Below are positions 1 to 64,000 of a DNA stretch of 64,000 nt, one piece after another. The stretch covers positions 1,302,001 through 1,366,000 of the forward strand of contig NZ_CP059493.1 in assembly GCF_014042015.1 (NCBI RefSeq), in the 5' to 3' direction. The notes below the pieces were generated by a model. That model saw only the letters and a list, made by a program, of their open reading frames with translations, was not told the DNA's origin and made no database searches. This DNA is from Actinotalea sp. JY-7876 (lineage in GTDB: Bacteria > Actinomycetota > Actinomycetes > Actinomycetales > Cellulomonadaceae). Numbering within the stretch: the stretch's first letter is position 1; each line of letters begins with the position of its first letter. Position numbers and translations under genes: made by a program.

Positions 1-123
1 GCCATCAGCGGGCGCTCGGCGTCGGGTTCTGCTGCACCACGGCAGCATGACCGCTGCTCCGGACCCGTGTCGAACCGGCCCCGGGCGTCGCGCGGCGTCG
101 CCGCGAGCCCGCGCGGGCCGCCC
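1..123. other. Left edge, no gene recognised
   Basis: These bases precede the 3' end of the azlD-like gene. I see no recognisable protein fragment on either strand; the short open frames here are by-products of high GC content. The stretch may contain the transcription end of the minus-strand gabD-azlC-azlD operon, but I see no convincing hairpin with a T-tract. Confidence 0.4.
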
Positions 124-441
124 TCACAGGGCGCGGAGCACCGCCGCGACGACCGCCGCGAGCACCACGACGACGATGAAGGGCGCCCGCAGCGCGAGCG
201 CGACGGCCGCGACCGCGACCGCGACGAGCCGCGCGTCGACGATGACCGCCGAGTCGGTGGTGGTGAAGGTCTGCACCGCGACGAGCGCGGCGAGCAGCGC
301 GACCGTCACGAGTCCGGCCACCCGCGCGACGCGCGGCTGCTCCAGCCAGTGGGTCGGCACGCGGTGGCCGAGCAGCTTGGTGGCGAAGCAGAGGGCGGCG
401 GCCGCCAGCACCGCCACCCAGGTCGCGGCGTAGGGGCTCAC
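124..441 (-). CDS. azlD: AzlD family branched-chain amino acid export subunit
   Basis: A 105-residue, very hydrophobic protein with about four membrane segments and almost no soluble part, the expected size for the small AzlD subunit. It partners with AzlC, encoded immediately upstream, to export branched-chain amino acids across the plasma membrane (family knowledge). The GTG start is chosen because it overlaps the azlC stop as GTGA, the coupling used at many junctions in this window. It is the last gene of the operon gabD-azlC-azlD. The substrate is inferred from the family only; related pairs can move other amino acids or analogues. Confidence 0.88.
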   Translation of the reverse strand: MSPYAATWVAVLAAAALCFATKLLGHRVPTHWLEQPRVARVAGLVTVALLAALVAVQTFTTTDSAVIVDARLVAVAVAAVALALRAPFIVVVVLAAVVAAVLRAL

Positions 442-1196
442 GCGTGCCCTCCCGGGTCGGTCGCGGGTCGTGCCGGTGCGCGCAGGCGCGGGCCGGGGTC
501 GCGCCAGCCGAGGACCACGGCGACGACGGCCGCGGCGAGCACCGGGACGCCCGCGGGTGCGACAGGGGTCAGCGCGAGCGCGACGACGGCCGCTCCGGCC
601 GCGACGACCTGGGCGGCCCGGCTCGCGAGGCGGGGCCAGAGCAGCCCGAGGAACGCGGCGGCCGCCGCCGCGTCCAGCCCCCAGCGCCGCGGGTCGCCGA
701 GGGCGTCGCCCACGACGGCGCCCACGACCGTGAACAGGTTCCAGAGCACGAGCACGCCCAGCCCGGCCCACCAGAACCCGACGCGCGCGAGCGTCGGCGT
801 CGGCTGCGCGGTGGCCACCGCCGTCGACTCGTCGATCGTCACGTGGGCGGCGGCCAGCCGCCGCAGCCCTGCGTAGCGCAGCAGGGGCGCAAGGACGGCG
901 CCGTACAGCGCGTTGCGGGCACCGAGGAGGACGGCGGTCGCCACCGCGGCCCCGCCGGCGCCGCCCGCACCGAGGACGCCGACGAAGGCGAACTGGGAGC
1001 CGCCCGTGAACATCAGCAGGCTCAGGGCCATGGTCTGCCAGAGGTCGAGACCCGCGGCGACGGACAGGGCGCCGAACGAGATCCCGTAGACGCCCGTCGC
1101 CGCGGCGACGGACAGCGCCTGGCGGACGGCGGCACGGCGCGCGACGTCGTCGGGCCCGGGTCCGTCGTGCGCAGGGCGTGGGGGAGTGCGGGTCAC
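438..1196 (-). CDS. azlC: AzlC family branched-chain amino acid permease
   Basis: A 252-residue integral membrane protein. The N-terminal region carries the AzlC signature (residues ~26-75, with GVYGISFGALSVAAGL followed by a hydrophobic helix and FTGGSQFAFVGVLGAGG), and a later DEST motif is typical of the family. About seven membrane helices are visible. It forms an exporter with AzlD just downstream. The GTG start overlaps the stop of the upstream aldehyde dehydrogenase (GTGA), so the three genes are probably co-transcribed and translationally coupled. Why a GABA-type dehydrogenase should be coupled to a branched-chain exporter is not evident from the sequence. Confidence 0.9.
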   Translation of the reverse strand: MTRTPPRPAHDGPGPDDVARRAAVRQALSVAAATGVYGISFGALSVAAGLDLWQTMALSLLMFTGGSQFAFVGVLGAGGAGGAAVATAVLLGARNALYGAVLAPLLRYAGLRRLAAAHVTIDESTAVATAQPTPTLARVGFWWAGLGVLVLWNLFTVVGAVVGDALGDPRRWGLDAAAAAAFLGLLWPRLASRAAQVVAAGAAVVALALTPVAPAGVPVLAAAVVAVVLGWRDPGPRLRAPARPATDPGGHA

Positions 1197-2683
1197 AGCG
1201 CGACGTAGACGGTCTCGAGGTACTCCTCGATGCCGGCCTCGCCACCCTCGCGCCCGAGCCCGGACTGCTTCACGCCGCCGAAGGGCGCGCTCGCGTCGGA
1301 CACCATGCCGCGGTTGATCCCGATCATCCCGGCCTCGACGCCCTCGGCGACGCGCAGGGCGCGGGAGACGTCGCGCGTGTAGGCGTACGCGACGAGGCCG
1401 AACTGCGTGGCGTTAGCGAGCGCGAGCGCCTCGTCCTCGGAGGTGAAGGTGACGACCGGCGCCACCGGGCCGAAGATCTCCTCCCGGACGGCGCGCGTCC
1501 CGGGGTCCACGCCCGCCAGCACGGTGGGCGCGAAGAAGTGGCCTCGCAGCGCGGCGTCGTCGGGCCGCCCGCCGCCCGTGGTGACGCGGGCGCCGGCGTC
1601 GAGCGCCTCGGCGACGACCTCACCGACGCGGTCCACCGCGCGCGCCTCGATGAGCGGGCCGACGGTGACCCCCTCGCGGTGGCCCGGGCCGACGACCAGC
1701 CGCTCGAACGCGGCCGTCAGCCCGGCGGTGAACTCGGCCGCGACGGACTCGTGCACGAGGAAGCGGTTGGCGGCCACGCACGTCTGGCCGGCGTTGCGCA
1801 TCTTGGCGGCGACCGCGCCCTCGACCGCGGCCGGCACGTCCGCGTCCTCGAACACGAGGAAGGGCGCGTTGCCGCCCAGCTCCATCGACGTGCGGAGCAC
1901 TCCGTCGGCCGCGCCGCGCAGCAGGATCCGCCCCACCTCGGTCGAGCCGGTGAACGACAGCTTGCGCAGCCGGGCATCCGCCAGGAGCGGCTCGACCAGC
2001 GCGGACGACGACGACGTCGGCACGACGTTCACGATGCCGGTCGGCAGGCCGCGCTCGGCGAGCACCTCGCGGACGACCTCGGCGAAGAACGCCGTCGTCA
2101 GCGGCGTCAGGGCGGCGGGCTTGACGACGACCGGGCAGCCCGCGGCCAGGGCCGGCGCGATCTTGCGCGTGGCCATCGCGAGCGGGAAGTTCCACGGCGT
2201 GATGAGCAGCGCGGGCCCGACCGGGCGGCGGAGGACCAGCTGGTGGTTCGCCCCGCCGGGCGCCGTGCGCGCCAGGCCGCCCACGCGGACGGCCTGCTCG
2301 GAGTACCACCGCACGAACTCGGCGCCGTAGGCCACCTCGGCGCGCGACTCGGCGAGCGGCTTGCCGCCCTCGGCGGTGATGAGGTCCGCGACCTCGTCGG
2401 TGCGCGCCACGAGGCGGTCGAAGACGGTCCGGAGCACGTCCGACCGCTCGCGCGGCGAGGTCGCCGCCCACGCCGGCAGCGCCGCGTCCGCGGCCGTCAG
2501 CGCCGCGAGCCCGTCCTGCGGCGAGCCGTCGGCGACCTCGGCGAGCAGGTCGCCGGTCGCCGGGTCGTGGACGTCGAAGGTCCGCCCGGTCGAGGCCTCG
2601 CGCCACGCGCCGCCCACGAGCACGCCCGTGGGCACGTCGAGCGGGAGGCTGCCGGACCGCGCGACCAGCTGCACGTTCGCCAT
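1193..2683 (-). CDS. gabD: NAD(P)-dependent succinate-semialdehyde dehydrogenase
   Basis: A 496-residue aldehyde dehydrogenase. The cofactor/anchor motif [10 protein letters not shown] is near residue 155, the general-base glutamate lies in MELGGNAP near residue 268, and the catalytic Cys302 sits in [11 protein letters not shown]. The C-terminal [14 protein letters not shown] motif is characteristic of the GabD group, which oxidises succinate semialdehyde to succinate in GABA degradation; other semialdehydes are possible. I chose the ATG at 2683 rather than upstream ATGs in the same frame because the homologous part begins right there and the extension would run into the thyA promoter. It is divergent from thyA with a gap of about 50 bp and heads the gabD-azlC-azlD operon. 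Confidence 0.88.
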
Positions 2684-2735
2684 GGCGCCAGTATGGCCCT
2701 GGGAGCGGGTCGCGGCGGCCCCTACGATGAGCGCC

Positions 2736-3539
2736 ATGGCGCCCGTCCCCACCCCCTACGAGGACCTGCTGCGGCACGTGCTCGAGCACGGCACCCCCAA
2801 GGCGGACCGCACGGGGACGGGGACGCGCAGCGTCTTCGGCCACCAGATGCGCTTCGACCTGCGCGAGGGCTTCCCCCTCGTCACGACGAAGCGCGTGCAC
2901 GTGCGCTCGATCGTCCTCGAGCTGCTGTGGTTCCTGCGCGGCGAGTCGAACGTGCGCTGGCTCCAGGAGCAGGGCGTGACGATCTGGGACGAGTGGGCGG
3001 CGCCGGACGGCGAGCTCGGCCCGGTCTACGGGGTCCAGTGGCGCTCGTGGCCCACGCCCGACGGCGGCCACGTGGACCAGATCACCCAGGTGATCGACCA
3101 GATCCGCCGCGACCCCGACTCGCGCCGGCTCATCGTCTCCGCCTGGAACGTCGCCGACATCCCGCGGATGGCGCTCGCGCCGTGCCACGCCTTCTTCCAG
3201 TTCCACGTCGCCGACGGCCGGCTCTCGTGCCAGCTCTACCAGCGCAGCGCGGACCTCTTCCTCGGCGTCCCGTTCAACATCGCGTCCTACGCGCTGCTGA
3301 CGCACATGGTGGCCCAGCAGACGGATCTCGAGGTCGGCGACCTCGTGTGGACCGGCGGTGACTGCCACATCTACGACAACCACGTCGAGCAGGTCCGCGA
3401 GCAGCTCTCGCGCGAGCCGTTCGCGCCGCCGCGGCTCGAGCTGCGCCGTGCGCCGTCGATCCTCGACTACGCCTACGACGACGTGCAGGTCGTCGACTAC
3501 CGGCACCACCCCGCCATCAAGGCCCCGGTCGCCGTCTGA
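2736..3539 (+). CDS. thyA: Thymidylate synthase ThyA
   Basis: A 267-residue classical thymidylate synthase that makes dTMP from dUMP with methylene-tetrahydrofolate. It contains the N-terminal [17 protein letters not shown] motif, the [13 protein letters not shown] segment, catalytic Cys150 in [11 protein letters not shown], and the [17 protein letters not shown] substrate-binding region. An alternative in-frame ATG lies nine bases upstream at 2727; the length from 2736 is close to the E. coli enzyme (264 aa). Its stop overlaps the start of folA by one base (TGATG), so synthesis of dTMP and regeneration of the dihydrofolate it produces are directly coupled. Confidence 0.97.
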
Positions 3540-4093
3540 TGGCGGGACGACCCGCGTCGATCGGCCTCATCTGGGCCCAGTCGGCCGACCGCTGCATCGG
3601 GCGCGACGGCGACCTGCCGTGGCACCTGCCCGAGGACCAGGCCCACTTCCGCGAGATCACCACCGGCAGCCCGGTGATCATGGGGCGTCGGACGTGGGAG
3701 TCGCTCCCGGAGCGGTTCCGTCCCCTGCCGGGGCGCCGCAACGTCGTCCTGAGCCGGCAGCCCGGCCTCGAGCTGGACGGCGCCGACGTCGTGCCCGACG
3801 TCGCCGCGGCGGCCGCGCTCGCCGCGGGGGTCACGGCGTGGGTCATCGGCGGCGAGCAGGTCTACACGCAGTTCCTGCCGCTCGCCGATCGCATCGAGAT
3901 GACGCAGATCGACGTCATGGTGCAGGGCGACACGCGTGCGCCGACCCTGGACCGGGGATGGCGGCTCGCCACCCGGTCGCCGCACGAGGGGTGGCACACG
4001 TCACGCACGGGCCTGCGCTACCGGTTCCTCAGCTTCGTCCGGGAGTCGGGCGGGGACGGACTCCCGGAGCAGCGTCGGACCCCATCGCGGTAG
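3539..4093 (+). CDS. folA: Dihydrofolate reductase
   Basis: A 184-residue dihydrofolate reductase that reduces dihydrofolate to tetrahydrofolate with NADPH. It shows the N-terminal IGRDGDLPWHLPEDQ loop, the MGRRTWESLP motif, LPGRRNVVLSR, and the WVIGGEQVY nucleotide-binding segment. It overlaps thyA by one base, and thyA-folA is a classical pair. The C-terminal ~15 residues (GGDGLPEQRRTPSR) are a polar tail beyond the usual fold. dapA follows ten bases later. Confidence 0.96.
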   Translation: MAGRPASIGLIWAQSADRCIGRDGDLPWHLPEDQAHFREITTGSPVIMGRRTWESLPERFRPLPGRRNVVLSRQPGLELDGADVVPDVAAAAALAAGVTAWVIGGEQVYTQFLPLADRIEMTQIDVMVQGDTRAPTLDRGWRLATRSPHEGWHTSRTGLRYRFLSFVRESGGDGLPEQRRTPSR

Positions 4094-4102
4094 TTTGCTG
4101 CC

Positions 4103-5023
4103 ATGGCCCCCACGACTCCCGACGCAGCGGCGACGCCCACGCGACCGTTCGGAGCCCTCCTCACCGCGATGGTGACCCCGATGTCGCCGGACGGCAGCGT
4201 CGACCTCGACGCCGCCGCGCGGCTCGCGACGCACCTCGTCGACCACGGGCACGACGGCCTCGTGCTCAACGGCACCACCGGCGAGGCGCCGACCACCCAC
4301 GCGCCCGAGAAGGCCGACCTCATCCGCGCGGTCGTCGACGCGGTCGGCGACCGCGCCGTGGTCGTGGCCGGTGCCGGGTCCAACGACACCGCGCACGCCG
4401 TCCGCATGGCCGAGCAGGCCGCCGAGGCGGGAGCCCACGGGCTCCTCGTCGTGACCCCGTACTACTCGCGCCCGTCACAGGAGGGGATCTACCAGCACAC
4501 GGTCGCCGTCGCCGACGCGACCGACCTGCCGGTGATGCTCTACGACGTGCCGGCACGGACCGGGGTGCGCTACAGCCTCGCGACGCTCGAGCGGCTGGCG
4601 GCCCACGACCGGGTCGTCGCCGTCAAGGACGCGACGGGCGACGTCGTCGGCGCGCTCCGCGCCATCGAGGCGACGGGCCTGGCGTACTACTCGGGCGACG
4701 ACGCCTTCCTGCTCCCCTTCCTCGCCGTCGGCGGGGTCGGCCTCGTGGGCATGGCGTCGCACCTCGTCGGTGACGAGCTCGCCGCGGTGATCCGCGCCGT
4801 GGACGCCGGCGACCTGACCACGGCACGCGAGACCTTCGTCTCGACGCTGCCGATGATCGACCTGGTCTGCGGCAGCGGCAACGGCGCGCTGCGGTCCAAG
4901 CTCTCGCTCGCGCTGCTCGGGTTGATCCCGAGCGCGACGATGCGCCTTCCCCAGGCCGCGCCCGACGACGAGGAGGTCGCCCAGGTCCGGGCGGCCCTCG
5001 TCGCGGCCGGCCGTCTCGACTGA
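4103..5023 (+). CDS. dapA: 4-hydroxy-tetrahydrodipicolinate synthase
   Basis: A 306-residue TIM-barrel enzyme condensing pyruvate with aspartate semialdehyde, the first committed step of lysine and diaminopimelate synthesis. It has NGTTGEAPTT near residue 55, the YYSRPSQEGIYQH segment, LYDVPARTG with the conserved tyrosine region, and the Schiff-base lysine K175 in VAVKDATGD. Gene order thyA-folA-dapA-rnj-ftsK is the conserved actinobacterial arrangement. dapF, a later step of the same pathway, is also in this window at 32.5 kb but in a different operon. Confidence 0.96.
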   Translation: MAPTTPDAAATPTRPFGALLTAMVTPMSPDGSVDLDAAARLATHLVDHGHDGLVLNGTTGEAPTTHAPEKADLIRAVVDAVGDRAVVVAGAGSNDTAHAVRMAEQAAEAGAHGLLVVTPYYSRPSQEGIYQHTVAVADATDLPVMLYDVPARTGVRYSLATLERLAAHDRVVAVKDATGDVVGALRAIEATGLAYYSGDDAFLLPFLAVGGVGLVGMASHLVGDELAAVIRAVDAGDLTTARETFVSTLPMIDLVCGSGNGALRSKLSLALLGLIPSATMRLPQAAPDDEEVAQVRAALVAAGRLD

Positions 5024-5035
5024 CCCGGAGGTCTG

Positions 5036-6721
5036 ATGTCCCACCCCCACCCCGAGCTCGGGGCCCCGCCCGCACTGCCCGCGGGCGCGCTGCGCATCGT
5101 GGCGCTCGGCGGCCTCGGCGAGGTCGGCCGCAACATGGCCGTCCTGGAGTACGACGGTCGCCTGCTCGTGATCGACTGCGGGGTCCTGTTCCCCGAGGAC
5201 CACCAGCCGGGCGTCGACCTGATCCTGCCCGACTTCGAGTACATCGCCGACCGCCTCGGCGACATCGAGGCCGTCGTGCTCACGCACGGGCACGAGGACC
5301 ACATCGGCGCCGTGCCGTACCTGCTGCGCATGCGCCCCGACATCCCCCTGGTCGGCTCGCAGCTCACGCTCGCGTTCGTCGAGGCGAAGCTCAAGGAGCA
5401 CCGCATCAACCCCGTGACCCGCGTGGTCAAGGAGGGGCAGGTCGAGACCTACGGCGTCTTCGAGTGCGAGTTCGTCGCGGTCAACCACTCCATCCCGGAC
5501 GCGCTGGCGGTCGCCGTGCGCACCGGTGCCGGCACGGTGCTCCACACCGGTGACTTCAAGATGGACCAGCTGCCCCTCGACGGGCGGATCACCGACCTGC
5601 GCGCCTTCGCGCGGCTCGGCGAGGCGGGCGTGGACCTGTTCATGGTCGACTCCACCAACGCCGAGGTACCCGGGTTCACCACCAGCGAGCGGGACATCGG
5701 CCCCGTCCTGGACTCGGTCTTCGCGGCGGCGGACCAGCGCGTCATCGTGGCGTCGTTCTCCTCGCACGTGCACCGCGTCCAGCAGGTGCTCGAGGCCGCC
5801 CACGCGCACGGCCGCAAGGTCGCCCTCGTGGGGCGCTCGATGGTGCGCAACATGACCATCGCGTCGGAGCTGGGCTACCTCACCGTGCCCGAGGGCGTGC
5901 TCGTCGACGTCAAGGCCGTCGACGCCCTGCCGCCGCACGAGGTCGTGCTCATGTGCACCGGCTCGCAGGGCGAGCCCATGGCGGCGCTGTCCCGGATGGC
6001 CAACCGCGACCACCGCGTCGAGGTCGGCCACGGCGACACCGTGATCCTCGCGTCCTCGCTCATCCCGGGCAACGAGAACGCGGTGTTCCGCGTCATCAAC
6101 GGCCTGATGCGCCTCGGGGCGAAGGTCGTGCACCAGGGCAACGCCCGCGTGCACGTCTCGGGCCACGCGAGCGCCGGCGAGCTGACCTACTGCTACAACA
6201 TCCTGCGGCCGCGCAACGTCATGCCGGTCCACGGCGAGGTGCGCCACCTGGTGGCCAACGCGGCGATCGCCGTGCGCACGGGTGTCCCCGCCGACCGCGT
6301 CGTGCTGGCCGAGGACGGCGTCGTCGTCGACCTCGTCGACGGTCGCGCGCGCGTCGTGGGCGCGGTCCCGTGCGGGTACGTGTACGTCGACGGCTCGAGC
6401 GTCGGCACCATCACGGACGCCGAGCTCAAGGACCGCCGGATCCTGGGCGAGGAGGGCTTCATCTCGATCTTCGCGGTGGTCGACTCCGCGACGGGCAAGG
6501 TCATCGCCGGCCCGCAGATCCACGCCCGCGGGTTCGCCGAGGACGAGGCGGTCTTCCAGACCATCCAGCCCGAGGTCGCGCGCGCGATCGAGGAGGCGGC
6601 CTCGACGGGGACGGTGGACACCCACCAGCTCCAGCAGGTCGTGCGCCGCGTCGTCGGGCGGTGGGTCTCGGGTCGCCTGCGGCGGCGCCCGATGATCATC
6701 CCGGTGGTCGTCGAGGCCTGA
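5036..6721 (+). CDS. rnj: Ribonuclease J
   Basis: A 561-residue metallo-beta-lactamase/beta-CASP ribonuclease. The zinc motif HxHxDH is at H84-H86-D88-H89 (THGHEDHIGA), further ligands are seen in NHSIPDA and HTGDFK, and the beta-CASP domain has the CTGSQGEPMAAL and HVSGHAS motifs. RNase J acts as a 5'-3' exonuclease and endonuclease in mRNA decay and rRNA maturation. The start follows a GGAGGT ribosome-binding site 12 bases after dapA. Its stop is only six bases from the stop of the converging YcaQ-like gene. A second RNA-decay enzyme, RNase Y, is encoded at 23 kb. Confidence 0.95.
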   Translation: MSHPHPELGAPPALPAGALRIVALGGLGEVGRNMAVLEYDGRLLVIDCGVLFPEDHQPGVDLILPDFEYIADRLGDIEAVVLTHGHEDHIGAVPYLLRMRPDIPLVGSQLTLAFVEAKLKEHRINPVTRVVKEGQVETYGVFECEFVAVNHSIPDALAVAVRTGAGTVLHTGDFKMDQLPLDGRITDLRAFARLGEAGVDLFMVDSTNAEVPGFTTSERDIGPVLDSVFAAADQRVIVASFSSHVHRVQQVLEAAHAHGRKVALVGRSMVRNMTIASELGYLTVPEGVLVDVKAVDALPPHEVVLMCTGSQGEPMAALSRMANRDHRVEVGHGDTVILASSLIPGNENAVFRVINGLMRLGAKVVHQGNARVHVSGHASAGELTYCYNILRPRNVMPVHGEVRHLVANAAIAVRTGVPADRVVLAEDGVVVDLVDGRARVVGAVPCGYVYVDGSSVGTITDAELKDRRILGEEGFISIFAVVDSATGKVIAGPQIHARGFAEDEAVFQTIQPEVARAIEEAASTGTVDTHQLQQVVRRVVGRWVSGRLRRRPMIIPVVVEA

Positions 6722-6727
6722 CCCGGC

Positions 6728-7906
6728 TCACTCCGCGCGGCCGGCGTAGCGCAGGCCGCGGAACGTCGCGAGGCGCTCCGCCTCGTCGTCGACGGCGGCG
6801 TCCAGGTCCGGCGCCCGTCGGTCCCACGGGACCGACGGGCGCACCTGGAGCCGCAGGCTCGACCCGGTGGCGCGCGGCCGCCAGGTCCCGACGACCTCGC
6901 CGCCGCGCAGCACGGCGCCCGGCCGTCCCAGGGCCCGCCACAGGTCCGAGCGTGCGGCGGCGTCCGGGACGAGCAGCTCGCGGTCCCGGGCCTGGAGGAA
7001 CGGGTCCGACGGTCCGAGCAGGTGGACGCGCGCCGGACCGGCGGGCGCCTCCCGCGCGCGCTCCAGCGCGTCGAGGTCGCCGGCGAGCAGCCACCGCCGC
7101 TCGCCCTCGAGATCGACCTCGGCCAGCTCGTCGGCGAGCGACGCCCAGTGCCGCCGCACGTCGGCCACCGGGGCCTCGAGGTGCGCCGCGACGTCCGCGG
7201 GTCGCGCGGGGCCGTGGAGGTGGAGGTAGGCCCGGACGGTGTCCAGGCGGGCCGGGACGTCGCGGTCCCGCGGCTCGGCCGCGACGAGGGCGGGCAGGGC
7301 GTCCAGGTGCCCGCGCCAGCCGGCCACCGGCGTCAGGACGGGCGGCGACGTCCGCGGCTCGAGCTCGAGGCCGGCGTGCAGCGCCGCGAGCCGGAACAGC
7401 GACTCGTGGGTGTGCGTCGTCCCGCACGCGGCGCACCACCGCACGTACGCCTGCGGGAGCAGGGGCGTCAGCCGGGAGGAGACCTCGCCCTTCGCCGTCG
7501 GTCCGGTGGTGACCTCGCGCATCGCGCGGCCGACGACGACGAGCGCGTCCGTCGCGCTCTGCCCGTCCGCCACGAGGGGCGCCGCGGCGCTCTGCAGGCG
7601 GCGACGTGCGTCCTCCTCGGAGAACGGCGCGAGCGCGCGGGCGGCCGCGGGGAGGTCGGCCCGGCGGTAGACGTGCGGCGCCCCGCGCAGCGTCCACGCC
7701 AGGGCGAGATCGCGTCCGAGTCCCGCGTCCACGGGTGCGCCGCGCACGGCGAGCGCCCAGGCGGCGGCGTCGGCGCCGGTGTCCTGGACGCCCGCGTCCA
7801 GGACGTCCAGACGGTCCCGCCGCCCCCGGGCGTCGAGGTCGAGTCCCTGGGCGGCGGCACGGCGGCGCAGCGCCTGCCCCCGCGACGCCGTCGCCCCGTC
7901 GGTCAT
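6728..7906 (-). CDS. Winged-helix DNA-binding protein of the YcaQ/AlkZ superfamily
   Basis: A 392-residue soluble protein resembling the HTH_42 (COG3214) family, which includes the crosslink-repair DNA glycosylases AlkZ/YcaQ. Visible family features are an N-terminal helix with GVQDT (Q41-D42-T43), LAWTLRGAPHVYRRADL near residue 70, VRWCAACGTTHTHESLFRLA in the middle, and a C-terminal VLRGGEVVGTWRPR segment. The two-glutamine QxQ motif linked to glycosylase activity in AlkZ is not obvious here; only one Gln is present. Activity on damaged DNA is therefore unproven. It converges on rnj with a six-base gap. Confidence 0.72.
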   Translation of the reverse strand: MTDGATASRGQALRRRAAAQGLDLDARGRRDRLDVLDAGVQDTGADAAAWALAVRGAPVDAGLGRDLALAWTLRGAPHVYRRADLPAAARALAPFSEEDARRRLQSAAAPLVADGQSATDALVVVGRAMREVTTGPTAKGEVSSRLTPLLPQAYVRWCAACGTTHTHESLFRLAALHAGLELEPRTSPPVLTPVAGWRGHLDALPALVAAEPRDRDVPARLDTVRAYLHLHGPARPADVAAHLEAPVADVRRHWASLADELAEVDLEGERRWLLAGDLDALERAREAPAGPARVHLLGPSDPFLQARDRELLVPDAAARSDLWRALGRPGAVLRGGEVVGTWRPRATGSSLRLQVRPSVPWDRRAPDLDAAVDDEAERLATFRGLRYAGRAE

Positions 7907-7965
7907 GGCTGCGCCCCTCGCCTCCCGCGTCCCTGCCACGAGCGTGCCACCGGCGGCCGACGCTG

Positions 7966-8547
7966 TCAGGGGGCGGCGGGCGGAGGTCCGAGGATCGCCG
8001 GGCCGACCGTGCGCAGCAGCCGCCGGTACCGGGCCGCGCGCTCGTCCGGCGTGCCCGGGAGCAGGCCGGCGAGCTCGAGCGAGACCAGGCCGTGGACGTG
8101 CCCCCACAGCGCGAGCGCCGGCTCGGTGGCGTCTGCGGGCCCGGGCGGGAGCGCGCGCGCGACGGCGCCCCGCAGCACGTCGAACGTGGGCAGGTCGACG
8201 GCCGCGCCGAGCGGGGCGCGCTCGAACATCACGCGGTAGAAGTGTGGCTCGGCGAGCGCGCTCGTCCGGTAGGCGAGGCCCAGCGCGAGCAGGTCGGCGG
8301 CGGGGTCGTCGGTGCGCGCCGCGCGGGCGAGGTGGTCCGCGAAGCGGCGGAAGGCCTCGTCGGCGACCGCGGCGAGCAGCGCGTCGCGGCTCCCGAAGAG
8401 CGCGTAGACGGCGGAGGCCGACGTCCCGGCGCGCCGTGCGACGTCGCGCACGGTCACCGCGTCCTGGCCGCCCGCCGCGATGACCTCCGAGGCGGTCTCG
8501 AGCAGGCGCACCCGCAGCGCGTCGTCGTGGAGCCGGGGCCGGGGCAC
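7966..8547 (-). CDS. TetR family transcriptional regulator
   Basis: A 193-residue repressor-type protein. An N-terminal TetR helix-turn-helix lies at residues ~10-56 (VTVRDVARRAGTSASAVYALFGSRDAL) and the C-terminal ligand domain contains WGHVHGLVSLELAG, typical of WHG-type TetR proteins. It is divergent from the membrane-protein gene at 8631, and a palindrome (8581-8602) lies between them, so I infer autoregulation and control of that neighbour. The ligand is unknown. Confidence 0.88.
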   Translation of the reverse strand: MPRPRLHDDALRVRLLETASEVIAAGGQDAVTVRDVARRAGTSASAVYALFGSRDALLAAVADEAFRRFADHLARAARTDDPAADLLALGLAYRTSALAEPHFYRVMFERAPLGAAVDLPTFDVLRGAVARALPPGPADATEPALALWGHVHGLVSLELAGLLPGTPDERAARYRRLLRTVGPAILGPPPAAP

Positions 8548-8580
8548 GCCGCGATCCTACGGTCTTGACCGCCCGAGCAG

Positions 8581-8602
8581 AACGATGTTTTATAACAGTG
8601 TT
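8581..8602. promoter_or_regulatory. Probable TetR operator
   Basis: An imperfect 22-bp palindrome (16 of 22 positions symmetric) centred on TGTTTTATAACA, lying between the divergent tetR and membrane-protein genes. It is conspicuously AT-rich in this GC-rich sequence. A TTGACC element at 8565-8570 and a TTTTAT element at 8588-8593 (17 bp apart) suggest that the operator overlaps the -10 of the rightward promoter. Confidence 0.6.
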
Positions 8603-8630
8603 CGCATTCGCAGCGACGTCGGGGGGACCG

Positions 8631-9041
8631 ATGCTCGAGCTCAGCCAGGCCGCCGGCGCGACGGCGGGAGTCGTCCTCCTGACCGTGGTCGCGATCGAGT
8701 CGGGCGGCGCGTTCCTCACCGCGGTCGTCACGGGCCGGGTCCCGGCGACCTCCTTCCAGACGAGCTTCTACCGGGCGGGGCACGCCCACGCCGGGGTCCT
8801 GGTCACGCTCGGGCTCGTCTGCGTGCTCCTGGGCGAGGCGACCGACCTCGACGGGTTCTGGCGCTGGCTCGGTCAGACCGGCGTGCTCGTCGCCGCCGTG
8901 CTCATGCCGGCCGGGTTCTTCCTCTCGGCGCACGGCCCGGGCCGCGACCGGCCGAACCGCTGGGTGGTGCTCCTGCCCGTGGGCGCGGTGGTCCTCGCCG
9001 CCGGCGTCGTCACGCTCGGCGTGGGGCTCCTGGCGACCTAG
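8631..9041 (+). CDS. Small four-helix membrane protein, function unknown
   Basis: A 136-residue protein with four predicted membrane helices (approximately residues 8-30, 45-66, 73-95 and 107-134). The third-helix loop carries [14 protein letters not shown], with two closely spaced histidines inside a membrane segment, which could bind metal or haem but this is speculation. The ATG follows a GGGGGGAC ribosome-binding site. It is divergent from, and probably controlled by, the TetR gene. I do not recognise a characterised family. Confidence 0.7.
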
Positions 9042-9105
9042 GTCACCCCGACACCGCCGCACGCGCCTCCCCGGGCGGGTCGGGTGCGGCAGGTACGTTG
9101 GCAGC

Positions 9106-11727
9106 ATGGCCACCCGTACGTCCGCACCCCGTCCCGCCTCGAGCCGCGCCGCGGCCGAGCGCGGTGGGTCGCGCGGTGGCGCCGCCCAGGGCAAGGCCGC
9201 GCGGTCCGGCGGGCGGGCGCCCGCCCCGGCGCCCCGCCCCCGGTCCCTGCCGGTCCGCATGGTGCGGGGTGCCTGGATGGGCGGCGCGCACCTGGTCGGC
9301 GGGACGGCGCGGCGGCTCGGCCAGGGCGCCCGCGACCTGGACCCGGCGCACCGCCGCGACGGCCTCGCCTTCGCGCTCGTCGGCCTGGCCGTCGTCGTCG
9401 CGGCGCGCGAGTGGTGGGGCCTGTCGGGCTCGGCCGGGGAGGTCGTGCACGCGGTCGTCGCCGGCACGTTCGGCGTCGTCGGCATCGCGGTGCCCGTGCT
9501 CCTGCTCGGCTCTGCCGTGCGCCTCATGCGCCACCCGGACCGGGTCCAGGCCAACGGCCGGATGGGCATCGGCCTGGCCGCGATCCTGCTCACCGTGTGC
9601 GGGCTGGTGCACCTCGCCGAGGACCTGCCGTCCCCGACCGACGGGTTCGGTCCGGTGCGCGAGGCGGGCGGCGTCCTCGGCTACCTGGTCGCCACGCCCC
9701 TCGAGGCGCTCGTCACGGCCTGGGTGACCGTCCCGCTCCTGCTGCTCCTGGGCTTCTTCGGCCTCCTCGTGCTCACGGCGACCCCGGTCCACCTCATCGG
9801 CACGCGGCTCAGGGCCGCGTACACCTGGCTCACCGGCGGTCACCGCGCCCCGGGCGGCGTGGACGAGGACGACCTCTCGACGATGCCGACCCTCGCACAG
9901 CAGCAGGAGCTCGAGGGCGAGGCCGCTCCCCGCCGCCGTCGCCTGGGCAGGAAGCGGGCCGAGCGCGCGGAGGGCGGCGAGACGCCCGAGATCGGGGCCT
10001 ACTCCGGCGACGAGGCCTTCGAGACCGCCGCGATGATCGAGGCCGCGCGTGCCGAGGCCGAGGCCGAGGCGGCGGCCGACGCCGACGCGGTCACGACGAG
10101 CGTCCTGCCGGCCGCGGCGACGGCGGCGACCGAGGTGCTCCCGCCGGCCACGACGTCGGCCGTGCCGCGCGGCGAGCAGCCCATGCTCGAGGGCGACGTC
10201 GTCTACACCCTGCCCGCCGAGGACCTCCTGGCGCGCGGCATGCCGCACAAGGTCCGGTCGGCCGCGAACGACCGGGTGGTCGAGGCGCTGACGACGGTCC
10301 TCGAGCAGTTCGACGTGGACGCGAAGGTGAGCGGCTTCAGCCGCGGCCCGACGGTGACCCGCTACGAGCTCGAGCTCGGCCCCGGCGTCAAGGTCGAGCG
10401 GGTCACCGCGCTCAGCCGCAACATCTCCTACGCCGTCGCGAGCGCGGACGTGCGGATCCTCTCGCCGATCCCCGGCAAGTCGGCGATCGGCATCGAGATC
10501 CCCAACGCCGACCGCGAGACGGTGTCGCTGGGCGACGTGCTGCGCTCCTCCGCCGCGCGGCGCAGCGAGCACCCCATGGTCATCGGTGTGGGCAAGGACG
10601 TCGAGGGTGGCTACGTCGTCGCGAACCTCGCGAAGATGCCCCACCTGCTGGTCGCGGGCGCGACCGGCGCGGGCAAGTCCTCGTTCGTGAACTCGATGAT
10701 CACGTCGGTCCTCATGCGGTCGACGCCGGACGAGGTCCGGATGATCCTCGTCGACCCCAAGCGCGTCGAGCTCACGCTGTACGAGAACATCCCGCACCTC
10801 ATCACGCCGATCATCACGAACCCCAAGAAGGCCGCCGAGGCGCTCGAGTGGGTCGTGCGCGAGATGGAGGCGCGCTACGACGACCTCGCGATGTTCGGCT
10901 ACAAGCACGTCGACGACTTCAACGCCGGCGTGCGCTCGGGCAAGGTGAAGCCCCTGCCGGGCAGCGAGCGCAAGATCGCGCCCTACCCCTACCTCCTCGT
11001 GGTCGTCGACGAGCTCGCCGACCTCATGATGGTCGCCCCGCGCGACGTGGAGGCCTCGATCCAGCGCATCACCCAGCTGGCGCGGGCGGCGGGCATCCAC
11101 CTGGTGCTCGCGACGCAGCGGCCCAGCGTCGACGTCGTCACGGGCCTCATCAAGGCGAACGTGCCCTCGCGGCTGGCGTTCGCGACGTCGTCGCTCACGG
11201 ACTCGCGCGTCGTGCTCGACCAGCCGGGCGCGGAGAAGCTCATCGGCCAGGGCGACGCCCTGTTCCTGCCCATGGGCGCGGCCAAGCCCATGCGCGTCCA
11301 GGGTGCGTGGGTCTCCGAGAGCGAGATCCACGCCGTCGTCGAGCACGTCAAGACGCAGCTCAAGCCCGTCTACCGCGAGGACGTCGCGGCCACGGTCACC
11401 AAGAAGCAGGTCGACGAGGACATCGGCGACGACCTGGACCTGCTGCTCCAGGCCGCCGAGCTGGTCGTCACGACCCAGTTCGGCTCGACGTCGATGCTGC
11501 AGCGCAAGCTGCGGGTCGGCTTCGCGAAGGCGGGCCGGCTCATGGACCTGCTCGAGTCGCGTGAGATCGTCGGCCCGTCCGAGGGGTCCAAGGCGCGCGA
11601 CGTGCTGGTCCAGCCGGACGACCTCCCGGCGACGCTCGCGCTGCTGCGCGGGGAGACGCCCGACGGCGGCGCGTACGACCAGGAGGTCGAGGACACCGAC
11701 GACGAGCCCTGGCGGACCGAGGACTGA
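9106..11727 (+). CDS. ftsK: DNA translocase FtsK/SpoIIIE
   Basis: An 873-residue division-septum DNA pump. Basic N-terminus, then membrane helices between residues ~85 and 230, an acidic/Ala-Glu-rich linker (~250-360), and the motor domain from ~365: Walker [10 protein letters not shown] (K524), Walker [13 protein letters not shown], and the [13 protein letters not shown] motif. The C-terminal winged-helix gamma domain (~790-850, [26 protein letters not shown]) recognises KOPS/FRS sequences. The alpha, beta and gamma modules are all present, so it should be fully functional in chromosome segregation. Confidence 0.96.
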
Positions 11728-11752
11728 GGGCCGCGGTCGCCCGCGGGGTGGC

Positions 11753-13126
11753 TCAGGGGGTCGCTGCGGGGCGCGGCACGACGACCGGGGCGGGACCCGT
11801 CGGGGCCGGCGGCACGAGTCGTTCGGGCGCCTCGGGCCCCACGACGCCGGCCACCCGCGCGTGGCGCGCGGCGACGGCCGCGGCGTCGAGGCGCCCGGCG
11901 CCCGTGCCGGCCGCCACCGCGGGGGACAGTGGGTGCACCAGGTGGCCGTCGAACCGGTCGACCGTCACGGCCGTCCAGTCGACGCCCTCCACGGTCGCCG
12001 GCCCGTCCGCGGGGTGGCGCACGGTGGCGGTGAGGAGCAGCCCGGAGTCCGTGGCGGGCGAGCAGCAGGCGCCGTCCTGGTTCGAGATGAGGTTGCCGAG
12101 CCCGTAGGCGACCCACATGCCCTCGCCGCGCGGACCGCCCGCGAGCCGGGCGACGGGCTGCGGGACGTGCGCGTGGTGGCCGATCACGAGGTCGACCACG
12201 CCCGACGCCGCGAGCTCCTCGGCGATCGCGGCCTGCTGGGCGGTGGGGGCCGAGACGTACTCGACGCAGCAGTGGACGCTGACGAGCACCAGGTCGGCGC
12301 CCGCCTCGCGCGCGGCCGCGGCCTGAGCCACGATCGCGGCCGTGTCGAGCAGGGTCACGGTCCACGGCGCGCCGGCGGGCACGGGCATCCCGTTGGTCCC
12401 GTACGTCGCGGCGAGGTGGGCGATGCGCGTGGTGCCGGCCGCCCGGACGACGTCGTACACCTGGGGCGTGGCCTCCTCCGGTGTCCGCGCGGTGCCGACG
12501 TGGCCCAGGCCGGCCGCGCCCAGCGCCTCGAGGGTCGCCGCGACACCCGCGGCCCCGCGGTCGACGCTGTGGTTGGACGCGGTCGAGCAGCCGTCCCAGC
12601 CGTTGGCGGCCAGGGACGCGGCGATCGCCGGGGGAGCGCCGAACAACGGGTAGCCCGACGGGCTCGACCCGGGCGGCATGACGGGCACCTCGAGGTGGCA
12701 CAGCGCGAGGTCGGCGCCCTCGACGAACGGCCGGATCGGCTCCAGGAGCGGCGCGAAGTCCCACCCCGTCGCTGTCCGGGCGGACGACATCACCGGCTCG
12801 TGCAGCAGCACGTCGCCCGCGGCCACGATGGTCAGCACCGTGTCCGGTGGCGGCGGTGGTGGCGTCGGGGTCGGGGTGGGCGTCGCGGTGGGGGACGGGC
12901 TCGGCGACGGCGCGGCGCCCCCCTCGGCCTCGCCGGCCGGGGCCGCGAGGAGCTCCGACAGCCCGGGCACGGGGACCACCCCGGTGAGGGCGAGACCGAG
13001 CCCCACGACGGCGGCGACGGCGGCGACCGCGGCGGCTCGCCGGCCGTGCCGGCGGGTCTTTCGCCGTGCGGTGCGCTCGGCGACGCGGCGGCCGGCCCGG
13101 CTCTGCGGGGGGTGTGAGGGGGTCAC
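11753..13126 (-). CDS. Membrane-anchored CapA-family protein
   Basis: A 457-residue protein with a very basic N-terminus, one membrane anchor at residues ~31-50, a Pro/Thr/Ser-rich linker (~71-94) and an extracellular CapA/PgsA-like metallophosphatase-fold domain starting IVAAGDVLLHEPV. Conserved motifs include LCHLEVPV, STASNHSVDRG, VSVHCCVEYV, IGHHAHVPQPV and YGLGNLISNQ. CapA proteins belong to the calcineurin-like group and are linked to poly-gamma-glutamate or other surface polymers. No pgsB/pgsC homologue is nearby, so the substrate is uncertain. A CC pair in the domain and another in DGACCSP could form disulfides. Confidence 0.85.
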   Translation of the reverse strand: MTPSHPPQSRAGRRVAERTARRKTRRHGRRAAAVAAVAAVVGLGLALTGVVPVPGLSELLAAPAGEAEGGAAPSPSPSPTATPTPTPTPPPPPPDTVLTIVAAGDVLLHEPVMSSARTATGWDFAPLLEPIRPFVEGADLALCHLEVPVMPPGSSPSGYPLFGAPPAIAASLAANGWDGCSTASNHSVDRGAAGVAATLEALGAAGLGHVGTARTPEEATPQVYDVVRAAGTTRIAHLAATYGTNGMPVPAGAPWTVTLLDTAAIVAQAAAAREAGADLVLVSVHCCVEYVSAPTAQQAAIAEELAASGVVDLVIGHHAHVPQPVARLAGGPRGEGMWVAYGLGNLISNQDGACCSPATDSGLLLTATVRHPADGPATVEGVDWTAVTVDRFDGHLVHPLSPAVAAGTGAGRLDAAAVAARHARVAGVVGPEAPERLVPPAPTGPAPVVVPRPAATP

Positions 13127-13156
13127 GGCGCCACACGCTAGCGCCAGCCACTTAAG

Positions 13157-13732
13157 GTGTGGGACGTGGTCGCGGCGAGGACAGGTCTCAACGTCGCCAA
13201 CGGAGTGACTGTCGCGAGGATCGCGCTGGTGCCGTTGGTGCTGCTGGCGATCCTGGCGGACGACGGCGGCGGGGGCTGGCGCTGGGTGGCGGCCGGCCTC
13301 TTCGCGCTGGCGGCGGCGAGCGATCGCCTCGACGGCTACCTGGCCCGGCGGTTCGACCAGGTGACCGACTGGGGCAAGATCATGGACCCCATCGCCGACA
13401 AGCTGCTCATCGGCGGCGTCCTCGTGGTGCTCTCCGTGCGTGACGTGCTGCCCTGGTGGGTCACGGTCGTGGTGCTCGTGCGCGAGCTGGGCATCACCGC
13501 GATGCGCATGGCGGTGCTGCGCTACGTCGTCATCCCCGCCTCGCCCGGGGGCAAGCTCAAGACGGTGCTGCAGTCGGTCGGGCTGGGCCTGTTCGTCCTG
13601 CCGCTCGACCAGCTGCCCCAGGTCGTCACCGTCGTCGCCTGGGCCGTCCTGCTCGCCGCCGTCGTCGTCACGCTCGTCACGGGCGTCGACTACCTGCGCC
13701 GGGGCTGGGCCCTGCGCCGCGCCCGCGCGTGA
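13157..13732 (+). CDS. pgsA: CDP-diacylglycerol--glycerol-3-phosphate 3-phosphatidyltransferase
   Basis: A 191-residue membrane enzyme making phosphatidylglycerophosphate. The CDP-alcohol phosphotransferase signature D-x2-DG-x2-AR-x8-G-x3-D-x3-D is complete (DRLDGYLARRF...WGKIMDPIADK, residues ~57-79). About five to six hydrophobic helices follow. The GTG start at 13157 is the first in frame; a second GTG nine bases later is possible. The last four bases overlap cinA (GTGA). pgsA-cinA-clgR is a conserved actinobacterial trio. Confidence 0.95.
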   Translation: MWDVVAARTGLNVANGVTVARIALVPLVLLAILADDGGGGWRWVAAGLFALAAASDRLDGYLARRFDQVTDWGKIMDPIADKLLIGGVLVVLSVRDVLPWWVTVVVLVRELGITAMRMAVLRYVVIPASPGGKLKTVLQSVGLGLFVLPLDQLPQVVTVVAWAVLLAAVVVTLVTGVDYLRRGWALRRARA

Positions 13733-14238
13733 GCCTGCCCGGGGCCGCGGCCGTCGAGCTCCTCGCGCGGGCGGGATGGACGGTGGCGGTCGCCGAGTCC
13801 CTCACCGGCGGTGCGCTGTGCGCCGCGCTCGTCGACGTCCCCGGGGCCTCTCGGTGCGTCCGGGGCGGCGTGGTGGCCTACGCGACGGACCTCAAGGCGG
13901 CGCTGCTGGGCGTCGACGGGCAGCTGCTCGCCGAGCACGGTGCCGTGCACCCCGAGGTGGCCCTCCAGATGGCGCGGGGCGTGCGCGTGCGCCTGGGGGC
14001 CACGTGGGGCCTGGCGACGACGGGCGTGGCCGGGCCGGACCCGCACGACGGGCACGCTCCCGGCACCTTCCACGTCGCCGTCGACGGGCCGGGCGGCCCC
14101 GAGGTGGTGTCGGTGGAGGGCTCCGGCGGTGACCGCGCGGCCGTGCGGGAGGCCGCGTCACTGGCCGCCCTGCGGCTCCTGATCCGCCGCGCGGGTGACG
14201 GCGGAGGTCACGATCCGATGACGACGGCACGGACCTGA
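13729..14238 (+). CDS. CinA C-terminal domain protein (nicotinamide-nucleotide amidohydrolase type)
   Basis: A 169-residue protein consisting only of the CinA C-terminal (PncC-like) domain, without the N-terminal molybdopterin-binding COG1058 module. The active-site motif AESLTGG carries the expected serine at residue 24, and GGVVAYATDLKAALLGV and TTGVAGPD are also present. Family members deamidate nicotinamide mononucleotide for NAD recycling. It overlaps pgsA as GTGA. Despite the historical competence-induced name there is no sign of a competence role here. Confidence 0.9.
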   Translation: MSLPGAAAVELLARAGWTVAVAESLTGGALCAALVDVPGASRCVRGGVVAYATDLKAALLGVDGQLLAEHGAVHPEVALQMARGVRVRLGATWGLATTGVAGPDPHDGHAPGTFHVAVDGPGGPEVVSVEGSGGDRAAVREAASLAALRLLIRRAGDGGGHDPMTTART

Positions 14239-14511
14239 GCCGCGGCCCGCCTGCGTGGGAACACGGGGGCGGTGCCTCACGTTGGACAGTTCGTGACGAC
14301 GATCAGGGGTGAGCAGGGCATCCGCCGCGAACCTGTGCGCCCCGCGGGGTACGGTAGGACCTCCGCGGCCGGAGTCCGGCCGGGCACGCGCAGCACGGCA
14401 GTCCGCACGACAGCACCTGGAGCCCGGGCCACGCGTCCGGGGCAGGAGAGCTCCACGCAGGTCCTCAAGACCACGGCGCCGACGCAGGCACACACGGAGG
14501 GAGGTCGTCCG
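14239..14511. other. Intergenic region upstream of clgR
   Basis: This 273-base stretch holds no plausible gene. It should carry the promoter and leader of the following regulator. I found no clean -35/-10 pair and no palindrome I can assign with confidence. A GGAGGGAGGT ribosome-binding site lies just before the ATG at 14512. Confidence 0.4.
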
Positions 14512-14853
14512 ATGGTCGTCCTTCGACGCGAGATCGGCGACGTCCTCCGCGGCGCGCGCCAGCGCCAGGGCCGCACGCTGCGCGAGGTCAGCTCCGCCGC
14601 ACGGGTGTCGCTCGGCTACCTCAGCGAGGTCGAGCGCGGGCAGAAGGAGGCGTCCTCGGAGCTCCTCGGCTCCATCTGCGACGCCCTCGACGTGCCGCTG
14701 TCGCTGGTCCTGCGCGAGGTGAGCGACCGCGTCGCCGTGGCCGAGGGTCTCGCGATCCCCGACACCGTCCCGGCGGACCTCGCCTCGTGCCTGCGCCGTC
14801 CGGATACCGGTGGTTCCTGGTCGCAGCGCGGAGAGCTCGCACCCGTCGGCTGA
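14512..14853 (+). CDS. clgR: XRE-family regulator of the ClgR type
   Basis: A 113-residue protein with a Cro/C1-type helix-turn-helix at residues ~8-65 ([29 protein letters not shown]). Its position after pgsA-cinA and the [15 protein letters not shown] recognition helix match ClgR, the activator of clpP/clpC protease genes in Streptomyces, Corynebacterium and Mycobacterium. The C-terminal tail is short and unstructured; in Streptomyces such a tail is a Clp degradation signal, but the Ala-Ala terminus is absent here (it ends APVG). The paired nei-lhr genes converge on it. Confidence 0.87.
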
Positions 14854-14872
14854 CCGGGTCGACGCCCGTCCC

Positions 14873-15727
14873 TCAGCGTGACGGGGTGTTCTCGGCTCGC
14901 GCGCGCCACACCCCCGGGTGCCGCGCGCCCGGAGGCACCGGCTGGCAGCCCGGGCACCAGAAGGCCGGGCGCTGCATGGGCGGACGGCGCACGGGCCCGA
15001 CGTCGACGGTGGTCCCGCACCGGCGGCAGGGCCGTCCGGCGCGCCCGTGCACCCAGCTCGTCAGCCCTCGCCCGGTCTCCCCGGTGCTCGTCGGCAGGTC
15101 GGCGGCGACGCTGCGCTCCATGAGCGTCCGCGCCGTCATGATCAGGCTGGCGGGGTCGGCGACGTCGCCGGCCGGGGTCCAGGGCCAGGTGCGCCGGGCG
15201 TAGAGCGACTCGGCCATCCAGATCGTCCCGAGCCCCGCGAGCACGGTCTGGTCGAGCAGCACCTCGCCGATCGGCGCGGCCGCGCGCGCGGCGAGCCGGC
15301 GGAGCGCCTCGGGCAGGCCGGCGACCGGGAAGTCCGGCGCGAGCACGTCCGGCCCCAGGTGACCGATCAGCGTGCGCTCGTCCCGCGTCGGGACGACGTC
15401 GAGCATCCCGAGGCGGATGCCCAGGGCGGTCCAGCGGGCGGTGGCCAGGACCGCCCGGACGTCGGCGCCGCGCCCCGCGGCCGCGCCGCTGTCCGTCCGC
15501 GCCACGCGCCACGTGCCCTCCATGCGCAGGTGGGTGTGCAGCGTCCGGCCGTCGTCGAGCCGGACCAGCAGGTGCTTGCCGTACGAGCGGACCTCGGTGA
15601 CGGTGCGCCCGACGAGGTCGAGGCCCGCCGCGTCCGGCCACCGCAGCTCCGCGCGGACCAGGACCTGGCCGGCGAGCGCGGCGTCGAGCCGCTGCGCGGT
15701 CCGGCGGACGACGTCCCCCTCGGGCAT
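14873..15727 (-). CDS. nei: Fpg/Nei family DNA glycosylase
   Basis: A 284-residue base-excision glycosylase/AP lyase. The catalytic N-terminus is MPEGDVVRR (Pro2 nucleophile, Glu3), followed by YGKHLLVRLDDGRTLHTHLRM, a helix-two-turn-helix region (LLDQTVLAGLGTIWMAESLY) and a C-terminal zinc finger with CRRC...CPGC. The N-terminal MPEGD is typical of Nei (endonuclease VIII) rather than MutM, so oxidised pyrimidines are the likely substrate. Its ATG overlaps the lhr stop by one base. A lhr-nei pair is also adjacent in Mycobacterium tuberculosis. Confidence 0.92.
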   Translation of the reverse strand: MPEGDVVRRTAQRLDAALAGQVLVRAELRWPDAAGLDLVGRTVTEVRSYGKHLLVRLDDGRTLHTHLRMEGTWRVARTDSGAAAGRGADVRAVLATARWTALGIRLGMLDVVPTRDERTLIGHLGPDVLAPDFPVAGLPEALRRLAARAAAPIGEVLLDQTVLAGLGTIWMAESLYARRTWPWTPAGDVADPASLIMTARTLMERSVAADLPTSTGETGRGLTSWVHGRAGRPCRRCGTTVDVGPVRRPPMQRPAFWCPGCQPVPPGARHPGVWRARAENTPSR

Positions 15728-18700
15728 CAGCGCACCGTGCCCGGGTCGAGCCGCAGTCCTCGGGGCGTCGTGCCGAAGCCGGCCCGCGCGAGCGCCGCGG
15801 CGAGCGGCGTCGTGAGCGCGGCGCGGTCCAGGAGGTCCTCCCCGTCGGCGCGCTGGAGGGTGAGCCGGCCCAGGCGCCCGTCGCGGACGGCGCCCGCGAG
15901 CGCCGCGGAGGCGGCGGCGAGGGCCGACGGCTCCGGCGTGAAGGACAGCAGGGTGCGGCCACCCCGCTCGAGGTAGAGCACGAGCGCGCCGCCGACGAGG
16001 ACGACGACCGAGCCCGCCTTGCGGCCCGGCCGGTGGCGGGCCTCCCCCGGCTCGGCCGCGGGTGGCTCGGGCCACGCCAGCGCCGCGCCGTAGGGGTTCG
16101 CCGGGTCGGTCGCGGCCAGGACGACCACGGGCGGTTCCCGACCGTCGTCAGGTGCGCGCGCGTCGTCGCGCACCTGGTCCACGGCCCCCGGCAGCGCGAA
16201 CTGCGAGCCGCCGAGGTGCTCGACGAAGTAGCCGCGACGCACCTGTCCGGCCTGCTCGAGCGCCGCCAGCACGCGGTACACGGACCCGAACTGGCCGGCG
16301 ACGCCCTCCGACGGCGCGACCGCCCGGGTCAGGACGCCGTGGCGGTCGAGCAGCTGGAGCGCGAGGGCGTGGGCGCGCACGGTGGCGTCCGGCTCGCGCT
16401 CCGGCAGCAGGGACCAGCGCCCGGAGGTCTCGGGCCGGTGGCCGACCGCGGGACGGGCTCCCGGCCGGGGCCGTGGCACGCCGGCCAGGGCGCCACCGGT
16501 GAGCGACCTGCCCAGGAGGCGGCCGCGCGGCGGCGAGCGCCGCGCGGTGTGGGTGGTGCCGCGTGCGCCCCGGCCACCGCCGCCGAGCCGCGCGCGCAGC
16601 GGCGCCAGGCCGTCGTTGGTGACCCAGCCCGCCCACACCAGGTCCCACAGGGCGTCGGCGACGGCAGCCGCCGTGACCGACGGGTCGTCGCCGCCGACGC
16701 GTGCCGCCAGGGCGTCGACGAAGTACGCGCCGCCTCCGGCGAGCGCCTCGAGCACGGCGTCGTGCACCGGGCCCGCGAGCGCACCCTCCCGGGGCAGCGG
16801 CGCCGGCAGCGTGAGGTCCGCCGCGGCCGCCGGGTGCAGGCTCACGAGCCCGTCCCGAGCGGCGAGGGAGCCGTGCCCCGCCCACAGGACCTCGCCACCC
16901 GCGGTGAGCTCGTCCAGCATCGCGGGCTGGTACCCGGGCACACGCGCGGGCAGGACGAGCGTCTCCCACGCGGAGGCGGGCAGCGCCGCGCCCGCGAGCT
17001 GCTCGACGACCCGCGCGACGCCGTCGACCCCGCGCAGCCGCGGTGCCGCCGCCGCGTCGACGACGCCCTGCCAGCGCGGCAGGAAGACGCCGAGCGCCTG
17101 CTGGGGGACCGGCTCGACCTCGGCGCGCAGCGCCGCGAGCGAGCGGCGGCGGAGCGTGCGCAGCACCTCGGTGTCGCAGTAGTCCTCGCCCGTGCCGCCC
17201 AGCACGTCGGGTCGCAGCCGGCCGCAGACCAGGGCGCCCTGGGCCTCGAGCCGGTGCAGGACGTCGGCCACCACGGCGGTGCCCAGCCCGAGCCAGGCGG
17301 CCACCTGCGCGGCGGTGAACGGCCCGTGCGTCCGCGCCCAGCGCCGCACGAGGTCGCCGAGCGGGTCGGGCACGATCTCGGTGAACGCCTCCGGGATGCC
17401 CACCGGCAGCGCGACCCCGAGCGCGTCGCGCAGACGGCCTGCGTCCTCGACGGCGGCCCACCGCTCCTCGCCCTGCGCGCCCACGCGGACCGTGATGACG
17501 CGGCGCCGCGACGCGAGCTCGGCGAGCCAGTCGGGGACCTGGCCGGCGACGTCGTCGCGCGTGCGCTCCACGACCTCGGCGGTCGTCAGGGGGCCGTGCC
17601 GGCGCACCACGTCGGCGACGCCCTCCAGGTCCTTGGCGCGTCGCTCCGGCGCGGTGCCGCGCAGCTCGGCCTCGGTCCGCTCGACCGCGTCGGGGTCGAG
17701 GAGGTCGGCGAGCTGCGACTCCCCGCCCTGACCGAGCAGCTCGGCGAGCAGGGTCGGGTCGAGCGTGAGGGCCGCGGCGCGGCGCTCGGCCAGGGGCGCG
17801 TCGCCGTCGTAGAGGAACTGGGCCGTGTAGCCGAAGAGCAGGGACTGGGCGAAGGGCGACGGCGACGGGGTGGTGACCTCGACGACGCGGACGCGCCGCG
17901 CGGACACCGCCCGCATGAGCTCGGTGAGGGCCGCGACGTCGAAGTCGTCCTGGAGGCACTCGCGCGCCGCCTCGAGCAGGATCGGGAACTCCGGGTAGCG
18001 GGAGGCGACCGAGAGCAGCTGGGCGGAGCGCTGACGCTGCTGCCACAGCGGCTGGCGCTTGTCGGGCCGGCGGCGGGGCAGCAGGAGCGCCCGCGCGGCG
18101 GCCTCGCGGAAGCGTGCCGCGAAGAGCGTCGAGCTGCCCAGCTCGGTGCGCACGGCGGCGGCCACGTCGTCCGCGTCCACGAGCAGGTCGCCGAGGTCGA
18201 TCGCGGGGCCGTCGGCGGCCTCGAGGCCCCCAGGACCGCTCCACCCGCCCGCCTCGGCGTCCCACGTGCCGAGCCCGGAGGCCACCATGTCCGGCAGGCG
18301 CAGCACGATGCCGTCGTCCGAGTGCATGGCCGCGGCGTCGAGCCCGTACCGCTCCCGCAGCCTCGCCCCGACGACCAGGGCCCAGGGCGCGTGCACGCGG
18401 GCCCCGTACGGCGAGTGGATGACGATGCGCCAGTCGCCGATCTCGTCGCGGAAGCGCTCGACGACGATCGTTCGGTCGTCGGGCAGCACACCCGTGGCGG
18501 CCCGCTGCTCCTCGACGTAGCCCACGAGGTTGTCCGTGGCCCACGCGTCGAGGCCGGCCGACCCGACGCGCCGCACCGCCTCGTCGCGCGGCAGGGCGGC
18601 GATCTCACGCACCCAGGCGCCCAGCGCCTCGCCCAGCTCCGCCGGGCGGCCGGGGGAGTCGCCCTTCCAGAAGGGCAGGCGCCCGGGCAGTCCCGGCGCG

Positions 18701-20709
18701 GGGCTGACGAGGACCCGGTCGGGCGTGATGTCCTCGATGCGCCACGTGCTCGACCCCAGCGTGAAGGTGTCGCCGACGCGTGACTCGTAGACCATCTCCT
18801 CGTCCAGCTCGCCCACGCGCTTGCCCCCGCGCAGGCGCGTGCCGCCGGCGGCCTCGTCCGCCGGCGCGTCGGTGGCGCCGGCGAGGAACACGCCGAAGAG
18901 GCCGCGGTCCGGGATCGTGCCGCCGCTCGTCGCGGCGAGCCGCAGCGCCCCGGGACGCGCGCTCAGCACGCCGGTCGTGCGGTCCCACACGATCCGTGGC
19001 CGCAGCTCCGCGAACTCCTCGCTCGGGTAGCGGCCCGCGAGCATGTCGAGGACCGCGTGCAGGCTGGCGTCGCCGAGGTCCGCGAACGGCCCGGCCCGCC
19101 GCACGACGCGCGCGAGGTCGTCGACCGACCAGTCCTCGACCGCCAGCATGGCGACGACCTGCTGGGCGAGGACGTCGAGCGGGTTGCGCGGGACGTCGAG
19201 CCGCTCGATCCGTCCGTCGCGCATGCGTTGCGCGATGACGGCCGCCGGGACGAGGTCGCCGCGGAAGGTCGGGAAGACGACGCCGCGGGAGACGGCGCCG
19301 ACCTGGTGCCCGGCACGCCCGATCCGCTGCAGGCCGGACGCGACGGACGGCGGCGAGCCGACCTGGACGACGAGGTCGACGGCGCCCATGTCGATGCCGA
19401 GCTCGAGGGACGACGTCGCGACGACCGCCGGGAGGCGACCCTCCTTGAGCTCGGACTCGGTGCGCGTGCGCTCCGCACGGCTCATCGAGCCGTGGTGGGC
19501 GCGCGCGAGCACCGTGGCGGCGTCCGACGTGTCGACCCCGACGGCGGCGCCCGACTGCGCCTGCACGCTCGCGGGGGTCAGGCTGCCCGGATCGGGGAGG
19601 TCCTCGCCCTGCCGCTGGGCCCAGACCTCGTTCATGCGGGCGGTGAGGCGCTCCGCGCCGCGCCGGGAGTTGGTGAAGACGAGCGTCGAGCGGTGCGTGG
19701 CGACGAGGTCGACGACGCGCTCCTCGACGTGCGGCCAGATCGACGGTCGCGTGGGCGCCCCGGCGGCGCTGCCCGACAGGTCCGGCCCGTCGTCGCGTCC
19801 GTGCGCGGGTCCGCGTGAGCCGACCGCGCCGTCGGACGCACCCGCCGGGCGGGTCGCACCCCCGAGGTCCGTGAGGTCGGGGACCGGGACCACGACGTCG
19901 ACCTCCACCCGCTTGGTCGACGGGGGCTGGACCACCGCGACCTCGCGGCCGCCGTCGGACGCGGTCCGGGCCCCGCGCAGGAAGCCGGCGACGGCCGCGA
20001 CGGGGCTCACCGTGGCCGAGAGCCCGATCCGCTGCGCCGGGCGCGGCCCGTCGCCCCCGCGCTCGTCCAGGAGCGCGTCCAGCCGCTCCAGGCTCACCGC
20101 CAGGTGCGCCCCCCGCTTGGTGCCCGCCACGGCGTGGATCTCGTCGAGGATCACCGTGCCGACACCTCGCAGGCCCTCCCTGGCCGCGGACGTCAGGACC
20201 AGGAAGAGCGACTCGGGCGTCGTGATGAGGATGTCGGGCGGGCGCGTGCCGAAGGCCCGGCGCTCCGAGGGCGGCGTGTCGCCGGTCCGGATCCCGACCC
20301 GCACCTCGGGCACCTCCAGGCCCAGCCGCGTCGCGGCCTGCCGGATGCCGACCAGCGGCGAGCGGAGGTTGCGCTCGACGTCGGCCGCGAGGGCCTTGAG
20401 CGGCGACACGTACAGCACGCGGCAGCGGTCGACGGGGTCCTCGGGCGGCGGCTGCGTCAGGAGCCCGTCCAGGGCCCAGAGGAACGCGGCGAGCGTCTTG
20501 CCCGAGCCGGTCGGCGCCACCACCAGGGCGTGGTCGCCGCCCGCGACCGCGTCCCAGGCGCCCGCCTGGGCCGAGGTCGGCGCGTCGAACGCACCGGTGA
20601 ACCACGCGCGCGTCGGCGCGGAGAAGCGCGCGAGCACCTCGGCCGGCCCGGGCGCGACGGTCACCGGTCCGCCGGGTCCGGCGACCGGCGTCCGTCCGAT
20701 CGGGCTCAT
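15727..20709 (-). CDS. lhr: ATP-dependent DNA helicase Lhr
   Basis: A 1660-residue superfamily-2 helicase. Walker A is PTGSGK (K71), motif II is the DEIH box at D189-H192, and motif VI is QRIGRAGHQVG. The helicase core (to ~residue 620) is followed by the winged-helix and long C-terminal Lhr-specific region. A low-complexity Gly/Arg/Pro insert lies around residue 1380-1440. Lhr is a 3'-5' helicase acting on DNA and RNA:DNA hybrids, induced by mitomycin C in mycobacteria. It is co-transcribed with nei, which suggests a joint repair role. The protein is somewhat longer than typical family members (~1500), mainly because of the insert. Confidence 0.95.
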   Translation of the reverse strand: MSPIGRTPVAGPGGPVTVAPGPAEVLARFSAPTRAWFTGAFDAPTSAQAGAWDAVAGGDHALVVAPTGSGKTLAAFLWALDGLLTQPPPEDPVDRCRVLYVSPLKALAADVERNLRSPLVGIRQAATRLGLEVPEVRVGIRTGDTPPSERRAFGTRPPDILITTPESLFLVLTSAAREGLRGVGTVILDEIHAVAGTKRGAHLAVSLERLDALLDERGGDGPRPAQRIGLSATVSPVAAVAGFLRGARTASDGGREVAVVQPPSTKRVEVDVVVPVPDLTDLGGATRPAGASDGAVGSRGPAHGRDDGPDLSGSAAGAPTRPSIWPHVEERVVDLVATHRSTLVFTNSRRGAERLTARMNEVWAQRQGEDLPDPGSLTPASVQAQSGAAVGVDTSDAATVLARAHHGSMSRAERTRTESELKEGRLPAVVATSSLELGIDMGAVDLVVQVGSPPSVASGLQRIGRAGHQVGAVSRGVVFPTFRGDLVPAAVIAQRMRDGRIERLDVPRNPLDVLAQQVVAMLAVEDWSVDDLARVVRRAGPFADLGDASLHAVLDMLAGRYPSEEFAELRPRIVWDRTTGVLSARPGALRLAATSGGTIPDRGLFGVFLAGATDAPADEAAGGTRLRGGKRVGELDEEMVYESRVGDTFTLGSSTWRIEDITPDRVLVSPAPGLPGRLPFWKGDSPGRPAELGEALGAWVREIAALPRDEAVRRVGSAGLDAWATDNLVGYVEEQRAATGVLPDDRTIVVERFRDEIGDWRIVIHSPYGARVHAPWALVVGARLRERYGLDAAAMHSDDGIVLRLPDMVASGLGTWDAEAGGWSGPGGLEAADGPAIDLGDLLVDADDVAAAVRTELGSSTLFAARFREAAARALLLPRRRPDKRQPLWQQRQRSAQLLSVASRYPEFPILLEAARECLQDDFDVAALTELMRAVSARRVRVVEVTTPSPSPFAQSLLFGYTAQFLYDGDAPLAERRAAALTLDPTLLAELLGQGGESQLADLLDPDAVERTEAELRGTAPERRAKDLEGVADVVRRHGPLTTAEVVERTRDDVAGQVPDWLAELASRRRVITVRVGAQGEERWAAVEDAGRLRDALGVALPVGIPEAFTEIVPDPLGDLVRRWARTHGPFTAAQVAAWLGLGTAVVADVLHRLEAQGALVCGRLRPDVLGGTGEDYCDTEVLRTLRRRSLAALRAEVEPVPQQALGVFLPRWQGVVDAAAAPRLRGVDGVARVVEQLAGAALPASAWETLVLPARVPGYQPAMLDELTAGGEVLWAGHGSLAARDGLVSLHPAAAADLTLPAPLPREGALAGPVHDAVLEALAGGGAYFVDALAARVGGDDPSVTAAAVADALWDLVWAGWVTNDGLAPLRARLGGGGRGARGTTHTARRSPPRGRLLGRSLTGGALAGVPRPRPGARPAVGHRPETSGRWSLLPEREPDATVRAHALALQLLDRHGVLTRAVAPSEGVAGQFGSVYRVLAALEQAGQVRRGYFVEHLGGSQFALPGAVDQVRDDARAPDDGREPPVVVLAATDPANPYGAALAWPEPPAAEPGEARHRPGRKAGSVVVLVGGALVLYLERGGRTLLSFTPEPSALAAASAALAGAVRDGRLGRLTLQRADGEDLLDRAALTTPLAAALARAGFGTTPRGLRLDPGTVR

Positions 20710-20792
20710 CGGGCCATTGTGGCGCGCGGGTCGGACACGGGCGCGGTCGGCCCGCGGCGACGAGCGGGCGCGCCCCGTGGCACCCTGGCTCC

Positions 20793-21017
20793 GTGCGCTA
20801 CAGCGAGTTCTGGGAGCTGGTCGACGACGTGCTCGGCCCGCTGGGCCGCACCCTCACGCAGGACCAGGCGCTCGGTGGGCTGGGCGACCGCACGGCGGTG
20901 CAGGCGCTCGCGGACGGCGAGGACCCGCGCGCCGTCTGGCGGGCGCTGTGCGACGCGATGGACGTCCCCCAGGCCGACCGCTGGGGCAGCCTGACGCGCG
21001 GGTCCCGGCGCCGGTGA
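20793..21017 (+). CDS. DUF3046 protein
   Basis: A 74-residue soluble protein of the actinobacterial DUF3046 family (MRYSEFWELVDDVLG at the start, VQALADGEDPRAVWRALCDAMDVP in the middle). It normally lies directly upstream of recA, as here, but its function is unknown. The GTG start gives the conserved N-terminus. Its stop overlaps the start of the short ABC-ATPase remnant as GTGA. Confidence 0.88.
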   Translation: MRYSEFWELVDDVLGPLGRTLTQDQALGGLGDRTAVQALADGEDPRAVWRALCDAMDVPQADRWGSLTRGSRRR

Positions 21018-21121
21018 GCGTCGGCGAGCAGGAGCCGCTGATCAGCGCCCGAGGACTCGTCACGACGTTCGGCGACGTCACCACCGCCGCGGGGATCGAC
21101 GCCCCGCGTGTCGCACCGTGA
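21014..21121 (+). pseudogene. Remnant of an ABC-transporter ATP-binding protein N-terminus
   Basis: A 35-codon frame beginning with a GTG that overlaps the DUF3046 stop. It reads like the first strand of an ABC ATPase: EQEPLISARGLVTTFGDV, then TTAAGID where family members have TAVDGID, after which it stops before any Walker A. Intact homologues continue for 250 or more residues. The best explanation is that an ABC transporter operon once lay between DUF3046 and recA and was deleted, leaving its first codons. A short functional peptide is possible but less likely. Confidence 0.55.
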
Positions 21122-21143
21122 TCGAACACCTGTTCGCTACACT
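21122..21143 (+). promoter_or_regulatory. SOS box and -10 element of recA
   Basis: A near-perfect actinobacterial LexA site, TCGAAC-ACCT-GTTCGC (21122-21137; one mismatch from TCGAAC-N4-GTTCGA), directly followed by a -10-like TACACT (21138-21143). LexA binding here would block recA transcription until DNA damage. No good -35 is visible upstream, as is common for recA promoters of this group. Confidence 0.85.
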
Positions 21144-21343
21144 CGTCCACAGGTGCGTACGGCGTCCGGTGCGTCCCCAGCCCCGGCGGCCCCGTCGCGG
21201 GGATGTCGGTGGCCGGGCGTAGCGTCACCAGCAGGTCGCCGACCACGGCGCACGACCGAGACGCATGACTCGAGACGCACGACCGACGCACAGCCGAACG
21301 CGGGTCCCCGGGTGGGGTTCCGCCCAGAACCCGAGGTGACACG
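21144..21343 (+). other. recA leader, no gene
   Basis: About 200 bases between the recA -10 element and its ATG. It contains a run of short repeats around ACGACCGAGACGCATGACTCG (near 21246-21275; CGAGACGCA-type units) but no coding potential that I trust. It is probably the recA 5' untranslated region; the start codon is preceded by an AGGTGACACG-type ribosome-binding site. Confidence 0.45.
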
Positions 21344-22384
21344 ATGGCAGCTCCCGCAGACCGCACGAAGGCCCTGGAGGCCGCGCTCGGCCAGATCGAC
21401 CGCCAGTTCGGCAAGGGGTCGATCATGCGCCTGGGCGACGAGACCCGCGCTCCGATCGAGGTGATCCCCACCGGCTCGATCGCGCTGGACATCGCGCTCG
21501 GCATCGGCGGCCTGCCCCGCGGCCGCGTGGTGGAGATCTACGGCCCGGAGTCCTCCGGCAAGACGACCGTCGCCCTGCACGCCGTCGCGAACGCGCAGCG
21601 GGCCGGCGGGATCGCGGCCTTCATCGACGCCGAGCACGCGCTGGACCCCGAGTACGCCAAGAAGCTCGGGGTGGACACGGACGCGCTCCTGGTCTCGCAG
21701 CCCGACACGGGTGAGCAGGCCCTGGAGATCATGGACATGCTGATCCGCTCCGGCGCGATCGACATCGTCGTCATCGACTCCGTCGCGGCCCTCGTGCCCA
21801 AGGCGGAGATCGAGGGCGAGATGGGTGACAGCCACGTCGGCCTCCAGGCGCGCCTGATGTCCCAGGCGCTGCGCAAGATCACCGGCGCCCTGAGCGCGTC
21901 CGGCACCACGGCCATCTTCATCAACCAGCTCCGCGAGAAGATCGGCGTGTTCTTCGGTTCGCCCGAGACCACGACCGGTGGCAAGGCGCTGAAGTTCTAC
22001 GCGTCGGTGCGCATGGACATCCGCCGCATCGAGACGCTCAAGGAGGGCACGGAGGCGGTCGGCAACCGGACGCGCGTCAAGGTCGTCAAGAACAAGGTCG
22101 CGCCGCCGTTCAAGCAGGCCGAGTTCGACATCCTCTACGGCATCGGGATCTCGCGCGAGGGTGGCCTGATCGACCTGGGCGTGGAGCACGGGTTCGTGCG
22201 CAAGTCAGGGTCGTGGTTCACGTACGACGGCGACCAGCTGGGCCAGGGCAAGGAGAACGCGCGCGGGTTCCTGCGTGACAACCCCGACCTGGCCGACGAG
22301 CTCGAGAAGAAGATCAAGGAGAAGCTCGGCATCGGCGCCCGGATCGACGCGCCGGCCGACCCGTCCAAGCAGGTCGACTTCTGA
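21344..22384 (+). CDS. recA: Recombinase RecA
   Basis: A 346-residue RecA, without an intein. Walker A is GPESSGKTT (K73), followed by the DAEHALDP and [20 protein letters not shown] motifs and the L2 segment [23 protein letters not shown]. RecA drives homologous recombination and stimulates LexA self-cleavage, so with lexA at 39 kb and the SOS box at 21122 the central SOS loop is encoded in this window. recX follows immediately. Confidence 0.98.
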
Positions 22385-22494
22385 CGGGGCCGACGGCGGG
22401 CCGGCGCCGGCCCCGCGGCCGGCCCGCCGACGAGCCCGGGGACCAGCCGACCGACAGCGCCGCCGCGCTGGACGCGGAGCCCGACCCGGAGTCC

Positions 22495-22974
22495 GTGGCG
22501 CGGGCGATCATCCTGCGTCAGCTGACGGGGGCGCCGCGCAGCAGGCGCCAGCTCGAGGACGCGCTCGCGCGCAAGGGCGTCGACGAGGCGCTCGCGTCGC
22601 GCCTGCTCGACCGCTTCACCGAGGTCGGGCTGGTGGACGACGCCGAGTACGCCCAGATGCTCGTGCGCAGCCAGCAGGCCTCGCGCGGCCTGGCGCGGCG
22701 CGGCCTGGCGCAGGAGCTGCGGCGACGGGGCATCGCCGACGAGCACGCCGAGGCGGCGCTCGCCCAGGTCGACGACGAGACCGAGGAGCGCGCAGCGCGC
22801 GAGCTGCTGCGTCGGCGCTGGCGCTCGGGACCCGACATCGACCCGCAGGCCCAGGCGCGTCGGGCGATGGCGATGCTCGGACGCAAGGGGTACTCCTCCG
22901 GCCTGTCGTCGAGGCTGGTCCGGGAGATGGTGGACCATAGTGACCACGACGCCGGGGACGTCCGCGCGGACTGA
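22495..22974 (+). CDS. recX: Regulatory protein RecX
   Basis: A RecX protein (159 residues from this GTG) with three-helix repeats: ARAIILRQLTGAPRSRRQLE, RFTEVGLVDDAEYAQ, ARRGLAQELRRRGI, RRAMAMLGRKGYSSGL. RecX binds and inhibits RecA filaments. GTG 22495 is the first ATG/GTG/TTG in the frame, but the same frame is open back to 22381 and encodes an acidic, RecX-like leader (DAEPDPES just before the GTG). A CTG at 22381 overlaps the recA stop (CTGA) in the same way as the GTGA junctions elsewhere, so the real protein may be 197 residues. Confidence 0.88.
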   Translation: MARAIILRQLTGAPRSRRQLEDALARKGVDEALASRLLDRFTEVGLVDDAEYAQMLVRSQQASRGLARRGLAQELRRRGIADEHAEAALAQVDDETEERAARELLRRRWRSGPDIDPQAQARRAMAMLGRKGYSSGLSSRLVREMVDHSDHDAGDVRAD

Positions 22975-23049
22975 CGCGCCGGCCCCGGCGCACGCATGCG
23001 GCTCGACCGGTCGGTCGGTGCGTGCGCGACGACGACGGAAGAGAGCGAC

Positions 23050-24519
23050 ATGGCTGGCGTGGGCGAGACGGTGATCGTGGTCGTCCTGCTGATGGCCTGC
23101 CTGGTGGCGCTGGTCCTCGTGCTGCTCGCCCGCCGGGAGGCGTCCGCGACCCGGCGCCAGGCCGCGTCCGACGTCGTGTCCATCCGCACGGAGGCCCGCG
23201 CGCAGCTCTCGGACGCCCAGCGCCGCGAGGAGCGCGTCGTGGAGCGCGAGCGTGAGGTGGCGGCCGAGCGCAAGGAGGCCCGCAACGCCCTCGACCGCGC
23301 CCAGGCGCGCGCCGCCGCCGCGGAGGCTGACCGCGCCGAGGCGGCCCGGGTCCTCGCGCAGGCTCGCGTCGACGCTGCCGCCGCGCTCGAGGCGATGAGC
23401 GGGCTCTCGGCGGAGGAGGCGCGGGCCGAGCAGGTGCGCCAGGCCACCGAGCTCGCGACCCACGAGGCCGCCGCGGCCGTGCGCCGGATCGAGGCGCGTG
23501 CCCAGCGCATCGCCGAGGAGCGCGCGCGGCGCGTCGTCGCCACGGCCGTCCAGCGCGTCTCCGGCCCGACGAGCGCGCAGAGCGTCGTCACGGTGGTGCC
23601 GCTGCCGGGCGAGGAGATGAAGGGCCGCATCATCGGCAAGGAGGGGCGCAACATCCGCACCTTCGAGGCGCTCACCGGGGTCAACGTCATCATCGACGAC
23701 ACGCCCGACTCCGTGACGCTGTCGAGCTTCGACCCCGAGCGGCGCGAGGTCGCCGCGGTCGCCCTCGAGAGCCTCCTCGCGGACGGCCGCATCCACCCTC
23801 AGCGGATCGAGATCGCCTACGCCGAGGCGGTCGCCGGAACGGCCGACCGCGCCGCGGCCGCGGGTCACGACGCCGCCGAGCGCGCGGGGGTGCGCGGCCT
23901 GCACCCGGAGCTGATCGACGTCCTCGGTCGGCTGCGCCTGCGCACCAGCTACGGGCAGAACGTCCTCGCCCACCTCGTCGAGAGCGCGCAGATCGCCGCG
24001 CTCATGGCGGCGGAGATCGGCGCCGACGCCCAGGTGGCGCGCCGCGCGGCCTTCCTGCACGACATCGGCAAGGCGCTCACCGGGGAGCTGGGCGGGACCC
24101 ACGCCACCGTCGGCGCGGACCTCGCGCGGCGCCTCGGCGAGTCGCCGGTCGTCGTCAACGCGATCGCGGCCCACCACGACGAGGTCCCGATGGAGTCCGT
24201 CGAGGCCGTCCTCGTCCAGGCGGCGGACACGTGCTCGGCGGCGCGTCCCGGCGCCCGCCGGGAGGAGCTGGACCAGTACGTCGAGCGCATGGAGAACCTC
24301 GAGCGCATCGTCGTCGCGCACGACGGCGTGCGACGGGCCGTCGCCATGGCCGCGGGGCGCGAGCTGCGGGTCGTCGTGGAGCCCGAGCTCGTCGCCGACA
24401 CCGCGCTGCCGGGGCTCGCGTCCGACATCGCGCGCCAGATCGAGAAGGACCTCTCCTACCCCGGGGAGATCACCGTGACCGTCATCCGCGAGCTGCGGGC
24501 GAGCGCGACGGCCGGCTGA
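23050..24519 (+). CDS. rny: Ribonuclease Y
   Basis: A 489-residue membrane-anchored endoribonuclease. One N-terminal transmembrane helix (residues ~5-28), a long charged coiled coil (~30-175), a KH RNA-binding domain with GRIIGKEGRNIRTFE (~195-215) and an HD hydrolase domain with FLHDIGKAL (H337-D338). The layout matches RNase Y of Firmicutes, which initiates mRNA decay. Coupled with RNase J at 5 kb, this organism has the Gram-positive-type decay set. The start follows a GGAAGAGAG-type ribosome-binding site. Confidence 0.93.
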   Translation: MAGVGETVIVVVLLMACLVALVLVLLARREASATRRQAASDVVSIRTEARAQLSDAQRREERVVEREREVAAERKEARNALDRAQARAAAAEADRAEAARVLAQARVDAAAALEAMSGLSAEEARAEQVRQATELATHEAAAAVRRIEARAQRIAEERARRVVATAVQRVSGPTSAQSVVTVVPLPGEEMKGRIIGKEGRNIRTFEALTGVNVIIDDTPDSVTLSSFDPERREVAAVALESLLADGRIHPQRIEIAYAEAVAGTADRAAAAGHDAAERAGVRGLHPELIDVLGRLRLRTSYGQNVLAHLVESAQIAALMAAEIGADAQVARRAAFLHDIGKALTGELGGTHATVGADLARRLGESPVVVNAIAAHHDEVPMESVEAVLVQAADTCSAARPGARREELDQYVERMENLERIVVAHDGVRRAVAMAAGRELRVVVEPELVADTALPGLASDIARQIEKDLSYPGEITVTVIRELRASATAG

Positions 24520-24562
24520 CCCGCGCCACCGCCGCCCTACCCGGCACGCCCGCGGGACGGGC

Positions 24563-25438
24563 TCAGGACGTGCTGCTCCCGCCGCCGCCGATCGTGTTGG
24601 ACGCGAGGGTGTCGGCGGCACGCGGCGGGGCCGCGGTGCGGGTGGTGCGCCGCTGGATCCGGCGTGCGAGCCACGACAGGCTGAGGTTCACCACGAGGTA
24701 GATGCCGGCGCCCACGACGAACAGGGCGACGTAGTAGTTGTTGCCGAAGAACTGCGCGTTGTTCTGGATCGACTTGAGCAGCTCGGCGTAGCCGACGATG
24801 AAGCCCAGCGAGGAGTCCTTGAGGAGCACGACGAGCTGCGCGATGAGGCTCGGCAGCATGGTGCGCACGGCCTGGGGGAGCAGGACGGTCAGCAGCGTCT
24901 GGCGGCGCGTGAGGCCGACGGCGTAGGCCGCCTCCGACTGGCCCTTCGGCAGGGCCGCGAGCCCGGCCCGCAGGATCTCGGCGATGATCGCCATGTTGTA
25001 CACGGTGAGGCCGAAGACCACGGCGCCGAAGGCGTCCCAGCGGAAGCCGATGAGGCCGAAGAACATCATCAGCAGCACGGGCAGGCCGCGGAACATCTCG
25101 ATCACCACGGTCGCGGGGATGCGCACCGCGGCGTGGCGGGCGGTGCGCAGCATCGCCAGGACCAGCCCCAGCACCAGCGCGAGGGGCGCCGCCACGGCGG
25201 CCGCCCGCAGCGTCGCGCCCAGTCCCTTGAACATGAAGGCCCAGACGTCGGCCGCGGACTGGTTCTTCGGCGGGTCGTAGAGCACGTCCCAGCGGTCGGG
25301 TGCGAACACGTCCCTGCCCGCGGCGTACCAGGCCGCCAGGGCGAGCAGCGCCACCACCACGACGGTGCCGACGATGGAGCCGACGAGCTCGCGCCGGCGG
25401 GCGACGGGTCCGGGGGAGTCGTACAGGACGGCACTCAT
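24563..25438 (-). CDS. gluD: Amino-acid ABC transporter permease, GluD type
   Basis: A 291-residue inner-membrane permease of the HisMQ family. A first helix near residues 20-42, then an extracytoplasmic stretch, then the conserved core from ~75 with the EAA-loop region EAAYAVGLTRRQTLLTVLLPQAVRTMLPSL. The segment IEMFRGLPVLL is the usual family signature. The ATG overlaps the stop of gluC (ATGA). The longer N-terminus relative to GluC is typical of GluD. The C-terminus ends with a Gly/Ser tail. Confidence 0.9.
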   Translation of the reverse strand: MSAVLYDSPGPVARRRELVGSIVGTVVVVALLALAAWYAAGRDVFAPDRWDVLYDPPKNQSAADVWAFMFKGLGATLRAAAVAAPLALVLGLVLAMLRTARHAAVRIPATVVIEMFRGLPVLLMMFFGLIGFRWDAFGAVVFGLTVYNMAIIAEILRAGLAALPKGQSEAAYAVGLTRRQTLLTVLLPQAVRTMLPSLIAQLVVLLKDSSLGFIVGYAELLKSIQNNAQFFGNNYYVALFVVGAGIYLVVNLSLSWLARRIQRRTTRTAAPPRAADTLASNTIGGGGSSTS

Positions 25439-26085
25439 CGGGAGAACGCCACCTTCCGCTCGACGGCGCCGGCCACGAGGCCGAGCGGGATGGTCAGGAG
25501 CAGGTAGAACACGGCGACACCGACCAGGACCCAGAGCCCGTCGGCGGCGTTGGCGACGCCGAGCCGCCGGCCGGTGGCCATGAGCTCGACCACGGCGAAG
25601 CCGGCGGCGACCGAGGTGTTCTTGGCGAGCGCGATGAAGACGTTGATCAGCGGCGGGATCACGCTGCGCACCGCCTGGGGCAGGACCACCTCGCCGAGGG
25701 TCTGGCCGAACGTCAGGCCGATCGCGCGGGCGGCCTCGGCCTGACCCACGCCGACGCTGTTGATGCCCGAGCGCACGGCCTCGCTGACGAAGGCCGCGGT
25801 GTAGGCGGAGAGGCAGATGACGGCGGTCCAGAAGCCGAGGGGGGTGATGAGGCCGAACCGCGGCGCCACGAAGACGAGGCCGAAGAAGACGAGCGTGAGC
25901 GGGGTGTTGCGGAGCACCTCGACGTAGACGGCGGACAGCGCCCGTAGCGGGCGCAGCGGCGAGACGCGCAGCGCCGCCAGGAGCACCCCGGCGACGAGCG
26001 CGAGGGCACCCGAGTACAACGTCAGCCGCAGGGTCGTGGCGAACCCCTGCAGGTACGTCGGCAGGTTGTCGACGATCACGTCCAC
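25435..26085 (-). CDS. gluC: Amino-acid ABC transporter permease, GluC type
   Basis: A 216-residue permease with five or so helices and the HisMQ signatures YVEVLRNTPLTLVFFGLVFV and AEAARAIGLTFGQTLGEVVLPQAVR. It forms a heterodimer with GluD and is energised by the ATPase encoded at 27149. The operon order ATPase, binding protein, permease, permease is that of Corynebacterium gluABCD, so glutamate or a related polar amino acid is the likely substrate. Confidence 0.9.
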   Translation of the reverse strand: MDVIVDNLPTYLQGFATTLRLTLYSGALALVAGVLLAALRVSPLRPLRALSAVYVEVLRNTPLTLVFFGLVFVAPRFGLITPLGFWTAVICLSAYTAAFVSEAVRSGINSVGVGQAEAARAIGLTFGQTLGEVVLPQAVRSVIPPLINVFIALAKNTSVAAGFAVVELMATGRRLGVANAADGLWVLVGVAVFYLLLTIPLGLVAGAVERKVAFSR

Positions 26086-26122
26086 GCGGACGACTCCTCG
26101 GTGCTGGTGGGACGGCGAAGCC

Positions 26123-26165
26123 CTCGTCCGCCGCGCGGGGCGCTGGGCCCCGCGCGGCGGACGAG
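26123..26165 (-). repeat. Strong hairpin between gluB and gluC
   Basis: A perfect 18-bp inverted repeat with a 7-base loop. The arms are CTCGTCCGCCGCGCGGGG and its complement. It begins four bases after the gluB stop in the direction of transcription and has no T-tract. Such hairpins after a binding-protein gene commonly protect the upstream mRNA or partly terminate transcription, giving more binding protein than permease. Confidence 0.8.
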
Positions 26166-26169
26166 CTGC

Positions 26170-27057
26170 TCAGTAGCGGTCGACGGCGGGCGGCTCGGGC
26201 GTCGGCAGCACGGTCCCGGCCGTGGCCTCCCACGCCTCGGTCCAGCGGCCGTCCTCGTAGGCGGCCTCGAGCGTGTCGTTGATCCAGTCGCGGAACTCGG
26301 TGTCGTCCTTGGCGAGGCCGATGCCGTACGGCTCCTCGGTGAAGGGCTCGCCCCGCACCTCGAGGTCGTCGTTGTCGGCGGCGAAGCCGGCGAGGATGAC
26401 GTTGTCCGTGGAGACCGCGTCCACCTGGCCGTTGCGCAGCGGGTCGATGCACTCGGCGTACGTGCCGAAGGGCACGACCTCGGTGTCGGGGAAGTTCTCG
26501 AGCAGGTTCTTCTCGGGGGTCGAGCCGGAGACGGTGCAGACCTTCGTGCCCGCGAGGTCGTCCGGTCCCTCGATGTCCTCGTTCTCCGCGAGGGTGAGGA
26601 TCGACTGGCCGGCCTCGTAGTACGGGCCGGCGAAGGAGATCCGCTCCTTGCGGTCGTCGTTGATCGTGTACGTCGCGACGATGAAGTCGACCTGGCCCGT
26701 CTCGATGAAGTCCTCACGGACCTGCGACGTCGTCTCGACCCACTCGATGCCGTCCTCGTCGATCCCGAGCTCGGCGGCGATGAGCTTGGCGATCTCCACG
26801 TCGAAGCCCTGCGGCACGCCGTCGGGCCCGACGAGCCCGAACAGGGGCTGGTCGAACTTCGTGCCGATGGTGATGGACCCGGCCTCGGCCAGCTCGGCCA
26901 TCGTGGATCCCTCGGGGAAGTCCGCGGCGGCGCCCTCGGTGGCGTCGCCCTCCGCGGCCGCGTCCTCCTCGGCCGGCTCGTCGGTGTCGCTGCTGCAGGC
27001 GGTCAGTGCGAGCGTCATCGCGGCGATCACCGCGACGGCTCCTCTCCGTGAGCGCAT
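26170..27057 (-). CDS. gluB: Amino-acid ABC transporter substrate-binding lipoprotein, GluB type
   Basis: A 295-residue lipoprotein with signal peptide and lipobox LALTAC (Cys21), then an acidic linker (~25-50) and a family-3 solute-binding domain: GTKFDQPLFGLV, GFDVEIAKLIAAELG, DFIVATYTINDDRKERISFAGPYYEAGQSIL, GTKVCTVSGST. The family binds glutamate, glutamine or arginine. I chose the ATG at 27057 over one 27 bases upstream because the signal peptide begins MRSRRG and a GAAGGGAC ribosome-binding site precedes it. Confidence 0.92.
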   Translation of the reverse strand: MRSRRGAVAVIAAMTLALTACSSDTDEPAEEDAAAEGDATEGAAADFPEGSTMAELAEAGSITIGTKFDQPLFGLVGPDGVPQGFDVEIAKLIAAELGIDEDGIEWVETTSQVREDFIETGQVDFIVATYTINDDRKERISFAGPYYEAGQSILTLAENEDIEGPDDLAGTKVCTVSGSTPEKNLLENFPDTEVVPFGTYAECIDPLRNGQVDAVSTDNVILAGFAADNDDLEVRGEPFTEEPYGIGLAKDDTEFRDWINDTLEAAYEDGRWTEAWEATAGTVLPTPEPPAVDRY

Positions 27058-27148
27058 GGGGTCGTCCCTTCGTGTCGTGTTCACCCCTGGGTGCGGGGTC
27101 TGATCGGTTGGGTCGGTCGGGCGGGGGCGGCCGCGCCGGGGCTCGGGC

Positions 27149-27937
27149 CTAGTGGGTGAGGATCTTGGACAGGAAGTCCTGGGCGCGCTCGCTGCGGGGG
27201 GCGGTGAAGAACGTCTCGGGCTCCGCCTCCTCGACGATCTGGCCGGCGTCCATGAAGACGACGCGGTGCGCGGCCCGGCGCGCGAAGCCCATCTCGTGCG
27301 TGACCACGATCATCGTCATGCCCTCGGAGGCCAGGGACACCATGGCGTCGAGCACCTCGTTGATCATCTCCGGGTCGAGCGCCGACGTCGGCTCGTCGAA
27401 GAGCATGACCTTCGGGTTCATGGCGAGCGCCCGGGCGATCGCCACGCGCTGCTGCTGGCCCCCGGAGAGCTGGGCGGGCAGCTTCTGCACCTGGTCGGCC
27501 ACGCCGACGCGCTCGAGCAGCTCCATGGCGTTGCGCTGGGCGTCCGCGCGGCGCACGCCCTTGGCCTTGATCGGTCCGAGCGTGACGTTCTCGAGGACCG
27601 TCTTGTGCGCGAAGAGGTTGAACGACTGGAACACCATGCCGACGTCGGCCCGCAGGCGGGCGAGCGCCTTGCCCTCGGCGGGCAGCGGCTGGCCGTCGAT
27701 CGTGATGGTCCCGCTGTCGATGGTCTCGAGGCGGTTGATGGTCCGGCACAGCGTCGACTTGCCCGACCCGGAGGGGCCGATGACGACCACGACCTCCCCG
27801 CGCCGCACCGTGAGGTCGATGTCCCGCAGGACGTGGAGGGCCCCGAAGTACTTGTTGACCTTGTCCAGGACGACGAGCGGCTCGCCCAGGGACGAAGGTC
27901 CGGGGGTGGGCACGGGATCGGATGCTGCAGACACCAT
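27149..27937 (-). CDS. gluA: Amino-acid ABC transporter ATP-binding protein, GluA type
   Basis: A 262-residue ATPase. Walker [10 protein letters not shown] (K60), Q-loop in [17 protein letters not shown], signature [15 protein letters not shown], Walker [13 protein letters not shown] and the switch histidine in VVTHEMGFA. It is the first gene of the minus-strand gluABCD-type operon. About 20 N-terminal residues ([15 protein letters not shown]) precede the usual family start, and an internal start is possible. It is divergent from miaB. Confidence 0.93.
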
Positions 27938-28059
27938 CTGCTGAACCTAGGGGGACGAACCGGGCCCCGGCCAGCCGCGACACTGCCAACCTGGTCACAA
28001 GTCGGCATCGGCCGGTCAAGGAATCGTCTAGGCGGCACGCGCCGTACCCTGGTGGGGCC

Positions 28060-29679
28060 ATGACGACGACCCTGCCCACCCCCGCGCCCGCCCCGACCTC
28101 GCCGGGCGCGGCCGCCCCGCCCACCTACGTGGTGCGCACGCTCGGCTGCCAGATGAACGTGCACGACTCGGAGCACATGGCCGGCATGCTCGAGGCGGCC
28201 GGGTACGTGCCCGCGAGCGCGCAGGACGCCGCGTCGTCACGGGCCGACGTCGTGGTCATCAACACCTGCGCGGTGCGCGAGAACGCTGCGACGCGCCTCT
28301 ACGGCAACCTCGGGCACCTCGCGTCGGTCAAGGCGGCGCGGCCCGGCATGCAGATCGCCGTCGGCGGCTGCCTGGCCCAGAAGGACCGGTCGGTCATCGT
28401 CGAGAAGGCGCCCTGGGTCGACGTCGTCTTCGGCACGCACAACCTGGACGCGCTGCCCGTGCTGCTCGAGCGCGCGCGCCACAACGCCGCGGCGCAGGTC
28501 GAGATCGCCGAGTCGCTCCAGGTCTTCCCCTCGACCCTTCCCACGCGCCGCGAGTCCGTGTACGCGGGCTGGGTGTCGATCAGCGTGGGCTGCAACAACA
28601 CGTGCACCTTCTGCATCGTGCCGCACCTGCGCGGCAAGGAGCGGGACCGCCGGCCCGGGGAGATCCTCGCCGAGGTCGAGGCACTGGTCGCCGCGGGGGC
28701 CATCGAGGTCACGCTGCTGGGGCAGAACGTCAACAGCTACGGCGTCGAGTTCGGGGACCGCGGCGCGTTCGCCAAGCTGCTGCGCGCCGTCGGCGCCGTG
28801 CCGGGGCTCGAGCGCGTGCGGTTCACCTCGCCCCACCCCGCGGCCTTCACCGACGACGTCATCGAGGCGATGGCGGCCACGCCCACCGTCATGCCGCAGC
28901 TGCACATGCCGCTGCAGTCGGGCTCGGACCGCGTGCTGCGCGCGATGCGCCGCTCGTACCGCTCGGAGAAGTTCCTCGGCATCCTCGACCGCGTGCGGGC
29001 CGCGATGCCCGACGCGGCGATCACGACCGACATCATCGTCGGCTTCCCGGGGGAGACGGAGGAGGACTTCGCGCAGACGCTGCGCGTGGTGGAGGCCTCC
29101 CGCTTCACCTCGGCGTTCACGTTCCAGTACTCGCCGCGTCCCGGCACGCCGGCGGCGGACCTGCCCGAGCAGCTGCCCAAGGAGGTCGTCCAGGAGCGTT
29201 ACGAGCGCCTGATCGCGCTCCAGGAGGCCGTCTCCGCGCGCGAGAACGCGACCCAGCTGGGTCGCGTCGTCGAGGTGCTCGTCGCGGAGGGCACCGGACG
29301 CAAGGACGGGGCCACCCTGCGAGTCACGGGCCGCGCGGCGGACAACCGCCTGGTCCACCTGGCGACCCCGCCGGGGTCGGTCCCCGAGCCGCGCCCCGAC
29401 GGCCTGGACCCGCGCGCCGCGGTCGACGTCGCGCCGGACGTGCCGCGGCCGGGCGACCTGGTCGCCGTGCGCGTCACCCACACCGCCCCGCACCACCTCG
29501 TGGCCGACTCGGCCCTCGACGGCGGCCCCTACGAGGTCCGGCGCACGCGCGCCGGCGACGCCTGGGCGCGGCGCGAGCGCGCCCGCGCCGGCCTCGAGGA
29601 CGACGCGCACGGCCACGGCACGGCGCCCGCGCCGGGCGGGCCCGTCGTCCTGCCGATGCCCTCGCTGCGCCGCGCCTGA
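28060..29679 (+). CDS. miaB: tRNA-2-methylthio-N6-dimethylallyladenosine synthase MiaB
   Basis: A 539-residue radical-SAM methylthiotransferase that thiomethylates i6A37 of tRNAs. N-terminal MTTase domain with [12 protein letters not shown], then the radical-SAM cluster cysteines C178-C182-C185 (CNNTCTFC), the GQNVNSYG motif and a C-terminal TRAM domain (~400-490). It works after MiaA, encoded about 2 kb downstream. An acidic/His-rich tail and a Pro/Ala-rich start extend both ends. The ATG is close to the GTGGGG ribosome-binding site. Confidence 0.96.
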
Positions 29680-29703
29680 CGGGCGCGGGCCCGTCCGCGC
29701 GGG

Positions 29704-30189
29704 TCAGTCCTGCGGCGGGACGAGCTGGCCGAGCGCGGCGAAGAGCTGCACGCCGGTGCCCAGGCCGCACGCCACGAGCTGTGCCAGCTGGTCGTCGGTG
29801 ACCCCGTGCTCGAGGTCGACGGACACCTCGCCGTAGAGCGCCAGCTCGCCGTCCTCGGCTCGCACGTACGCCTTGGGCCAGATGCGCTCGCGGTTCCAGT
29901 CGTTGACGGCGAGCAGCGCGGCGGCCCGGCGGTGCTCGGGCAGCGTGCGGTGCCAGCGACCGCGCACCTGCAGCACCTCGTGGTCCTCACCGAGGAGCAG
30001 GAACCAGAACCGGTCCCCGTCCCAGGTCCCCGTCAGGTCGTCGTCCTCGTCGCGGTGGACGTGGTAGCCCTCGCCGACGAGGTAGGCCTCGACGCGCGCG
30101 CTGTCGAGCGGCCGGGGCCGCTGGGTCAGGCGGGAGGGGCCGCGCCCGGACTCGGGCCCGGGAGCCTCGTCGCGCCGGCGCGCCCTCAC
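29704..30189 (-). CDS. YbjN family protein, second copy
   Basis: A 161-residue protein of the YbjN family (T3SC-like fold). Key segments: GDRFWFLLLGEDHEVLQVRGRW, NDWNRERIWPKAYVRAEDG, and VSVDLEHGVTDDQLAQLV. It is a paralogue of the protein encoded just upstream, with which it overlaps by GTGA. YbjN proteins are thought to act as chaperone-like or sensory proteins; function here is unknown. The GTG start is set by the overlap and leaves ~30 basic residues before the domain. Confidence 0.82.
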   Translation of the reverse strand: MRARRRDEAPGPESGRGPSRLTQRPRPLDSARVEAYLVGEGYHVHRDEDDDLTGTWDGDRFWFLLLGEDHEVLQVRGRWHRTLPEHRRAAALLAVNDWNRERIWPKAYVRAEDGELALYGEVSVDLEHGVTDDQLAQLVACGLGTGVQLFAALGQLVPPQD

Positions 30190-30767
30190 GGCGCCGCCGC
30201 CGCGGGGTCGGGGTAGAGCTCGTCGACGGTGTCGAACAGCACGCTCGACGCGCTCAGGGCGCAGTGGAGCAGCTGCCCGAGCTGGGCGTCCGTGACGCCG
30301 TGCTCGAGATCGGTCGCCACCTCGGACGTGAGGTGCACCATGCCGTCGTCCCGGACGCGCACGTAGGCCTTGGGCCAGATCTTCTCGGCGTTCCAGTCGT
30401 TGCAGAGCTCGAGCACCTCGGTGAGGCGCTCGATGGAGAACTCCCGGTTCCACTGGCCACGGACCTGCAGGATCTCCTGGTCGTCGCCGAACAGGAAGAA
30501 GTAGAAGAGCCGACCCCGCCACAGCCCACCGACGTCGCCCTCGTCGTCGACGAAGTACGTGTAGCCGTGGCGCGTGAACCAGACGCGCAGCCGCTCGGTG
30601 GTCAGCGGGGCCGGGACGTCGGGCCGGGGCGCGGCGCGCTGCGGGTGCTGGGCCGGTGCCAGGCGGTCGGGGTCTGCGAAGAGGCCGGCCAGCGGACGGC
30701 CCGGGGACGGCTCGCGCGGCGACGGTCCTGCCTCGACGACGCGACGGACCCAGGAGAGGAACCCCAT
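30186..30767 (-). CDS. YbjN family protein, first copy
   Basis: A 193-residue YbjN-family protein. It shares with its downstream neighbour the motifs GDDQEILQVRGQWNREF, CNDWNAEKIWPKAYVRVRDDG and VATDLEHGVTDAQLGQLLHCAL. It has an N-terminal ~55-residue extension starting MGFLSWVRRVVEAG, an amphipathic helix that might associate with membrane. The two genes overlap and so are expressed together, which suggests a heterodimer or functional pair. The same tandem pair is found near miaB/miaA in related actinobacteria as far as I recall. Confidence 0.84.
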   Translation of the reverse strand: MGFLSWVRRVVEAGPSPREPSPGRPLAGLFADPDRLAPAQHPQRAAPRPDVPAPLTTERLRVWFTRHGYTYFVDDEGDVGGLWRGRLFYFFLFGDDQEILQVRGQWNREFSIERLTEVLELCNDWNAEKIWPKAYVRVRDDGMVHLTSEVATDLEHGVTDAQLGQLLHCALSASSVLFDTVDELYPDPAAAAP

Positions 30768-30842
30768 CGCGACAGGATAGCGGCGAGCCGGGTGCGGCGA
30801 CCGTGGGCGGGGCCGGGCGCGGTCCGCGATACCGTCGGAGCC

Positions 30843-31574
30843 GTGCTCGCCGGTGCTGCCCTCGTCCCCGACACGGCGCTGCTGGTGCCGGGTGCGGCGG
30901 GCCGGGGCGACGTGCTCGGCGCGGAGCGGACGGCGGCGTCGGCGGCCGTGGCGGCGCTGGTCGCCCGGGGTCCGGACCGGGTGGTCGCCGTCGTGCCCGC
31001 CGGTCCGCCACAAGGCCGGCGCGTCGACGCCGTCCGGCCGAGCCTCGCGGCCGCGGGCGTCGACCCGGCCCTGCTCGGGCCGACCGCCCCGCTCGCCGCA
31101 CCGACCCCGGGCGGGTACCGCGCGACGCCCGCCGCGGTCGCGCTGCACCTGCTGCACGACGCCGGCTGGGACCGGGCGGTCGAGATGGTCGCCGCCGGTG
31201 GGTCCGACGCCGCGGCGCTCGCGCGCTTCGGGGCCGAGGTCGTCGCCGCGCCGGGGCGCACGGCGGTCCTGCTCGTGGGCTCGCTCAGCGCCCGCCGCGG
31301 TCCCGACGGCCCGCTGCCGACGGACCGCCGTGCCGCCGCGTTCGAGGACGCCGTGGTCGCCGACCTCCTCGACGCCGGCCCGGACGCGCTCGCGCGCCTG
31401 GCGCGCGTCCCGGCCGCGCTGGCCGCGGACCTCGCGGTGAGCGCCTGGGGACCGTGGCAGGTGCTCGTCGGGATGTCGCCGCGGGGACCCGGTGCGCTGC
31501 TCCACCGTGCGGCGCCCCTGGGTGCTGGCTACGCGGTGCTGACGTGGGACGTCCCGGACGGGGGCGCGCCGTGA
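30843..31574 (+). CDS. Class III extradiol dioxygenase-like protein of the miaA operon
   Basis: A 243-residue Ala/Arg-rich protein in the position occupied in actinobacteria by a LigB-like protein between miaB and miaA. Recognisable parts are AALVPDTALLVPGAAGRGD at the start, VLLVGSLSARRGPDGPL in the middle and LLHRAAPLGAGYAVLTWDV at the end. Real dioxygenases need two His and one Glu for iron. The N-terminal His of the PHPP-type motif is absent (VPDT), so catalysis is doubtful. It overlaps miaA as GTGA. Function unknown. Confidence 0.78.
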   Translation: MLAGAALVPDTALLVPGAAGRGDVLGAERTAASAAVAALVARGPDRVVAVVPAGPPQGRRVDAVRPSLAAAGVDPALLGPTAPLAAPTPGGYRATPAAVALHLLHDAGWDRAVEMVAAGGSDAAALARFGAEVVAAPGRTAVLLVGSLSARRGPDGPLPTDRRAAAFEDAVVADLLDAGPDALARLARVPAALAADLAVSAWGPWQVLVGMSPRGPGALLHRAAPLGAGYAVLTWDVPDGGAP

Positions 31575-32563
31575 GCGCGGGGGCGACGGGCGACGGCACG
31601 CCCGCACCGGGCGCCGCGGCCCCCGTCGTCGTCGCGGTGGTCGGACCGACCGCGACCGGCAAGTCGGACCTCGCGGTGGCGCTGGCCGAACGGCTCGACG
31701 GCGAGGTCGTCAACGCCGACGCGATGCAGCTCTACCGCGGCATGGACATCGGCACCGCCAAGGTCACGGCCGAGGAGCGGCGCGGCATCCCGCACCACCA
31801 GCTCGACGTGCTGGACGTCGCCGAGGACGCCTCGGTCGCCGCGTACCAGCGCGCGGCACGGGCCGACGTCGCGGCGATCGCCGCGCGCGACCGCCGCCCC
31901 GTCGTGGTCGGCGGCTCCGGGCTGTACGTCCGGGCGCTGCTGGACCGGATGGAGCTGGCGCCGGTCGACCTCGCCGTGCGTGCAGCGCTGGAGGCGCGCG
32001 CGCAGGCGGAGGGCCCGGGGGTGCTCCACGACGAGCTCGCGCGCCTCGACCCGCCGGCCGCGGACGCGATCGGGCGGGCGAACGTGCGCCGCATCGTCCG
32101 CGCGCTCGAGGTCATCACGGTGACGGGCCGGCCCTGGACCGCCTCCCTGCCCGAGCAGGAGTACGTGCACCCCACCGTGCAGATCGGGCTGGACTGCGAC
32201 CGGGCGGTGCTCGACCGCCGCATCGGGCACCGCGTCGAGCGCATGTGGCAGCGCGGCCTGGTCGAGGAGGTCCGGGCCCTCGGGCCGCGCCTGGGCCGCA
32301 CGGCCCGGCGGGCCGTGGGCTACGCCGAGGTCCTCGCCGCGCTGGCGGGGGAGCGCTCGCTGGACGACGCGCGTGCCGGCGTGGTCACGGGCACGCGTCG
32401 CCTCGCCCGCAAGCAGATGGGCTGGTTCGGCCGCGACCCGCGCGTGCACTGGCTGGACGCGCAGGACCCGGACCTCGTGGACCACGCCGTCGCGCTGGTG
32501 CACGCCGCGGACGCCGGACGGCTCGTCGACCCGGGGACGCGCCGCCGTACGCTCGGGTCATGA
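31571..32563 (+). CDS. miaA: tRNA dimethylallyltransferase MiaA
   Basis: A 330-residue enzyme that adds a dimethylallyl group to A37 of UNN-decoding tRNAs. P-loop GPTATGKS (K31), then NADAMQLYRGMDIGTAKV, HHQLDVLDV, VVGGSGLYVRALLD and ANVRRIVRALEV. It provides the i6A substrate for MiaB. The GTG start overlaps the previous gene and the stop overlaps dapF (ATGA), so three consecutive genes are coupled. Confidence 0.95.
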   Translation: MSAGATGDGTPAPGAAAPVVVAVVGPTATGKSDLAVALAERLDGEVVNADAMQLYRGMDIGTAKVTAEERRGIPHHQLDVLDVAEDASVAAYQRAARADVAAIAARDRRPVVVGGSGLYVRALLDRMELAPVDLAVRAALEARAQAEGPGVLHDELARLDPPAADAIGRANVRRIVRALEVITVTGRPWTASLPEQEYVHPTVQIGLDCDRAVLDRRIGHRVERMWQRGLVEEVRALGPRLGRTARRAVGYAEVLAALAGERSLDDARAGVVTGTRRLARKQMGWFGRDPRVHWLDAQDPDLVDHAVALVHAADAGRLVDPGTRRRTLGS

Positions 32564-33552
32564 CGCACGACGCCCTGGCCGCGCCCACGCCGGCCGTGCC
32601 GCTCGCGCCCACGACGCTCCACGTCTGGAAGGGCCACGGCACCGAGAACGACTTCGTGCTCGTCGACGACCGCCAGGACGCCCTCGCGCTCGGCCCCGAG
32701 CTCGTGCGCGCCCTGACGGACCGGCGCGCGGGCCTGGGCGGTGACGGCGTCATCCGCCTCGTCGCGAGCGAGCACCTGCCCGAGGGGCGGGACGCGCTGC
32801 GCGAGGACCCGCGGGCACGCTGGTTCATGGACTACCGCAACGCCGACGGGTCGCTCGCCCAGATGTGCGGGAACGGCGTCCGGGTGCTGGCCCGCTTCGC
32901 GGAGCACCTGGGCCTCTGGGACGGGGCCGAGGAGCTGGTGCTCGGCACGCGCGCGGGCGTCCGGCGCGTCGTGCGGGTGCCCGAGCCGGCGCCGGGGACC
33001 GGCGCGTCGTGGTACGCCGTCGACATGGGGGCCTGGCGCCTGGCGGGCGGACCGGGGGCGGTGGCGAGCGGGGGCGACGCGCAGGTCGACGTCGTCGGGC
33101 TGCCCGTGACGCGCCCCGCGCTCAGCGTGGACCTCGGCAACCCGCACACCGTCCTCGCGCTCGCGGACACGGCCGAGCTGGACCGCGCCGACCTCACCCG
33201 GGCGCCGGTCGTGGCGCCGCAGCCGCCCGAGGGCACCAACGTCGAGCTGGTGGTGCCGCTCGGTGAGCGTGAGGTCGACGGCGTGGCCGTCGGCGAGGCC
33301 CGCATGCGCGTGCACGAGCGCGGGGTCGGCGAGACCCGCTCGTGCGGCACGGGCGCGTGCGCCGCGGCGATCGCCGTGCGGACCTGGGCGGGCGCGGACG
33401 CGCCCGCGACCTGGTCGGTGCACGTGCCCGGCGGCACCGTGCGCGTGCGCGTGCTGGGTGACCGGGTGGAGCTCGCGGGGCCGGCGGTCCTGGTCGCCGA
33501 GGCCGACGTGGACCTGCCCGCGCTGCTCGGTTCGGCCGCCGTGCCCGCCTGA
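32560..33552 (+). CDS. dapF: Diaminopimelate epimerase
   Basis: A 330-residue epimerase converting LL- to meso-diaminopimelate for lysine and peptidoglycan. The two catalytic cysteines are C103 (QMCGNGVRV) and C262 (RSCGTGACA). KGHGTENDFVLVDD near residue 25 and LGNPHTVLAL further on are also typical. It is translationally coupled to miaA (ATGA). About 20 Pro/Ala-rich residues precede the domain. Confidence 0.95.
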   Translation: MTHDALAAPTPAVPLAPTTLHVWKGHGTENDFVLVDDRQDALALGPELVRALTDRRAGLGGDGVIRLVASEHLPEGRDALREDPRARWFMDYRNADGSLAQMCGNGVRVLARFAEHLGLWDGAEELVLGTRAGVRRVVRVPEPAPGTGASWYAVDMGAWRLAGGPGAVASGGDAQVDVVGLPVTRPALSVDLGNPHTVLALADTAELDRADLTRAPVVAPQPPEGTNVELVVPLGEREVDGVAVGEARMRVHERGVGETRSCGTGACAAAIAVRTWAGADAPATWSVHVPGGTVRVRVLGDRVELAGPAVLVAEADVDLPALLGSAAVPA

Positions 33553-33586
33553 CGCGGTCGGCTCGGCGCGCCGCCGGGCGGTGTCC

Positions 33587-34249
33587 TCAGCCGCCCAGGG
33601 TGCCCGGGCCGTCCACGCGCAGCACGCGGAACCCCTTCGCGCTCGCGGCCCGCGTGACGGGGGCGCCGGCCTCGGCCAGCCAGCGCTGGAGCGAGTCGGC
33701 GCCGAGGTTCTTCTGGACGACGAGGTGCGCCTCGCCGTCGGCCTCCAGGCGACCGAGCCAGCGGCGCAGCATGGCGTGCAGGGCGTCCTTGCCGACCCGG
33801 ATCGGCGGGTTGGACCACACGGCGGCGAACCGGACGTCGTCCGGCACGTCGTCCGGCCGTGCCGCCACCACGTTCGCCAGGCCGAGGTCGGCCGCCGTGC
33901 GGCGGACGAGGTCGAGGGCGCGCTCGTTCACGTCGACGGCCCAGACCGTCGCCCCGGGGGAGGAGAGCGCCATGGTCAGCGCGACGGGCCCCCACCCGCA
34001 CCCCAGGTCGAGGAGGTTCCCGGCCGACGGCGGCGCCGGGACGGACCGCAGGAGGACCTGGGTGCCGAGGTCGAGGCGCCCGGGGGAGAAGATGCCCGCC
34101 GCCGTCCACACGCTCAGGTCGCGTCCGGCCAGCCGGACCTCGAGGCGGTGCAGCTCGCCGGACGAGGCGGGCGAGGCGCTGAAGTAGTGGTCCCCCGTGG
34201 GACCGGGCGCGGCACCCTGCGCGGGGTCGGGCGACGTCGGCTGCGGCAC
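33587..34249 (-). CDS. RsmC-like class I methyltransferase
   Basis: A 220-residue SAM-dependent methyltransferase. SAM motif LLDLGCGWGPVALTMA (residues ~65-80), acidic loop AVDVNERALDLVRR, and the catalytic SNPPIRVGKDALHAML signature of N2-guanine methyltransferases in 16S rRNA (RsmC group). It corresponds to the C-terminal half of E. coli RsmC, as is usual in actinobacteria. The GTG start is inferred; the frame is open further upstream. It is divergent from hflX and converges on dapF. Confidence 0.88.
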   Translation of the reverse strand: MPQPTSPDPAQGAAPGPTGDHYFSASPASSGELHRLEVRLAGRDLSVWTAAGIFSPGRLDLGTQVLLRSVPAPPSAGNLLDLGCGWGPVALTMALSSPGATVWAVDVNERALDLVRRTAADLGLANVVAARPDDVPDDVRFAAVWSNPPIRVGKDALHAMLRRWLGRLEADGEAHLVVQKNLGADSLQRWLAEAGAPVTRAASAKGFRVLRVDGPGTLGG

Positions 34250-34358
34250 GCCCGGAACTCTACCGAGCCCCGTGCTGCGCCCTCGGCGTATTCGTTCGCG
34301 ACCGCCGCCCCCGCGTGACACGCTGGAACGTCCCAGTCGCCGGCACGAGAGGCCCCGC

Positions 34359-35846
34359 ATGACCCAGCAGGAACCCACCGCACGGGACGAGCGGGAGCTC
34401 GCCGAGGCCGTCGTGGCCCGCGTCCTGGCCCGTGCCGGTACCGCCCTCGACGAGGGCGGCACCCGGACGAGCGACGCCGACGGTGACCAGCTGGACCGTG
34501 CGGAGCGCGCGGCGCTGCGCCGCGTCTCCGGCCTGTCGACCGAGCTCAGCGACGTCACCGAGGTCGAGTACCGGCAGCTGCGCCTGGAGCGGGTCGTCCT
34601 CGCGGGCATCTGGACCTCGGGCACCGGCACCGACGCCGAGATCTCGCTGCGCGAGCTCGCGGCGCTCGCCGAGACGGCGGGCTCGCAGGTGCTCGACGGC
34701 GTGCTGCAGCGCCGCTCGCACCCGGACCCCTCGACCTACCTCGGCTCCGGCAAGGCGGCCGAGCTCGCGGAGCTCGTGCAGGCGGTCGAGGCGGACACCG
34801 TGATCGTCGACGCGGACCTGGCGCCGTCGCAGCGCCGCGCGCTCGAGGACATCGTGCGCGTCAAGGTCATCGACCGGACCGCGCTCATCCTCGACATCTT
34901 CGCGCAGCACGCCAAGTCCCGGGAGGGCAAGGCGCAGGTCGAGCTGGCACAGCTGGAGTACCTGCTGCCGCGCCTGCGCGGCTGGGGCGAGTCGATGTCC
35001 CGCCAGGCCGGTGGTCGGGTCGCCGGGGGTGCGGGGATCGGCTCGCGCGGCCCCGGCGAGACCAAGATCGAGCTGGACCGGCGCCGCATCCGGACGCGGA
35101 TGGCGAAGCTGCGCCGCGAGATCGCGGCCATGGCGCCCTCGCGCCAGACCCAGCGCTCGGCCCGCCGCCGGCACCACACGCCGTCGGTCGCGATCGCGGG
35201 GTACACCAACGCCGGCAAGTCGAGCCTGCTCAACCGCCTCACCGACGCCGGGGTCCTCGTGGAGAACGCGCTGTTCGCCACGCTCGACCCGACGGTGCGG
35301 CGGGCGCAGACCCCGGACGGCCGCGCCTACACGCTGACGGACACGGTGGGCTTCGTGCGCTCGCTGCCCACCCAGCTGGTCGAGGCCTTCCGCTCGACCC
35401 TCGAGGAGGTCGGCGAGAGCGACGTCCTGCTGCACGTCGTGGACGTCTCCCACCCGGACCCGGAGGGGCAGGTCGCCGCCGTGCGGGCCGTGCTGGCGGA
35501 GATCGAGGGCGCGGAGTCGATCCCCGAGATCGTCGTGCTCAACAAGGCCGACGTGGCGGACCCGGACGTCGTCGTGCGCATGCGCCGTCGCGAGCCCCGC
35601 TCCGTGGTCGTCTCGGCGCACACGGGGGCCGGCATCGACCAGCTCCGCGAGATCATCGCGGCGGCGCTGCCCCAGCCCCGCGAGGCGGTCGAGCTCGTGG
35701 TGCCCTACCAGCGGGGCGACCTCGTGAGCCGGGCGCACTCCGAGGGGGAGGTCGAGTCGACCGAGCACACCGAGGTCGGCACGCTCCTGCGGGGGCGCGT
35801 GGACGCCGAGCTCGCCGCCGAGCTGCGCGCGGCGGCGGCGGGCTGA
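34359..35846 (+). CDS. hflX: GTPase HflX
   Basis: A 495-residue ribosome-splitting GTPase. N-terminal HflX domain (residues ~60-230, YLGSGKAAELAELV and the GRGPGETKIELDRR-type motif), then G1 AGYTNAGKSS (K287), G3 DTVGFVRSLP and G4 NKAD. HflX binds the 50S subunit and rescues stalled ribosomes under stress. In mycobacteria it affects antibiotic tolerance. Adjacent to miaA/dapF as in most actinobacteria. The Glu/Asp-rich N-terminus (~50 residues) is not conserved. Confidence 0.95.
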   Translation: MTQQEPTARDERELAEAVVARVLARAGTALDEGGTRTSDADGDQLDRAERAALRRVSGLSTELSDVTEVEYRQLRLERVVLAGIWTSGTGTDAEISLRELAALAETAGSQVLDGVLQRRSHPDPSTYLGSGKAAELAELVQAVEADTVIVDADLAPSQRRALEDIVRVKVIDRTALILDIFAQHAKSREGKAQVELAQLEYLLPRLRGWGESMSRQAGGRVAGGAGIGSRGPGETKIELDRRRIRTRMAKLRREIAAMAPSRQTQRSARRRHHTPSVAIAGYTNAGKSSLLNRLTDAGVLVENALFATLDPTVRRAQTPDGRAYTLTDTVGFVRSLPTQLVEAFRSTLEEVGESDVLLHVVDVSHPDPEGQVAAVRAVLAEIEGAESIPEIVVLNKADVADPDVVVRMRRREPRSVVVSAHTGAGIDQLREIIAAALPQPREAVELVVPYQRGDLVSRAHSEGEVESTEHTEVGTLLRGRVDAELAAELRAAAAG

Positions 35847-35898
35847 GCCGCCTGTGGTCGGTGCCGGCGAGGGCCCGCCCGCGCCGTAGGCTGCGTCG

Positions 35899-38157
35899 GT
35901 GAGTGCAGCACCACGGCCGGCGGCCGAGCCCTCGTCGGCTGCCGCGCAGGAGGACACCTCCCTGCTGCTCGACCGCGCGGTCGCGGCACTCGGCGGCCGG
36001 CGCCGCGACGGCCAGCACGACATGGCCCGGGCGGTCGCCCGCTCGCTCGACAGCGGCGAGCACCTGCTGGTGCAGGCGGGGACCGGGACCGGCAAGTCGC
36101 TCGGCTACCTCGTGCCGGCGGTGCGGCACGCCGTCCTCGCGGACGAGCGGGTGATCGTCTCGACGGCGACGCTCGCCCTCCAGCGCCAGGTGATGACGCG
36201 CGACCTGCCGCTGGTCGCGGACGCGGTGGCCCCGCACCTGCCCCGCGCGCCCCGCATCGCGCTGCTCAAGGGGTGGCACAACTACCTCTGCCTGCAGAAG
36301 GTCGCCGGCGGCTACCCGCAGGACGAGCCGGGCACGCTCTTCGACGCGCTGGGGGAGGCGCCCGGCGCGGCGGACCACCCGGCGGCGGGCACCGACGGCG
36401 CCGCTCGGCCCGGACCCGGTGACCTCGGGCGGCAGGTGCTCCGGCTGCGCGAGTGGGCCGAGGAGACCGCGACCGGCGACCGGGACGACCTCGTGCCCGG
36501 TGTGCCGGACCGCGCGTGGCGCCAGGTCTCGGTGACCGCGATGGAGTGCCTGGGCAGCTCGTGCGCGATGCTCGAGCAGTGCTTCCCGGAGCGGGCGCGC
36601 CGGGCATCGCGCGAGGCCGACGTCGTGGTGACGAACCACGCGATGCTCGGGATCGCGGCGGGCGGGTCGCCGAACGTCCTGCCCGAGCACGACGTCCTGG
36701 TGGTCGACGAGGCGCACGAGCTCATCGACCGGGTCACGGCGCAGGCCACGGCCGAGCTGTCCGCCGCCACGGTCGAGCACGCCGCGCGGCTGGCACGGCG
36801 CCACGGCGGCGTGCCCACGACGGATCTCGACGTCGCGGGCCAGGACCTCGGTGCCGCGCTCGCGGAGGCACCCGAGGGTCGCTTCCGGGGTGGGCTCCCG
36901 CCGGACCTCGCCGCGTCCGTCGCCGCGGTCCGCGATGCCGCCCGCGCCCTGCTCACGCTGCTCAAGCCCGAGCCGGGCACGACGGCGCCGTCGGCCGAGG
37001 GCGGACGCAAGATGGCCGCGTCCGCGGTGCTCACCGTCTTCGAGATCGCTGAGCGGATGACGGGCGACCCGGTACGCGACGGTCGGGACGTGGTGTGGTG
37101 CGCGCGCGGCGGGGAGGGCTGGGGCCGCTCCGCCGGGGTCTCCCGGCTGCACGCAGCGCCCCTGGCCGTGGCGGGTCTCGTGCGCTCCAACCTCCTCGCC
37201 GGCCGGACCGCCGTGCTCACCTCCGCCACGCTCACGCTCGGCGGCAGCTTCGTGCCGCTCGCGCGCTCCGTGGGGCTCGACGCCGCCCCGGGCGACGCCG
37301 CGTCCGACGCCGCACCCGCCGCGCCCGTCGCCGGCACCGCGGCCGGCGCCGACGCGGTCCGGCGCGGCACCGAGCCGGCCGCGCCGGAGGTCGCGGAGGA
37401 CGTCGCGCCGGATGCCGCACGCGCGGCGGCGACGACGCCCGGGCCGATGCGCTGGCACGGGGTCGACGTCGGCAGCCCGTTCGACTACCCGCGCGCGGGG
37501 ATCCTCTACGTCGCCCGGCACCTGCCGGCCCCGGGGCGCGAGCCCACGACCGACGCCCAGCTCGACGAGATCGCCTCGCTCGTCACCGCGGCCGGCGGCG
37601 CGACGCTCGGCCTGTTCTCCTCGCGCCGGGCCGCGGTGGCGGCCGCGGAGGCGATGCGCGAGCGCCTCGACGTCCCGGTCCTGTGCCAGGGCGACGACCA
37701 GCTGCCGACGCTCGTCGAGCGGTTCACGCAGGACGACGCGACGTGCCTGTTCGGCACCCTCTCGCTCTGGCAGGGGGTCGACGTCCCGGGCCCGACGTGC
37801 CGCCTGGTGCTGATCGACCGCATCCCGTTCCCGCGCCCGGACGACCCGGTGCGCTCCGCGCGCACCGAGGCGGTCGAGCGTGGCGGCGGCAACGGCTTCA
37901 TGGCGGTCTCCGCGACGCACGCCGCCCTGCTGCTGGCGCAGGGCGCGGGGCGCCTCGTGCGGACCGACGCCGACCGCGGGGTGGTGGCAGTGCTCGACCC
38001 GCGGCTGGCGACGGCGCGCTACGGGCAGTTCCTGTCCCGGACCATGCCGCCCTTCTGGCAGACCACCGACGGCGGCGTCGCGCGCGCGGCGCTGGCCCGG
38101 CTCGCCGCACAGGCCGGCGGGCCGGCGATCACCCGGGGGCCGGACGCCGCCCCGTAG
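35899..38157 (+). CDS. ATP-dependent DNA helicase of the DinG/YoaA (XPD-like) family
   Basis: A 752-residue superfamily-2 5'-3' helicase. Walker A GTGTGKS (K66), DEAH box D270-H273, and C-terminal motifs SLWQGVDVPG and QGAGRLVR. Cysteines that could hold an iron-sulphur cluster lie between residues ~130 and 230 (NYLCLQ, ECLGSSCAMLEQCF). An Ala-rich insert at ~475-515 interrupts the C-terminal half. Such helicases resolve R-loops and stalled forks. No SOS box is visible in front of it. The GTG start gives the expected N-terminus. Confidence 0.92.
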   Translation: MSAAPRPAAEPSSAAAQEDTSLLLDRAVAALGGRRRDGQHDMARAVARSLDSGEHLLVQAGTGTGKSLGYLVPAVRHAVLADERVIVSTATLALQRQVMTRDLPLVADAVAPHLPRAPRIALLKGWHNYLCLQKVAGGYPQDEPGTLFDALGEAPGAADHPAAGTDGAARPGPGDLGRQVLRLREWAEETATGDRDDLVPGVPDRAWRQVSVTAMECLGSSCAMLEQCFPERARRASREADVVVTNHAMLGIAAGGSPNVLPEHDVLVVDEAHELIDRVTAQATAELSAATVEHAARLARRHGGVPTTDLDVAGQDLGAALAEAPEGRFRGGLPPDLAASVAAVRDAARALLTLLKPEPGTTAPSAEGGRKMAASAVLTVFEIAERMTGDPVRDGRDVVWCARGGEGWGRSAGVSRLHAAPLAVAGLVRSNLLAGRTAVLTSATLTLGGSFVPLARSVGLDAAPGDAASDAAPAAPVAGTAAGADAVRRGTEPAAPEVAEDVAPDAARAAATTPGPMRWHGVDVGSPFDYPRAGILYVARHLPAPGREPTTDAQLDEIASLVTAAGGATLGLFSSRRAAVAAAEAMRERLDVPVLCQGDDQLPTLVERFTQDDATCLFGTLSLWQGVDVPGPTCRLVLIDRIPFPRPDDPVRSARTEAVERGGGNGFMAVSATHAALLLAQGAGRLVRTDADRGVVAVLDPRLATARYGQFLSRTMPPFWQTTDGGVARAALARLAAQAGGPAITRGPDAAP

Positions 38158-38196
38158 GGTGGCAGGCACGACCCGACGAACGAGAGGCGACGGCTC

Positions 38197-39228
38197 ATGG
38201 CGGACGTGGCAGGACGTGTCGAGCACGAGCACGACGACATGGGGCTCGACGCGTCCCCGACCGGGCGCCGCACCACCAAGCTCGCGGTGGTCGGCGCGGG
38301 ATCGGTCGGCTCGACCATGGCCTACGCGGCCCTCATGCGCGGGGCCGCGCGCTCCGTGGCGCTCTACGACATCAACACGGCGAAGGTCGAGGCCGAGGCG
38401 CTCGACATCGGCCACGGCATCCAGTTCATGCCGATGGCCGACGTGGTCGGGTCCGACGACATCCAGGTCTGCGCCGGTGCCGACGTCGTGGTCGTCACCG
38501 CGGGCGCCAAGCAGAAGCCCGGGCAGAGCCGCCTGGACCTCGCCGAGGCGACGATCGGGCTCGTGCGCGGGATGCTCCCGGACCTGGTCGCGGTCGCGCC
38601 GGACGCCGTGTACGTCATGGTCACGAACCCGGTCGACATCGTCACGTACGCCGCGCTGAAGTTCTCCGGCCTGCCGCCGAACCAGATGTTCGGCTCCGGC
38701 ACGGTGCTCGACTCCTCGCGGCTGCGCTACCTGCTCGCGCAGCACACCGGCATCGCGGTGCAGAACGTGCACGCGTACATCGCGGGCGAGCACGGCGACT
38801 CCGAGATCCCGCTGTGGAGCTCGGCGACCATCGGCGCCGTGCCCCTGATGGAGTGGCCGGGCGTGCCCGGGCCCAACGGCACGGTCGTCGGCCGGCTCGA
38901 GGCCGCGGACCGCCAGCGGATCGCGGAGGAGGTCGTGAACTCCGCCTACCGGATCATCGCGGGCAAGGGCGCGACCAACTACGCGGTGGCCCTCGCGGGC
39001 TCACGCATCATCGAGGCCGTGCTGGGCGACGAGCGCCGGGTGCTCCCGGTGTCCTCGCTCCTGGAGGACTACCGCGGCATCTCCGACGTGTGCCTGTCGG
39101 TCCCGTCCGTGGTGGGCCGAGACGGCGTGGCCGCCCGGCTCGAGATCCCGCTGTCCGACGAGGAGCTGGCAGGGCTGCGCCGGTCCGCCGACCAGATCCG
39201 CGCCGTCGCGCGGCAGTTCGGGCTCTGA
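38197..39228 (+). CDS. ldh: L-lactate dehydrogenase
   Basis: A 343-residue NAD-dependent L-lactate dehydrogenase reducing pyruvate to lactate. Rossmann motif VVGAGSVGSTMAY, substrate-loop GAKQKPGQSRLDL, VTNPVDIVTY, and the catalytic histidine in IAGEHGDSEIPLWS. The 25 N-terminal residues form an acidic/His-rich extension that is not part of the fold; an internal ATG (residue 15) is an alternative start. It converges on lexA with only seven bases between the stops. It suggests a facultative fermentative life style. Confidence 0.95.
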   Translation: MADVAGRVEHEHDDMGLDASPTGRRTTKLAVVGAGSVGSTMAYAALMRGAARSVALYDINTAKVEAEALDIGHGIQFMPMADVVGSDDIQVCAGADVVVVTAGAKQKPGQSRLDLAEATIGLVRGMLPDLVAVAPDAVYVMVTNPVDIVTYAALKFSGLPPNQMFGSGTVLDSSRLRYLLAQHTGIAVQNVHAYIAGEHGDSEIPLWSSATIGAVPLMEWPGVPGPNGTVVGRLEAADRQRIAEEVVNSAYRIIAGKGATNYAVALAGSRIIEAVLGDERRVLPVSSLLEDYRGISDVCLSVPSVVGRDGVAARLEIPLSDEELAGLRRSADQIRAVARQFGL

Positions 39229-39235
39229 CCGGGGG

Positions 39236-40000
39236 TCACAGGCTCCGCAGCACGCTCACCACGCGCCCGAGCACGACGGCGTCGTCGCCCGGGATCGGCT
39301 CGTAGGCGGCGTTCTGCGGCAGCAGCCAGACGTGGCCGTCCGCACGCCGTAGCGTCTTCACGGTCGCCTCGCCGTCGATCATGGCCGCGACGATCTCGCC
39401 GTTCTCGGCCACGGGCTGGCGCCGGACCACGACCCAGTCGCCGTCGCAGATGGCGGCCTCGATCATCGAGTCGCCCGCGACCTTGAGCAGGAACAGCTCT
39501 CCCTCGCCGACGAGCTGGCGGGGCAGCGGGAAGACGTCCTCGACGACCTGCTCGGCGAGGATCGGGCCGCCGGCCGCGATGCGACCCACGACCGGCACGT
39601 ACGACGGCGCCGGGGCGGCGTCGTGCATGCCGGTCTCGTCGACGGGCACGCCGCCCCGGTCGGCGCCGAGCCGGCTGATGGCCCGCGAGTCGTCGGGCTG
39701 CACGACCTCGATGGCGCGCGGACGGTGCGGGTCGCGCCGCAGGTAGCCCTTGCGCTCGAGCACGGTGAGCTGGTGCTTGACCGAGGACGGGCTCGTCAGC
39801 CCGACCGCCTCGCCGATCTCCCGCATGCTCGGCGGGTAGCCCCGCCGCTCGACGCTCGACCGGATCGTCTCGAGCACGAGGCGCTGGCGGGGCGTGAGCC
39901 CGTCGCCGCCCGCGGCGGCGTCCGGCAGCGCGGTCACCGACGCGAGGTCACCGCCCGGCTGCTGGTCGGTGCCCGACGGGGGTGTGGTCCTGGGCGCCAT
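39236..40000 (-). CDS. lexA: SOS repressor LexA
   Basis: A 254-residue LexA. N-terminal winged helix-turn-helix (residues ~34-98, [22 protein letters not shown]), linker, and the S24 self-cleavage domain: cleavage site A143-G144 (RIAAGGPI), Ser178 nucleophile (GDSMIEA) and Lys215 base (ATVKTLR). It represses recA, the HEPN-dinB operon and probably itself and the LysM gene, all of which carry its sites. The ~33-residue N-terminal extension is longer than in E. coli. The linker (~100-130) is also long. Confidence 0.97.
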
Positions 40001-40011
40001 GACGGCCTCCG

Positions 40012-40054
40012 TGTCTCTCGGGCGATGTCTCTCGGGCGATGTCTTCTCGGGCGA
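40012..40054. repeat. Three tandem 14-15 bp repeats in the lexA leader
   Basis: TGTCTCTCGGGCGA occurs at 40012-40025 and 40026-40039, with a 15-base variant (one extra T) at 40040-40054. The array lies between the lexA start codon and its promoter, so it would be transcribed as a lexA 5' leader. Its purpose is unknown; replication slippage could change its copy number. Confidence 0.8.
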
Positions 40055-40109
40055 CCGGCCCTGCGACGGGTCGTGTCAGTGCCTCGTGATGGTCTCTCGT
40101 CGTGCCTCC

Positions 40110-40150
40110 ACCTTAGGGGCGCGATGCCGCGTGATCAAACATCTGTTCGA
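40110..40150 (-). promoter_or_regulatory. lexA promoter with overlapping SOS box
   Basis: On the lexA strand there is a -35-like TTGATC (40138-40133), a 17-base spacer and a -10-like TAAGGT (40115-40110). A LexA-type site (TCAAAC-ATCT-GTTCGA on the plus strand, 40135-40150; one mismatch from consensus) overlaps the -35. This is the expected autoregulation of lexA. Confidence 0.7.
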
Positions 40151-40157
40151 GCGTGTC

Positions 40158-40232
40158 TCGACACGGTGGGTGGCCCGTGGTAGACATCGTACAGACGTTC
40201 GACGTACAGCCGTTCGACGGACACGCGTTCGA
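40158..40232 (+). promoter_or_regulatory. LysM-gene promoter with three abutting SOS-box-like repeats
   Basis: A -35-like TCGACA (40158-40163), 17-base spacer and -10-like TAGACA (40181-40186) are followed by three 16-bp elements sharing their end bases: 40187-40202, 40202-40217 and 40217-40232. Each ends in a perfect GTTCGA; their left halves (TCGTAC, ACGTAC, ACGGAC) match TCGAAC at 5, 4 and 4 of 6 positions. The underlying repeat unit is 15 bp (GTACAGACGTTCGAC and variants). The array would lie at and after the transcription start, where bound LexA could block RNA polymerase. Confidence 0.65.
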
Positions 40233-40256
40233 ATCGCTCGACGAAGGGGAGACGCC

Positions 40257-40691
40257 ATGACGGCGATCATGTGGGACCACGAGCCCGTCCTGTCCGTCCG
40301 CACGCCCGCCGCACGCACGACGGCCGGACGCACGACGGCCGGCCGCACGACGACCCGGCGCGTCCCGGAGGTCCGGGCCGCCGACGGGCGGGCCCAGGGC
40401 GGGCACCTGCGCCTCACGCGCCGTGGCCGGCTGACGGTCTGGCTGGTCGCGGCCGCCGCCGGGGCGGGCGTCGTGCTCTCGGCCCAGGCCGCCGGCGCGG
40501 ACTCTCCCGCGGCCGCCCAGCCCGTGGTCACGCACGTCGTCGCGCCGGGCGAGACGCTCTGGGAGATCGCCGGGGGCGTCGCGGCGCCGGGCCAGGACCG
40601 TCGCGACGTCGTCGCCGACCTCGTCCAGCTCAACGCGCTGGGCGGTGCGGAGCTCCAGGTCGGGCAGCAGATCCTCGTGCCGCAGCCCTGA
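40257..40691 (+). CDS. LysM-domain membrane protein, probable SOS-induced division regulator
   Basis: A 144-residue protein with a cytoplasmic N-terminus containing a short Thr/Arg repeat (TTAGR units, residues ~19-36), a membrane helix near 58-80, and an extracytoplasmic LysM domain (~92-142, [14 protein letters not shown]...VGQQILVPQ). It sits divergently from lexA and before nrdR, the position of chiZ in Mycobacterium; lexA/yneA of Bacillus has the same layout. Those proteins delay division during the SOS response, so I infer the same role. The ATG follows GAAGGGGAGA. The catalytic residues of a hydrolase are not seen. Confidence 0.82.
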
Positions 40692-40723
40692 TCCCCAGCC
40701 CTGACTCCGCAGCGCTGATCCCG
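40683..40723 (+). repeat. Three imperfect 13-14 bp repeats after the LysM gene
   Basis: CAGCCCTGATCCC (40683-40695), CAGCCCTGACTCCG (40696-40709) and CAGCGCTGATCCCG (40710-40723) run across the LysM stop codon into the intergenic region before nrdR. They look like decayed tandem copies. A TACGGT -10-like element for nrdR lies further on at 40783-40788. Confidence 0.6.
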
Positions 40724-40819
40724 CCGCCCTGGCCCCCAGCGTCCGTGACCACCGCGGTTCGCAGCGCGGTGCCCGCCGACGGTACGGTGTGGCGGTCAGC
40801 CGGAGGAGGTGGAGGCGCG

Positions 40820-41281
40820 ATGCACTGCCCGTTCTGCCGGCACAGCGACTCCCGCGTGGTCGACTCGCGCACGTCCGACGACGGCGCCTCGATCCGGCGC
40901 CGGCGGCAGTGCCCGAACTGCCAGCGCCGCTTCACCACGTTGGAGACGGCCTCGCTCTCGGTGGTCAAGCGGTCCGGGGTGACCGAGTCGTTCAGCCGCG
41001 AGAAGATCGTCAACGGCGTCCGCAAGGCCTGTCAGGGGCGCCCCGTGAGCGAGGACGACCTCGCCCTGCTGGCGCAGCGCGTCGAGGAGAACCTCCGCAG
41101 CACCGGCACGGCCGAGCTCGACGCCCACGAGATCGGGCTGTCGATCCTCGGCCCGCTCCGCGAGCTCGACGAGGTGGCGTACCTGCGCTTCGCGAGCGTC
41201 TACCAGGCGTTCGAGTCGCTGGACGACTTCGAGGCCGCCATCACGGCGCTGCGCGCCGAGCACGGCGACCGTCCCGCCTGA
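40820..41281 (+). CDS. nrdR: Transcriptional repressor NrdR
   Basis: A 153-residue repressor of ribonucleotide reductase genes. The N-terminal zinc ribbon uses C3, C6, C31 and C34, and an ATP-cone domain (residues ~46-136, [20 protein letters not shown]) senses ATP/dATP. It completes the conserved lexA-LysM-nrdR arrangement. A strong GGAGGAGGTGGAGG ribosome-binding site precedes the ATG. Confidence 0.96.
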
Positions 41282-41347
41282 GCGTCATCCGGTCGCGCCG
41301 CGTGGGTGCCTCTGCGACGCTTGTCCGGTCACGAGACGGGAGGCGCG

Positions 41348-41881
41348 ATGACCGACGCCGCTGCGGGCCGCACGTCCCCCGCCACCGGTGGGCTGGACCG
41401 CGCGGCCCTGTCGACCTACCTCAACGACCATCTCGCCGGCGCCGTGGCCGGCTCGCATCGCATGCGCCGGACGGCCGAGGCGCTCGCCCGGACCCCGGTG
41501 GGCCCGGGACTGACCCGCGTGGCGGACGAGGTCGAGGGCGAGCGGGAGGAGCTGCGCGCGCTGATCGGCGACCTGGACCTGGTCCAGGCCCGGCCCAAGC
41601 AGGTGGCGACCTGGGCCGGGGAGCGGCTGGCGCGCCTGAAGACGAGCGGGGCCGGCCTGCAGCGGGAGCCCTTGACGGCCCTCCTGGAGGTCGAGCTGCT
41701 GCGCAGCGCCGTCGTCGGCAAGCGCGGGCTGTGGCAGACCATGACGGCGCTGGCGCCGGCCCTGGGGGTCGACGCGGACCGGTGCCGTGAGCTGTGGGGG
41801 CAGACGGACCGGCAGGTCGCCACCCTCGACGAGGTCCACGACTACGTGCGCTCGCGCGTGCTGCGCGAGGCGGCGCGCTGA
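41348..41881 (+). CDS. Ferritin-like helical protein, function unknown
   Basis: A 177-residue, almost entirely alpha-helical soluble protein (helices around residues 18-48, 55-75, 90-125, 130-172). The pattern of two long helices with a conserved Glu-rich EVEGEREELRALIGDL and a later LLEVELLRSAVVGKRGLWQT is suggestive of a ferritin-like four-helix bundle, but the full set of iron ligands is not clear. I do not recognise a named family. It converges on fadD, 12 bases away. Confidence 0.65.
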   Translation: MTDAAAGRTSPATGGLDRAALSTYLNDHLAGAVAGSHRMRRTAEALARTPVGPGLTRVADEVEGEREELRALIGDLDLVQARPKQVATWAGERLARLKTSGAGLQREPLTALLEVELLRSAVVGKRGLWQTMTALAPALGVDADRCRELWGQTDRQVATLDEVHDYVRSRVLREAAR

Positions 41882-41893
41882 GGGTGCGCCGCC

Positions 41894-43603
41894 TCAGCGG
41901 TTCATGACGTCCTGACGCACGACGCGCCGCAGCACCTTGCCGATCTGGGAGCGGGGCAGCTCGCTGAGGACCACGAGGTCGCGCGGCAGGGCGTAGCGCG
42001 CCAGGCGGGTCTCGCACCAGGCGCGGACGGCGTCGAGCTCGACGCCCGTCGCACCGTGGGACAGGACCACCGCGGCCACGACGCGCTCGCCGAGGTCACC
42101 GGCGGCGGGCACCCCGACCACGGCGACGTCCTCGATGCCGGGCATCTGCCGCAGGTGGTCCTCGACCTGGGACGGGTACACGTTGAAGCCACCGGTGATG
42201 ATGACCTCCTTGATGCGGTCCACGAGGCGCACGAAGCCGTCGGGCTCCACGACCACCACGTCGCCGGTGCGCAGCCACGTCCGGCCCTCACGCTCGATCA
42301 GGACGGCCGCGGTCTCCTCGGGCCGGTTCCAGTAGCCCTGGAAGACCTGGGGGCCCGAGATGAGGAGCTCGCCCTGATCGCCGGCCGGGACGTCCACCAT
42401 GGGGTCCTCGGGGTCCACGACCCGGATCCACGTGGAGGGGAAGGGCAGGCCGAGCGTCCCCGGACGACGTGCCTCGGAGAGCGGGCTCCCGAGCGCCACC
42501 GGCGAGGTCTCCGTCAGGCCGTACCCCTCGACGAGGATCCCGCCCGTGACCTCCTCCCACGCCCGCGCCGTCTCGGCGGAGAGGGCCATCGCGCCCGAGA
42601 TCGACCGGCGCAGCGACGTGAGGTCCGTGCCCGTGCGCTTGGCCGCCGCAGCCAGGCGCTCGAACATCGGCGGCACCCCCGGCATGAAGGTCGCGGGGCG
42701 TCGGCGCTGGGCGGCGAGCACGGTGTCGACGTCGAACTTCGGGAAGATCACCGAGGTCGCCGCGATGCGCACCGCGTAGGTCAGGCAGAGCGTGAGGCCG
42801 AAGGCGTGGAAGAACGGCAGGGCCGCGTAGACGGTCTCGCTGCCCACGTCGTGACGGGTCCAGGCCTGGCCCTGCGCCGCGTTGACGGCGATGTTGCGGT
42901 GCGTCAGGACGGCGCCCTTGGGGGTGCCCGTCGTGCCGCCGGTGTACTGCAGCAGGGCGACGTCGTCCAGGTCCGGGTGGGGGTGTGCCGCGGGCAGCGG
43001 CTCCGCGCCCCGGACGAACCGCGCCCACGTGGTCACGTCGGGTGCGGTCGGGACCGGCGACCGCAGGGCGTCGCGGCTGCGCCGCGCGGCCGCGATCGGC
43101 AGGCGCAGGGCGACGCGCGAGGACAGCGGCAGGTCGGCGGCGAGGTCGACCGCGACCACGGTGCGCACGGAGGTGTGCGGTCGCGCCTCGAGCACCGCGG
43201 GGACCGCCTTGGTCCACACCAGCGCGACCGTCGCGCCGCTGTCGGCCAGCTGGTGGCGCAGCTCCTCGCTGGAGTACGTCGGGTTGTGCTCGACCACGAC
43301 GGCGCCGATGCGCAGCACCGCGTAGAAGGCCACGACGTGCGTCGCGCTGTTCGGCAGCACCAGGGCCACGCGGTCGCCCGGCCGCACGCCGTGGGCGTGC
43401 AGCGCGCCGGCGGCCTGGGCGACCCGGCGGGCCAGCGAGCCGTAGGTCGTGCCGCGGCCGAGCAGGTCGGTCGCGACGCGGCCCGCGTACCGCGCGGCCA
43501 CGTTCTCCAGGGTCCGTGTCACGGGCCCGTCCAGCTCCGGCACGTCGGCGGGGACGCCGGGTGCGTACGAGGCGAGCCAGGGGCGGTCGGCGGTGGGTTC
43601 CAC
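41894..43603 (-). CDS. fadD: Long-chain fatty-acid--CoA ligase
   Basis: A 569-residue AMP-forming acyl-CoA synthetase. AMP-binding motif LLQYTGGTTGTPKGAVLTHRN near residue 215, the GYGLTETSPVA motif, the WLRTGDVVVVEPDGFVRLVDR motif and the C-terminal lysine region RSQIGKVLRRVVRQD. The GTG start at 43603 is the first one placing MEPTADRP at the N-terminus. The aldo-keto reductase gene lies 49 bases upstream on the same strand, but a likely operator in that gap suggests fadD also has its own promoter. Chain-length preference cannot be told from sequence. Confidence 0.93.
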   Translation of the reverse strand: MEPTADRPWLASYAPGVPADVPELDGPVTRTLENVAARYAGRVATDLLGRGTTYGSLARRVAQAAGALHAHGVRPGDRVALVLPNSATHVVAFYAVLRIGAVVVEHNPTYSSEELRHQLADSGATVALVWTKAVPAVLEARPHTSVRTVVAVDLAADLPLSSRVALRLPIAAARRSRDALRSPVPTAPDVTTWARFVRGAEPLPAAHPHPDLDDVALLQYTGGTTGTPKGAVLTHRNIAVNAAQGQAWTRHDVGSETVYAALPFFHAFGLTLCLTYAVRIAATSVIFPKFDVDTVLAAQRRRPATFMPGVPPMFERLAAAAKRTGTDLTSLRRSISGAMALSAETARAWEEVTGGILVEGYGLTETSPVALGSPLSEARRPGTLGLPFPSTWIRVVDPEDPMVDVPAGDQGELLISGPQVFQGYWNRPEETAAVLIEREGRTWLRTGDVVVVEPDGFVRLVDRIKEVIITGGFNVYPSQVEDHLRQMPGIEDVAVVGVPAAGDLGERVVAAVVLSHGATGVELDAVRAWCETRLARYALPRDLVVLSELPRSQIGKVLRRVVRQDVMNR

Positions 43604-43613
43604 GTCTCGATTC

Positions 43614-43636
43614 TAGGTTACGCAACCGTAGGTTGA
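43614..43636 (-). promoter_or_regulatory. Probable operator upstream of fadD
   Basis: TAGGTTA and TAGGTTG form a direct repeat, and CAACC-GTA-GGTTG (43623-43635) is a perfect 5-bp inverted repeat between them. The element is AT-richer than its surroundings and lies 11-33 bases before the fadD start codon. It resembles the short palindromes bound by TetR- or GntR-type fatty-acid regulators, but I cannot assign the protein. Confidence 0.5.
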
Positions 43637-43652
43637 TGACCAGAAGGTCCCG

Positions 43653-44675
43653 TCACAGGTCGCTCGAGCGTGCAGCCCAGAGGTTCACGCCGGCGTCCTG
43701 CGCGAGGGCGTCGACCGCCGTCAGCTCGTCCACCGAGAAGCCGGGCCCGTCGAGGGCGGCCAGGGTGTCGTCCAGCTGGGCGGTGCTGCTCGCCCCGACC
43801 AGCACCGAGGTGGTCCGCGGGTCGCGGAGCACCCACGAGATCGCCATCTGGGCGAGGCTCTGGCCACGGGCCCGGGCGATCGCGTCGAGCCCCCGGACGC
43901 GCCCGAGGTTCTCGGCCGTCAGCCACGCCGGGTCGAAGGAGCCGCCGCGCGCGGCACGCGAGTCCGGCGGCACGCCGCGCAGGTACCGGTCCGTGAGCAG
44001 ACCCTGGGCGAGGGGGGAGAACGCCACCAGGCCCATCCCCGCGCGCTCGACGACGTCCAGCAGAGCCTGCTCGGTGCCGTCCGGTCCGGCGGCGGGGCGC
44101 TCGACCCAGCGGTTCAGCAGCGACCAGGACGACTGGTGCAGCGTGAGCGGGACGCCCAGGTCCCGGGCCACGTCGAGCGCCTCGAGCGTCCGCGCCGCCG
44201 AGTACGACGAGATCCCGACGTACCGCGCCCGGCCGGAGGTCAGCGCCGTGCCGAGCGCCGCGATCGTCTCCGCCAGGGGCGTCGTCGGGTCGAAGCGGTG
44301 GCTGTAGAAGACGTCGACCTCGGGGACGCCGAGGAGCGCGAGCGACCGGTCCAGCGAGCGCAGCAGGTACGCCCGGCCGCCGTGCTCGCCGTACGGTCCC
44401 GGCCACGCCCGGTAACCGGCCTTCGTGGTCAGCACGAGCTCGTGGCGGTGGCCCCGCAGGTCGGTGCGCAGGAGCCGGCCCAGGGTCTCCTCCGCCGCCC
44501 CGGGGGGCGGCCCGTAGTTGTTGGCGAGGTCGAGGTGCGTCACGCCCCGGTCCACGGCGTGCAGCACGATCTCGCGCTGCAGGGCGACGGGGCGGTCGAC
44601 CCCGAAGCCCTGCCAGAGCCCGAGCGAGACGGCGGGCAGGAGCAGACCGGAGCGCCCGGCGCGGCGGTACGTCAT
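43653..44675 (-). CDS. Aldo/keto reductase, YghZ-like
   Basis: A 340-residue NADPH-dependent reductase of the AKR14/Kv-beta-like group. The catalytic tetrad is visible: Asp and Tyr in HLDLANNYGPPPG, Lys in LTTKAGY and His in FYSHRFDP. The E. coli counterpart YghZ reduces L-glyceraldehyde 3-phosphate and methylglyoxal. ATG 44675 is chosen because the strand MTYRRAGRSGLLLP is the usual start; a GTG nine bases upstream is possible. The gene is divergent from the DUF5302 gene. Confidence 0.92.
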   Translation of the reverse strand: MTYRRAGRSGLLLPAVSLGLWQGFGVDRPVALQREIVLHAVDRGVTHLDLANNYGPPPGAAEETLGRLLRTDLRGHRHELVLTTKAGYRAWPGPYGEHGGRAYLLRSLDRSLALLGVPEVDVFYSHRFDPTTPLAETIAALGTALTSGRARYVGISSYSAARTLEALDVARDLGVPLTLHQSSWSLLNRWVERPAAGPDGTEQALLDVVERAGMGLVAFSPLAQGLLTDRYLRGVPPDSRAARGGSFDPAWLTAENLGRVRGLDAIARARGQSLAQMAISWVLRDPRTTSVLVGASSTAQLDDTLAALDGPGFSVDELTAVDALAQDAGVNLWAARSSDL

Positions 44676-44823
44676 GGTGGGCACCGCCCGACGGTACGCC
44701 GACGCGCACCCCGGGCGTCCAGGGAGAAAGGCGTTGGTGCGGCGCAGTAGCGTGGCACCGCCCCACGCACCAGCGCCGGAGCCCGGGAGCCCCCGGAGGA
44801 CGACCACACCAGGAGGTGGGCCC

Positions 44824-45096
44824 ATGGCCGACGACCGCAGCCAGACCCCCGAGGACGGCGCCGGCACGGCGCCCGAGGACACCACGGTGCCCGAGGACAC
44901 CACGGTGCCCGAGGACACCACGGTGCCCGAGGACACCACGGTGCCCGAGGACGCCAAGGCGCGGTTCCGCGAAGCGCTCGATCGCAAGCAGGGCGCCGCG
45001 CACCGCAGTGCGCAGGGCCGGTCCAACACCGGGGCCGTCCACGGCCCCGAGACGACCGGCCCCGGCAAGCGCACGTTCCGCCGCAAGACCGGCTGA
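44824..45096 (+). CDS. DUF5302 protein with hexapeptide repeat
   Basis: A 90-residue hydrophilic protein of the actinobacterial DUF5302 family. The conserved part is the C-terminal half (AKARFREALDRKQGAAHRS...KRTFRRKTG). The N-terminal part contains four identical EDTTVP units encoded by a perfect 18-bp tandem repeat, making it strongly acidic. The C-terminus is basic, so the protein is bipolar and probably disordered. Function unknown. It has a GGAGGTGGGCCC ribosome-binding region. A strong terminator hairpin follows. Confidence 0.83.
   Translation: MADDRSQTPEDGAGTAPEDTTVPEDTTVPEDTTVPEDTTVPEDAKARFREALDRKQGAAHRSAQGRSNTGAVHGPETTGPGKRTFRRKTG
44875..44946 (+). repeat. Four perfect 18-bp coding repeats
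   Basis: The unit GAGGACACCACGGTGCCC is repeated four times without a mismatch (44875-44946), followed by a partial fifth. It encodes Glu-Asp-Thr-Thr-Val-Pro each time. Perfect identity at the DNA level, including silent positions, implies recent expansion by slippage. Confidence 0.95.
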
Positions 45097-45101
45097 CCGG
45101 G

Positions 45102-45130
45102 CCGGTCCGGGCCGCAGCGGCCCGGACCGG
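45102..45130. terminator. Bidirectional terminator-like hairpin
   Basis: A near-perfect hairpin, CCGGTCCGGGCCGC and its exact complement separated by a single A (14-bp arms; physically a slightly larger loop), six bases after the DUF5302 stop and 38 bases from the serA stop. There is no T-tract. It can serve both converging genes. Confidence 0.75.
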
Positions 45131-45168
45131 ACCCCGGAGTCAGGACGCCCGGGCCGACCCCGCCCGGG

Positions 45169-46368
45169 TCAGGACAGGACGCGCAGGCGGATCGTCTGCG
45201 GCATGGTCCGCAGCACGTCGCACACGTCGGGGCCCAGGTCCGCGGCGACGTCGGTCACCACGTAGCCGAGCTCGCCGCGCGTCGCGAGGAGCTGGCCCTC
45301 GATGTTGACCCCGTGCTCTGCGAGCGTCTGGTTGATCCCCGCGAGGACGCCCGGGGTGTTGTGGTGCAGGTGCGCGAGGCGGTGGGTGCTGGTGCCCGCG
45401 GGCAGTGCGAGGTTGGGCAGGTTGACGCTCAGGGTGGTCGAGCCCGTGCGGACGTAGTCCCGCAGCTTGTTGGCCACGAACTGCCCGATGGCCTCCTGCG
45501 CCTCCTCGGTCGACCCGCCGATGTGCGGGGTGAGGATGACGTTGGGCAGGCCGCGCAGCTCGGAGTCGAACGCGTCCCCACGGCGCTTGGGCTCCTCGGG
45601 GAAGACGTCGACCGCGGCGCCGCCGACCCGCCCCGACAGCACGTGCTCGCGCAGCGCCGCGTAGTCCACGACGAACCCGCGCGAGAGGTTGAGGAAGATC
45701 GCGCCGGGCCGCATGCGCGCGAACTGCGCCGCGCCGAAGAGGCCGGCGTTGCCCTCACGCCCGTCGACGTGCAGCGTCACGACGTCGGCGACGTCGAGGA
45801 GCTCGTCGAGCGTCTCCATGCGGCGCGCGTTGCCGAGCGCGAGCTTCTCCTGCGAGTCGTAGAAGACCACCGACATGCCGAGCGCCTCGGCGAGCACCGA
45901 CAGCTGGGTGCCGATGTTCCCGTAGCCGACGATGCCCAGCGTGCGACCGCGCACCTCGTGCGAGCCCTCCGCGGACTTGTCCCACACGCCGTCGTGCAGG
46001 GCGCGGTCGCGCTCGGTGAGGCGCCGCGTCAGGGCGATGATCTCGGCGAGCGTGATCTCCACGACCGAGCGCGTGTTGGAGAAGGGGGCGTTGAACGTGG
46101 CGACCCCGCGCTCGGCGGCGGCACGCAGCGCCACCTGGTTGGTGCCGATGCAGAATGCGCCGATCGCCATGAGGTCCGGGGCGGCGTCGAGCACGCGCGG
46201 CGTGACCTGGGTCTTGGAGCGGATGCCGAGCAGGTGCACCCCGTCGAGGGCGGCGATCAGCTCGTCCTCGTCCAGCGCGCCGGTCCGGGACGTCACCTCG
46301 ACCCCGTCCGACTCGAGGATCGTCGTGGCCAGGGGGTGGAGGCTCTCGAGGAGCAGGGCGCGCAGCAC
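45169..46368 (-). CDS. serA: D-3-phosphoglycerate dehydrogenase
   Basis: A 399-residue enzyme for the first step of serine synthesis. NAD motif GIVGYGNIGTQL, catalytic Arg in LNLSRGFVVD, Glu in FPEEPKR and His in LTPHIGGSTEEAQ. A C-terminal ACT domain (~residues 325-399) suggests serine feedback. The size and single ACT domain match the E. coli-type SerA rather than the longer mycobacterial form with an intervening domain. The GTG start removes an upstream open frame. It diverges from the matrixin-like gene. Confidence 0.93.
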   Translation of the reverse strand: MLRALLLESLHPLATTILESDGVEVTSRTGALDEDELIAALDGVHLLGIRSKTQVTPRVLDAAPDLMAIGAFCIGTNQVALRAAAERGVATFNAPFSNTRSVVEITLAEIIALTRRLTERDRALHDGVWDKSAEGSHEVRGRTLGIVGYGNIGTQLSVLAEALGMSVVFYDSQEKLALGNARRMETLDELLDVADVVTLHVDGREGNAGLFGAAQFARMRPGAIFLNLSRGFVVDYAALREHVLSGRVGGAAVDVFPEEPKRRGDAFDSELRGLPNVILTPHIGGSTEEAQEAIGQFVANKLRDYVRTGSTTLSVNLPNLALPAGTSTHRLAHLHHNTPGVLAGINQTLAEHGVNIEGQLLATRGELGYVVTDVAADLGPDVCDVLRTMPQTIRLRVLS

Positions 46369-46444
46369 ACGTCCATGGTGGACCGCCGGGGGAGCGCGGC
46401 CAAAACCGGCCCGACAGGCGGGACGCCGCGCACACCGGGACACT

Positions 46445-47296
46445 GTGCGCGTGGAGCATGCGGCGCCGGTCCCGGAGGTGGTGCGGCGTCGTGCCCGGCG
46501 CCGGCGCCGTCCCGGCGTGGTCGTGCTCGTCCTGGCCGTGGCGCTCACCGGCGGTGCCATGGCCTACGAGGGGTCCGGCGGGGACCTGCAGGCGCTCGTC
46601 CGCCCCCGGGCGTACGTGGAGATCGACGGCGAGGCCGTCGCCGTGCCCGCGCCGGCCCCGGCGCAGGGCCGTCCGCTGCCCGCCGTGGCCGTGACGACGT
46701 CCGGCTCGCACGCCTTCCTGCACACCGACGCCGCCGGCGGGCCCGTCGGCTACGACCCCTGCCGGCCGGTGCGGTACGTCGTGCGCCCCGACGGTGCGCC
46801 GGCCGGGGGCCAGGCGGTCCTGGACGAGGCGGTCGTCCTGGTGCAGGCGGCGACGGGCCTGCGGCTCGAGGCGGCCGGCACCACGGACGAGGAGCCGCGC
46901 CTGGAGCGGCGCCTCATCCAGCCCGAGCGGTACGGGTCGGGCTGGGCGCCCGTCCTGGTCGCGTGGTCGGACGAGACGGTCGTGCCCGAGCTCGCGGGCC
47001 AGGTGGCAGGCGTGGGCGGCTCGGCCGCCGTGCCGGGGGCCGACGGCACGGGCAGGTGGCTCGCCGCGGGGCGCCTCGTGCTCGACGCCGACGACCTCTC
47101 GGAGCTGCTCGCCCGCGACGGGGGAGCGGCGCAGGCGCGTGCCATCGTCGTCCACGAGCTCGCCCACGTGCTCGGGCTCGACCACGTCGACGACCCGGCC
47201 GAGCTCATGCACCCCATGACGTCGACCCGCACCGACCTCGGTCCGGGCGACCTCCAGGGTCTGGCGCTCCTGGGTCAGGTCGCCTGCGAGGAGTGA
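46445..47296 (+). CDS. Membrane-anchored or secreted zinc metalloprotease, matrixin-like
   Basis: A 283-residue protein with a basic N-terminus, a hydrophobic signal anchor (residues ~23-40), a ~60-residue linker and a zincin domain. The zinc site is H237-E238-x2-H241-x5-H247 (HELAHVLGLDHVDD), with the Met-turn-like LMHPM 11 residues later, typical of M10/matrixin peptidases. YDPCRPVRYVV is a conserved start of the domain. The two cysteines (YDPC and VACEE near the end) may form a disulfide. Start could also be the GTG six bases downstream. Its last 22 bases overlap the 3' end of the converging helicase gene. Confidence 0.85.
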   Translation: MRVEHAAPVPEVVRRRARRRRRPGVVVLVLAVALTGGAMAYEGSGGDLQALVRPRAYVEIDGEAVAVPAPAPAQGRPLPAVAVTTSGSHAFLHTDAAGGPVGYDPCRPVRYVVRPDGAPAGGQAVLDEAVVLVQAATGLRLEAAGTTDEEPRLERRLIQPERYGSGWAPVLVAWSDETVVPELAGQVAGVGGSAAVPGADGTGRWLAAGRLVLDADDLSELLARDGGAAQARAIVVHELAHVLGLDHVDDPAELMHPMTSTRTDLGPGDLQGLALLGQVACEE

Positions 47297-49668
47297 AGGG
47301 GCGCGGCCGGGGCGTCCGCCTCGTCGCCGACCAGCCCTGCGGGGAGCCGGCCGCTCGCCACCACGTGGAGCCGACGCGTCGGGCGCGTCATCGCGACGTA
47401 GAGGTCGCCCGGGGTCGCCTCGAGGTCCGCCGGCTCGACCAGCACGACGACGTCGAACTCGAGCCCCTTGGTCTCGCGGGGCGTCAGGACGGCGAGCGGT
47501 GCGTCCAGGACGCCGCCTCCGGACGGCGGCCGGAGGAACGGCGCCAGCGCCGAGGCCGCGAGAGCCGCGCGCACCCCGGGGGCGCGCCCGGGCGCGGCCA
47601 CGACCACCACGCGGCCGCCCTCGTCCCGCGGGCCGCCCTGGGCCGCGTCGGCACCGTCGGCACCGTCGGCCGGGTCGGCGCCGAGGGCGCCCACCAGCCG
47701 CAACCCGTCCCGGGCGGCCGCCGCGACGGCGTCGGGCAGCCCGGCGACCTCGACCCGGTGCAGCTCGAGCGCGTCGGGCACCTCGCGCGCGGACGTCAGA
47801 GGGCTGACGGGCAGACCGGCCGCGCGTGCCACGCGCTGGGCCGTGCTCGCGACCAGGGCCGGGGTGCGGTAGTTCACGGTGAGCTCGGCGAGTCGCCACG
47901 ACCCGCGCAGCACCGGGTCCAGCATCGCGGCCCAGGCGCGGGCGCCGGCGGGGGACGCCGTCTGGGCGACGTCGCCGACGATCGTCATCGAGCGGGTGGG
48001 GCAGCGCCGCAGCAGCATGCGCCAGGCCATCGCCGACAGCTCCTGCGCCTCGTCCACGACGACGTGCCCGTACGTCCAGGTCCGGTCACCCGCGGCCCGC
48101 TCGGCGGTCGTGAGCAGCGGACCGCCCTCGCTGAACCGGTCGGCGAGCAGCTCGGCGCTGACCAGCCCGCGCCCGGCGCCCGAGGACGAGAGCACCTGGC
48201 GGGCGTAGTCGAGGTCCTGCTGGCGGGCCCGCGCGTCCTGCGCGGCCTGGGCGCGGGCGGCCTGGTCGTCCTCGCCCAGCATCTCGGCGACCTCGTCCAG
48301 GAGCGGGACGTCGGCCGCGGTCCACCCGTGCTCGGGGTCGCGCAGCAGGCGGGCCCGGTCGGCCCGGGACAGCTCGCGGGCCGCGGCGTCCAGCCGCGCG
48401 GGCTTGGTCAGGAGGTCGCCCAGGAGCTTCTGGGGGGTCAGCGGCATCCACGCCAGGTTGAGCGCGATCCTGACCTCGCGCGTCGTGCGCAGCTCCTCGA
48501 CGATCTCGGCGCGGTCCTCGGCCGGCACCGCCTGGCCCAGCTGCGTGACGTACTGCTGCGCCAGGCGCGAGAGCATGTCGCGGACGAACCCGACGCGCGC
48601 GAGGTTGTGCGGCTTGCCGGTGCGCCGGGCGCGCGCGATGGCGTCGGCGACGTCGGCCGGCGTGATGGTCACGTCGTGGCCGTCGACCCGCACCGTGACC
48701 GGCTCCGCCGGCACGCGCTGACGCTGCCGCACGGCGCGCGCCAGCACCCGCGCCATGACCGCCCGCCCCTTGATCTCCGCGACGTCGTCGGGCTCGGTGG
48801 CCTGGGCACGCACGCCGGGCAGGAGGTCGGCGACGGTGGTCGTGACCACGCCGGTCTCGCCCAGCGACGGGAGCACCTGGTCGATGTACCGCAGGAAGGT
48901 GTGGCTCGGGCCCACGACCAGCACGCCGGAGCGCTCGAGGGTGCGCCGGTGCGCGTAGAGCAGGAAGGCCGCGCGGTGCAGGGCGACGGCGGTCTTCCCG
49001 GTCCCGGGGCCTCCCTGGACGACGAGGGCGCCCGCGAGCTCGGAGCGGATGATCGCGTCCTGCTCCGCCTGGATGGTCGCGACGATGTCACCCATCCGCC
49101 CGGTGCGGCCGCTCGTCAGCGCCGCGAGGAGGGCACCCTCGCCGGACAGGCCCTGCAGGACGCCCTGCGCCGCCGCCCGGCCCTCGCTGCCGTCGTCGTC
49201 GGTCGCCCCGGCCAGCCGCACCAGCGCGTCGAGGTCGAGGACCTCGTCCTCCAGGCCCGTCACGGCGCGCCCGCGCGTGACGAGGTGCCGGCGCCGGACG
49301 ACGTCGTCGGGCTGCGCCGCCGTGGCGCGGTAGAAGGCCTGCGCCGCCGGGGCGCGCCAGTCCGTCAGCAGGGACGTGTGCTCCTCGTCGGTCAGCCCGA
49401 TCCGACCGATGTACCGCACCGCGCCGTCCGTCAGGTCGAGCCGGCCGAAGCACAGGCGCTGCTCGACGGCCTCGAGCTGGGCCAGCCGGTCCTCGTAGAG
49501 CGTCGCGAAGGCGTCGCGCTCGGAACGGTTCTGCGGGGACCCCGAGGGTCCGACCCGACGCACGCGGGTGAGCCGGGCCCGGGCCTGCGCGCGCAGGGCG
49601 TCGAGGCGCGCGTACCGCACGTCGACGGCGGCCTGCTCCTGGCGCAGCTGGTCCTGCCTGGAACTCAC
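47275..49668 (-). CDS. HelD/HelR-type superfamily-1 helicase-like ATPase
   Basis: A 797-residue UvrD/Rep-related protein. N-terminal coiled coil (residues ~1-60, RQDQLRQEQAAVD), Walker A QGGPGTGKTA (K225), Walker B VVVDEAQELS, GDVAQTASPAGARAW and the C-terminal motif ETKGLEFDVVVLVEP. The layout, with a long N-terminal coil and inserted central domain, is that of HelD, which removes RNA polymerase from DNA; the actinobacterial HelR members protect against rifamycins. GTG 49668 is chosen because a GATAAT -10-like element sits upstream of it; an ATG at 49710 would sit inside an inverted repeat. Its 3' end overlaps the matrixin gene. Confidence 0.87.
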   Translation of the reverse strand: MSSRQDQLRQEQAAVDVRYARLDALRAQARARLTRVRRVGPSGSPQNRSERDAFATLYEDRLAQLEAVEQRLCFGRLDLTDGAVRYIGRIGLTDEEHTSLLTDWRAPAAQAFYRATAAQPDDVVRRRHLVTRGRAVTGLEDEVLDLDALVRLAGATDDDGSEGRAAAQGVLQGLSGEGALLAALTSGRTGRMGDIVATIQAEQDAIIRSELAGALVVQGGPGTGKTAVALHRAAFLLYAHRRTLERSGVLVVGPSHTFLRYIDQVLPSLGETGVVTTTVADLLPGVRAQATEPDDVAEIKGRAVMARVLARAVRQRQRVPAEPVTVRVDGHDVTITPADVADAIARARRTGKPHNLARVGFVRDMLSRLAQQYVTQLGQAVPAEDRAEIVEELRTTREVRIALNLAWMPLTPQKLLGDLLTKPARLDAAARELSRADRARLLRDPEHGWTAADVPLLDEVAEMLGEDDQAARAQAAQDARARQQDLDYARQVLSSSGAGRGLVSAELLADRFSEGGPLLTTAERAAGDRTWTYGHVVVDEAQELSAMAWRMLLRRCPTRSMTIVGDVAQTASPAGARAWAAMLDPVLRGSWRLAELTVNYRTPALVASTAQRVARAAGLPVSPLTSAREVPDALELHRVEVAGLPDAVAAAARDGLRLVGALGADPADGADGADAAQGGPRDEGGRVVVVAAPGRAPGVRAALAASALAPFLRPPSGGGVLDAPLAVLTPRETKGLEFDVVVLVEPADLEATPGDLYVAMTRPTRRLHVVASGRLPAGLVGDEADAPAAPLHSSQAT

Positions 49669-49692
49669 GGGGCCCCCTGGGATCGACGCTCG

Positions 49693-49735
49693 CCGGACGC
49701 GGCCGTCCATTATCCGCCCTCGTGGCCGCGTCCGG
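49693..49735 (-). promoter_or_regulatory. Inverted repeat around the helicase promoter
   Basis: A perfect 12-bp inverted repeat (CCGGACGCGGCC and its complement) flanks a 19-base AT-richer stretch containing GATAAT on the helicase strand (49714-49709). It lies between the helicase gene and the divergent phosphatase gene, so it may be an operator for either. It does not match the rifamycin-associated element as I remember it. Confidence 0.5.
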
Positions 49736-49816
49736 GACCGTGCGCCACGCGCGGACCTCTAGGATCAGCCGGTGCTGCACTCTGCGTCCCCGTCGGCCGA
49801 ACGCGAAAGGTCGCCC

Positions 49817-50994
49817 GTGCCCTACCACGAGCTCAACCCGCGGCCCATCACGGTGCTGCTCGTCGAGGACGACGACGCGGACGCCCTCCTGGTCGGGGAG
49901 CTGTTCGCCGACACGGACCAGCCCGTCGACCTGATCCGTGCGCGCACGGTGGACGAGGCGCTGACCAAGCTCGACGTCGACTGCGTGCTGCTCGACCTCG
50001 GGCTGCCGGACGCCGTGGGCATCAGCGCGCTCGAGCGCGTCCTCGACGCCGGGACGGTGCCGGCGGTCGTCGTGCTCACCGGGCTCTCCGACACGGGCCA
50101 GGGCCTGCGGGCCGTGGCCGCCGGCGCGCAGGACTACCTCGTCAAGGGCGAGGTGGACCCCGAGCTGCTCGCGCGGTCCGTGCGCTACGCCATCCAGCGC
50201 CGCCGCGCCGAGCGCCAGGAGCGCGAGCTGTACCGCGCCCAGGTGCGCGACTACGAGACGACCCGCCTCGAGCGGGCGCTGCTGCCCACCCCGCTCGTCG
50301 GCGACGGCGCCCTCGAGGTCCTCGTGGGCTACCGGGCGGGGCGCGACGGCCTCCTGGGCGGCGACTTCTACGACGTGGTCGAGCGCGACGACGGCTCGGT
50401 CGCCGCGGTCGTGGGCGACGTCGCGGGGCACGGCCCCGACGAGGCGGCGCTGGGCGCCACGCTCCGCACGGCCTGGCGCACGTCGGTGCTCGCCGGGCTC
50501 TCGCCCGCGAAGGTCCTCGACGTGGTCGAGCAGATCCTCACGGCGGAGCGCGGTCGGCCGGAGATCTTCGCGACCCTCGTGCAGGTGGTCGTCGCGCCCG
50601 ACCGCCGCTCCCTCGACCTGTACCTGTGCGGTCACCCCACGCCGTTCCTGCTGGGCGTGCCCACCACGGCCCTGCCGTCCGACCAGCGGGGGCGGGCCCT
50701 CGGCATCCCCGTCCTCGGCGGCTGGAAGCCCCAGCGCGTCGAGCTGGGGGAGTCGTGGCGCGTGATCATGTTCACCGACGGCGTGCTCGAGACGACCGTC
50801 GACGACGGCCTCACCCGCCTCGGCGAGGACGGCCTGCAGCGCGTCATGGAGCAGCAGCTCGCGACCGAGTCCGAGCCGGGCCAGGACCCGGCCGGGCCCT
50901 CGCTCGTGGACGCGATCCTCGAGGCCGTGACCGCGCGCCACGGCGGCAACCTGGTCGACGACACGGCGCTGGTGCTGCTCGGCTGGGGCGGTCG

Positions 50995-50998
<4 letters not shown>
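49817..50998 (+). CDS. Receiver domain-PP2C phosphatase (RsbU/SpoIIE type)
   Basis: A 393-residue fusion: an N-terminal receiver domain (residues ~10-130; acidic VEDDDAD, phosphoacceptor Asp in [18 protein letters not shown], Lys in YLVKGE), a short coiled linker (~135-160) and a PP2C-type phosphatase domain ([39 protein letters not shown]). Such proteins dephosphorylate anti-sigma antagonists in partner-switching pathways. The GTG at 49817 is preceded by CGAAAGG; an upstream GTG at 49772 is possible. It overlaps the histidine kinase gene (GTGA). No STAS/anti-sigma gene is in the window, so the target is elsewhere. Confidence 0.91.
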
Positions 50999-52697
<1,699 letters not shown>

Positions 52698-52701
<4 letters not shown>

Positions 52702-53135
52702 CCGATCCCAAGCCGATCGACGTGCTGCTCGTGGAGGACGACCCGGGCGACGTCCTCATGACGCGCGAGGCGTTCGCCGAGAACAAGGTCGCCAACCGCC
52801 TCGCCGTCGTGAGCGACGGCGTCAGCGCGCTGGCCTTCCTGCGCAAGGAGGGCGAGCACGCCGACGCGCCGACGCCGGACCTGATCCTCCTGGACCTCAA
52901 CCTGCCCCGCATGGACGGCCGCGAGGTCCTGGCGGCGATGAAGTCCGACGACCAGCTGCGCCGGATCCCCGTCGTCGTGCTGACGACGTCGGAGGCCGAG
53001 GAGGACGTGCTGCGCAGCTACTCGCTGCACGCCAACGCCTACGTCACCAAGCCGGTCGACTTCGATCGCTTCATCGACGTCGTCCGCCAGATCGACGACT
53101 TCTTCGTCTCGGTGGTCCGGCTCCCCTCGCGCTGA
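52698..53135 (+). CDS. Stand-alone receiver, Rcp1-like
   Basis: A 145-residue single receiver domain: acidic VEDDPGD, phosphoacceptor Asp in [13 protein letters not shown], Thr in [11 protein letters not shown] and Lys in YVTKPVDF. The Rcp1-type insertion ([10 protein letters not shown]) is present. It has no output domain and so probably shuttles phosphate between the upstream kinase and the phosphatase-receiver protein. ATG overlaps the kinase stop (ATGA). Confidence 0.93.
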
Positions 53136-53220
53136 GGCCCCGCCGTCGGCGTGTCGCCGGCGGAATGCGGGGCGGGCGGGCGGCGTTGCGCCCACAGGAG
53201 CGAGGAGGACGGAGGACGTG

Positions 53221-54159
53221 ATGCGTGAACCGAGCGAGATCTACACGATCGACGAGGACGTCGCGCGCGACCTGACGCTGCGCGCGGAGGCCGGGCAGGG
53301 CCCCGTCCTGCTGCACATCGTCCGCGGCTTCGTCGACGCCGGCAGCGCCGGCCAGGTCGCCGCGCGGCACCTCGCGGACCGGTTCGAGTCCGAGCGCCTC
53401 GTGACCTTCGACGTCGACGCGCTGCTGGACTACCGCTCCCGGCGGCCGACGATGGTGTTCGACGCGAACACGTGGTCCGAGTACGAGGAGCCCTACCTCG
53501 CGGTCGACGTCGTGCGCGATGGCGAGCACGTCCCCTTTCTGCTGCTCCACGGCACCGAGCCGGACGTGCAGTGGGAGCGGTACGTCGCCGCCGTGCGGCA
53601 GATCGTCGAGCGCTTCCGGGTGCCGCTGTCCGTCGGCGTGCACGGCGTGCCGATGGGGGTGCCGCACACCCGCCCGCTGGGCGTCACCGCGCACGCCAAC
53701 CGCCCCGAGCTCGTCGCCGACCACGAGTCGTTCTTCGGGCGGGTGCAGGTGCCGGCCAGCGCCAGCTCCCTGCTCGAGTACCGCCTCGGGCGCTGGGGCC
53801 ACGACGCGATGGGGTTCGCGGTCCACGTGCCGCACTACCTCGCGCAGTCGTCCTACCCGCAGGCGTCGCTCGTGGCGCTCCAGCAGGTCGAGCGCGCGAC
53901 CGGGCTGGACCTGGACCCGTCCGCGCTCGAGCCGGCCGCCCGCGAGGCGACCGAGGAGATCGAGCGCCAGGTCGCGGGCTCCGAGGAGATCGCCGCCGTC
54001 GTGCGGGCGCTGGAGGAGCAGTACGACTCCTTCACCCGGGCGATCGGCCGGACGAACCTGCTCGCCGACCAGGCGGACATCCCGACGGCCGACGAGCTCG
54101 GCGAGGAGTTCGAGCGCTTCCTGGCGCAGCAGCAGGGCGGGGACGGCTCGCCGAAGTGA
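53221..54159 (+). CDS. PAC2 family protein
   Basis: A 312-residue protein of the PAC2 (proteasome-assembly-chaperone-like) family, ATP-grasp-associated in some actinobacteria. Key segments: HIVRGFVDAGSAGQVAARHL, PTMVFDANTWSEYEEPYLAV, GVHGVPMGVPHTRPLGVTAHAN, HVPHYLAQSSYPQASLVALQQVE. The C-terminal ~80 residues are a helical, acidic extension (EEIERQVAGSEEIAAVVRALEEQ). Function in bacteria is unclear. GAGGAGGACGGAGG precedes the ATG. Confidence 0.88.
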   Translation: MREPSEIYTIDEDVARDLTLRAEAGQGPVLLHIVRGFVDAGSAGQVAARHLADRFESERLVTFDVDALLDYRSRRPTMVFDANTWSEYEEPYLAVDVVRDGEHVPFLLLHGTEPDVQWERYVAAVRQIVERFRVPLSVGVHGVPMGVPHTRPLGVTAHANRPELVADHESFFGRVQVPASASSLLEYRLGRWGHDAMGFAVHVPHYLAQSSYPQASLVALQQVERATGLDLDPSALEPAAREATEEIERQVAGSEEIAAVVRALEEQYDSFTRAIGRTNLLADQADIPTADELGEEFERFLAQQQGGDGSPK

Positions 54160-54175
54160 CGGTGGGCACGCAGAG

Positions 54176-55519
54176 ATGACGGTGGCGACAGGTCCCGCGA
54201 CCGGCGGTCGCGGGACGCACAGGCGCGCGAGCCTGGTCCTCGTGGCGGCGTTCGTGGCGTACGCGATCGGCGTGCTGCACCGGGGCTCGCTGGGCGTGGC
54301 GAGCGTCGAGGCCACCGAGCGCTTCGGCGTCGGCGCCGCGGTGCTGTCGACCTTCGTCGTCGTCCAGCTGGGCGTCTACGCCGCGCTGCAGGTCCCGGCC
54401 GGGGTGCTCCTCGACCGCTTCGGGCCGCGCGTGATGATCGGCTCCGGCGCCGTGCTCATGGCGACGGGCCAGCTGCTGCTGGGTGTCGTGGAGGACCTCC
54501 CGGCGGCCTACGTGGCGCGCGTGCTCATCGGGGCGGGCGACGCGGCGACGTTCATCTCCGTCGTCCGGCTGGTGGCCGCCTGGTTCCCGGCCCGTCGGGT
54601 CCCGCTCCTGACCCAGCTCACAGGCATCGTGGGGCAGTCCGGGCAGGTGGCCGCGGCCGTGCCGCTCGTGGCCGTCCTGCACCTCGCCGGCTGGCAGACG
54701 GCGTTCGTCGGGCTCGCCGCGGTGGGCGCGATGGCGTCGGCGCTCGCGTTCGGCGTGGTGCGGGACGGTCCGCCCGGGACCGTCGTGCGCAGCGGCGGCG
54801 GGCTCCTGTCGCCGGTGCGCGAGGTGGCGCGCGTACCCGGCACCTGGCTCGGGTTCTGGTCGCACGCGCTGAGCCAGTTCAGCTTCACCGTGTTCGTGCT
54901 GCTGTGGGGCTACCCCTTCCTCACCGTGGCGCAGGGGCTGAGCCCCGCGCAGGCCGGTGGGCTGCTCACGCTCAACGCGCTCGCGGTCGTGGCGTCCGGT
55001 CCGGTCGTGGGGACGCTCACCGGGCGCCACCCGCTGCGCCGGTCGTGGATGGTGCTCACCATCGCCTTCGCGACCCTCGCCGCGTGGGTCGCCGTCCTCG
55101 TCCACCCGGGACGCAGCCCGCTGTGGTTGCTCGTGGTCCTCGTCGTGGTCCTCGGCGTCGGCGGGCCCGGCTCCGCCATCGGCTTCGACTACGCCCGGAC
55201 GTTCAACGCGAGCGGGCGGCTCGGGACCGCGACGGGCCTCGTCAACGTCGGGGGCTTCGCGGTCGCCGTCGTCTCGGTCCTCGCGGTCGGCGTGGTGCTC
55301 GACGTCGCCGCGACGCGCGGCGCGGCGCCGCTGTCGCTGGAGGCGTTCCGCCCCGCGTTCGCCGTCATGCTCCTGCCCTGGCTGGGGTGCCTGGCCGGTC
55401 TCCTCCTGAGCCGGCGGGCGACGCGGCGTGAGATGGCCTCCCGGGGCGTCGTCGTGCCCCCGGTGCGTGCGGTGCTCGCGCGGCGGCGCGGCGCGCGGGC
55501 GGCCGACGGGACGCCCTGA
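54176..55519 (+). CDS. Major facilitator superfamily transporter
   Basis: A 447-residue twelve-helix carrier. The motif-A-like loop is VLLDRFGPRVMIGSG after the second helix, and the fourth helix ARVLIGAGDAATFISVVRL resembles the nitrate/sugar-phosphate branch. A long cytoplasmic loop follows the sixth helix. A basic C-terminal tail (~425-447) ends the protein. Substrate unknown. It lies 16 bases after the PAC2 gene on the same strand, so the two may be co-transcribed. Confidence 0.9.
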   Translation: MTVATGPATGGRGTHRRASLVLVAAFVAYAIGVLHRGSLGVASVEATERFGVGAAVLSTFVVVQLGVYAALQVPAGVLLDRFGPRVMIGSGAVLMATGQLLLGVVEDLPAAYVARVLIGAGDAATFISVVRLVAAWFPARRVPLLTQLTGIVGQSGQVAAAVPLVAVLHLAGWQTAFVGLAAVGAMASALAFGVVRDGPPGTVVRSGGGLLSPVREVARVPGTWLGFWSHALSQFSFTVFVLLWGYPFLTVAQGLSPAQAGGLLTLNALAVVASGPVVGTLTGRHPLRRSWMVLTIAFATLAAWVAVLVHPGRSPLWLLVVLVVVLGVGGPGSAIGFDYARTFNASGRLGTATGLVNVGGFAVAVVSVLAVGVVLDVAATRGAAPLSLEAFRPAFAVMLLPWLGCLAGLLLSRRATRREMASRGVVVPPVRAVLARRRGARAADGTP

Positions 55520-55550
55520 AGCACCCAGATGGACCGCATTTGACTATGGC

Positions 55551-55569
55551 GCACGCGGGAGCCGCGTGC
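55551..55569 (+). repeat. Short perfect hairpin upstream of the cold-shock gene
   Basis: GCACGCGG-GAG-CCGCGTGC, an 8-bp perfect stem with 3-base loop, lies 32 bases after the MFS stop and 130 bases before the cold-shock start. A -35-like TTGACT is at 55540-55545. It may terminate the MFS transcript or lie at the start of the cold-shock leader. Confidence 0.55.
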
Positions 55570-55699
55570 GATGCTTTCCGCGTTGCGAGGGCTGACCTGT
55601 CCGGCACCGCCAGGACGTGGGACTAGCACTGCGGCACGAGGACCGGGCACAAGGTCGGGTCATCAGCGTCCCCCGGTTGGACAGAAGGACAGGCACAGC

Positions 55700-55903
55700 A
55701 TGGCGCAGGGATCTGTGAAGTGGTTCAACGGCGAGAAGGGCTACGGCTTCATCGCCCAGGACGGCGGCGGCGCCGACGTCTTCGTCCACTACTCCGCTAT
55801 CGAGACGCAGGGGTACCGCACGCTCGAGGAGGCCCAGCGGGTCGAGTTCGAGATCACGCAGGGTCCCAAGGGCCCCCAGGCCGAGAACGTCCGCCCGCTC
55901 TGA
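55700..55903 (+). CDS. Cold-shock protein
   Basis: A 67-residue single cold-shock domain with RNP1 KGYGFI and RNP2 VFVHYSAI, 67 residues being the typical length. It binds single-stranded RNA/DNA and melts mRNA structures. A roughly 180-base leader separates it from the MFS gene, like the long structured leaders of csp genes. The same frame stays open to 55571 but the upstream part has no cold-shock-like content, so the ATG at 55700 is right. Confidence 0.95.
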
Positions 55904-55918
55904 CGGACCTCGCACGGC

Positions 55919-55945
55919 GGCCGCGTCCCCTCAGGGGGCGCGGCC
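55919..55945. terminator. Terminator-like hairpin shared by csp and the converging gene
   Basis: GGCCGCGTCCCC-TCA-GGGGGCGCGGCC, a 12-bp stem with one G-T pair and loop TCA. It begins 16 bases after the csp stop. The loop bases are the TGA stop codon of the converging spermidine-synthase-like gene, so one hairpin can end both transcripts. Confidence 0.7.
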
Positions 55946-56863
55946 GTCGTCGTCTCCGGGCGTGACCTCGGGAGCCTCGTCGCGGAGCTGCGGCGAGGAG
56001 CCGGCGAAGGCGGCCAGCTCGTCGCCCGTGACGAGCGCGGCGGGCACCGGCAGCGTCCGCAGGTGCCGCGCGAGCGCGGGCGGCACGGGTCGCGTGGGCC
56101 CGCCGGGCGCGCGTCCGGCGATCACGAGGTTGCCGTAGCGGCGTCCGCGCAGCTGGCCGGGCTCCGCCACGAGCAGCACGTCGTCGAGGACGGCGCGCGC
56201 CGTCGCGACCTCGGCGCGCGCGGTGGTCAGCGGCGGGCGGTCGGCGCAGTTCGCCAGGTAGAGGCCACCCGGGCGGAGCACGCGGCACACCTCCTGCAGG
56301 AACTCGACGGTGCGCAGGTGCGCCGGCGTGACGTCGGGGGCGAAGACGTCGCGCACGACGACGTCGGCCGAGCCGGTCGGCAGCGCGGCGAGCACCGCGC
56401 GCGCCTCGCCCGCGCGCAGGCGCAGCCGTGGCGAGCGCGGGAGGGCGAACCAGGTCCGCACCAGTCGCAGGAGCTCGGCGTCGACGTCGACCGCGATCTG
56501 ACGGGAGCCGGGGCGCACCGCCTCCAGCCAGCGCGGGAGCGCGCAGCCGGCCGCGCCGAGGTGCACGGCGTCCAGGGGTGGGCCGCCCGCGTCGCGCCCG
56601 TGCGCGTCCGTGTCGGTGGTGTGCGTGAGGATCGCGGCCATGTGCTGCATGTACTCGAACTCGAGCCAGGTCGGGTCGTCGAGGTCCAGGTGGGAGCTCG
56701 GCACGCCGTTGACGAACAGCGTCACGGCGCGGGGGTCGTCCGGTGACCTGGTGACCTCCGCGGTCCCGGTCGCGATCGGCACGGGGCCGTCCGGGAGCTC
56801 CGGCGCGGCCGGCGGGGTCGCCGGGCGGCGACCTCGGGACTGGCGACGATCGGGCACCGGCAC
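55931..56863 (-). CDS. Spermidine synthase-like methyltransferase-fold protein
   Basis: A 310-residue soluble protein with a spermidine-synthase-like fold: YMQHMAAILTH, LDAVHLGAAGCALPRWL in place of the usual LxxGGGxG, AVDVDAELLRLVRTWF, and DVVVRDVFAPDVTPAHLRTVEFL. The Gly-rich motif is altered (GAAGCALP), and catalytic Asp residues are at DVFAPD. Actinobacterial members of this group have unknown substrates and may not make polyamines. Basic/Pro-rich N-terminus (~25 residues). Divergent from the SOS-controlled HEPN gene. Confidence 0.83.
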   Translation of the reverse strand: MPVPDRRQSRGRRPATPPAAPELPDGPVPIATGTAEVTRSPDDPRAVTLFVNGVPSSHLDLDDPTWLEFEYMQHMAAILTHTTDTDAHGRDAGGPPLDAVHLGAAGCALPRWLEAVRPGSRQIAVDVDAELLRLVRTWFALPRSPRLRLRAGEARAVLAALPTGSADVVVRDVFAPDVTPAHLRTVEFLQEVCRVLRPGGLYLANCADRPPLTTARAEVATARAVLDDVLLVAEPGQLRGRRYGNLVIAGRAPGGPTRPVPPALARHLRTLPVPAALVTGDELAAFAGSSPQLRDEAPEVTPGDDDGRAP

Positions 56864-56873
56864 ACGCTAGCCC

Positions 56874-56903
56874 TTGACGTGGCTCGAACAGGTGTTCGAT
56901 GAT
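56874..56903 (+). promoter_or_regulatory. SOS-controlled promoter of HEPN-dinB
   Basis: A perfect LexA site TCGAAC-AGGT-GTTCGA (56884-56899) lies between TTGACG (-35, 56874-56879) and GATGAT (-10-like, 56898-56903; 18-base spacer). It should make the HEPN-dinB operon damage-inducible. It is 20 bases from the start of the divergent spermidine-synthase-like gene and could affect it also. Confidence 0.87.
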
Positions 56904-56921
56904 GGCTGAGGAGGTGGAGCG

Positions 56922-57440
56922 ATGACGACGACGACGAGCACGGCGGGAGCCGCGACGCGGCGCCTGCGGGTCGGCGCCGGCGACGGCGGACCCCGCGTCC
57001 TGCGCGCGGTCGAGGGGGCGCAGGGTACGGAGCGCCCCGTGCCGCCGTCCGCCGTGGAGCTCCTGGCGCGGAGCGACGCGGAGCTGACGGCCGCGCAGCT
57101 CGCCGGCTCGGAGGAGGAGCGCTTCCTGCACGCCCACCTCGCCGCGCTGCGCGCGGGGGCGGCGCTGCTCGAGGTCACCGGGCGGCCCCGGCGTCGGCCG
57201 GTCCCGCGCACGGTCTGGGACATGGTCGCCGCGGTCGCCCCGGACTTGTCGCCCTGGACCACCTTCTTCGCCGGCGGGGCGCCGGTGCGGGCCGCGCTCG
57301 AGTCCGGCCGCGAGCACGAGGTCGGCGCGGAGCAGGCGGAGCGGACCGTGGCCGCCGCCGAGGACTTCCAGGACGCGGTGCGGCGGACGCTCGGCGCCGA
57401 CGCGGCGTCGCAGGGGCGGCTGGTGCTGCACGCGTCCTGA
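56922..57440 (+). CDS. SAV_6107-type HEPN domain protein
   Basis: A 172-residue helical protein matching the actinobacterial SAV_6107-type HEPN family, which is often next to dinB. The conserved helix is SEEERFLHAHLAALRAGAALL (R67, H70, H72), followed by RTVWDMVAAVAPDLSPWTTFFAGGAPVRAALE and a C-terminal helix. HEPN proteins are frequently RNases or RNA-binding partners; the usual R-x4-6-H site of the second half is not evident, although R67-x4-H72 has that spacing. It is the first gene behind a perfect SOS box and is followed 29 bases later by dinB. Confidence 0.84.
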   Translation: MTTTTSTAGAATRRLRVGAGDGGPRVLRAVEGAQGTERPVPPSAVELLARSDAELTAAQLAGSEEERFLHAHLAALRAGAALLEVTGRPRRRPVPRTVWDMVAAVAPDLSPWTTFFAGGAPVRAALESGREHEVGAEQAERTVAAAEDFQDAVRRTLGADAASQGRLVLHAS

Positions 57441-57469
57441 GAGGATCGGGGCATGGGCAGGACGAGCGG

Positions 57470-58735
57470 ATGAGTCGCACGCCGCCGCCGGCGGGGGTGA
57501 AGCGCAGCTGGGGGACCGACGAGGACGGCTGCTCGATCCTGCACGTCGACATGGACGCCTTCTTCGCCTCGGTGGAGCTGCTGCGCCGCCCGGAGTTGCG
57601 TGGCCGCCCCGTCATCGTCGGTGGGGACACGCGGTCGGTCGTGCTCGCGGCGACCTACGAGGCGCGCGCCTACGGCGTGCACTCGGCGATGCCGATGGCC
57701 CGCGCGCGGCGGCTGTGCCCGCAGGCCGTCGTGCTGCCGCCCGACCGAGCCGCCTACCTGCGGGCCTCGACGGCCGTGATGGCGATCCTGCGGGACGTCA
57801 CCGACGTCGTCGAGCAGGTGAGCGTCGACGAGGCGTTCCTCGATGTCTCGGGGGCGCGACGCCGGTTGGGACCACCCACGAGCATCGCCGCGCTGATCCG
57901 CGGGCACGTCCGTGAGCAGCTCGGTCTCCCGTGCTCGGTGGGGATCGCGAGCACCAAGTTCGTGGCGAAGCTGGCGTCCGGCTTCGCCAAGCCGGACGGC
58001 GTGCTGCTCGTGCCGCGGGACGCCACCGTCGAGCTGCTGCGCTCGCTGCCCGTCGGTGCCCTGTGGGGCGTGGGGGAGCGGACGCGGGACGCCCTCGCGC
58101 GGTGGGGCATCACGACGGTCGCGCAGCTCGCCGACGCCGACGTCGCGGTGGTGCAGCGCGCCGTCGGCAGGGCGACCGGTGCCCACCTGCACGACCTCGC
58201 GTGGGGCCGTGACCCCCGGCCCGTCGTGACGGAGCGCCAGGAGAAGAGCATCGGCGCCGAGACGACGTTCGAGCAGGACACCGCGGCCGTGGACGTGCTC
58301 GAGGGCCACCTCCTTCGGCTCGCGGACCGCTGCGCGAGCCAGCTCCGCGCCCGGGGGTACGTCGCCCGGACCGTCTCCCTCAAGGTGCGCACCGAGGACT
58401 TCACGACCCTGACCCGCTCGCGCACCCTCGGCACCCCGACCGACGTGGGCCGCGACCTGTACGCCGCGGCCAGGGACCTGCTCGGCGGCGTCGACCTCGG
58501 CGCCCGCCGCGTCCGGCTGCTCGGCGTGCGCGCCGAGGGCCTCGGCGAGGCCACCGCGCGACAGCTCACGCTGGAGGAAGCCGTCGACGACGCGTCCGAC
58601 GCGCGGCGGCGCGCCGAGCAGGCCATGGATGACGTCCGCCAGCGGTTCGGCGCGGGTGCGCTGGGTGCCGCGGCGCTCACGGTGGCGCGGGGACGGGGCT
58701 CAACTACCGCCCCAGCCGGGGAGGACCTATCCTGA
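57470..58735 (+). CDS. dinB: DNA polymerase IV (Y family)
   Basis: A 421-residue translesion polymerase. Metal ligands D27 (HVDMDAFFASVE) and D120-E121 (SVDEAFLD), a thumb helix-hairpin-helix (LPVGALWGVGERTRDALARWGI) and a little-finger domain. A beta-clamp-binding-like motif QLTLEE follows at the C-terminal part. It replicates past lesions with low fidelity. It is the second gene of the SOS-controlled HEPN-dinB operon. The N-terminus has 20 extra residues before the fold. Confidence 0.95.
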   Translation: MSRTPPPAGVKRSWGTDEDGCSILHVDMDAFFASVELLRRPELRGRPVIVGGDTRSVVLAATYEARAYGVHSAMPMARARRLCPQAVVLPPDRAAYLRASTAVMAILRDVTDVVEQVSVDEAFLDVSGARRRLGPPTSIAALIRGHVREQLGLPCSVGIASTKFVAKLASGFAKPDGVLLVPRDATVELLRSLPVGALWGVGERTRDALARWGITTVAQLADADVAVVQRAVGRATGAHLHDLAWGRDPRPVVTERQEKSIGAETTFEQDTAAVDVLEGHLLRLADRCASQLRARGYVARTVSLKVRTEDFTTLTRSRTLGTPTDVGRDLYAAARDLLGGVDLGARRVRLLGVRAEGLGEATARQLTLEEAVDDASDARRRAEQAMDDVRQRFGAGALGAAALTVARGRGSTTAPAGEDLS

Positions 58736-58771
58736 GGCTGTCCCAGTCCCACCGGCACCACGGAGGTAGCG

Positions 58772-59161
58772 ATGCCTCTGTCCGAGTACGAGCAGCGCGT
58801 ACTGGAGCAGATGGAGCGGCAGCTCACGTCTGACGACCCGAAGCTCGTGAACACCTTCCAGGGTGGCGGGGCGCGGACCGTGAAGCGATGGCTGCTCACC
58901 GGAGCCGGCGCCATCGCCGGCCTCACTGTTCTGGTGATCGGCGCGGCGACGAGCCAGCCGCTCGTGGGTGTCCTCGGCTTCATCGCCATGTTCGTCTCGG
59001 TCGTGCTCGCGTTCTCGCCGCCGCGGCGCCGCGGACCGGCGGGTGTCGTCTCGCAGGACGGGTCGGTGCGACCGCGCGCGAAGGCGCGGCCCGCGAACCG
59101 CGGCCTGGTCGCGCGGTTCGAGGAGCGCTGGGACCGCCGTCGCGACGAGCGAGGGCGCTGA
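58772..59161 (+). CDS. DUF3040 membrane protein
   Basis: A 129-residue protein of the actinobacterial DUF3040 family. The conserved N-terminus MPLSEYEQRVLEQMERQLTSDDPKL is followed by two membrane helices (~residues 39-60 and 63-82) and a basic tail. It usually sits near dinB and mraZ, as here. Function unknown. It has an ACGGAGGTAGC ribosome-binding site. Confidence 0.92.
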   Translation: MPLSEYEQRVLEQMERQLTSDDPKLVNTFQGGGARTVKRWLLTGAGAIAGLTVLVIGAATSQPLVGVLGFIAMFVSVVLAFSPPRRRGPAGVVSQDGSVRPRAKARPANRGLVARFEERWDRRRDERGR

Positions 59162-59180
59162 CCGCCGTCGGCCCGCCCGC

Positions 59181-61388
59181 TCAGCGGGTCGCCGTCGGCT
59201 GCCGACGTCTCGGCTCGGCCTGGTCGGACCCGGCCTCGACGGGCCGCAGCACCGCCTCGACCCATCCCTGGAGCGCGTCGACGTCCCACTCCACGGGTCC
59301 GGGGGCGTAGCGGCTGCGTTCGACGACGTCCACGAGGCGGTCGGCCGCCTCGAGCGCCTGCGCGTGTGCCGCCGGGTCCTGGTCCGGCAGGTCGTCGCGC
59401 AGACGGGCCGCCACCTGGCGGGGCGTCGCCGAGTCGCTCCAGGAGATCCCCGCCTTCGTGAGCCGGGCGCGCAGCAGCGCCCACCAGCCCTCCGGCTCGG
59501 TGGGCAGCCGAGGGCCGCGCCGCCGGCGGCGGGTGCGCCAGGCGAGGGCGCCGAGCGCGAGCGCCAGTCCGAGCGTCACGCTCGCGCCCACCACGAGCCA
59601 GGTCGGGACGCTCGCCGTGCCGATGCCGACCTGCCCGTCCGTGCCCGGGTCCTCCTGCCCCGGCGCGACGGGAGCGGCGGCGGGCGCGGACGCCGACGCC
59701 GACGGCTCCGCCTCCTCGGGCGTGATCGGCAGCCCCGCGAAGGGGTCGGCGTAGGACGGCGGGGCGCCGGTCTGGACGGCGGGGGTCGGCTCGAAGCGCA
59801 CCCAGCCGGCGTCGGCGAAGTAGAGCTCCGGCCAGGCGTGGGCCTGCCGGCCGGACACGACGAACTCCCCGACGACGTCACGGCTGGCCGTGCCCGGGAG
59901 GAACCCGACGGCGAGGCGGGCGGGGATCCCGAGGGTCCGCGCCATGACCGTCATGCCGGTCGCGAACTGCACGCAGTAGCCGGACCTCTGCGTGAGGAAG
60001 TCCCAGACTGCGTCCTCGGTCTCCGGCGGCGGGACCCGCGTGTCGTACCGGAAGCTGCGGCCGTCGCGGAAGAACGACTGCAGGGCGAGCGCCTGGTCGT
60101 AGGCGGTGTCCTCCTGAGCGGTCACCTCCTGCGCGAGGGCGCGGATCTGGTCGGCGTGGGGCGAGTCGGGGAGCGTGCGCGTCGGGTCGTCCGGTGCGAC
60201 GACGCCCACCGTGTCGGCACGCAGCGTCTCCGCGGACAGGTCGCGGGCGGCGATGGTGACCTCGTAGGACAGGCCCTGCGTCGAGCGGCCTCCTCCGGCC
60301 ACCACCTCGTCCCGCGCCGCGTCGTAGTACCAGGAGCCGGCGAGCTCGAGCGCGCGGGGCTCCGTCGGTACGGGGAGGCGGTCCTGCTGGAGGTCGCCCA
60401 CCCGGACGCTGAGGCGCTCGAGCGCCTCGTCCGGGGCGGCGGGCAGGTCGACCGGCCACAGCACGCCGTCGGCGGCGGTGAGCTCCTCGGCCGGGGTGCG
60501 CTGCCACTCCCGACCGTCGAACTCGACCATCGTGTACATCCGCAGCGGTCCGACGCGCTCCGCGTCCGTGGTGTAGGTCAGCACCGGGCGGTCCGACCGC
60601 GCCCCCAGGCTCGAGCGCATGTCCAGGTCGGTCGACAGGCGCAGGGGCCCGTCGACGCCCGCCCCGCCCCACGAGCCGGGCAGGCGCATCGACCCGTAGC
60701 CGGGAAGCGCCGCGACGGCCGGTCCGACGGCGACCGCCAGCACGCCCACGACGACGGCGACGCCGAGCGCGGGAGCGGCGTCGCGCCCTCCCGTCGCCCG
60801 CGGTGCCGGGGCGCGGGTGAGGGTGAGCAGGAGGAGGTACGCCGCACCGCCGACGACCATCGCGACCACCCCGGGGTCGCGCTCGAAGGCCAGGACGGGC
60901 ACCCACAGGCCGAGCAGCGGCAGGCCGGCGAGCCCGGCGCGCCCGAGCGCCAGCGCGAGCGCGTCCGTGACGAGCACGACCGCGACCGTGCCCGCCACGA
61001 CGAGCAGCTCGAGCCCGCGCGAGGGGGCGACGGGGATCCGGCCGTCCACGACGGCGTCCGCGCCCGCAGCCGCGAGGCGCAGCAGCCGGTCGAACGTCGC
61101 CGGGGTCGGGAGCGGCAGCCCCGGCGTGCTCGACGCGCCGCCGTACAGGGACACGAGCACGACGAGCCCCGCGACCAGGCCACAGACCGACGGCGTCACG
61201 CGGGACCTGCTCACGTGCCGGACCCCGGCGACGGCCGCGGCGACCAGCACGGCGACCACCGTCGCGACCGGGCGCCAGGGCCCGGGCGCGATCAGCGCGC
61301 CGAGCGACGCCACGCCGGCGCTCGCGGCCACCGCCACGAGTCCGGCGCCGACCCAGACCGCCCGGCCCGCGACGGGCGGGGCGCTCAT
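59181..61388 (-). CDS. Transglutaminase-like membrane protein, TgpA family
   Basis: A 735-residue protein: about six N-terminal membrane helices (~10-240), a DUF3488-like extracellular region, the transglutaminase core with catalytic Cys472 (GYCVQFATG), His517 (RQAHAWPELY) and Asp526, a Pro/Ala linker, one further membrane helix (~610-632) and a cytoplasmic DUF4129-like tail. With DUF58 and MoxR it forms the moxR-DUF58-tgpA operon found widely in bacteria; these modules are thought to remodel or activate cell-envelope proteins. ATG overlaps the DUF58 stop. Confidence 0.9.
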   Translation of the reverse strand: MSAPPVAGRAVWVGAGLVAVAASAGVASLGALIAPGPWRPVATVVAVLVAAAVAGVRHVSRSRVTPSVCGLVAGLVVLVSLYGGASSTPGLPLPTPATFDRLLRLAAAGADAVVDGRIPVAPSRGLELLVVAGTVAVVLVTDALALALGRAGLAGLPLLGLWVPVLAFERDPGVVAMVVGGAAYLLLLTLTRAPAPRATGGRDAAPALGVAVVVGVLAVAVGPAVAALPGYGSMRLPGSWGGAGVDGPLRLSTDLDMRSSLGARSDRPVLTYTTDAERVGPLRMYTMVEFDGREWQRTPAEELTAADGVLWPVDLPAAPDEALERLSVRVGDLQQDRLPVPTEPRALELAGSWYYDAARDEVVAGGGRSTQGLSYEVTIAARDLSAETLRADTVGVVAPDDPTRTLPDSPHADQIRALAQEVTAQEDTAYDQALALQSFFRDGRSFRYDTRVPPPETEDAVWDFLTQRSGYCVQFATGMTVMARTLGIPARLAVGFLPGTASRDVVGEFVVSGRQAHAWPELYFADAGWVRFEPTPAVQTGAPPSYADPFAGLPITPEEAEPSASASAPAAAPVAPGQEDPGTDGQVGIGTASVPTWLVVGASVTLGLALALGALAWRTRRRRRGPRLPTEPEGWWALLRARLTKAGISWSDSATPRQVAARLRDDLPDQDPAAHAQALEAADRLVDVVERSRYAPGPVEWDVDALQGWVEAVLRPVEAGSDQAEPRRRQPTATR

Positions 61389-62662
61389 CGCGCCGCCCCG
61401 ACCCGGTCGTCGGAGTCGAGCAGCCGGTGCCAGCACGCCGTGAGGTCCTCGCCCGGGCGGACCGCGCACGCCGTCCAGCCCGCGCGCCGCAGCGCGCGCA
61501 GCGTGCGGGCCTCGTCGGTCGTCGGCGTGCCGTCGGGACCCGAGCCCGTGGTGCGGACCATGGCCCAGCCGACGCTCAGGTCGCCGATGCGCGCGAGCGT
61601 CGTCAGCGTGTCGACCTCGAGCGCGCCGACGACCGCGAAGACCAGCTCCGCACCGCGGCCCTGCTCGCTGAGGGTGTCCACGGCCGTGAGGAGCCACGAG
61701 GTGCGGGTCGCCGGGCTGGTGGGGCGGACGAGGTCGACGGCCTGGTCGAGGAGGGCCGCCGCGGCCGTGCCGTCGGCGTCGGCGCGGTGGTGGTCGCGTG
61801 CCGCCCCCAGGGCGTCACCGCCGAGCAGGCGCACGTGGTGGCCGGCACCCGCGAGCGCGAGCGCGATCGACGCGCCCAGCGAGATCGTCCACTCGGCACC
61901 GGCGTCGTCCACCGGCAGGTCGAGGAGCACGCTCGCGGGCCGGCGGCCCGCGCGCTCGTCCTGGCGCACCATGAGCTGGCCGCGACGGGCGCTGCTGCGC
62001 CAGTGCACCCGCCGCAGGTCGTCGCCCGTCCGGTAGTCGCGCAGGGACGAGTCGTCGGCCGCGGCGGTGCGCGCGCCCAGCGACGCCCGGTCGGCGTCGG
62101 TCGCGGCTGCCCCGTGCGCGACGGGCAGCACGGCGGTCGCCGGCCGGACGGCGACGAGCATCGCCTCGCCCAGCGCCCCGCGCCACCGGGCGACACCGAA
62201 GAGGTCGTGGCGTTGGACCTCGAGCGGCCCCACGGGCCAGCGGCCACGGCGTTGCGGCTCGATCGCGTAGCGCAGGCCGAGGCGCCCCGGCGACCGCTGG
62301 ACCCGCGCCCGCAGCGGCCGGGGTCCCGAGAGCTCTCGCGCCGCGCGCTCCGCGATCTGCAGCCGGTCGAGCCGGTGCGCGCCGCTCGTGCTCGTGACGT
62401 CGACGTGGACCGTCGCCGGCTCGCCCCGCGTCACGGGGTGCGGGACCACGTGCCGGGTCAGGGCGAGGCGCCCGCGTCCCTGCAGCCGGCCCTCCATGAC
62501 CAGGGAGCCGACCGCGGCGGCCACGACGAGGAGGAGCAGGGCGCCGATCTGGGTGACCAGGCGGACGCCGGTGAGCGCTCCCGAGACCGCCGTCACGGCG
62601 CCCACGGCGCCCAGCGCGGCACCCCGGCCGGTCGGGCGGACTCCGCGCAGCGCCTCCCTCAT
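61385..62662 (-). CDS. DUF58 protein
   Basis: A 425-residue protein with two membrane helices near the N-terminus (~15-35, 38-58) and a DUF58 / von Willebrand factor-like domain: GDDLRRVHWRSSARRGQLMVRQDE is the signature. A vWA-like metal site appears in SVLLDLPVDDAG. DUF58 proteins work with MoxR ATPases. The gene lies five bases after moxR and overlaps tgpA (ATGA), so expression is coupled. Confidence 0.9.
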   Translation of the reverse strand: MREALRGVRPTGRGAALGAVGAVTAVSGALTGVRLVTQIGALLLLVVAAAVGSLVMEGRLQGRGRLALTRHVVPHPVTRGEPATVHVDVTSTSGAHRLDRLQIAERAARELSGPRPLRARVQRSPGRLGLRYAIEPQRRGRWPVGPLEVQRHDLFGVARWRGALGEAMLVAVRPATAVLPVAHGAAATDADRASLGARTAAADDSSLRDYRTGDDLRRVHWRSSARRGQLMVRQDERAGRRPASVLLDLPVDDAGAEWTISLGASIALALAGAGHHVRLLGGDALGAARDHHRADADGTAAAALLDQAVDLVRPTSPATRTSWLLTAVDTLSEQGRGAELVFAVVGALEVDTLTTLARIGDLSVGWAMVRTTGSGPDGTPTTDEARTLRALRRAGWTACAVRPGEDLTACWHRLLDSDDRVGAAR

Positions 62663-62667
62663 CCGCC

Positions 62668-63666
62668 TCAGCCGATCGCGCGCCGGTCGGGAGCCGCGGT
62701 GCGGACCGCCGGGAGCCGGGTGCGGGCGACGACCGCCTCGAGGGTCTGCGCGACGCTGCGGCCCGACAGCCGTGCGTCCGTGCTGGCCAGGAGGCGGTGG
62801 GTGAGCACCGGTGCGGCGAGGTCCTGCACGTCGTCGGGCAGGACGTGGTCCCGGCCCGCCATGGCGGCGGACGCCTTGGCGATCCGCAGCAGCTGGATCG
62901 CGGCTCGCGGCGACGCGCCCAGCCGCAGCATGGGGTCGTGGCGTGTGGCGTCGGCCAGGTCCACGACGTACTGCTTGATCCCGGGTGCGGCGTACAGCCG
63001 CCGCGCGACGTCGACGATCGCGGCGATCTCGGTCGCGCTCGTCACGTGCGTCAGGTGGGCGAGCGGGTCGGCGGCCTCCTGGCGGTCGAGCATCTCGACC
63101 TCGGCGGCCCGGTCGGGGTAGCCGACGCTGAGGCGCACCATGAAGCGGTCGCGCTGCGCCTCGGGCAGGGCGTAGGTGCCCTCCATCTCGATGGGGTTCT
63201 GCGTCGCGACGACGAGGAACGGCCGGGGGAGCGCGTACGTCGTGCCGTCGATCGTGGTCTGCCCCTCCTGCATGCACTCGAGCAGCGCCGACTGCGTCTT
63301 GGGGGAGGCGCGGTTGATCTCGTCGCCGATGACGACGTTGGCGAAGACGGGGCCGGGGCGGAACTCGAACTGGTGCGACTCGGGACGGTAGATCGTCACG
63401 CCCGTGAGGTCGCTCGGCAGCAGGTCCGGCGTGAACTGGATGCGCCCCACGCTGCAGTCGACCGATCGTGCGAGCGCCTTGGCCAGCGTCGTCTTGCCCA
63501 CGCCCGGCACGTCCTCGAGCAGCACGTGGCCCTCGGCGAGGAGCGCCGCGACCGTGAGCCGCACCAGCTCCGCGCGGCCGGAGATGACCGTCTCCATGGC
63601 CGCCCGTACGCGCTGCGCGGTGTCGGCGACGTCGTCGATCTCGCGCGCGGAGGGCAGTGCGTGCAT
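62668..63666 (-). CDS. MoxR family AAA+ ATPase
   Basis: A 332-residue MoxR-type AAA+ protein. Walker A DVPGVGKTT (K58), Walker B VVIGDEINRASPKTQSALLE (D115-E116), sensor 1 VATQNPIEMEGTYALPEAQRDRF, and the C-terminal lid with RLGASPRAAIQLLRIAKA. MoxR ATPases act as chaperones loading cofactors or activating vWA-domain partners. It is the first gene of its operon, transcribed away from mraZ. A GGAAGGGG ribosome-binding site precedes its ATG. Confidence 0.95.
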   Translation of the reverse strand: MHALPSAREIDDVADTAQRVRAAMETVISGRAELVRLTVAALLAEGHVLLEDVPGVGKTTLAKALARSVDCSVGRIQFTPDLLPSDLTGVTIYRPESHQFEFRPGPVFANVVIGDEINRASPKTQSALLECMQEGQTTIDGTTYALPRPFLVVATQNPIEMEGTYALPEAQRDRFMVRLSVGYPDRAAEVEMLDRQEAADPLAHLTHVTSATEIAAIVDVARRLYAAPGIKQYVVDLADATRHDPMLRLGASPRAAIQLLRIAKASAAMAGRDHVLPDDVQDLAAPVLTHRLLASTDARLSGRSVAQTLEAVVARTRLPAVRTAAPDRRAIG

Positions 63667-64000
63667 GGCGACCCCTTCCTCGGCTGTCCCGAGCGTAGGC
63701 GACCGGGTGCCCTGGGGCGATGGCCCCCGGGCGGGCGATCCCCCACTTCGCTCCACCGGGACGGGTCGCCGGCGCCGCGCCCGGTGCGCTGCCCCGCACG
63801 CCGGGGCGTCCTGGCCCCCGGGACGCGCCTGGGGCGGCGCCCGCCGCGTCACGGCCCTCCACCGTCCTCCACCGCCCCTCACCTGCGGCGACACCGTGGC
63901 AGGAGGGTGAAACGTGGCACTGCTCCCTTGCTGGTGGAGGGAAGTGGAGTACTGTGGTGGGACCTGGGGAGCGGTGGGCCTGCCCGGGGCGCGCAACGGG
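63667..64000. other. Intergenic region between moxR and a presumed mraZ
   Basis: This 334-base stretch has no gene I can support. Its left part holds the moxR promoter and leader; the right part (63928-63969) carries a promoter with four 10-bp-spaced repeats of the kind found before mraZ. The mraZ start codon would be to the right of the window. Confidence 0.6.
63928..63969 (+). promoter_or_regulatory. Putative mraZ promoter with MraZ boxes
   Basis: GTGGAG (63934), GTGGAG (63944), GTGGTG (63954) and CTGGGG (63964) recur with exact 10-bp spacing. This is one helical turn, as in the TGGG-type repeats bound by MraZ at its own promoter. The repeats interleave with a -35-like TTGCTG (63928-63933) and -10-like TACTGT (63950-63955; 16-base spacer), which fits autorepression. 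moxR-DUF58-tgpA upstream of the dcw cluster is usual in this group. Confidence 0.65.

Follow-up and report, generated by a model that had tools for sequence, protein, structure and literature searches.

An abutting array of LexA boxes predicted to control a ChiZ/YneA-like LysM gene divergent from lexA in Actinotalea

The lexA-LysM-nrdR locus

The window (the whole 64,000-nucleotide stretch of Actinotalea sp. JY-7876 DNA that was analysed) carries the gene order lexA, LysM gene and nrdR, with lexA divergent from the LysM gene and a 256-bp gap between the two.

39236..40000, minus strand: lexA (TIGR00498, 245.4 bits against a cut-off of 110.95; Pfam LexA_DNA_bind and Peptidase_S24)
40257..40691, plus strand: LysM gene, 144 aa, ChiZ/YneA-like (N-terminal stretch, hydrophobic helix at residues 61-79, LysM domain at residues 93-142)
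40820..41281, plus strand: nrdR (TIGR00244, 164.2 bits against a cut-off of 124.65)

The LysM protein has a hydropathy peak of 1.73 at residues 61-79, read as a single hydrophobic helix from the hydropathy profile (topology itself was not predicted), followed by the LysM domain, which scores 26.5 bits against a Pfam cut-off of 20.9. Its match to the NCBIfam YneA equivalog stays below the cut-off for that family (28.6 versus 60 bits), and the protein is therefore filed here as YneA/ChiZ-like and not as YneA. A search of solved structures with this protein returned only the LysM domains of a cell-wall endopeptidase (4uz2, 4xcm). ChiZ, DivS and YneA are reported to be induced by damage and to inhibit division (PMC3989709), and YneA is reported to require its membrane part as well as its LysM part (PMC13396833). 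Two traits of a ChiZ/YneA-type SOS division inhibitor, namely a position beside lexA and nrdR and a helix followed by a LysM domain, are found in this gene and its product; the location next to lexA and nrdR supports the ChiZ/YneA-like position that a preliminary description of this DNA had assigned to it. Judging from these features, the gene product probably halts cell division upon DNA damage, and nrdR perhaps shares a transcription unit with the LysM gene. The coding region of the LysM gene also holds three 15-bp direct repeats (40294-40353), which correspond to N-terminal Arg-Thr-Thr-Ala-Gly-like repeats and lie soon after the 15-bp operator array described below.

Three abutting LexA-like boxes at the LysM promoter

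The gap between lexA and the LysM gene contains the following elements.

40110..40138, minus strand: proposed lexA promoter, with -35 TTGATC (40138-40133), a 17-bp spacer and -10 TAAGGT (40115-40110)
40135..40150, no strand: lexA box TCAAACATCTGTTCGA, 11 of 12 consensus positions, overlapping the proposed lexA -35 with its TTGA inside the box
40158..40163, plus strand: -35 TCGACA of the LysM promoter, read from the sequence, N17 to the -10
40181..40186, plus strand: -10 TAGACA of the LysM promoter, read from the sequence, with TGG in front
40187..40202, no strand: LexA box 1, TCGTACAGACGTTCGA, 11 of 12 consensus positions, beginning at the base after the -10
40202..40217, no strand: LexA box 2, ACGTACAGCCGTTCGA, 10 of 12, sharing base 40202 with box 1 and forming a conserved pair with it
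40217..40232, no strand: LexA box 3, ACGGACACGCGTTCGA, 10 of 12, a lineage-specific third copy

The preliminary description had placed three 16-bp elements with a 15-bp period behind a TCGACA-N17-TAGACA promoter, with a separate site at 40135, and each of these can be read directly from the sequence. The promoter and the separate site are present as described, the elements begin at 40187, 40202 and 40217 with common end bases, and all three finish in a perfect GTTCGA, while their left halves match at 5, 4 and 4 of 6 positions, those of boxes 2 and 3 being weak.

The mycobacterial SOS consensus is given as TCGAAC-N4-GTTCGA (PMC4181829), and the array boxes match it at 11, 10 and 10 of 12 positions. 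The same motif stands before recA (21344-22384; box at 21122, 11/12) and, as a 12/12 match at 56884, ahead of an ORF at 56922 with a dinB-like gene next in line at 57470 (both gene names were read from the translations). The agreement with the consensus and the recurrence before recA bear out the earlier proposal of LexA-like boxes at the start of the LysM gene. A factor other than LexA was rejected as the occupant of the boxes, because the identical motif is found at recA and at the dinB-like gene.

In 20,000 first-order Markov simulations matched to the gap in length and dinucleotide composition, no sequence held a triple of sites scoring 10/12 or better with a 15-bp step, and a chance origin was rejected on this ground. 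Across the window, 5 sites of 10/12 were observed against a mean of 1.76 per simulated window (n=100), and 3 sites of 11/12 against a mean of 0.05 (n=100), in addition to one site of 12/12. The pattern GTTCGA-N9..11-GTTCGA has 7 matches genome-wide, 2 of them at the array; the left halves of the other 5 match at no more than 3 of 6 positions (by eye).

A two-box core is conserved in most loci that carry the LysM gene

A first set of relatives comprised 150 lexA-upstream regions: 80 loci, plus 70 regions from genomes in the family to which the window belongs, the latter counting the window itself. After 18 near-identical regions had been dropped, 132 distinct regions remained, 100 of them with a LysM ORF. 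Chained boxes are found in 92 of these 100 LysM-bearing lexA loci (two boxes in 73, three in 19); a single array box is present in 6, and in 2 the lexA box itself could not be recognised. The steps of these chains measure 15 bp in 91 cases and 16 bp in 20, in an analysis that admitted steps of 15-17 bp only, and in 74 of the 92 loci the first array box begins 52-54 bp on from the lexA box. When the chain analysis was repeated as an open scan of spacings from 8 to 44 bp on 101 LysM regions (one extra LysM having been found by profile), 15 bp was the best-pair spacing in 76, 16 bp in 14 and 30-35 bp in 7; 2 regions were without a pair and 2 without a lexA box.

The boxes are conserved at the same promoter beside the host lexA, as is looked for in an SOS box. 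The preliminary description had named absence of the repeats from close relatives among the things that would refute it, and such absence is not seen: a two- or three-box array is kept in 92 of the 100 LysM-bearing loci. It had also proposed comparing relatives for three boxes; the conserved core is a pair, and the third box is lineage-specific.

Among the 31 distinct regions of the first set in which no LysM ORF was found, 27 (mostly from Streptomyces) keep the lexA box and have no pair, one has no lexA box, and in three, on contigs that end early (L061, L084 and L087), a pair is seen with a spacing of 16 or 17 bp. Because the regions without LysM belong mostly to one genus, the association between the LysM gene and the array does not amount to many independent events. 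As the intergenic region is common to lexA and the LysM gene, the array could instead serve lexA autorepression, a reading that we regard as very improbable. In the window the array begins at the LysM -10, 52 bp from the lexA box; where no LysM ORF was found, most regions have the lexA box but not the array; and the three other boxes of the M. tuberculosis locus are reported to be without influence on the lexA transcript (PMC8151990). A lexA-only role was rejected.

Box spacing differs between the family and the class

A class-wide set was drawn from 89 genomes, in 85 of which LexA was found; 68 regions were examined, after removal of one 51-base piece; neither the window's own genome nor the remainder was used. 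In 59 of the 68 a LysM ORF was found. The best pair in these 59 regions is spaced by 16 bp in 42, by 15 bp and by 17 bp in one each, and by other distances (20-36 bp) in 6, and 9 have no pair. No pair is seen in 6 of the 9 class-wide regions in which no LysM ORF was found, and the other 3 (L219, L231 and L235) have one: L219 comes from a contig end, and L231 and L235 are full-length regions with a pair and without a LysM domain. L235 has a 15-bp pair and, downstream of it, an ORF (about 185-743, numbered along the LysM strand with the lexA start as origin) that by eye seems to encode a membrane helix and is perhaps a LysM-less inhibitor.

The commonest spacing is therefore 16 bp class-wide against 15 bp in the first, mostly family, set, and the 144 loci with a pair divide into 79 at 15 bp, 63 at 16 bp and 2 at 17 bp. 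The 16-bp form is a plain abutting GTTCGA|TCGAAC, whereas the 15-bp form is one base shorter, so that neighbours share a base. Because it is spread over many families, we read the 16-bp form as probably the older state.

Strict tandem patterns with 1 mismatch allowed were searched for at 15 bp in 150 family genomes and at 16 bp in 89 class genomes. The 15-bp pattern gave 98 matches in 91 of the 150 genomes and the 16-bp pattern 43 places in 43 of the 89; all 98 and all 43 fall less than 500 bp upstream of a lexA match. One spacing was searched per set, and genomes without a match may hold weaker or differently spaced boxes at the locus. Reversed-pattern controls gave 0 matches in both genome sets.

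Architecture of the two promoters

In an alignment of 64 loci, whose columns upstream of box 1 mix two registers, the half-sites are conserved, the N4 positions are free and conservation beyond box 2 is near background. A random minisatellite was rejected as the source of the pair, since N4 varies while the half-sites stay fixed. The LysM -35 is visible in the spacers as TCGAC ending 18 bp before TA in 50 of 144 and 19 bp before it in 25 of 144, with 0-1 occurrences at other gaps from 13 to 23; the -10 appears as TA 4-10 bp ahead of box 1 in 131 of 144 loci, with TGn before the TA in 87. Position 4 of box 1 is T (TCGTAC) in 114 of 142 loci, and the mirror position in the right half has the consensus T in 133. 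Further upstream, a near-palindrome CGTGTC-TC-GACACG occupies 40152-40165 of the window, and many relatives repeat GCGTGTCTCGACA in the stretch from the lexA box to the LysM -35, which exceeds the length that a -35 alone would need.

On the lexA side, TANNNT follows the proposed lexA -35 at 17 bp in 146 and at 18 bp in 46 of 197 regions (192 of 197 at one or the other), and in at most 3 regions at every other spacing from 13 to 22. The forms taken by the lexA box are TCAAAC and CCAAAC, and all 142 loci whose pairs are spaced by 15 or 16 bp have A at its position 3; this count is partly circular, as the lexA box was located with that very pattern (at least 10/12), and a neutral consensus scan gives the same form. 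A plausible reason why the lexA box is kept off consensus is that TTG(A), read on the opposite strand, serves as the lexA -35. In the arrangement proposed from these positions, the lexA box would cover the proposed lexA -35, and the array would cover the edge of the LysM -10, the presumed start site and the leader.

The third box

A third box of at least 9/12 is absent in the nearest relatives of the window, L037 (Actinotalea solisilvae) and L118, which have two boxes each and with which the window's three-box locus groups at an SH-aLRT of 99 on a quick LexA tree. This tree (66 rows, 12 of them three-box, with 23 of 63 inner branches open) requires no fewer than 7 switches between the two-box and the three-box state. 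Further boxes scoring 9/12 or better, starting 8-74 bp after the start of box 2, are mostly in phase with the array: the next box is offset by 15 in 13 of the 79 loci of the 15-bp kind, and by 16 in 5 and by 15 in 1 of the other 65 loci (63 at 16 bp, 2 at 17 bp). An offset of 12 is seen in 2 loci of the 15-bp kind and 4 of the others, which we read as overlapping TCGA letters, and 4 single matches lie at other offsets.

It is possible, and in our judgment rather doubtful, that only the box or boxes at the start site matter and that box 3 is a neutral by-product of a 15-bp tandem duplication in a repeat-prone stretch. Its absence from the nearest relatives, the number of changes on the tree, its left half of only 4/6 and the second 15-bp repeat nearby in the LysM coding region all favour such an origin. 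Its phase is what duplication would yield, but in-phase third boxes are predicted by duplication and by selection alike. The right half of box 3 is perfect, and many third boxes elsewhere keep GTTCGA or a near form as well as the phase, which speaks against this reading.

PafBC as a possible second damage input

The motif form TGTC(GG/AG/AC)-N10-TA occurs in 54 of the 144 spacers, against at most 6 at any other gap from 5 to 15, and both this PafBC motif form and a role for PafBC at the M. tuberculosis Rv2719c operon are reported (PMC8151990). The genome of the window has two adjacent WYL ORFs, which are pafB/pafC-like to judge by their adjacency and domain. These observations raise an alternative in which the activator PafBC is the main damage input at the LysM promoter and LexA merely trims, which we consider unlikely for the window: TGTC(GG/AG/AC)-N10-TA, the PafBC (RecA-NDp) promoter form, is absent from its promoter (4/6 by eye) and from those of the two nearest relatives, and the full TA-N3-T described in PMC8151990 is found in just 2 of 144 loci. 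In relatives such as L125 the PafBC-type motif shares the LysM -10 region, but in the window this motif is degenerate. Of the 144 loci, 19 have three boxes, 54 the PafBC motif and 3 both; many three-box loci cluster on the tree.

Proposed regulation by the array

From their sequence and conservation, it appears quite likely that the three repeats constitute an operator array through which LexA controls the divergent LysM gene, the product of which would be a ChiZ/YneA-like SOS division inhibitor, and perhaps also nrdR. The boxes would span about -6 to +40, and LexA dimers bound side by side over the start region would block RNA polymerase, with neighbouring dimers on roughly opposite faces because 15 bp correspond to about 154 degrees of helix. 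RecA-driven cleavage of LexA would empty the array and let the LysM protein (and NrdR) be made, and the LysM protein would then pause septation during repair. Several sites would reduce leakage and, if binding is cooperative, would delay and sharpen induction relative to the single-box lexA; the third copy would reinforce repression in the window's lineage. Taken singly, the boxes of the array match the consensus no more closely than do those at recA (11/12) and at the dinB-like gene (12/12), and for this reason any extra tightness would need to come from box number or cooperativity. That repression stays very tight until damage is heavy, as the preliminary description suggested, is a reasonable hypothesis rather than a finding.

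A broader and more tentative extension, which we put forward as a possibility we would not yet favour, is that in many actinomycetes one promoter per genome, that of the LysM inhibitor, is held under a packed array whose dimers alternate round the helix and bind as a unit, which would make this gene the last and a switch-like member of the SOS response. Selection would then hold box strengths off consensus, lineages would tune the number of boxes (2 or 3), and, in most members of the window's family, the spacing would have shrunk by one base pair, from 16 bp to 15 bp.

A simpler account, to which we give somewhat less than an even chance, is that the boxes are packed merely so that several independent LexA sites find room downstream of the -10 and ahead of the start codon, repression being additive and free of cooperative contact. 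Spacings of 15, 16 and 17 bp are all found among the 144 loci, and since each base pair adds about 34 degrees of rotation, this variation makes a rigid dimer-dimer contact unlikely; the LexA sites of phage GIL01 are also reported as non-cooperative (PMC4551915). Packing for space alone sits less easily with the class-wide open scan, in which the best pair falls at 15-17 bp in 44 LysM regions against 6 elsewhere, and with the cooperativity reported for colicin operators (PMC11332147).

In a damaged cell, the choice between repair and a stop to division is set by the order of SOS gene opening. The natural variants of this locus, with one, two or three boxes at spacings of 15 bp, 16 bp or wider, form a ready series for relating operator number to the threshold or delay of the checkpoint, and the same series suits the question whether LexA dimers cooperate.

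Comparison with known multi-box LexA operators

The lexA-Rv2719c (ChiZ) intergenic region of M. tuberculosis was reportedly treated by Dullaghan in 2002. That locus resembles the window in its divergent lexA, in a LysM division inhibitor followed by nrdR, and in its 1+3 boxes: one SOS box is assigned to lexA and three others to the Rv2719c operon (PMC8151990), and the Rv2719c-nrdR-Rv2717c operon is reported to be under LexA control (PMC4181829). The 1+3 layout of the window is thus precedented. The two differ in that a PafBC motif is reported in M. tuberculosis (PMC8151990) and is not canonical in the window. Four regions from one family of the class (L237, L238, L244 and L245), which we guess to be mycobacterial, show a looser 1+3 layout, in which a distant lexA box is followed by three boxes set 18-23 bp apart, as against the abutting 15-bp boxes of the window.

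More than one LexA site is reported in about 75% of sequenced colicin genes (PMC11332147), and the colicin K and E8 genes are described with tandem LexA sites just after the -10 (PMC4482635). Together with the M. tuberculosis locus (PMC8151990), these provide precedents for multiple boxes, to be set beside the statement of the preliminary description that LexA sites are usually single. Like the operators described for colicins, where two overlapping or adjacent LexA boxes lie just past the -10 of a self-harming gene (PMC4482635, PMC11332147), the array has at least two overlapping or abutting boxes just downstream of the -10. Colicins differ as enterobacterial plasmid genes with another LexA consensus and the reported extra regulators IscR and AsnC, whereas the array of the window is chromosomal and spread over an actinobacterial class. 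The dinBox1/dinBox1b pair of phage GIL01 is likewise described as two neighbouring, possibly overlapping LexA sites downstream of the start site, but there the second site is a half-site and binding is non-cooperative and helped by phage gp7 (PMC4551915). B. subtilis yneA is reported as an SOS-induced membrane-LysM division inhibitor near lexA (PMC13396833, PMC3989709); the similarity of the window's LysM protein lies under the YneA family cut-off.

Among the literature matches listed, whose coverage is partial, no title concerned a class-wide abutting LexA array at the lexA-LysM locus, and we do not claim that it is unpublished. The principle of a multi-box LexA operator is already known. What the present comparison adds is the tight packing and widely conserved spacing of the boxes, in a putative array at one promoter in many actinobacterial families and, by the strict patterns in the genomes searched, nowhere else.
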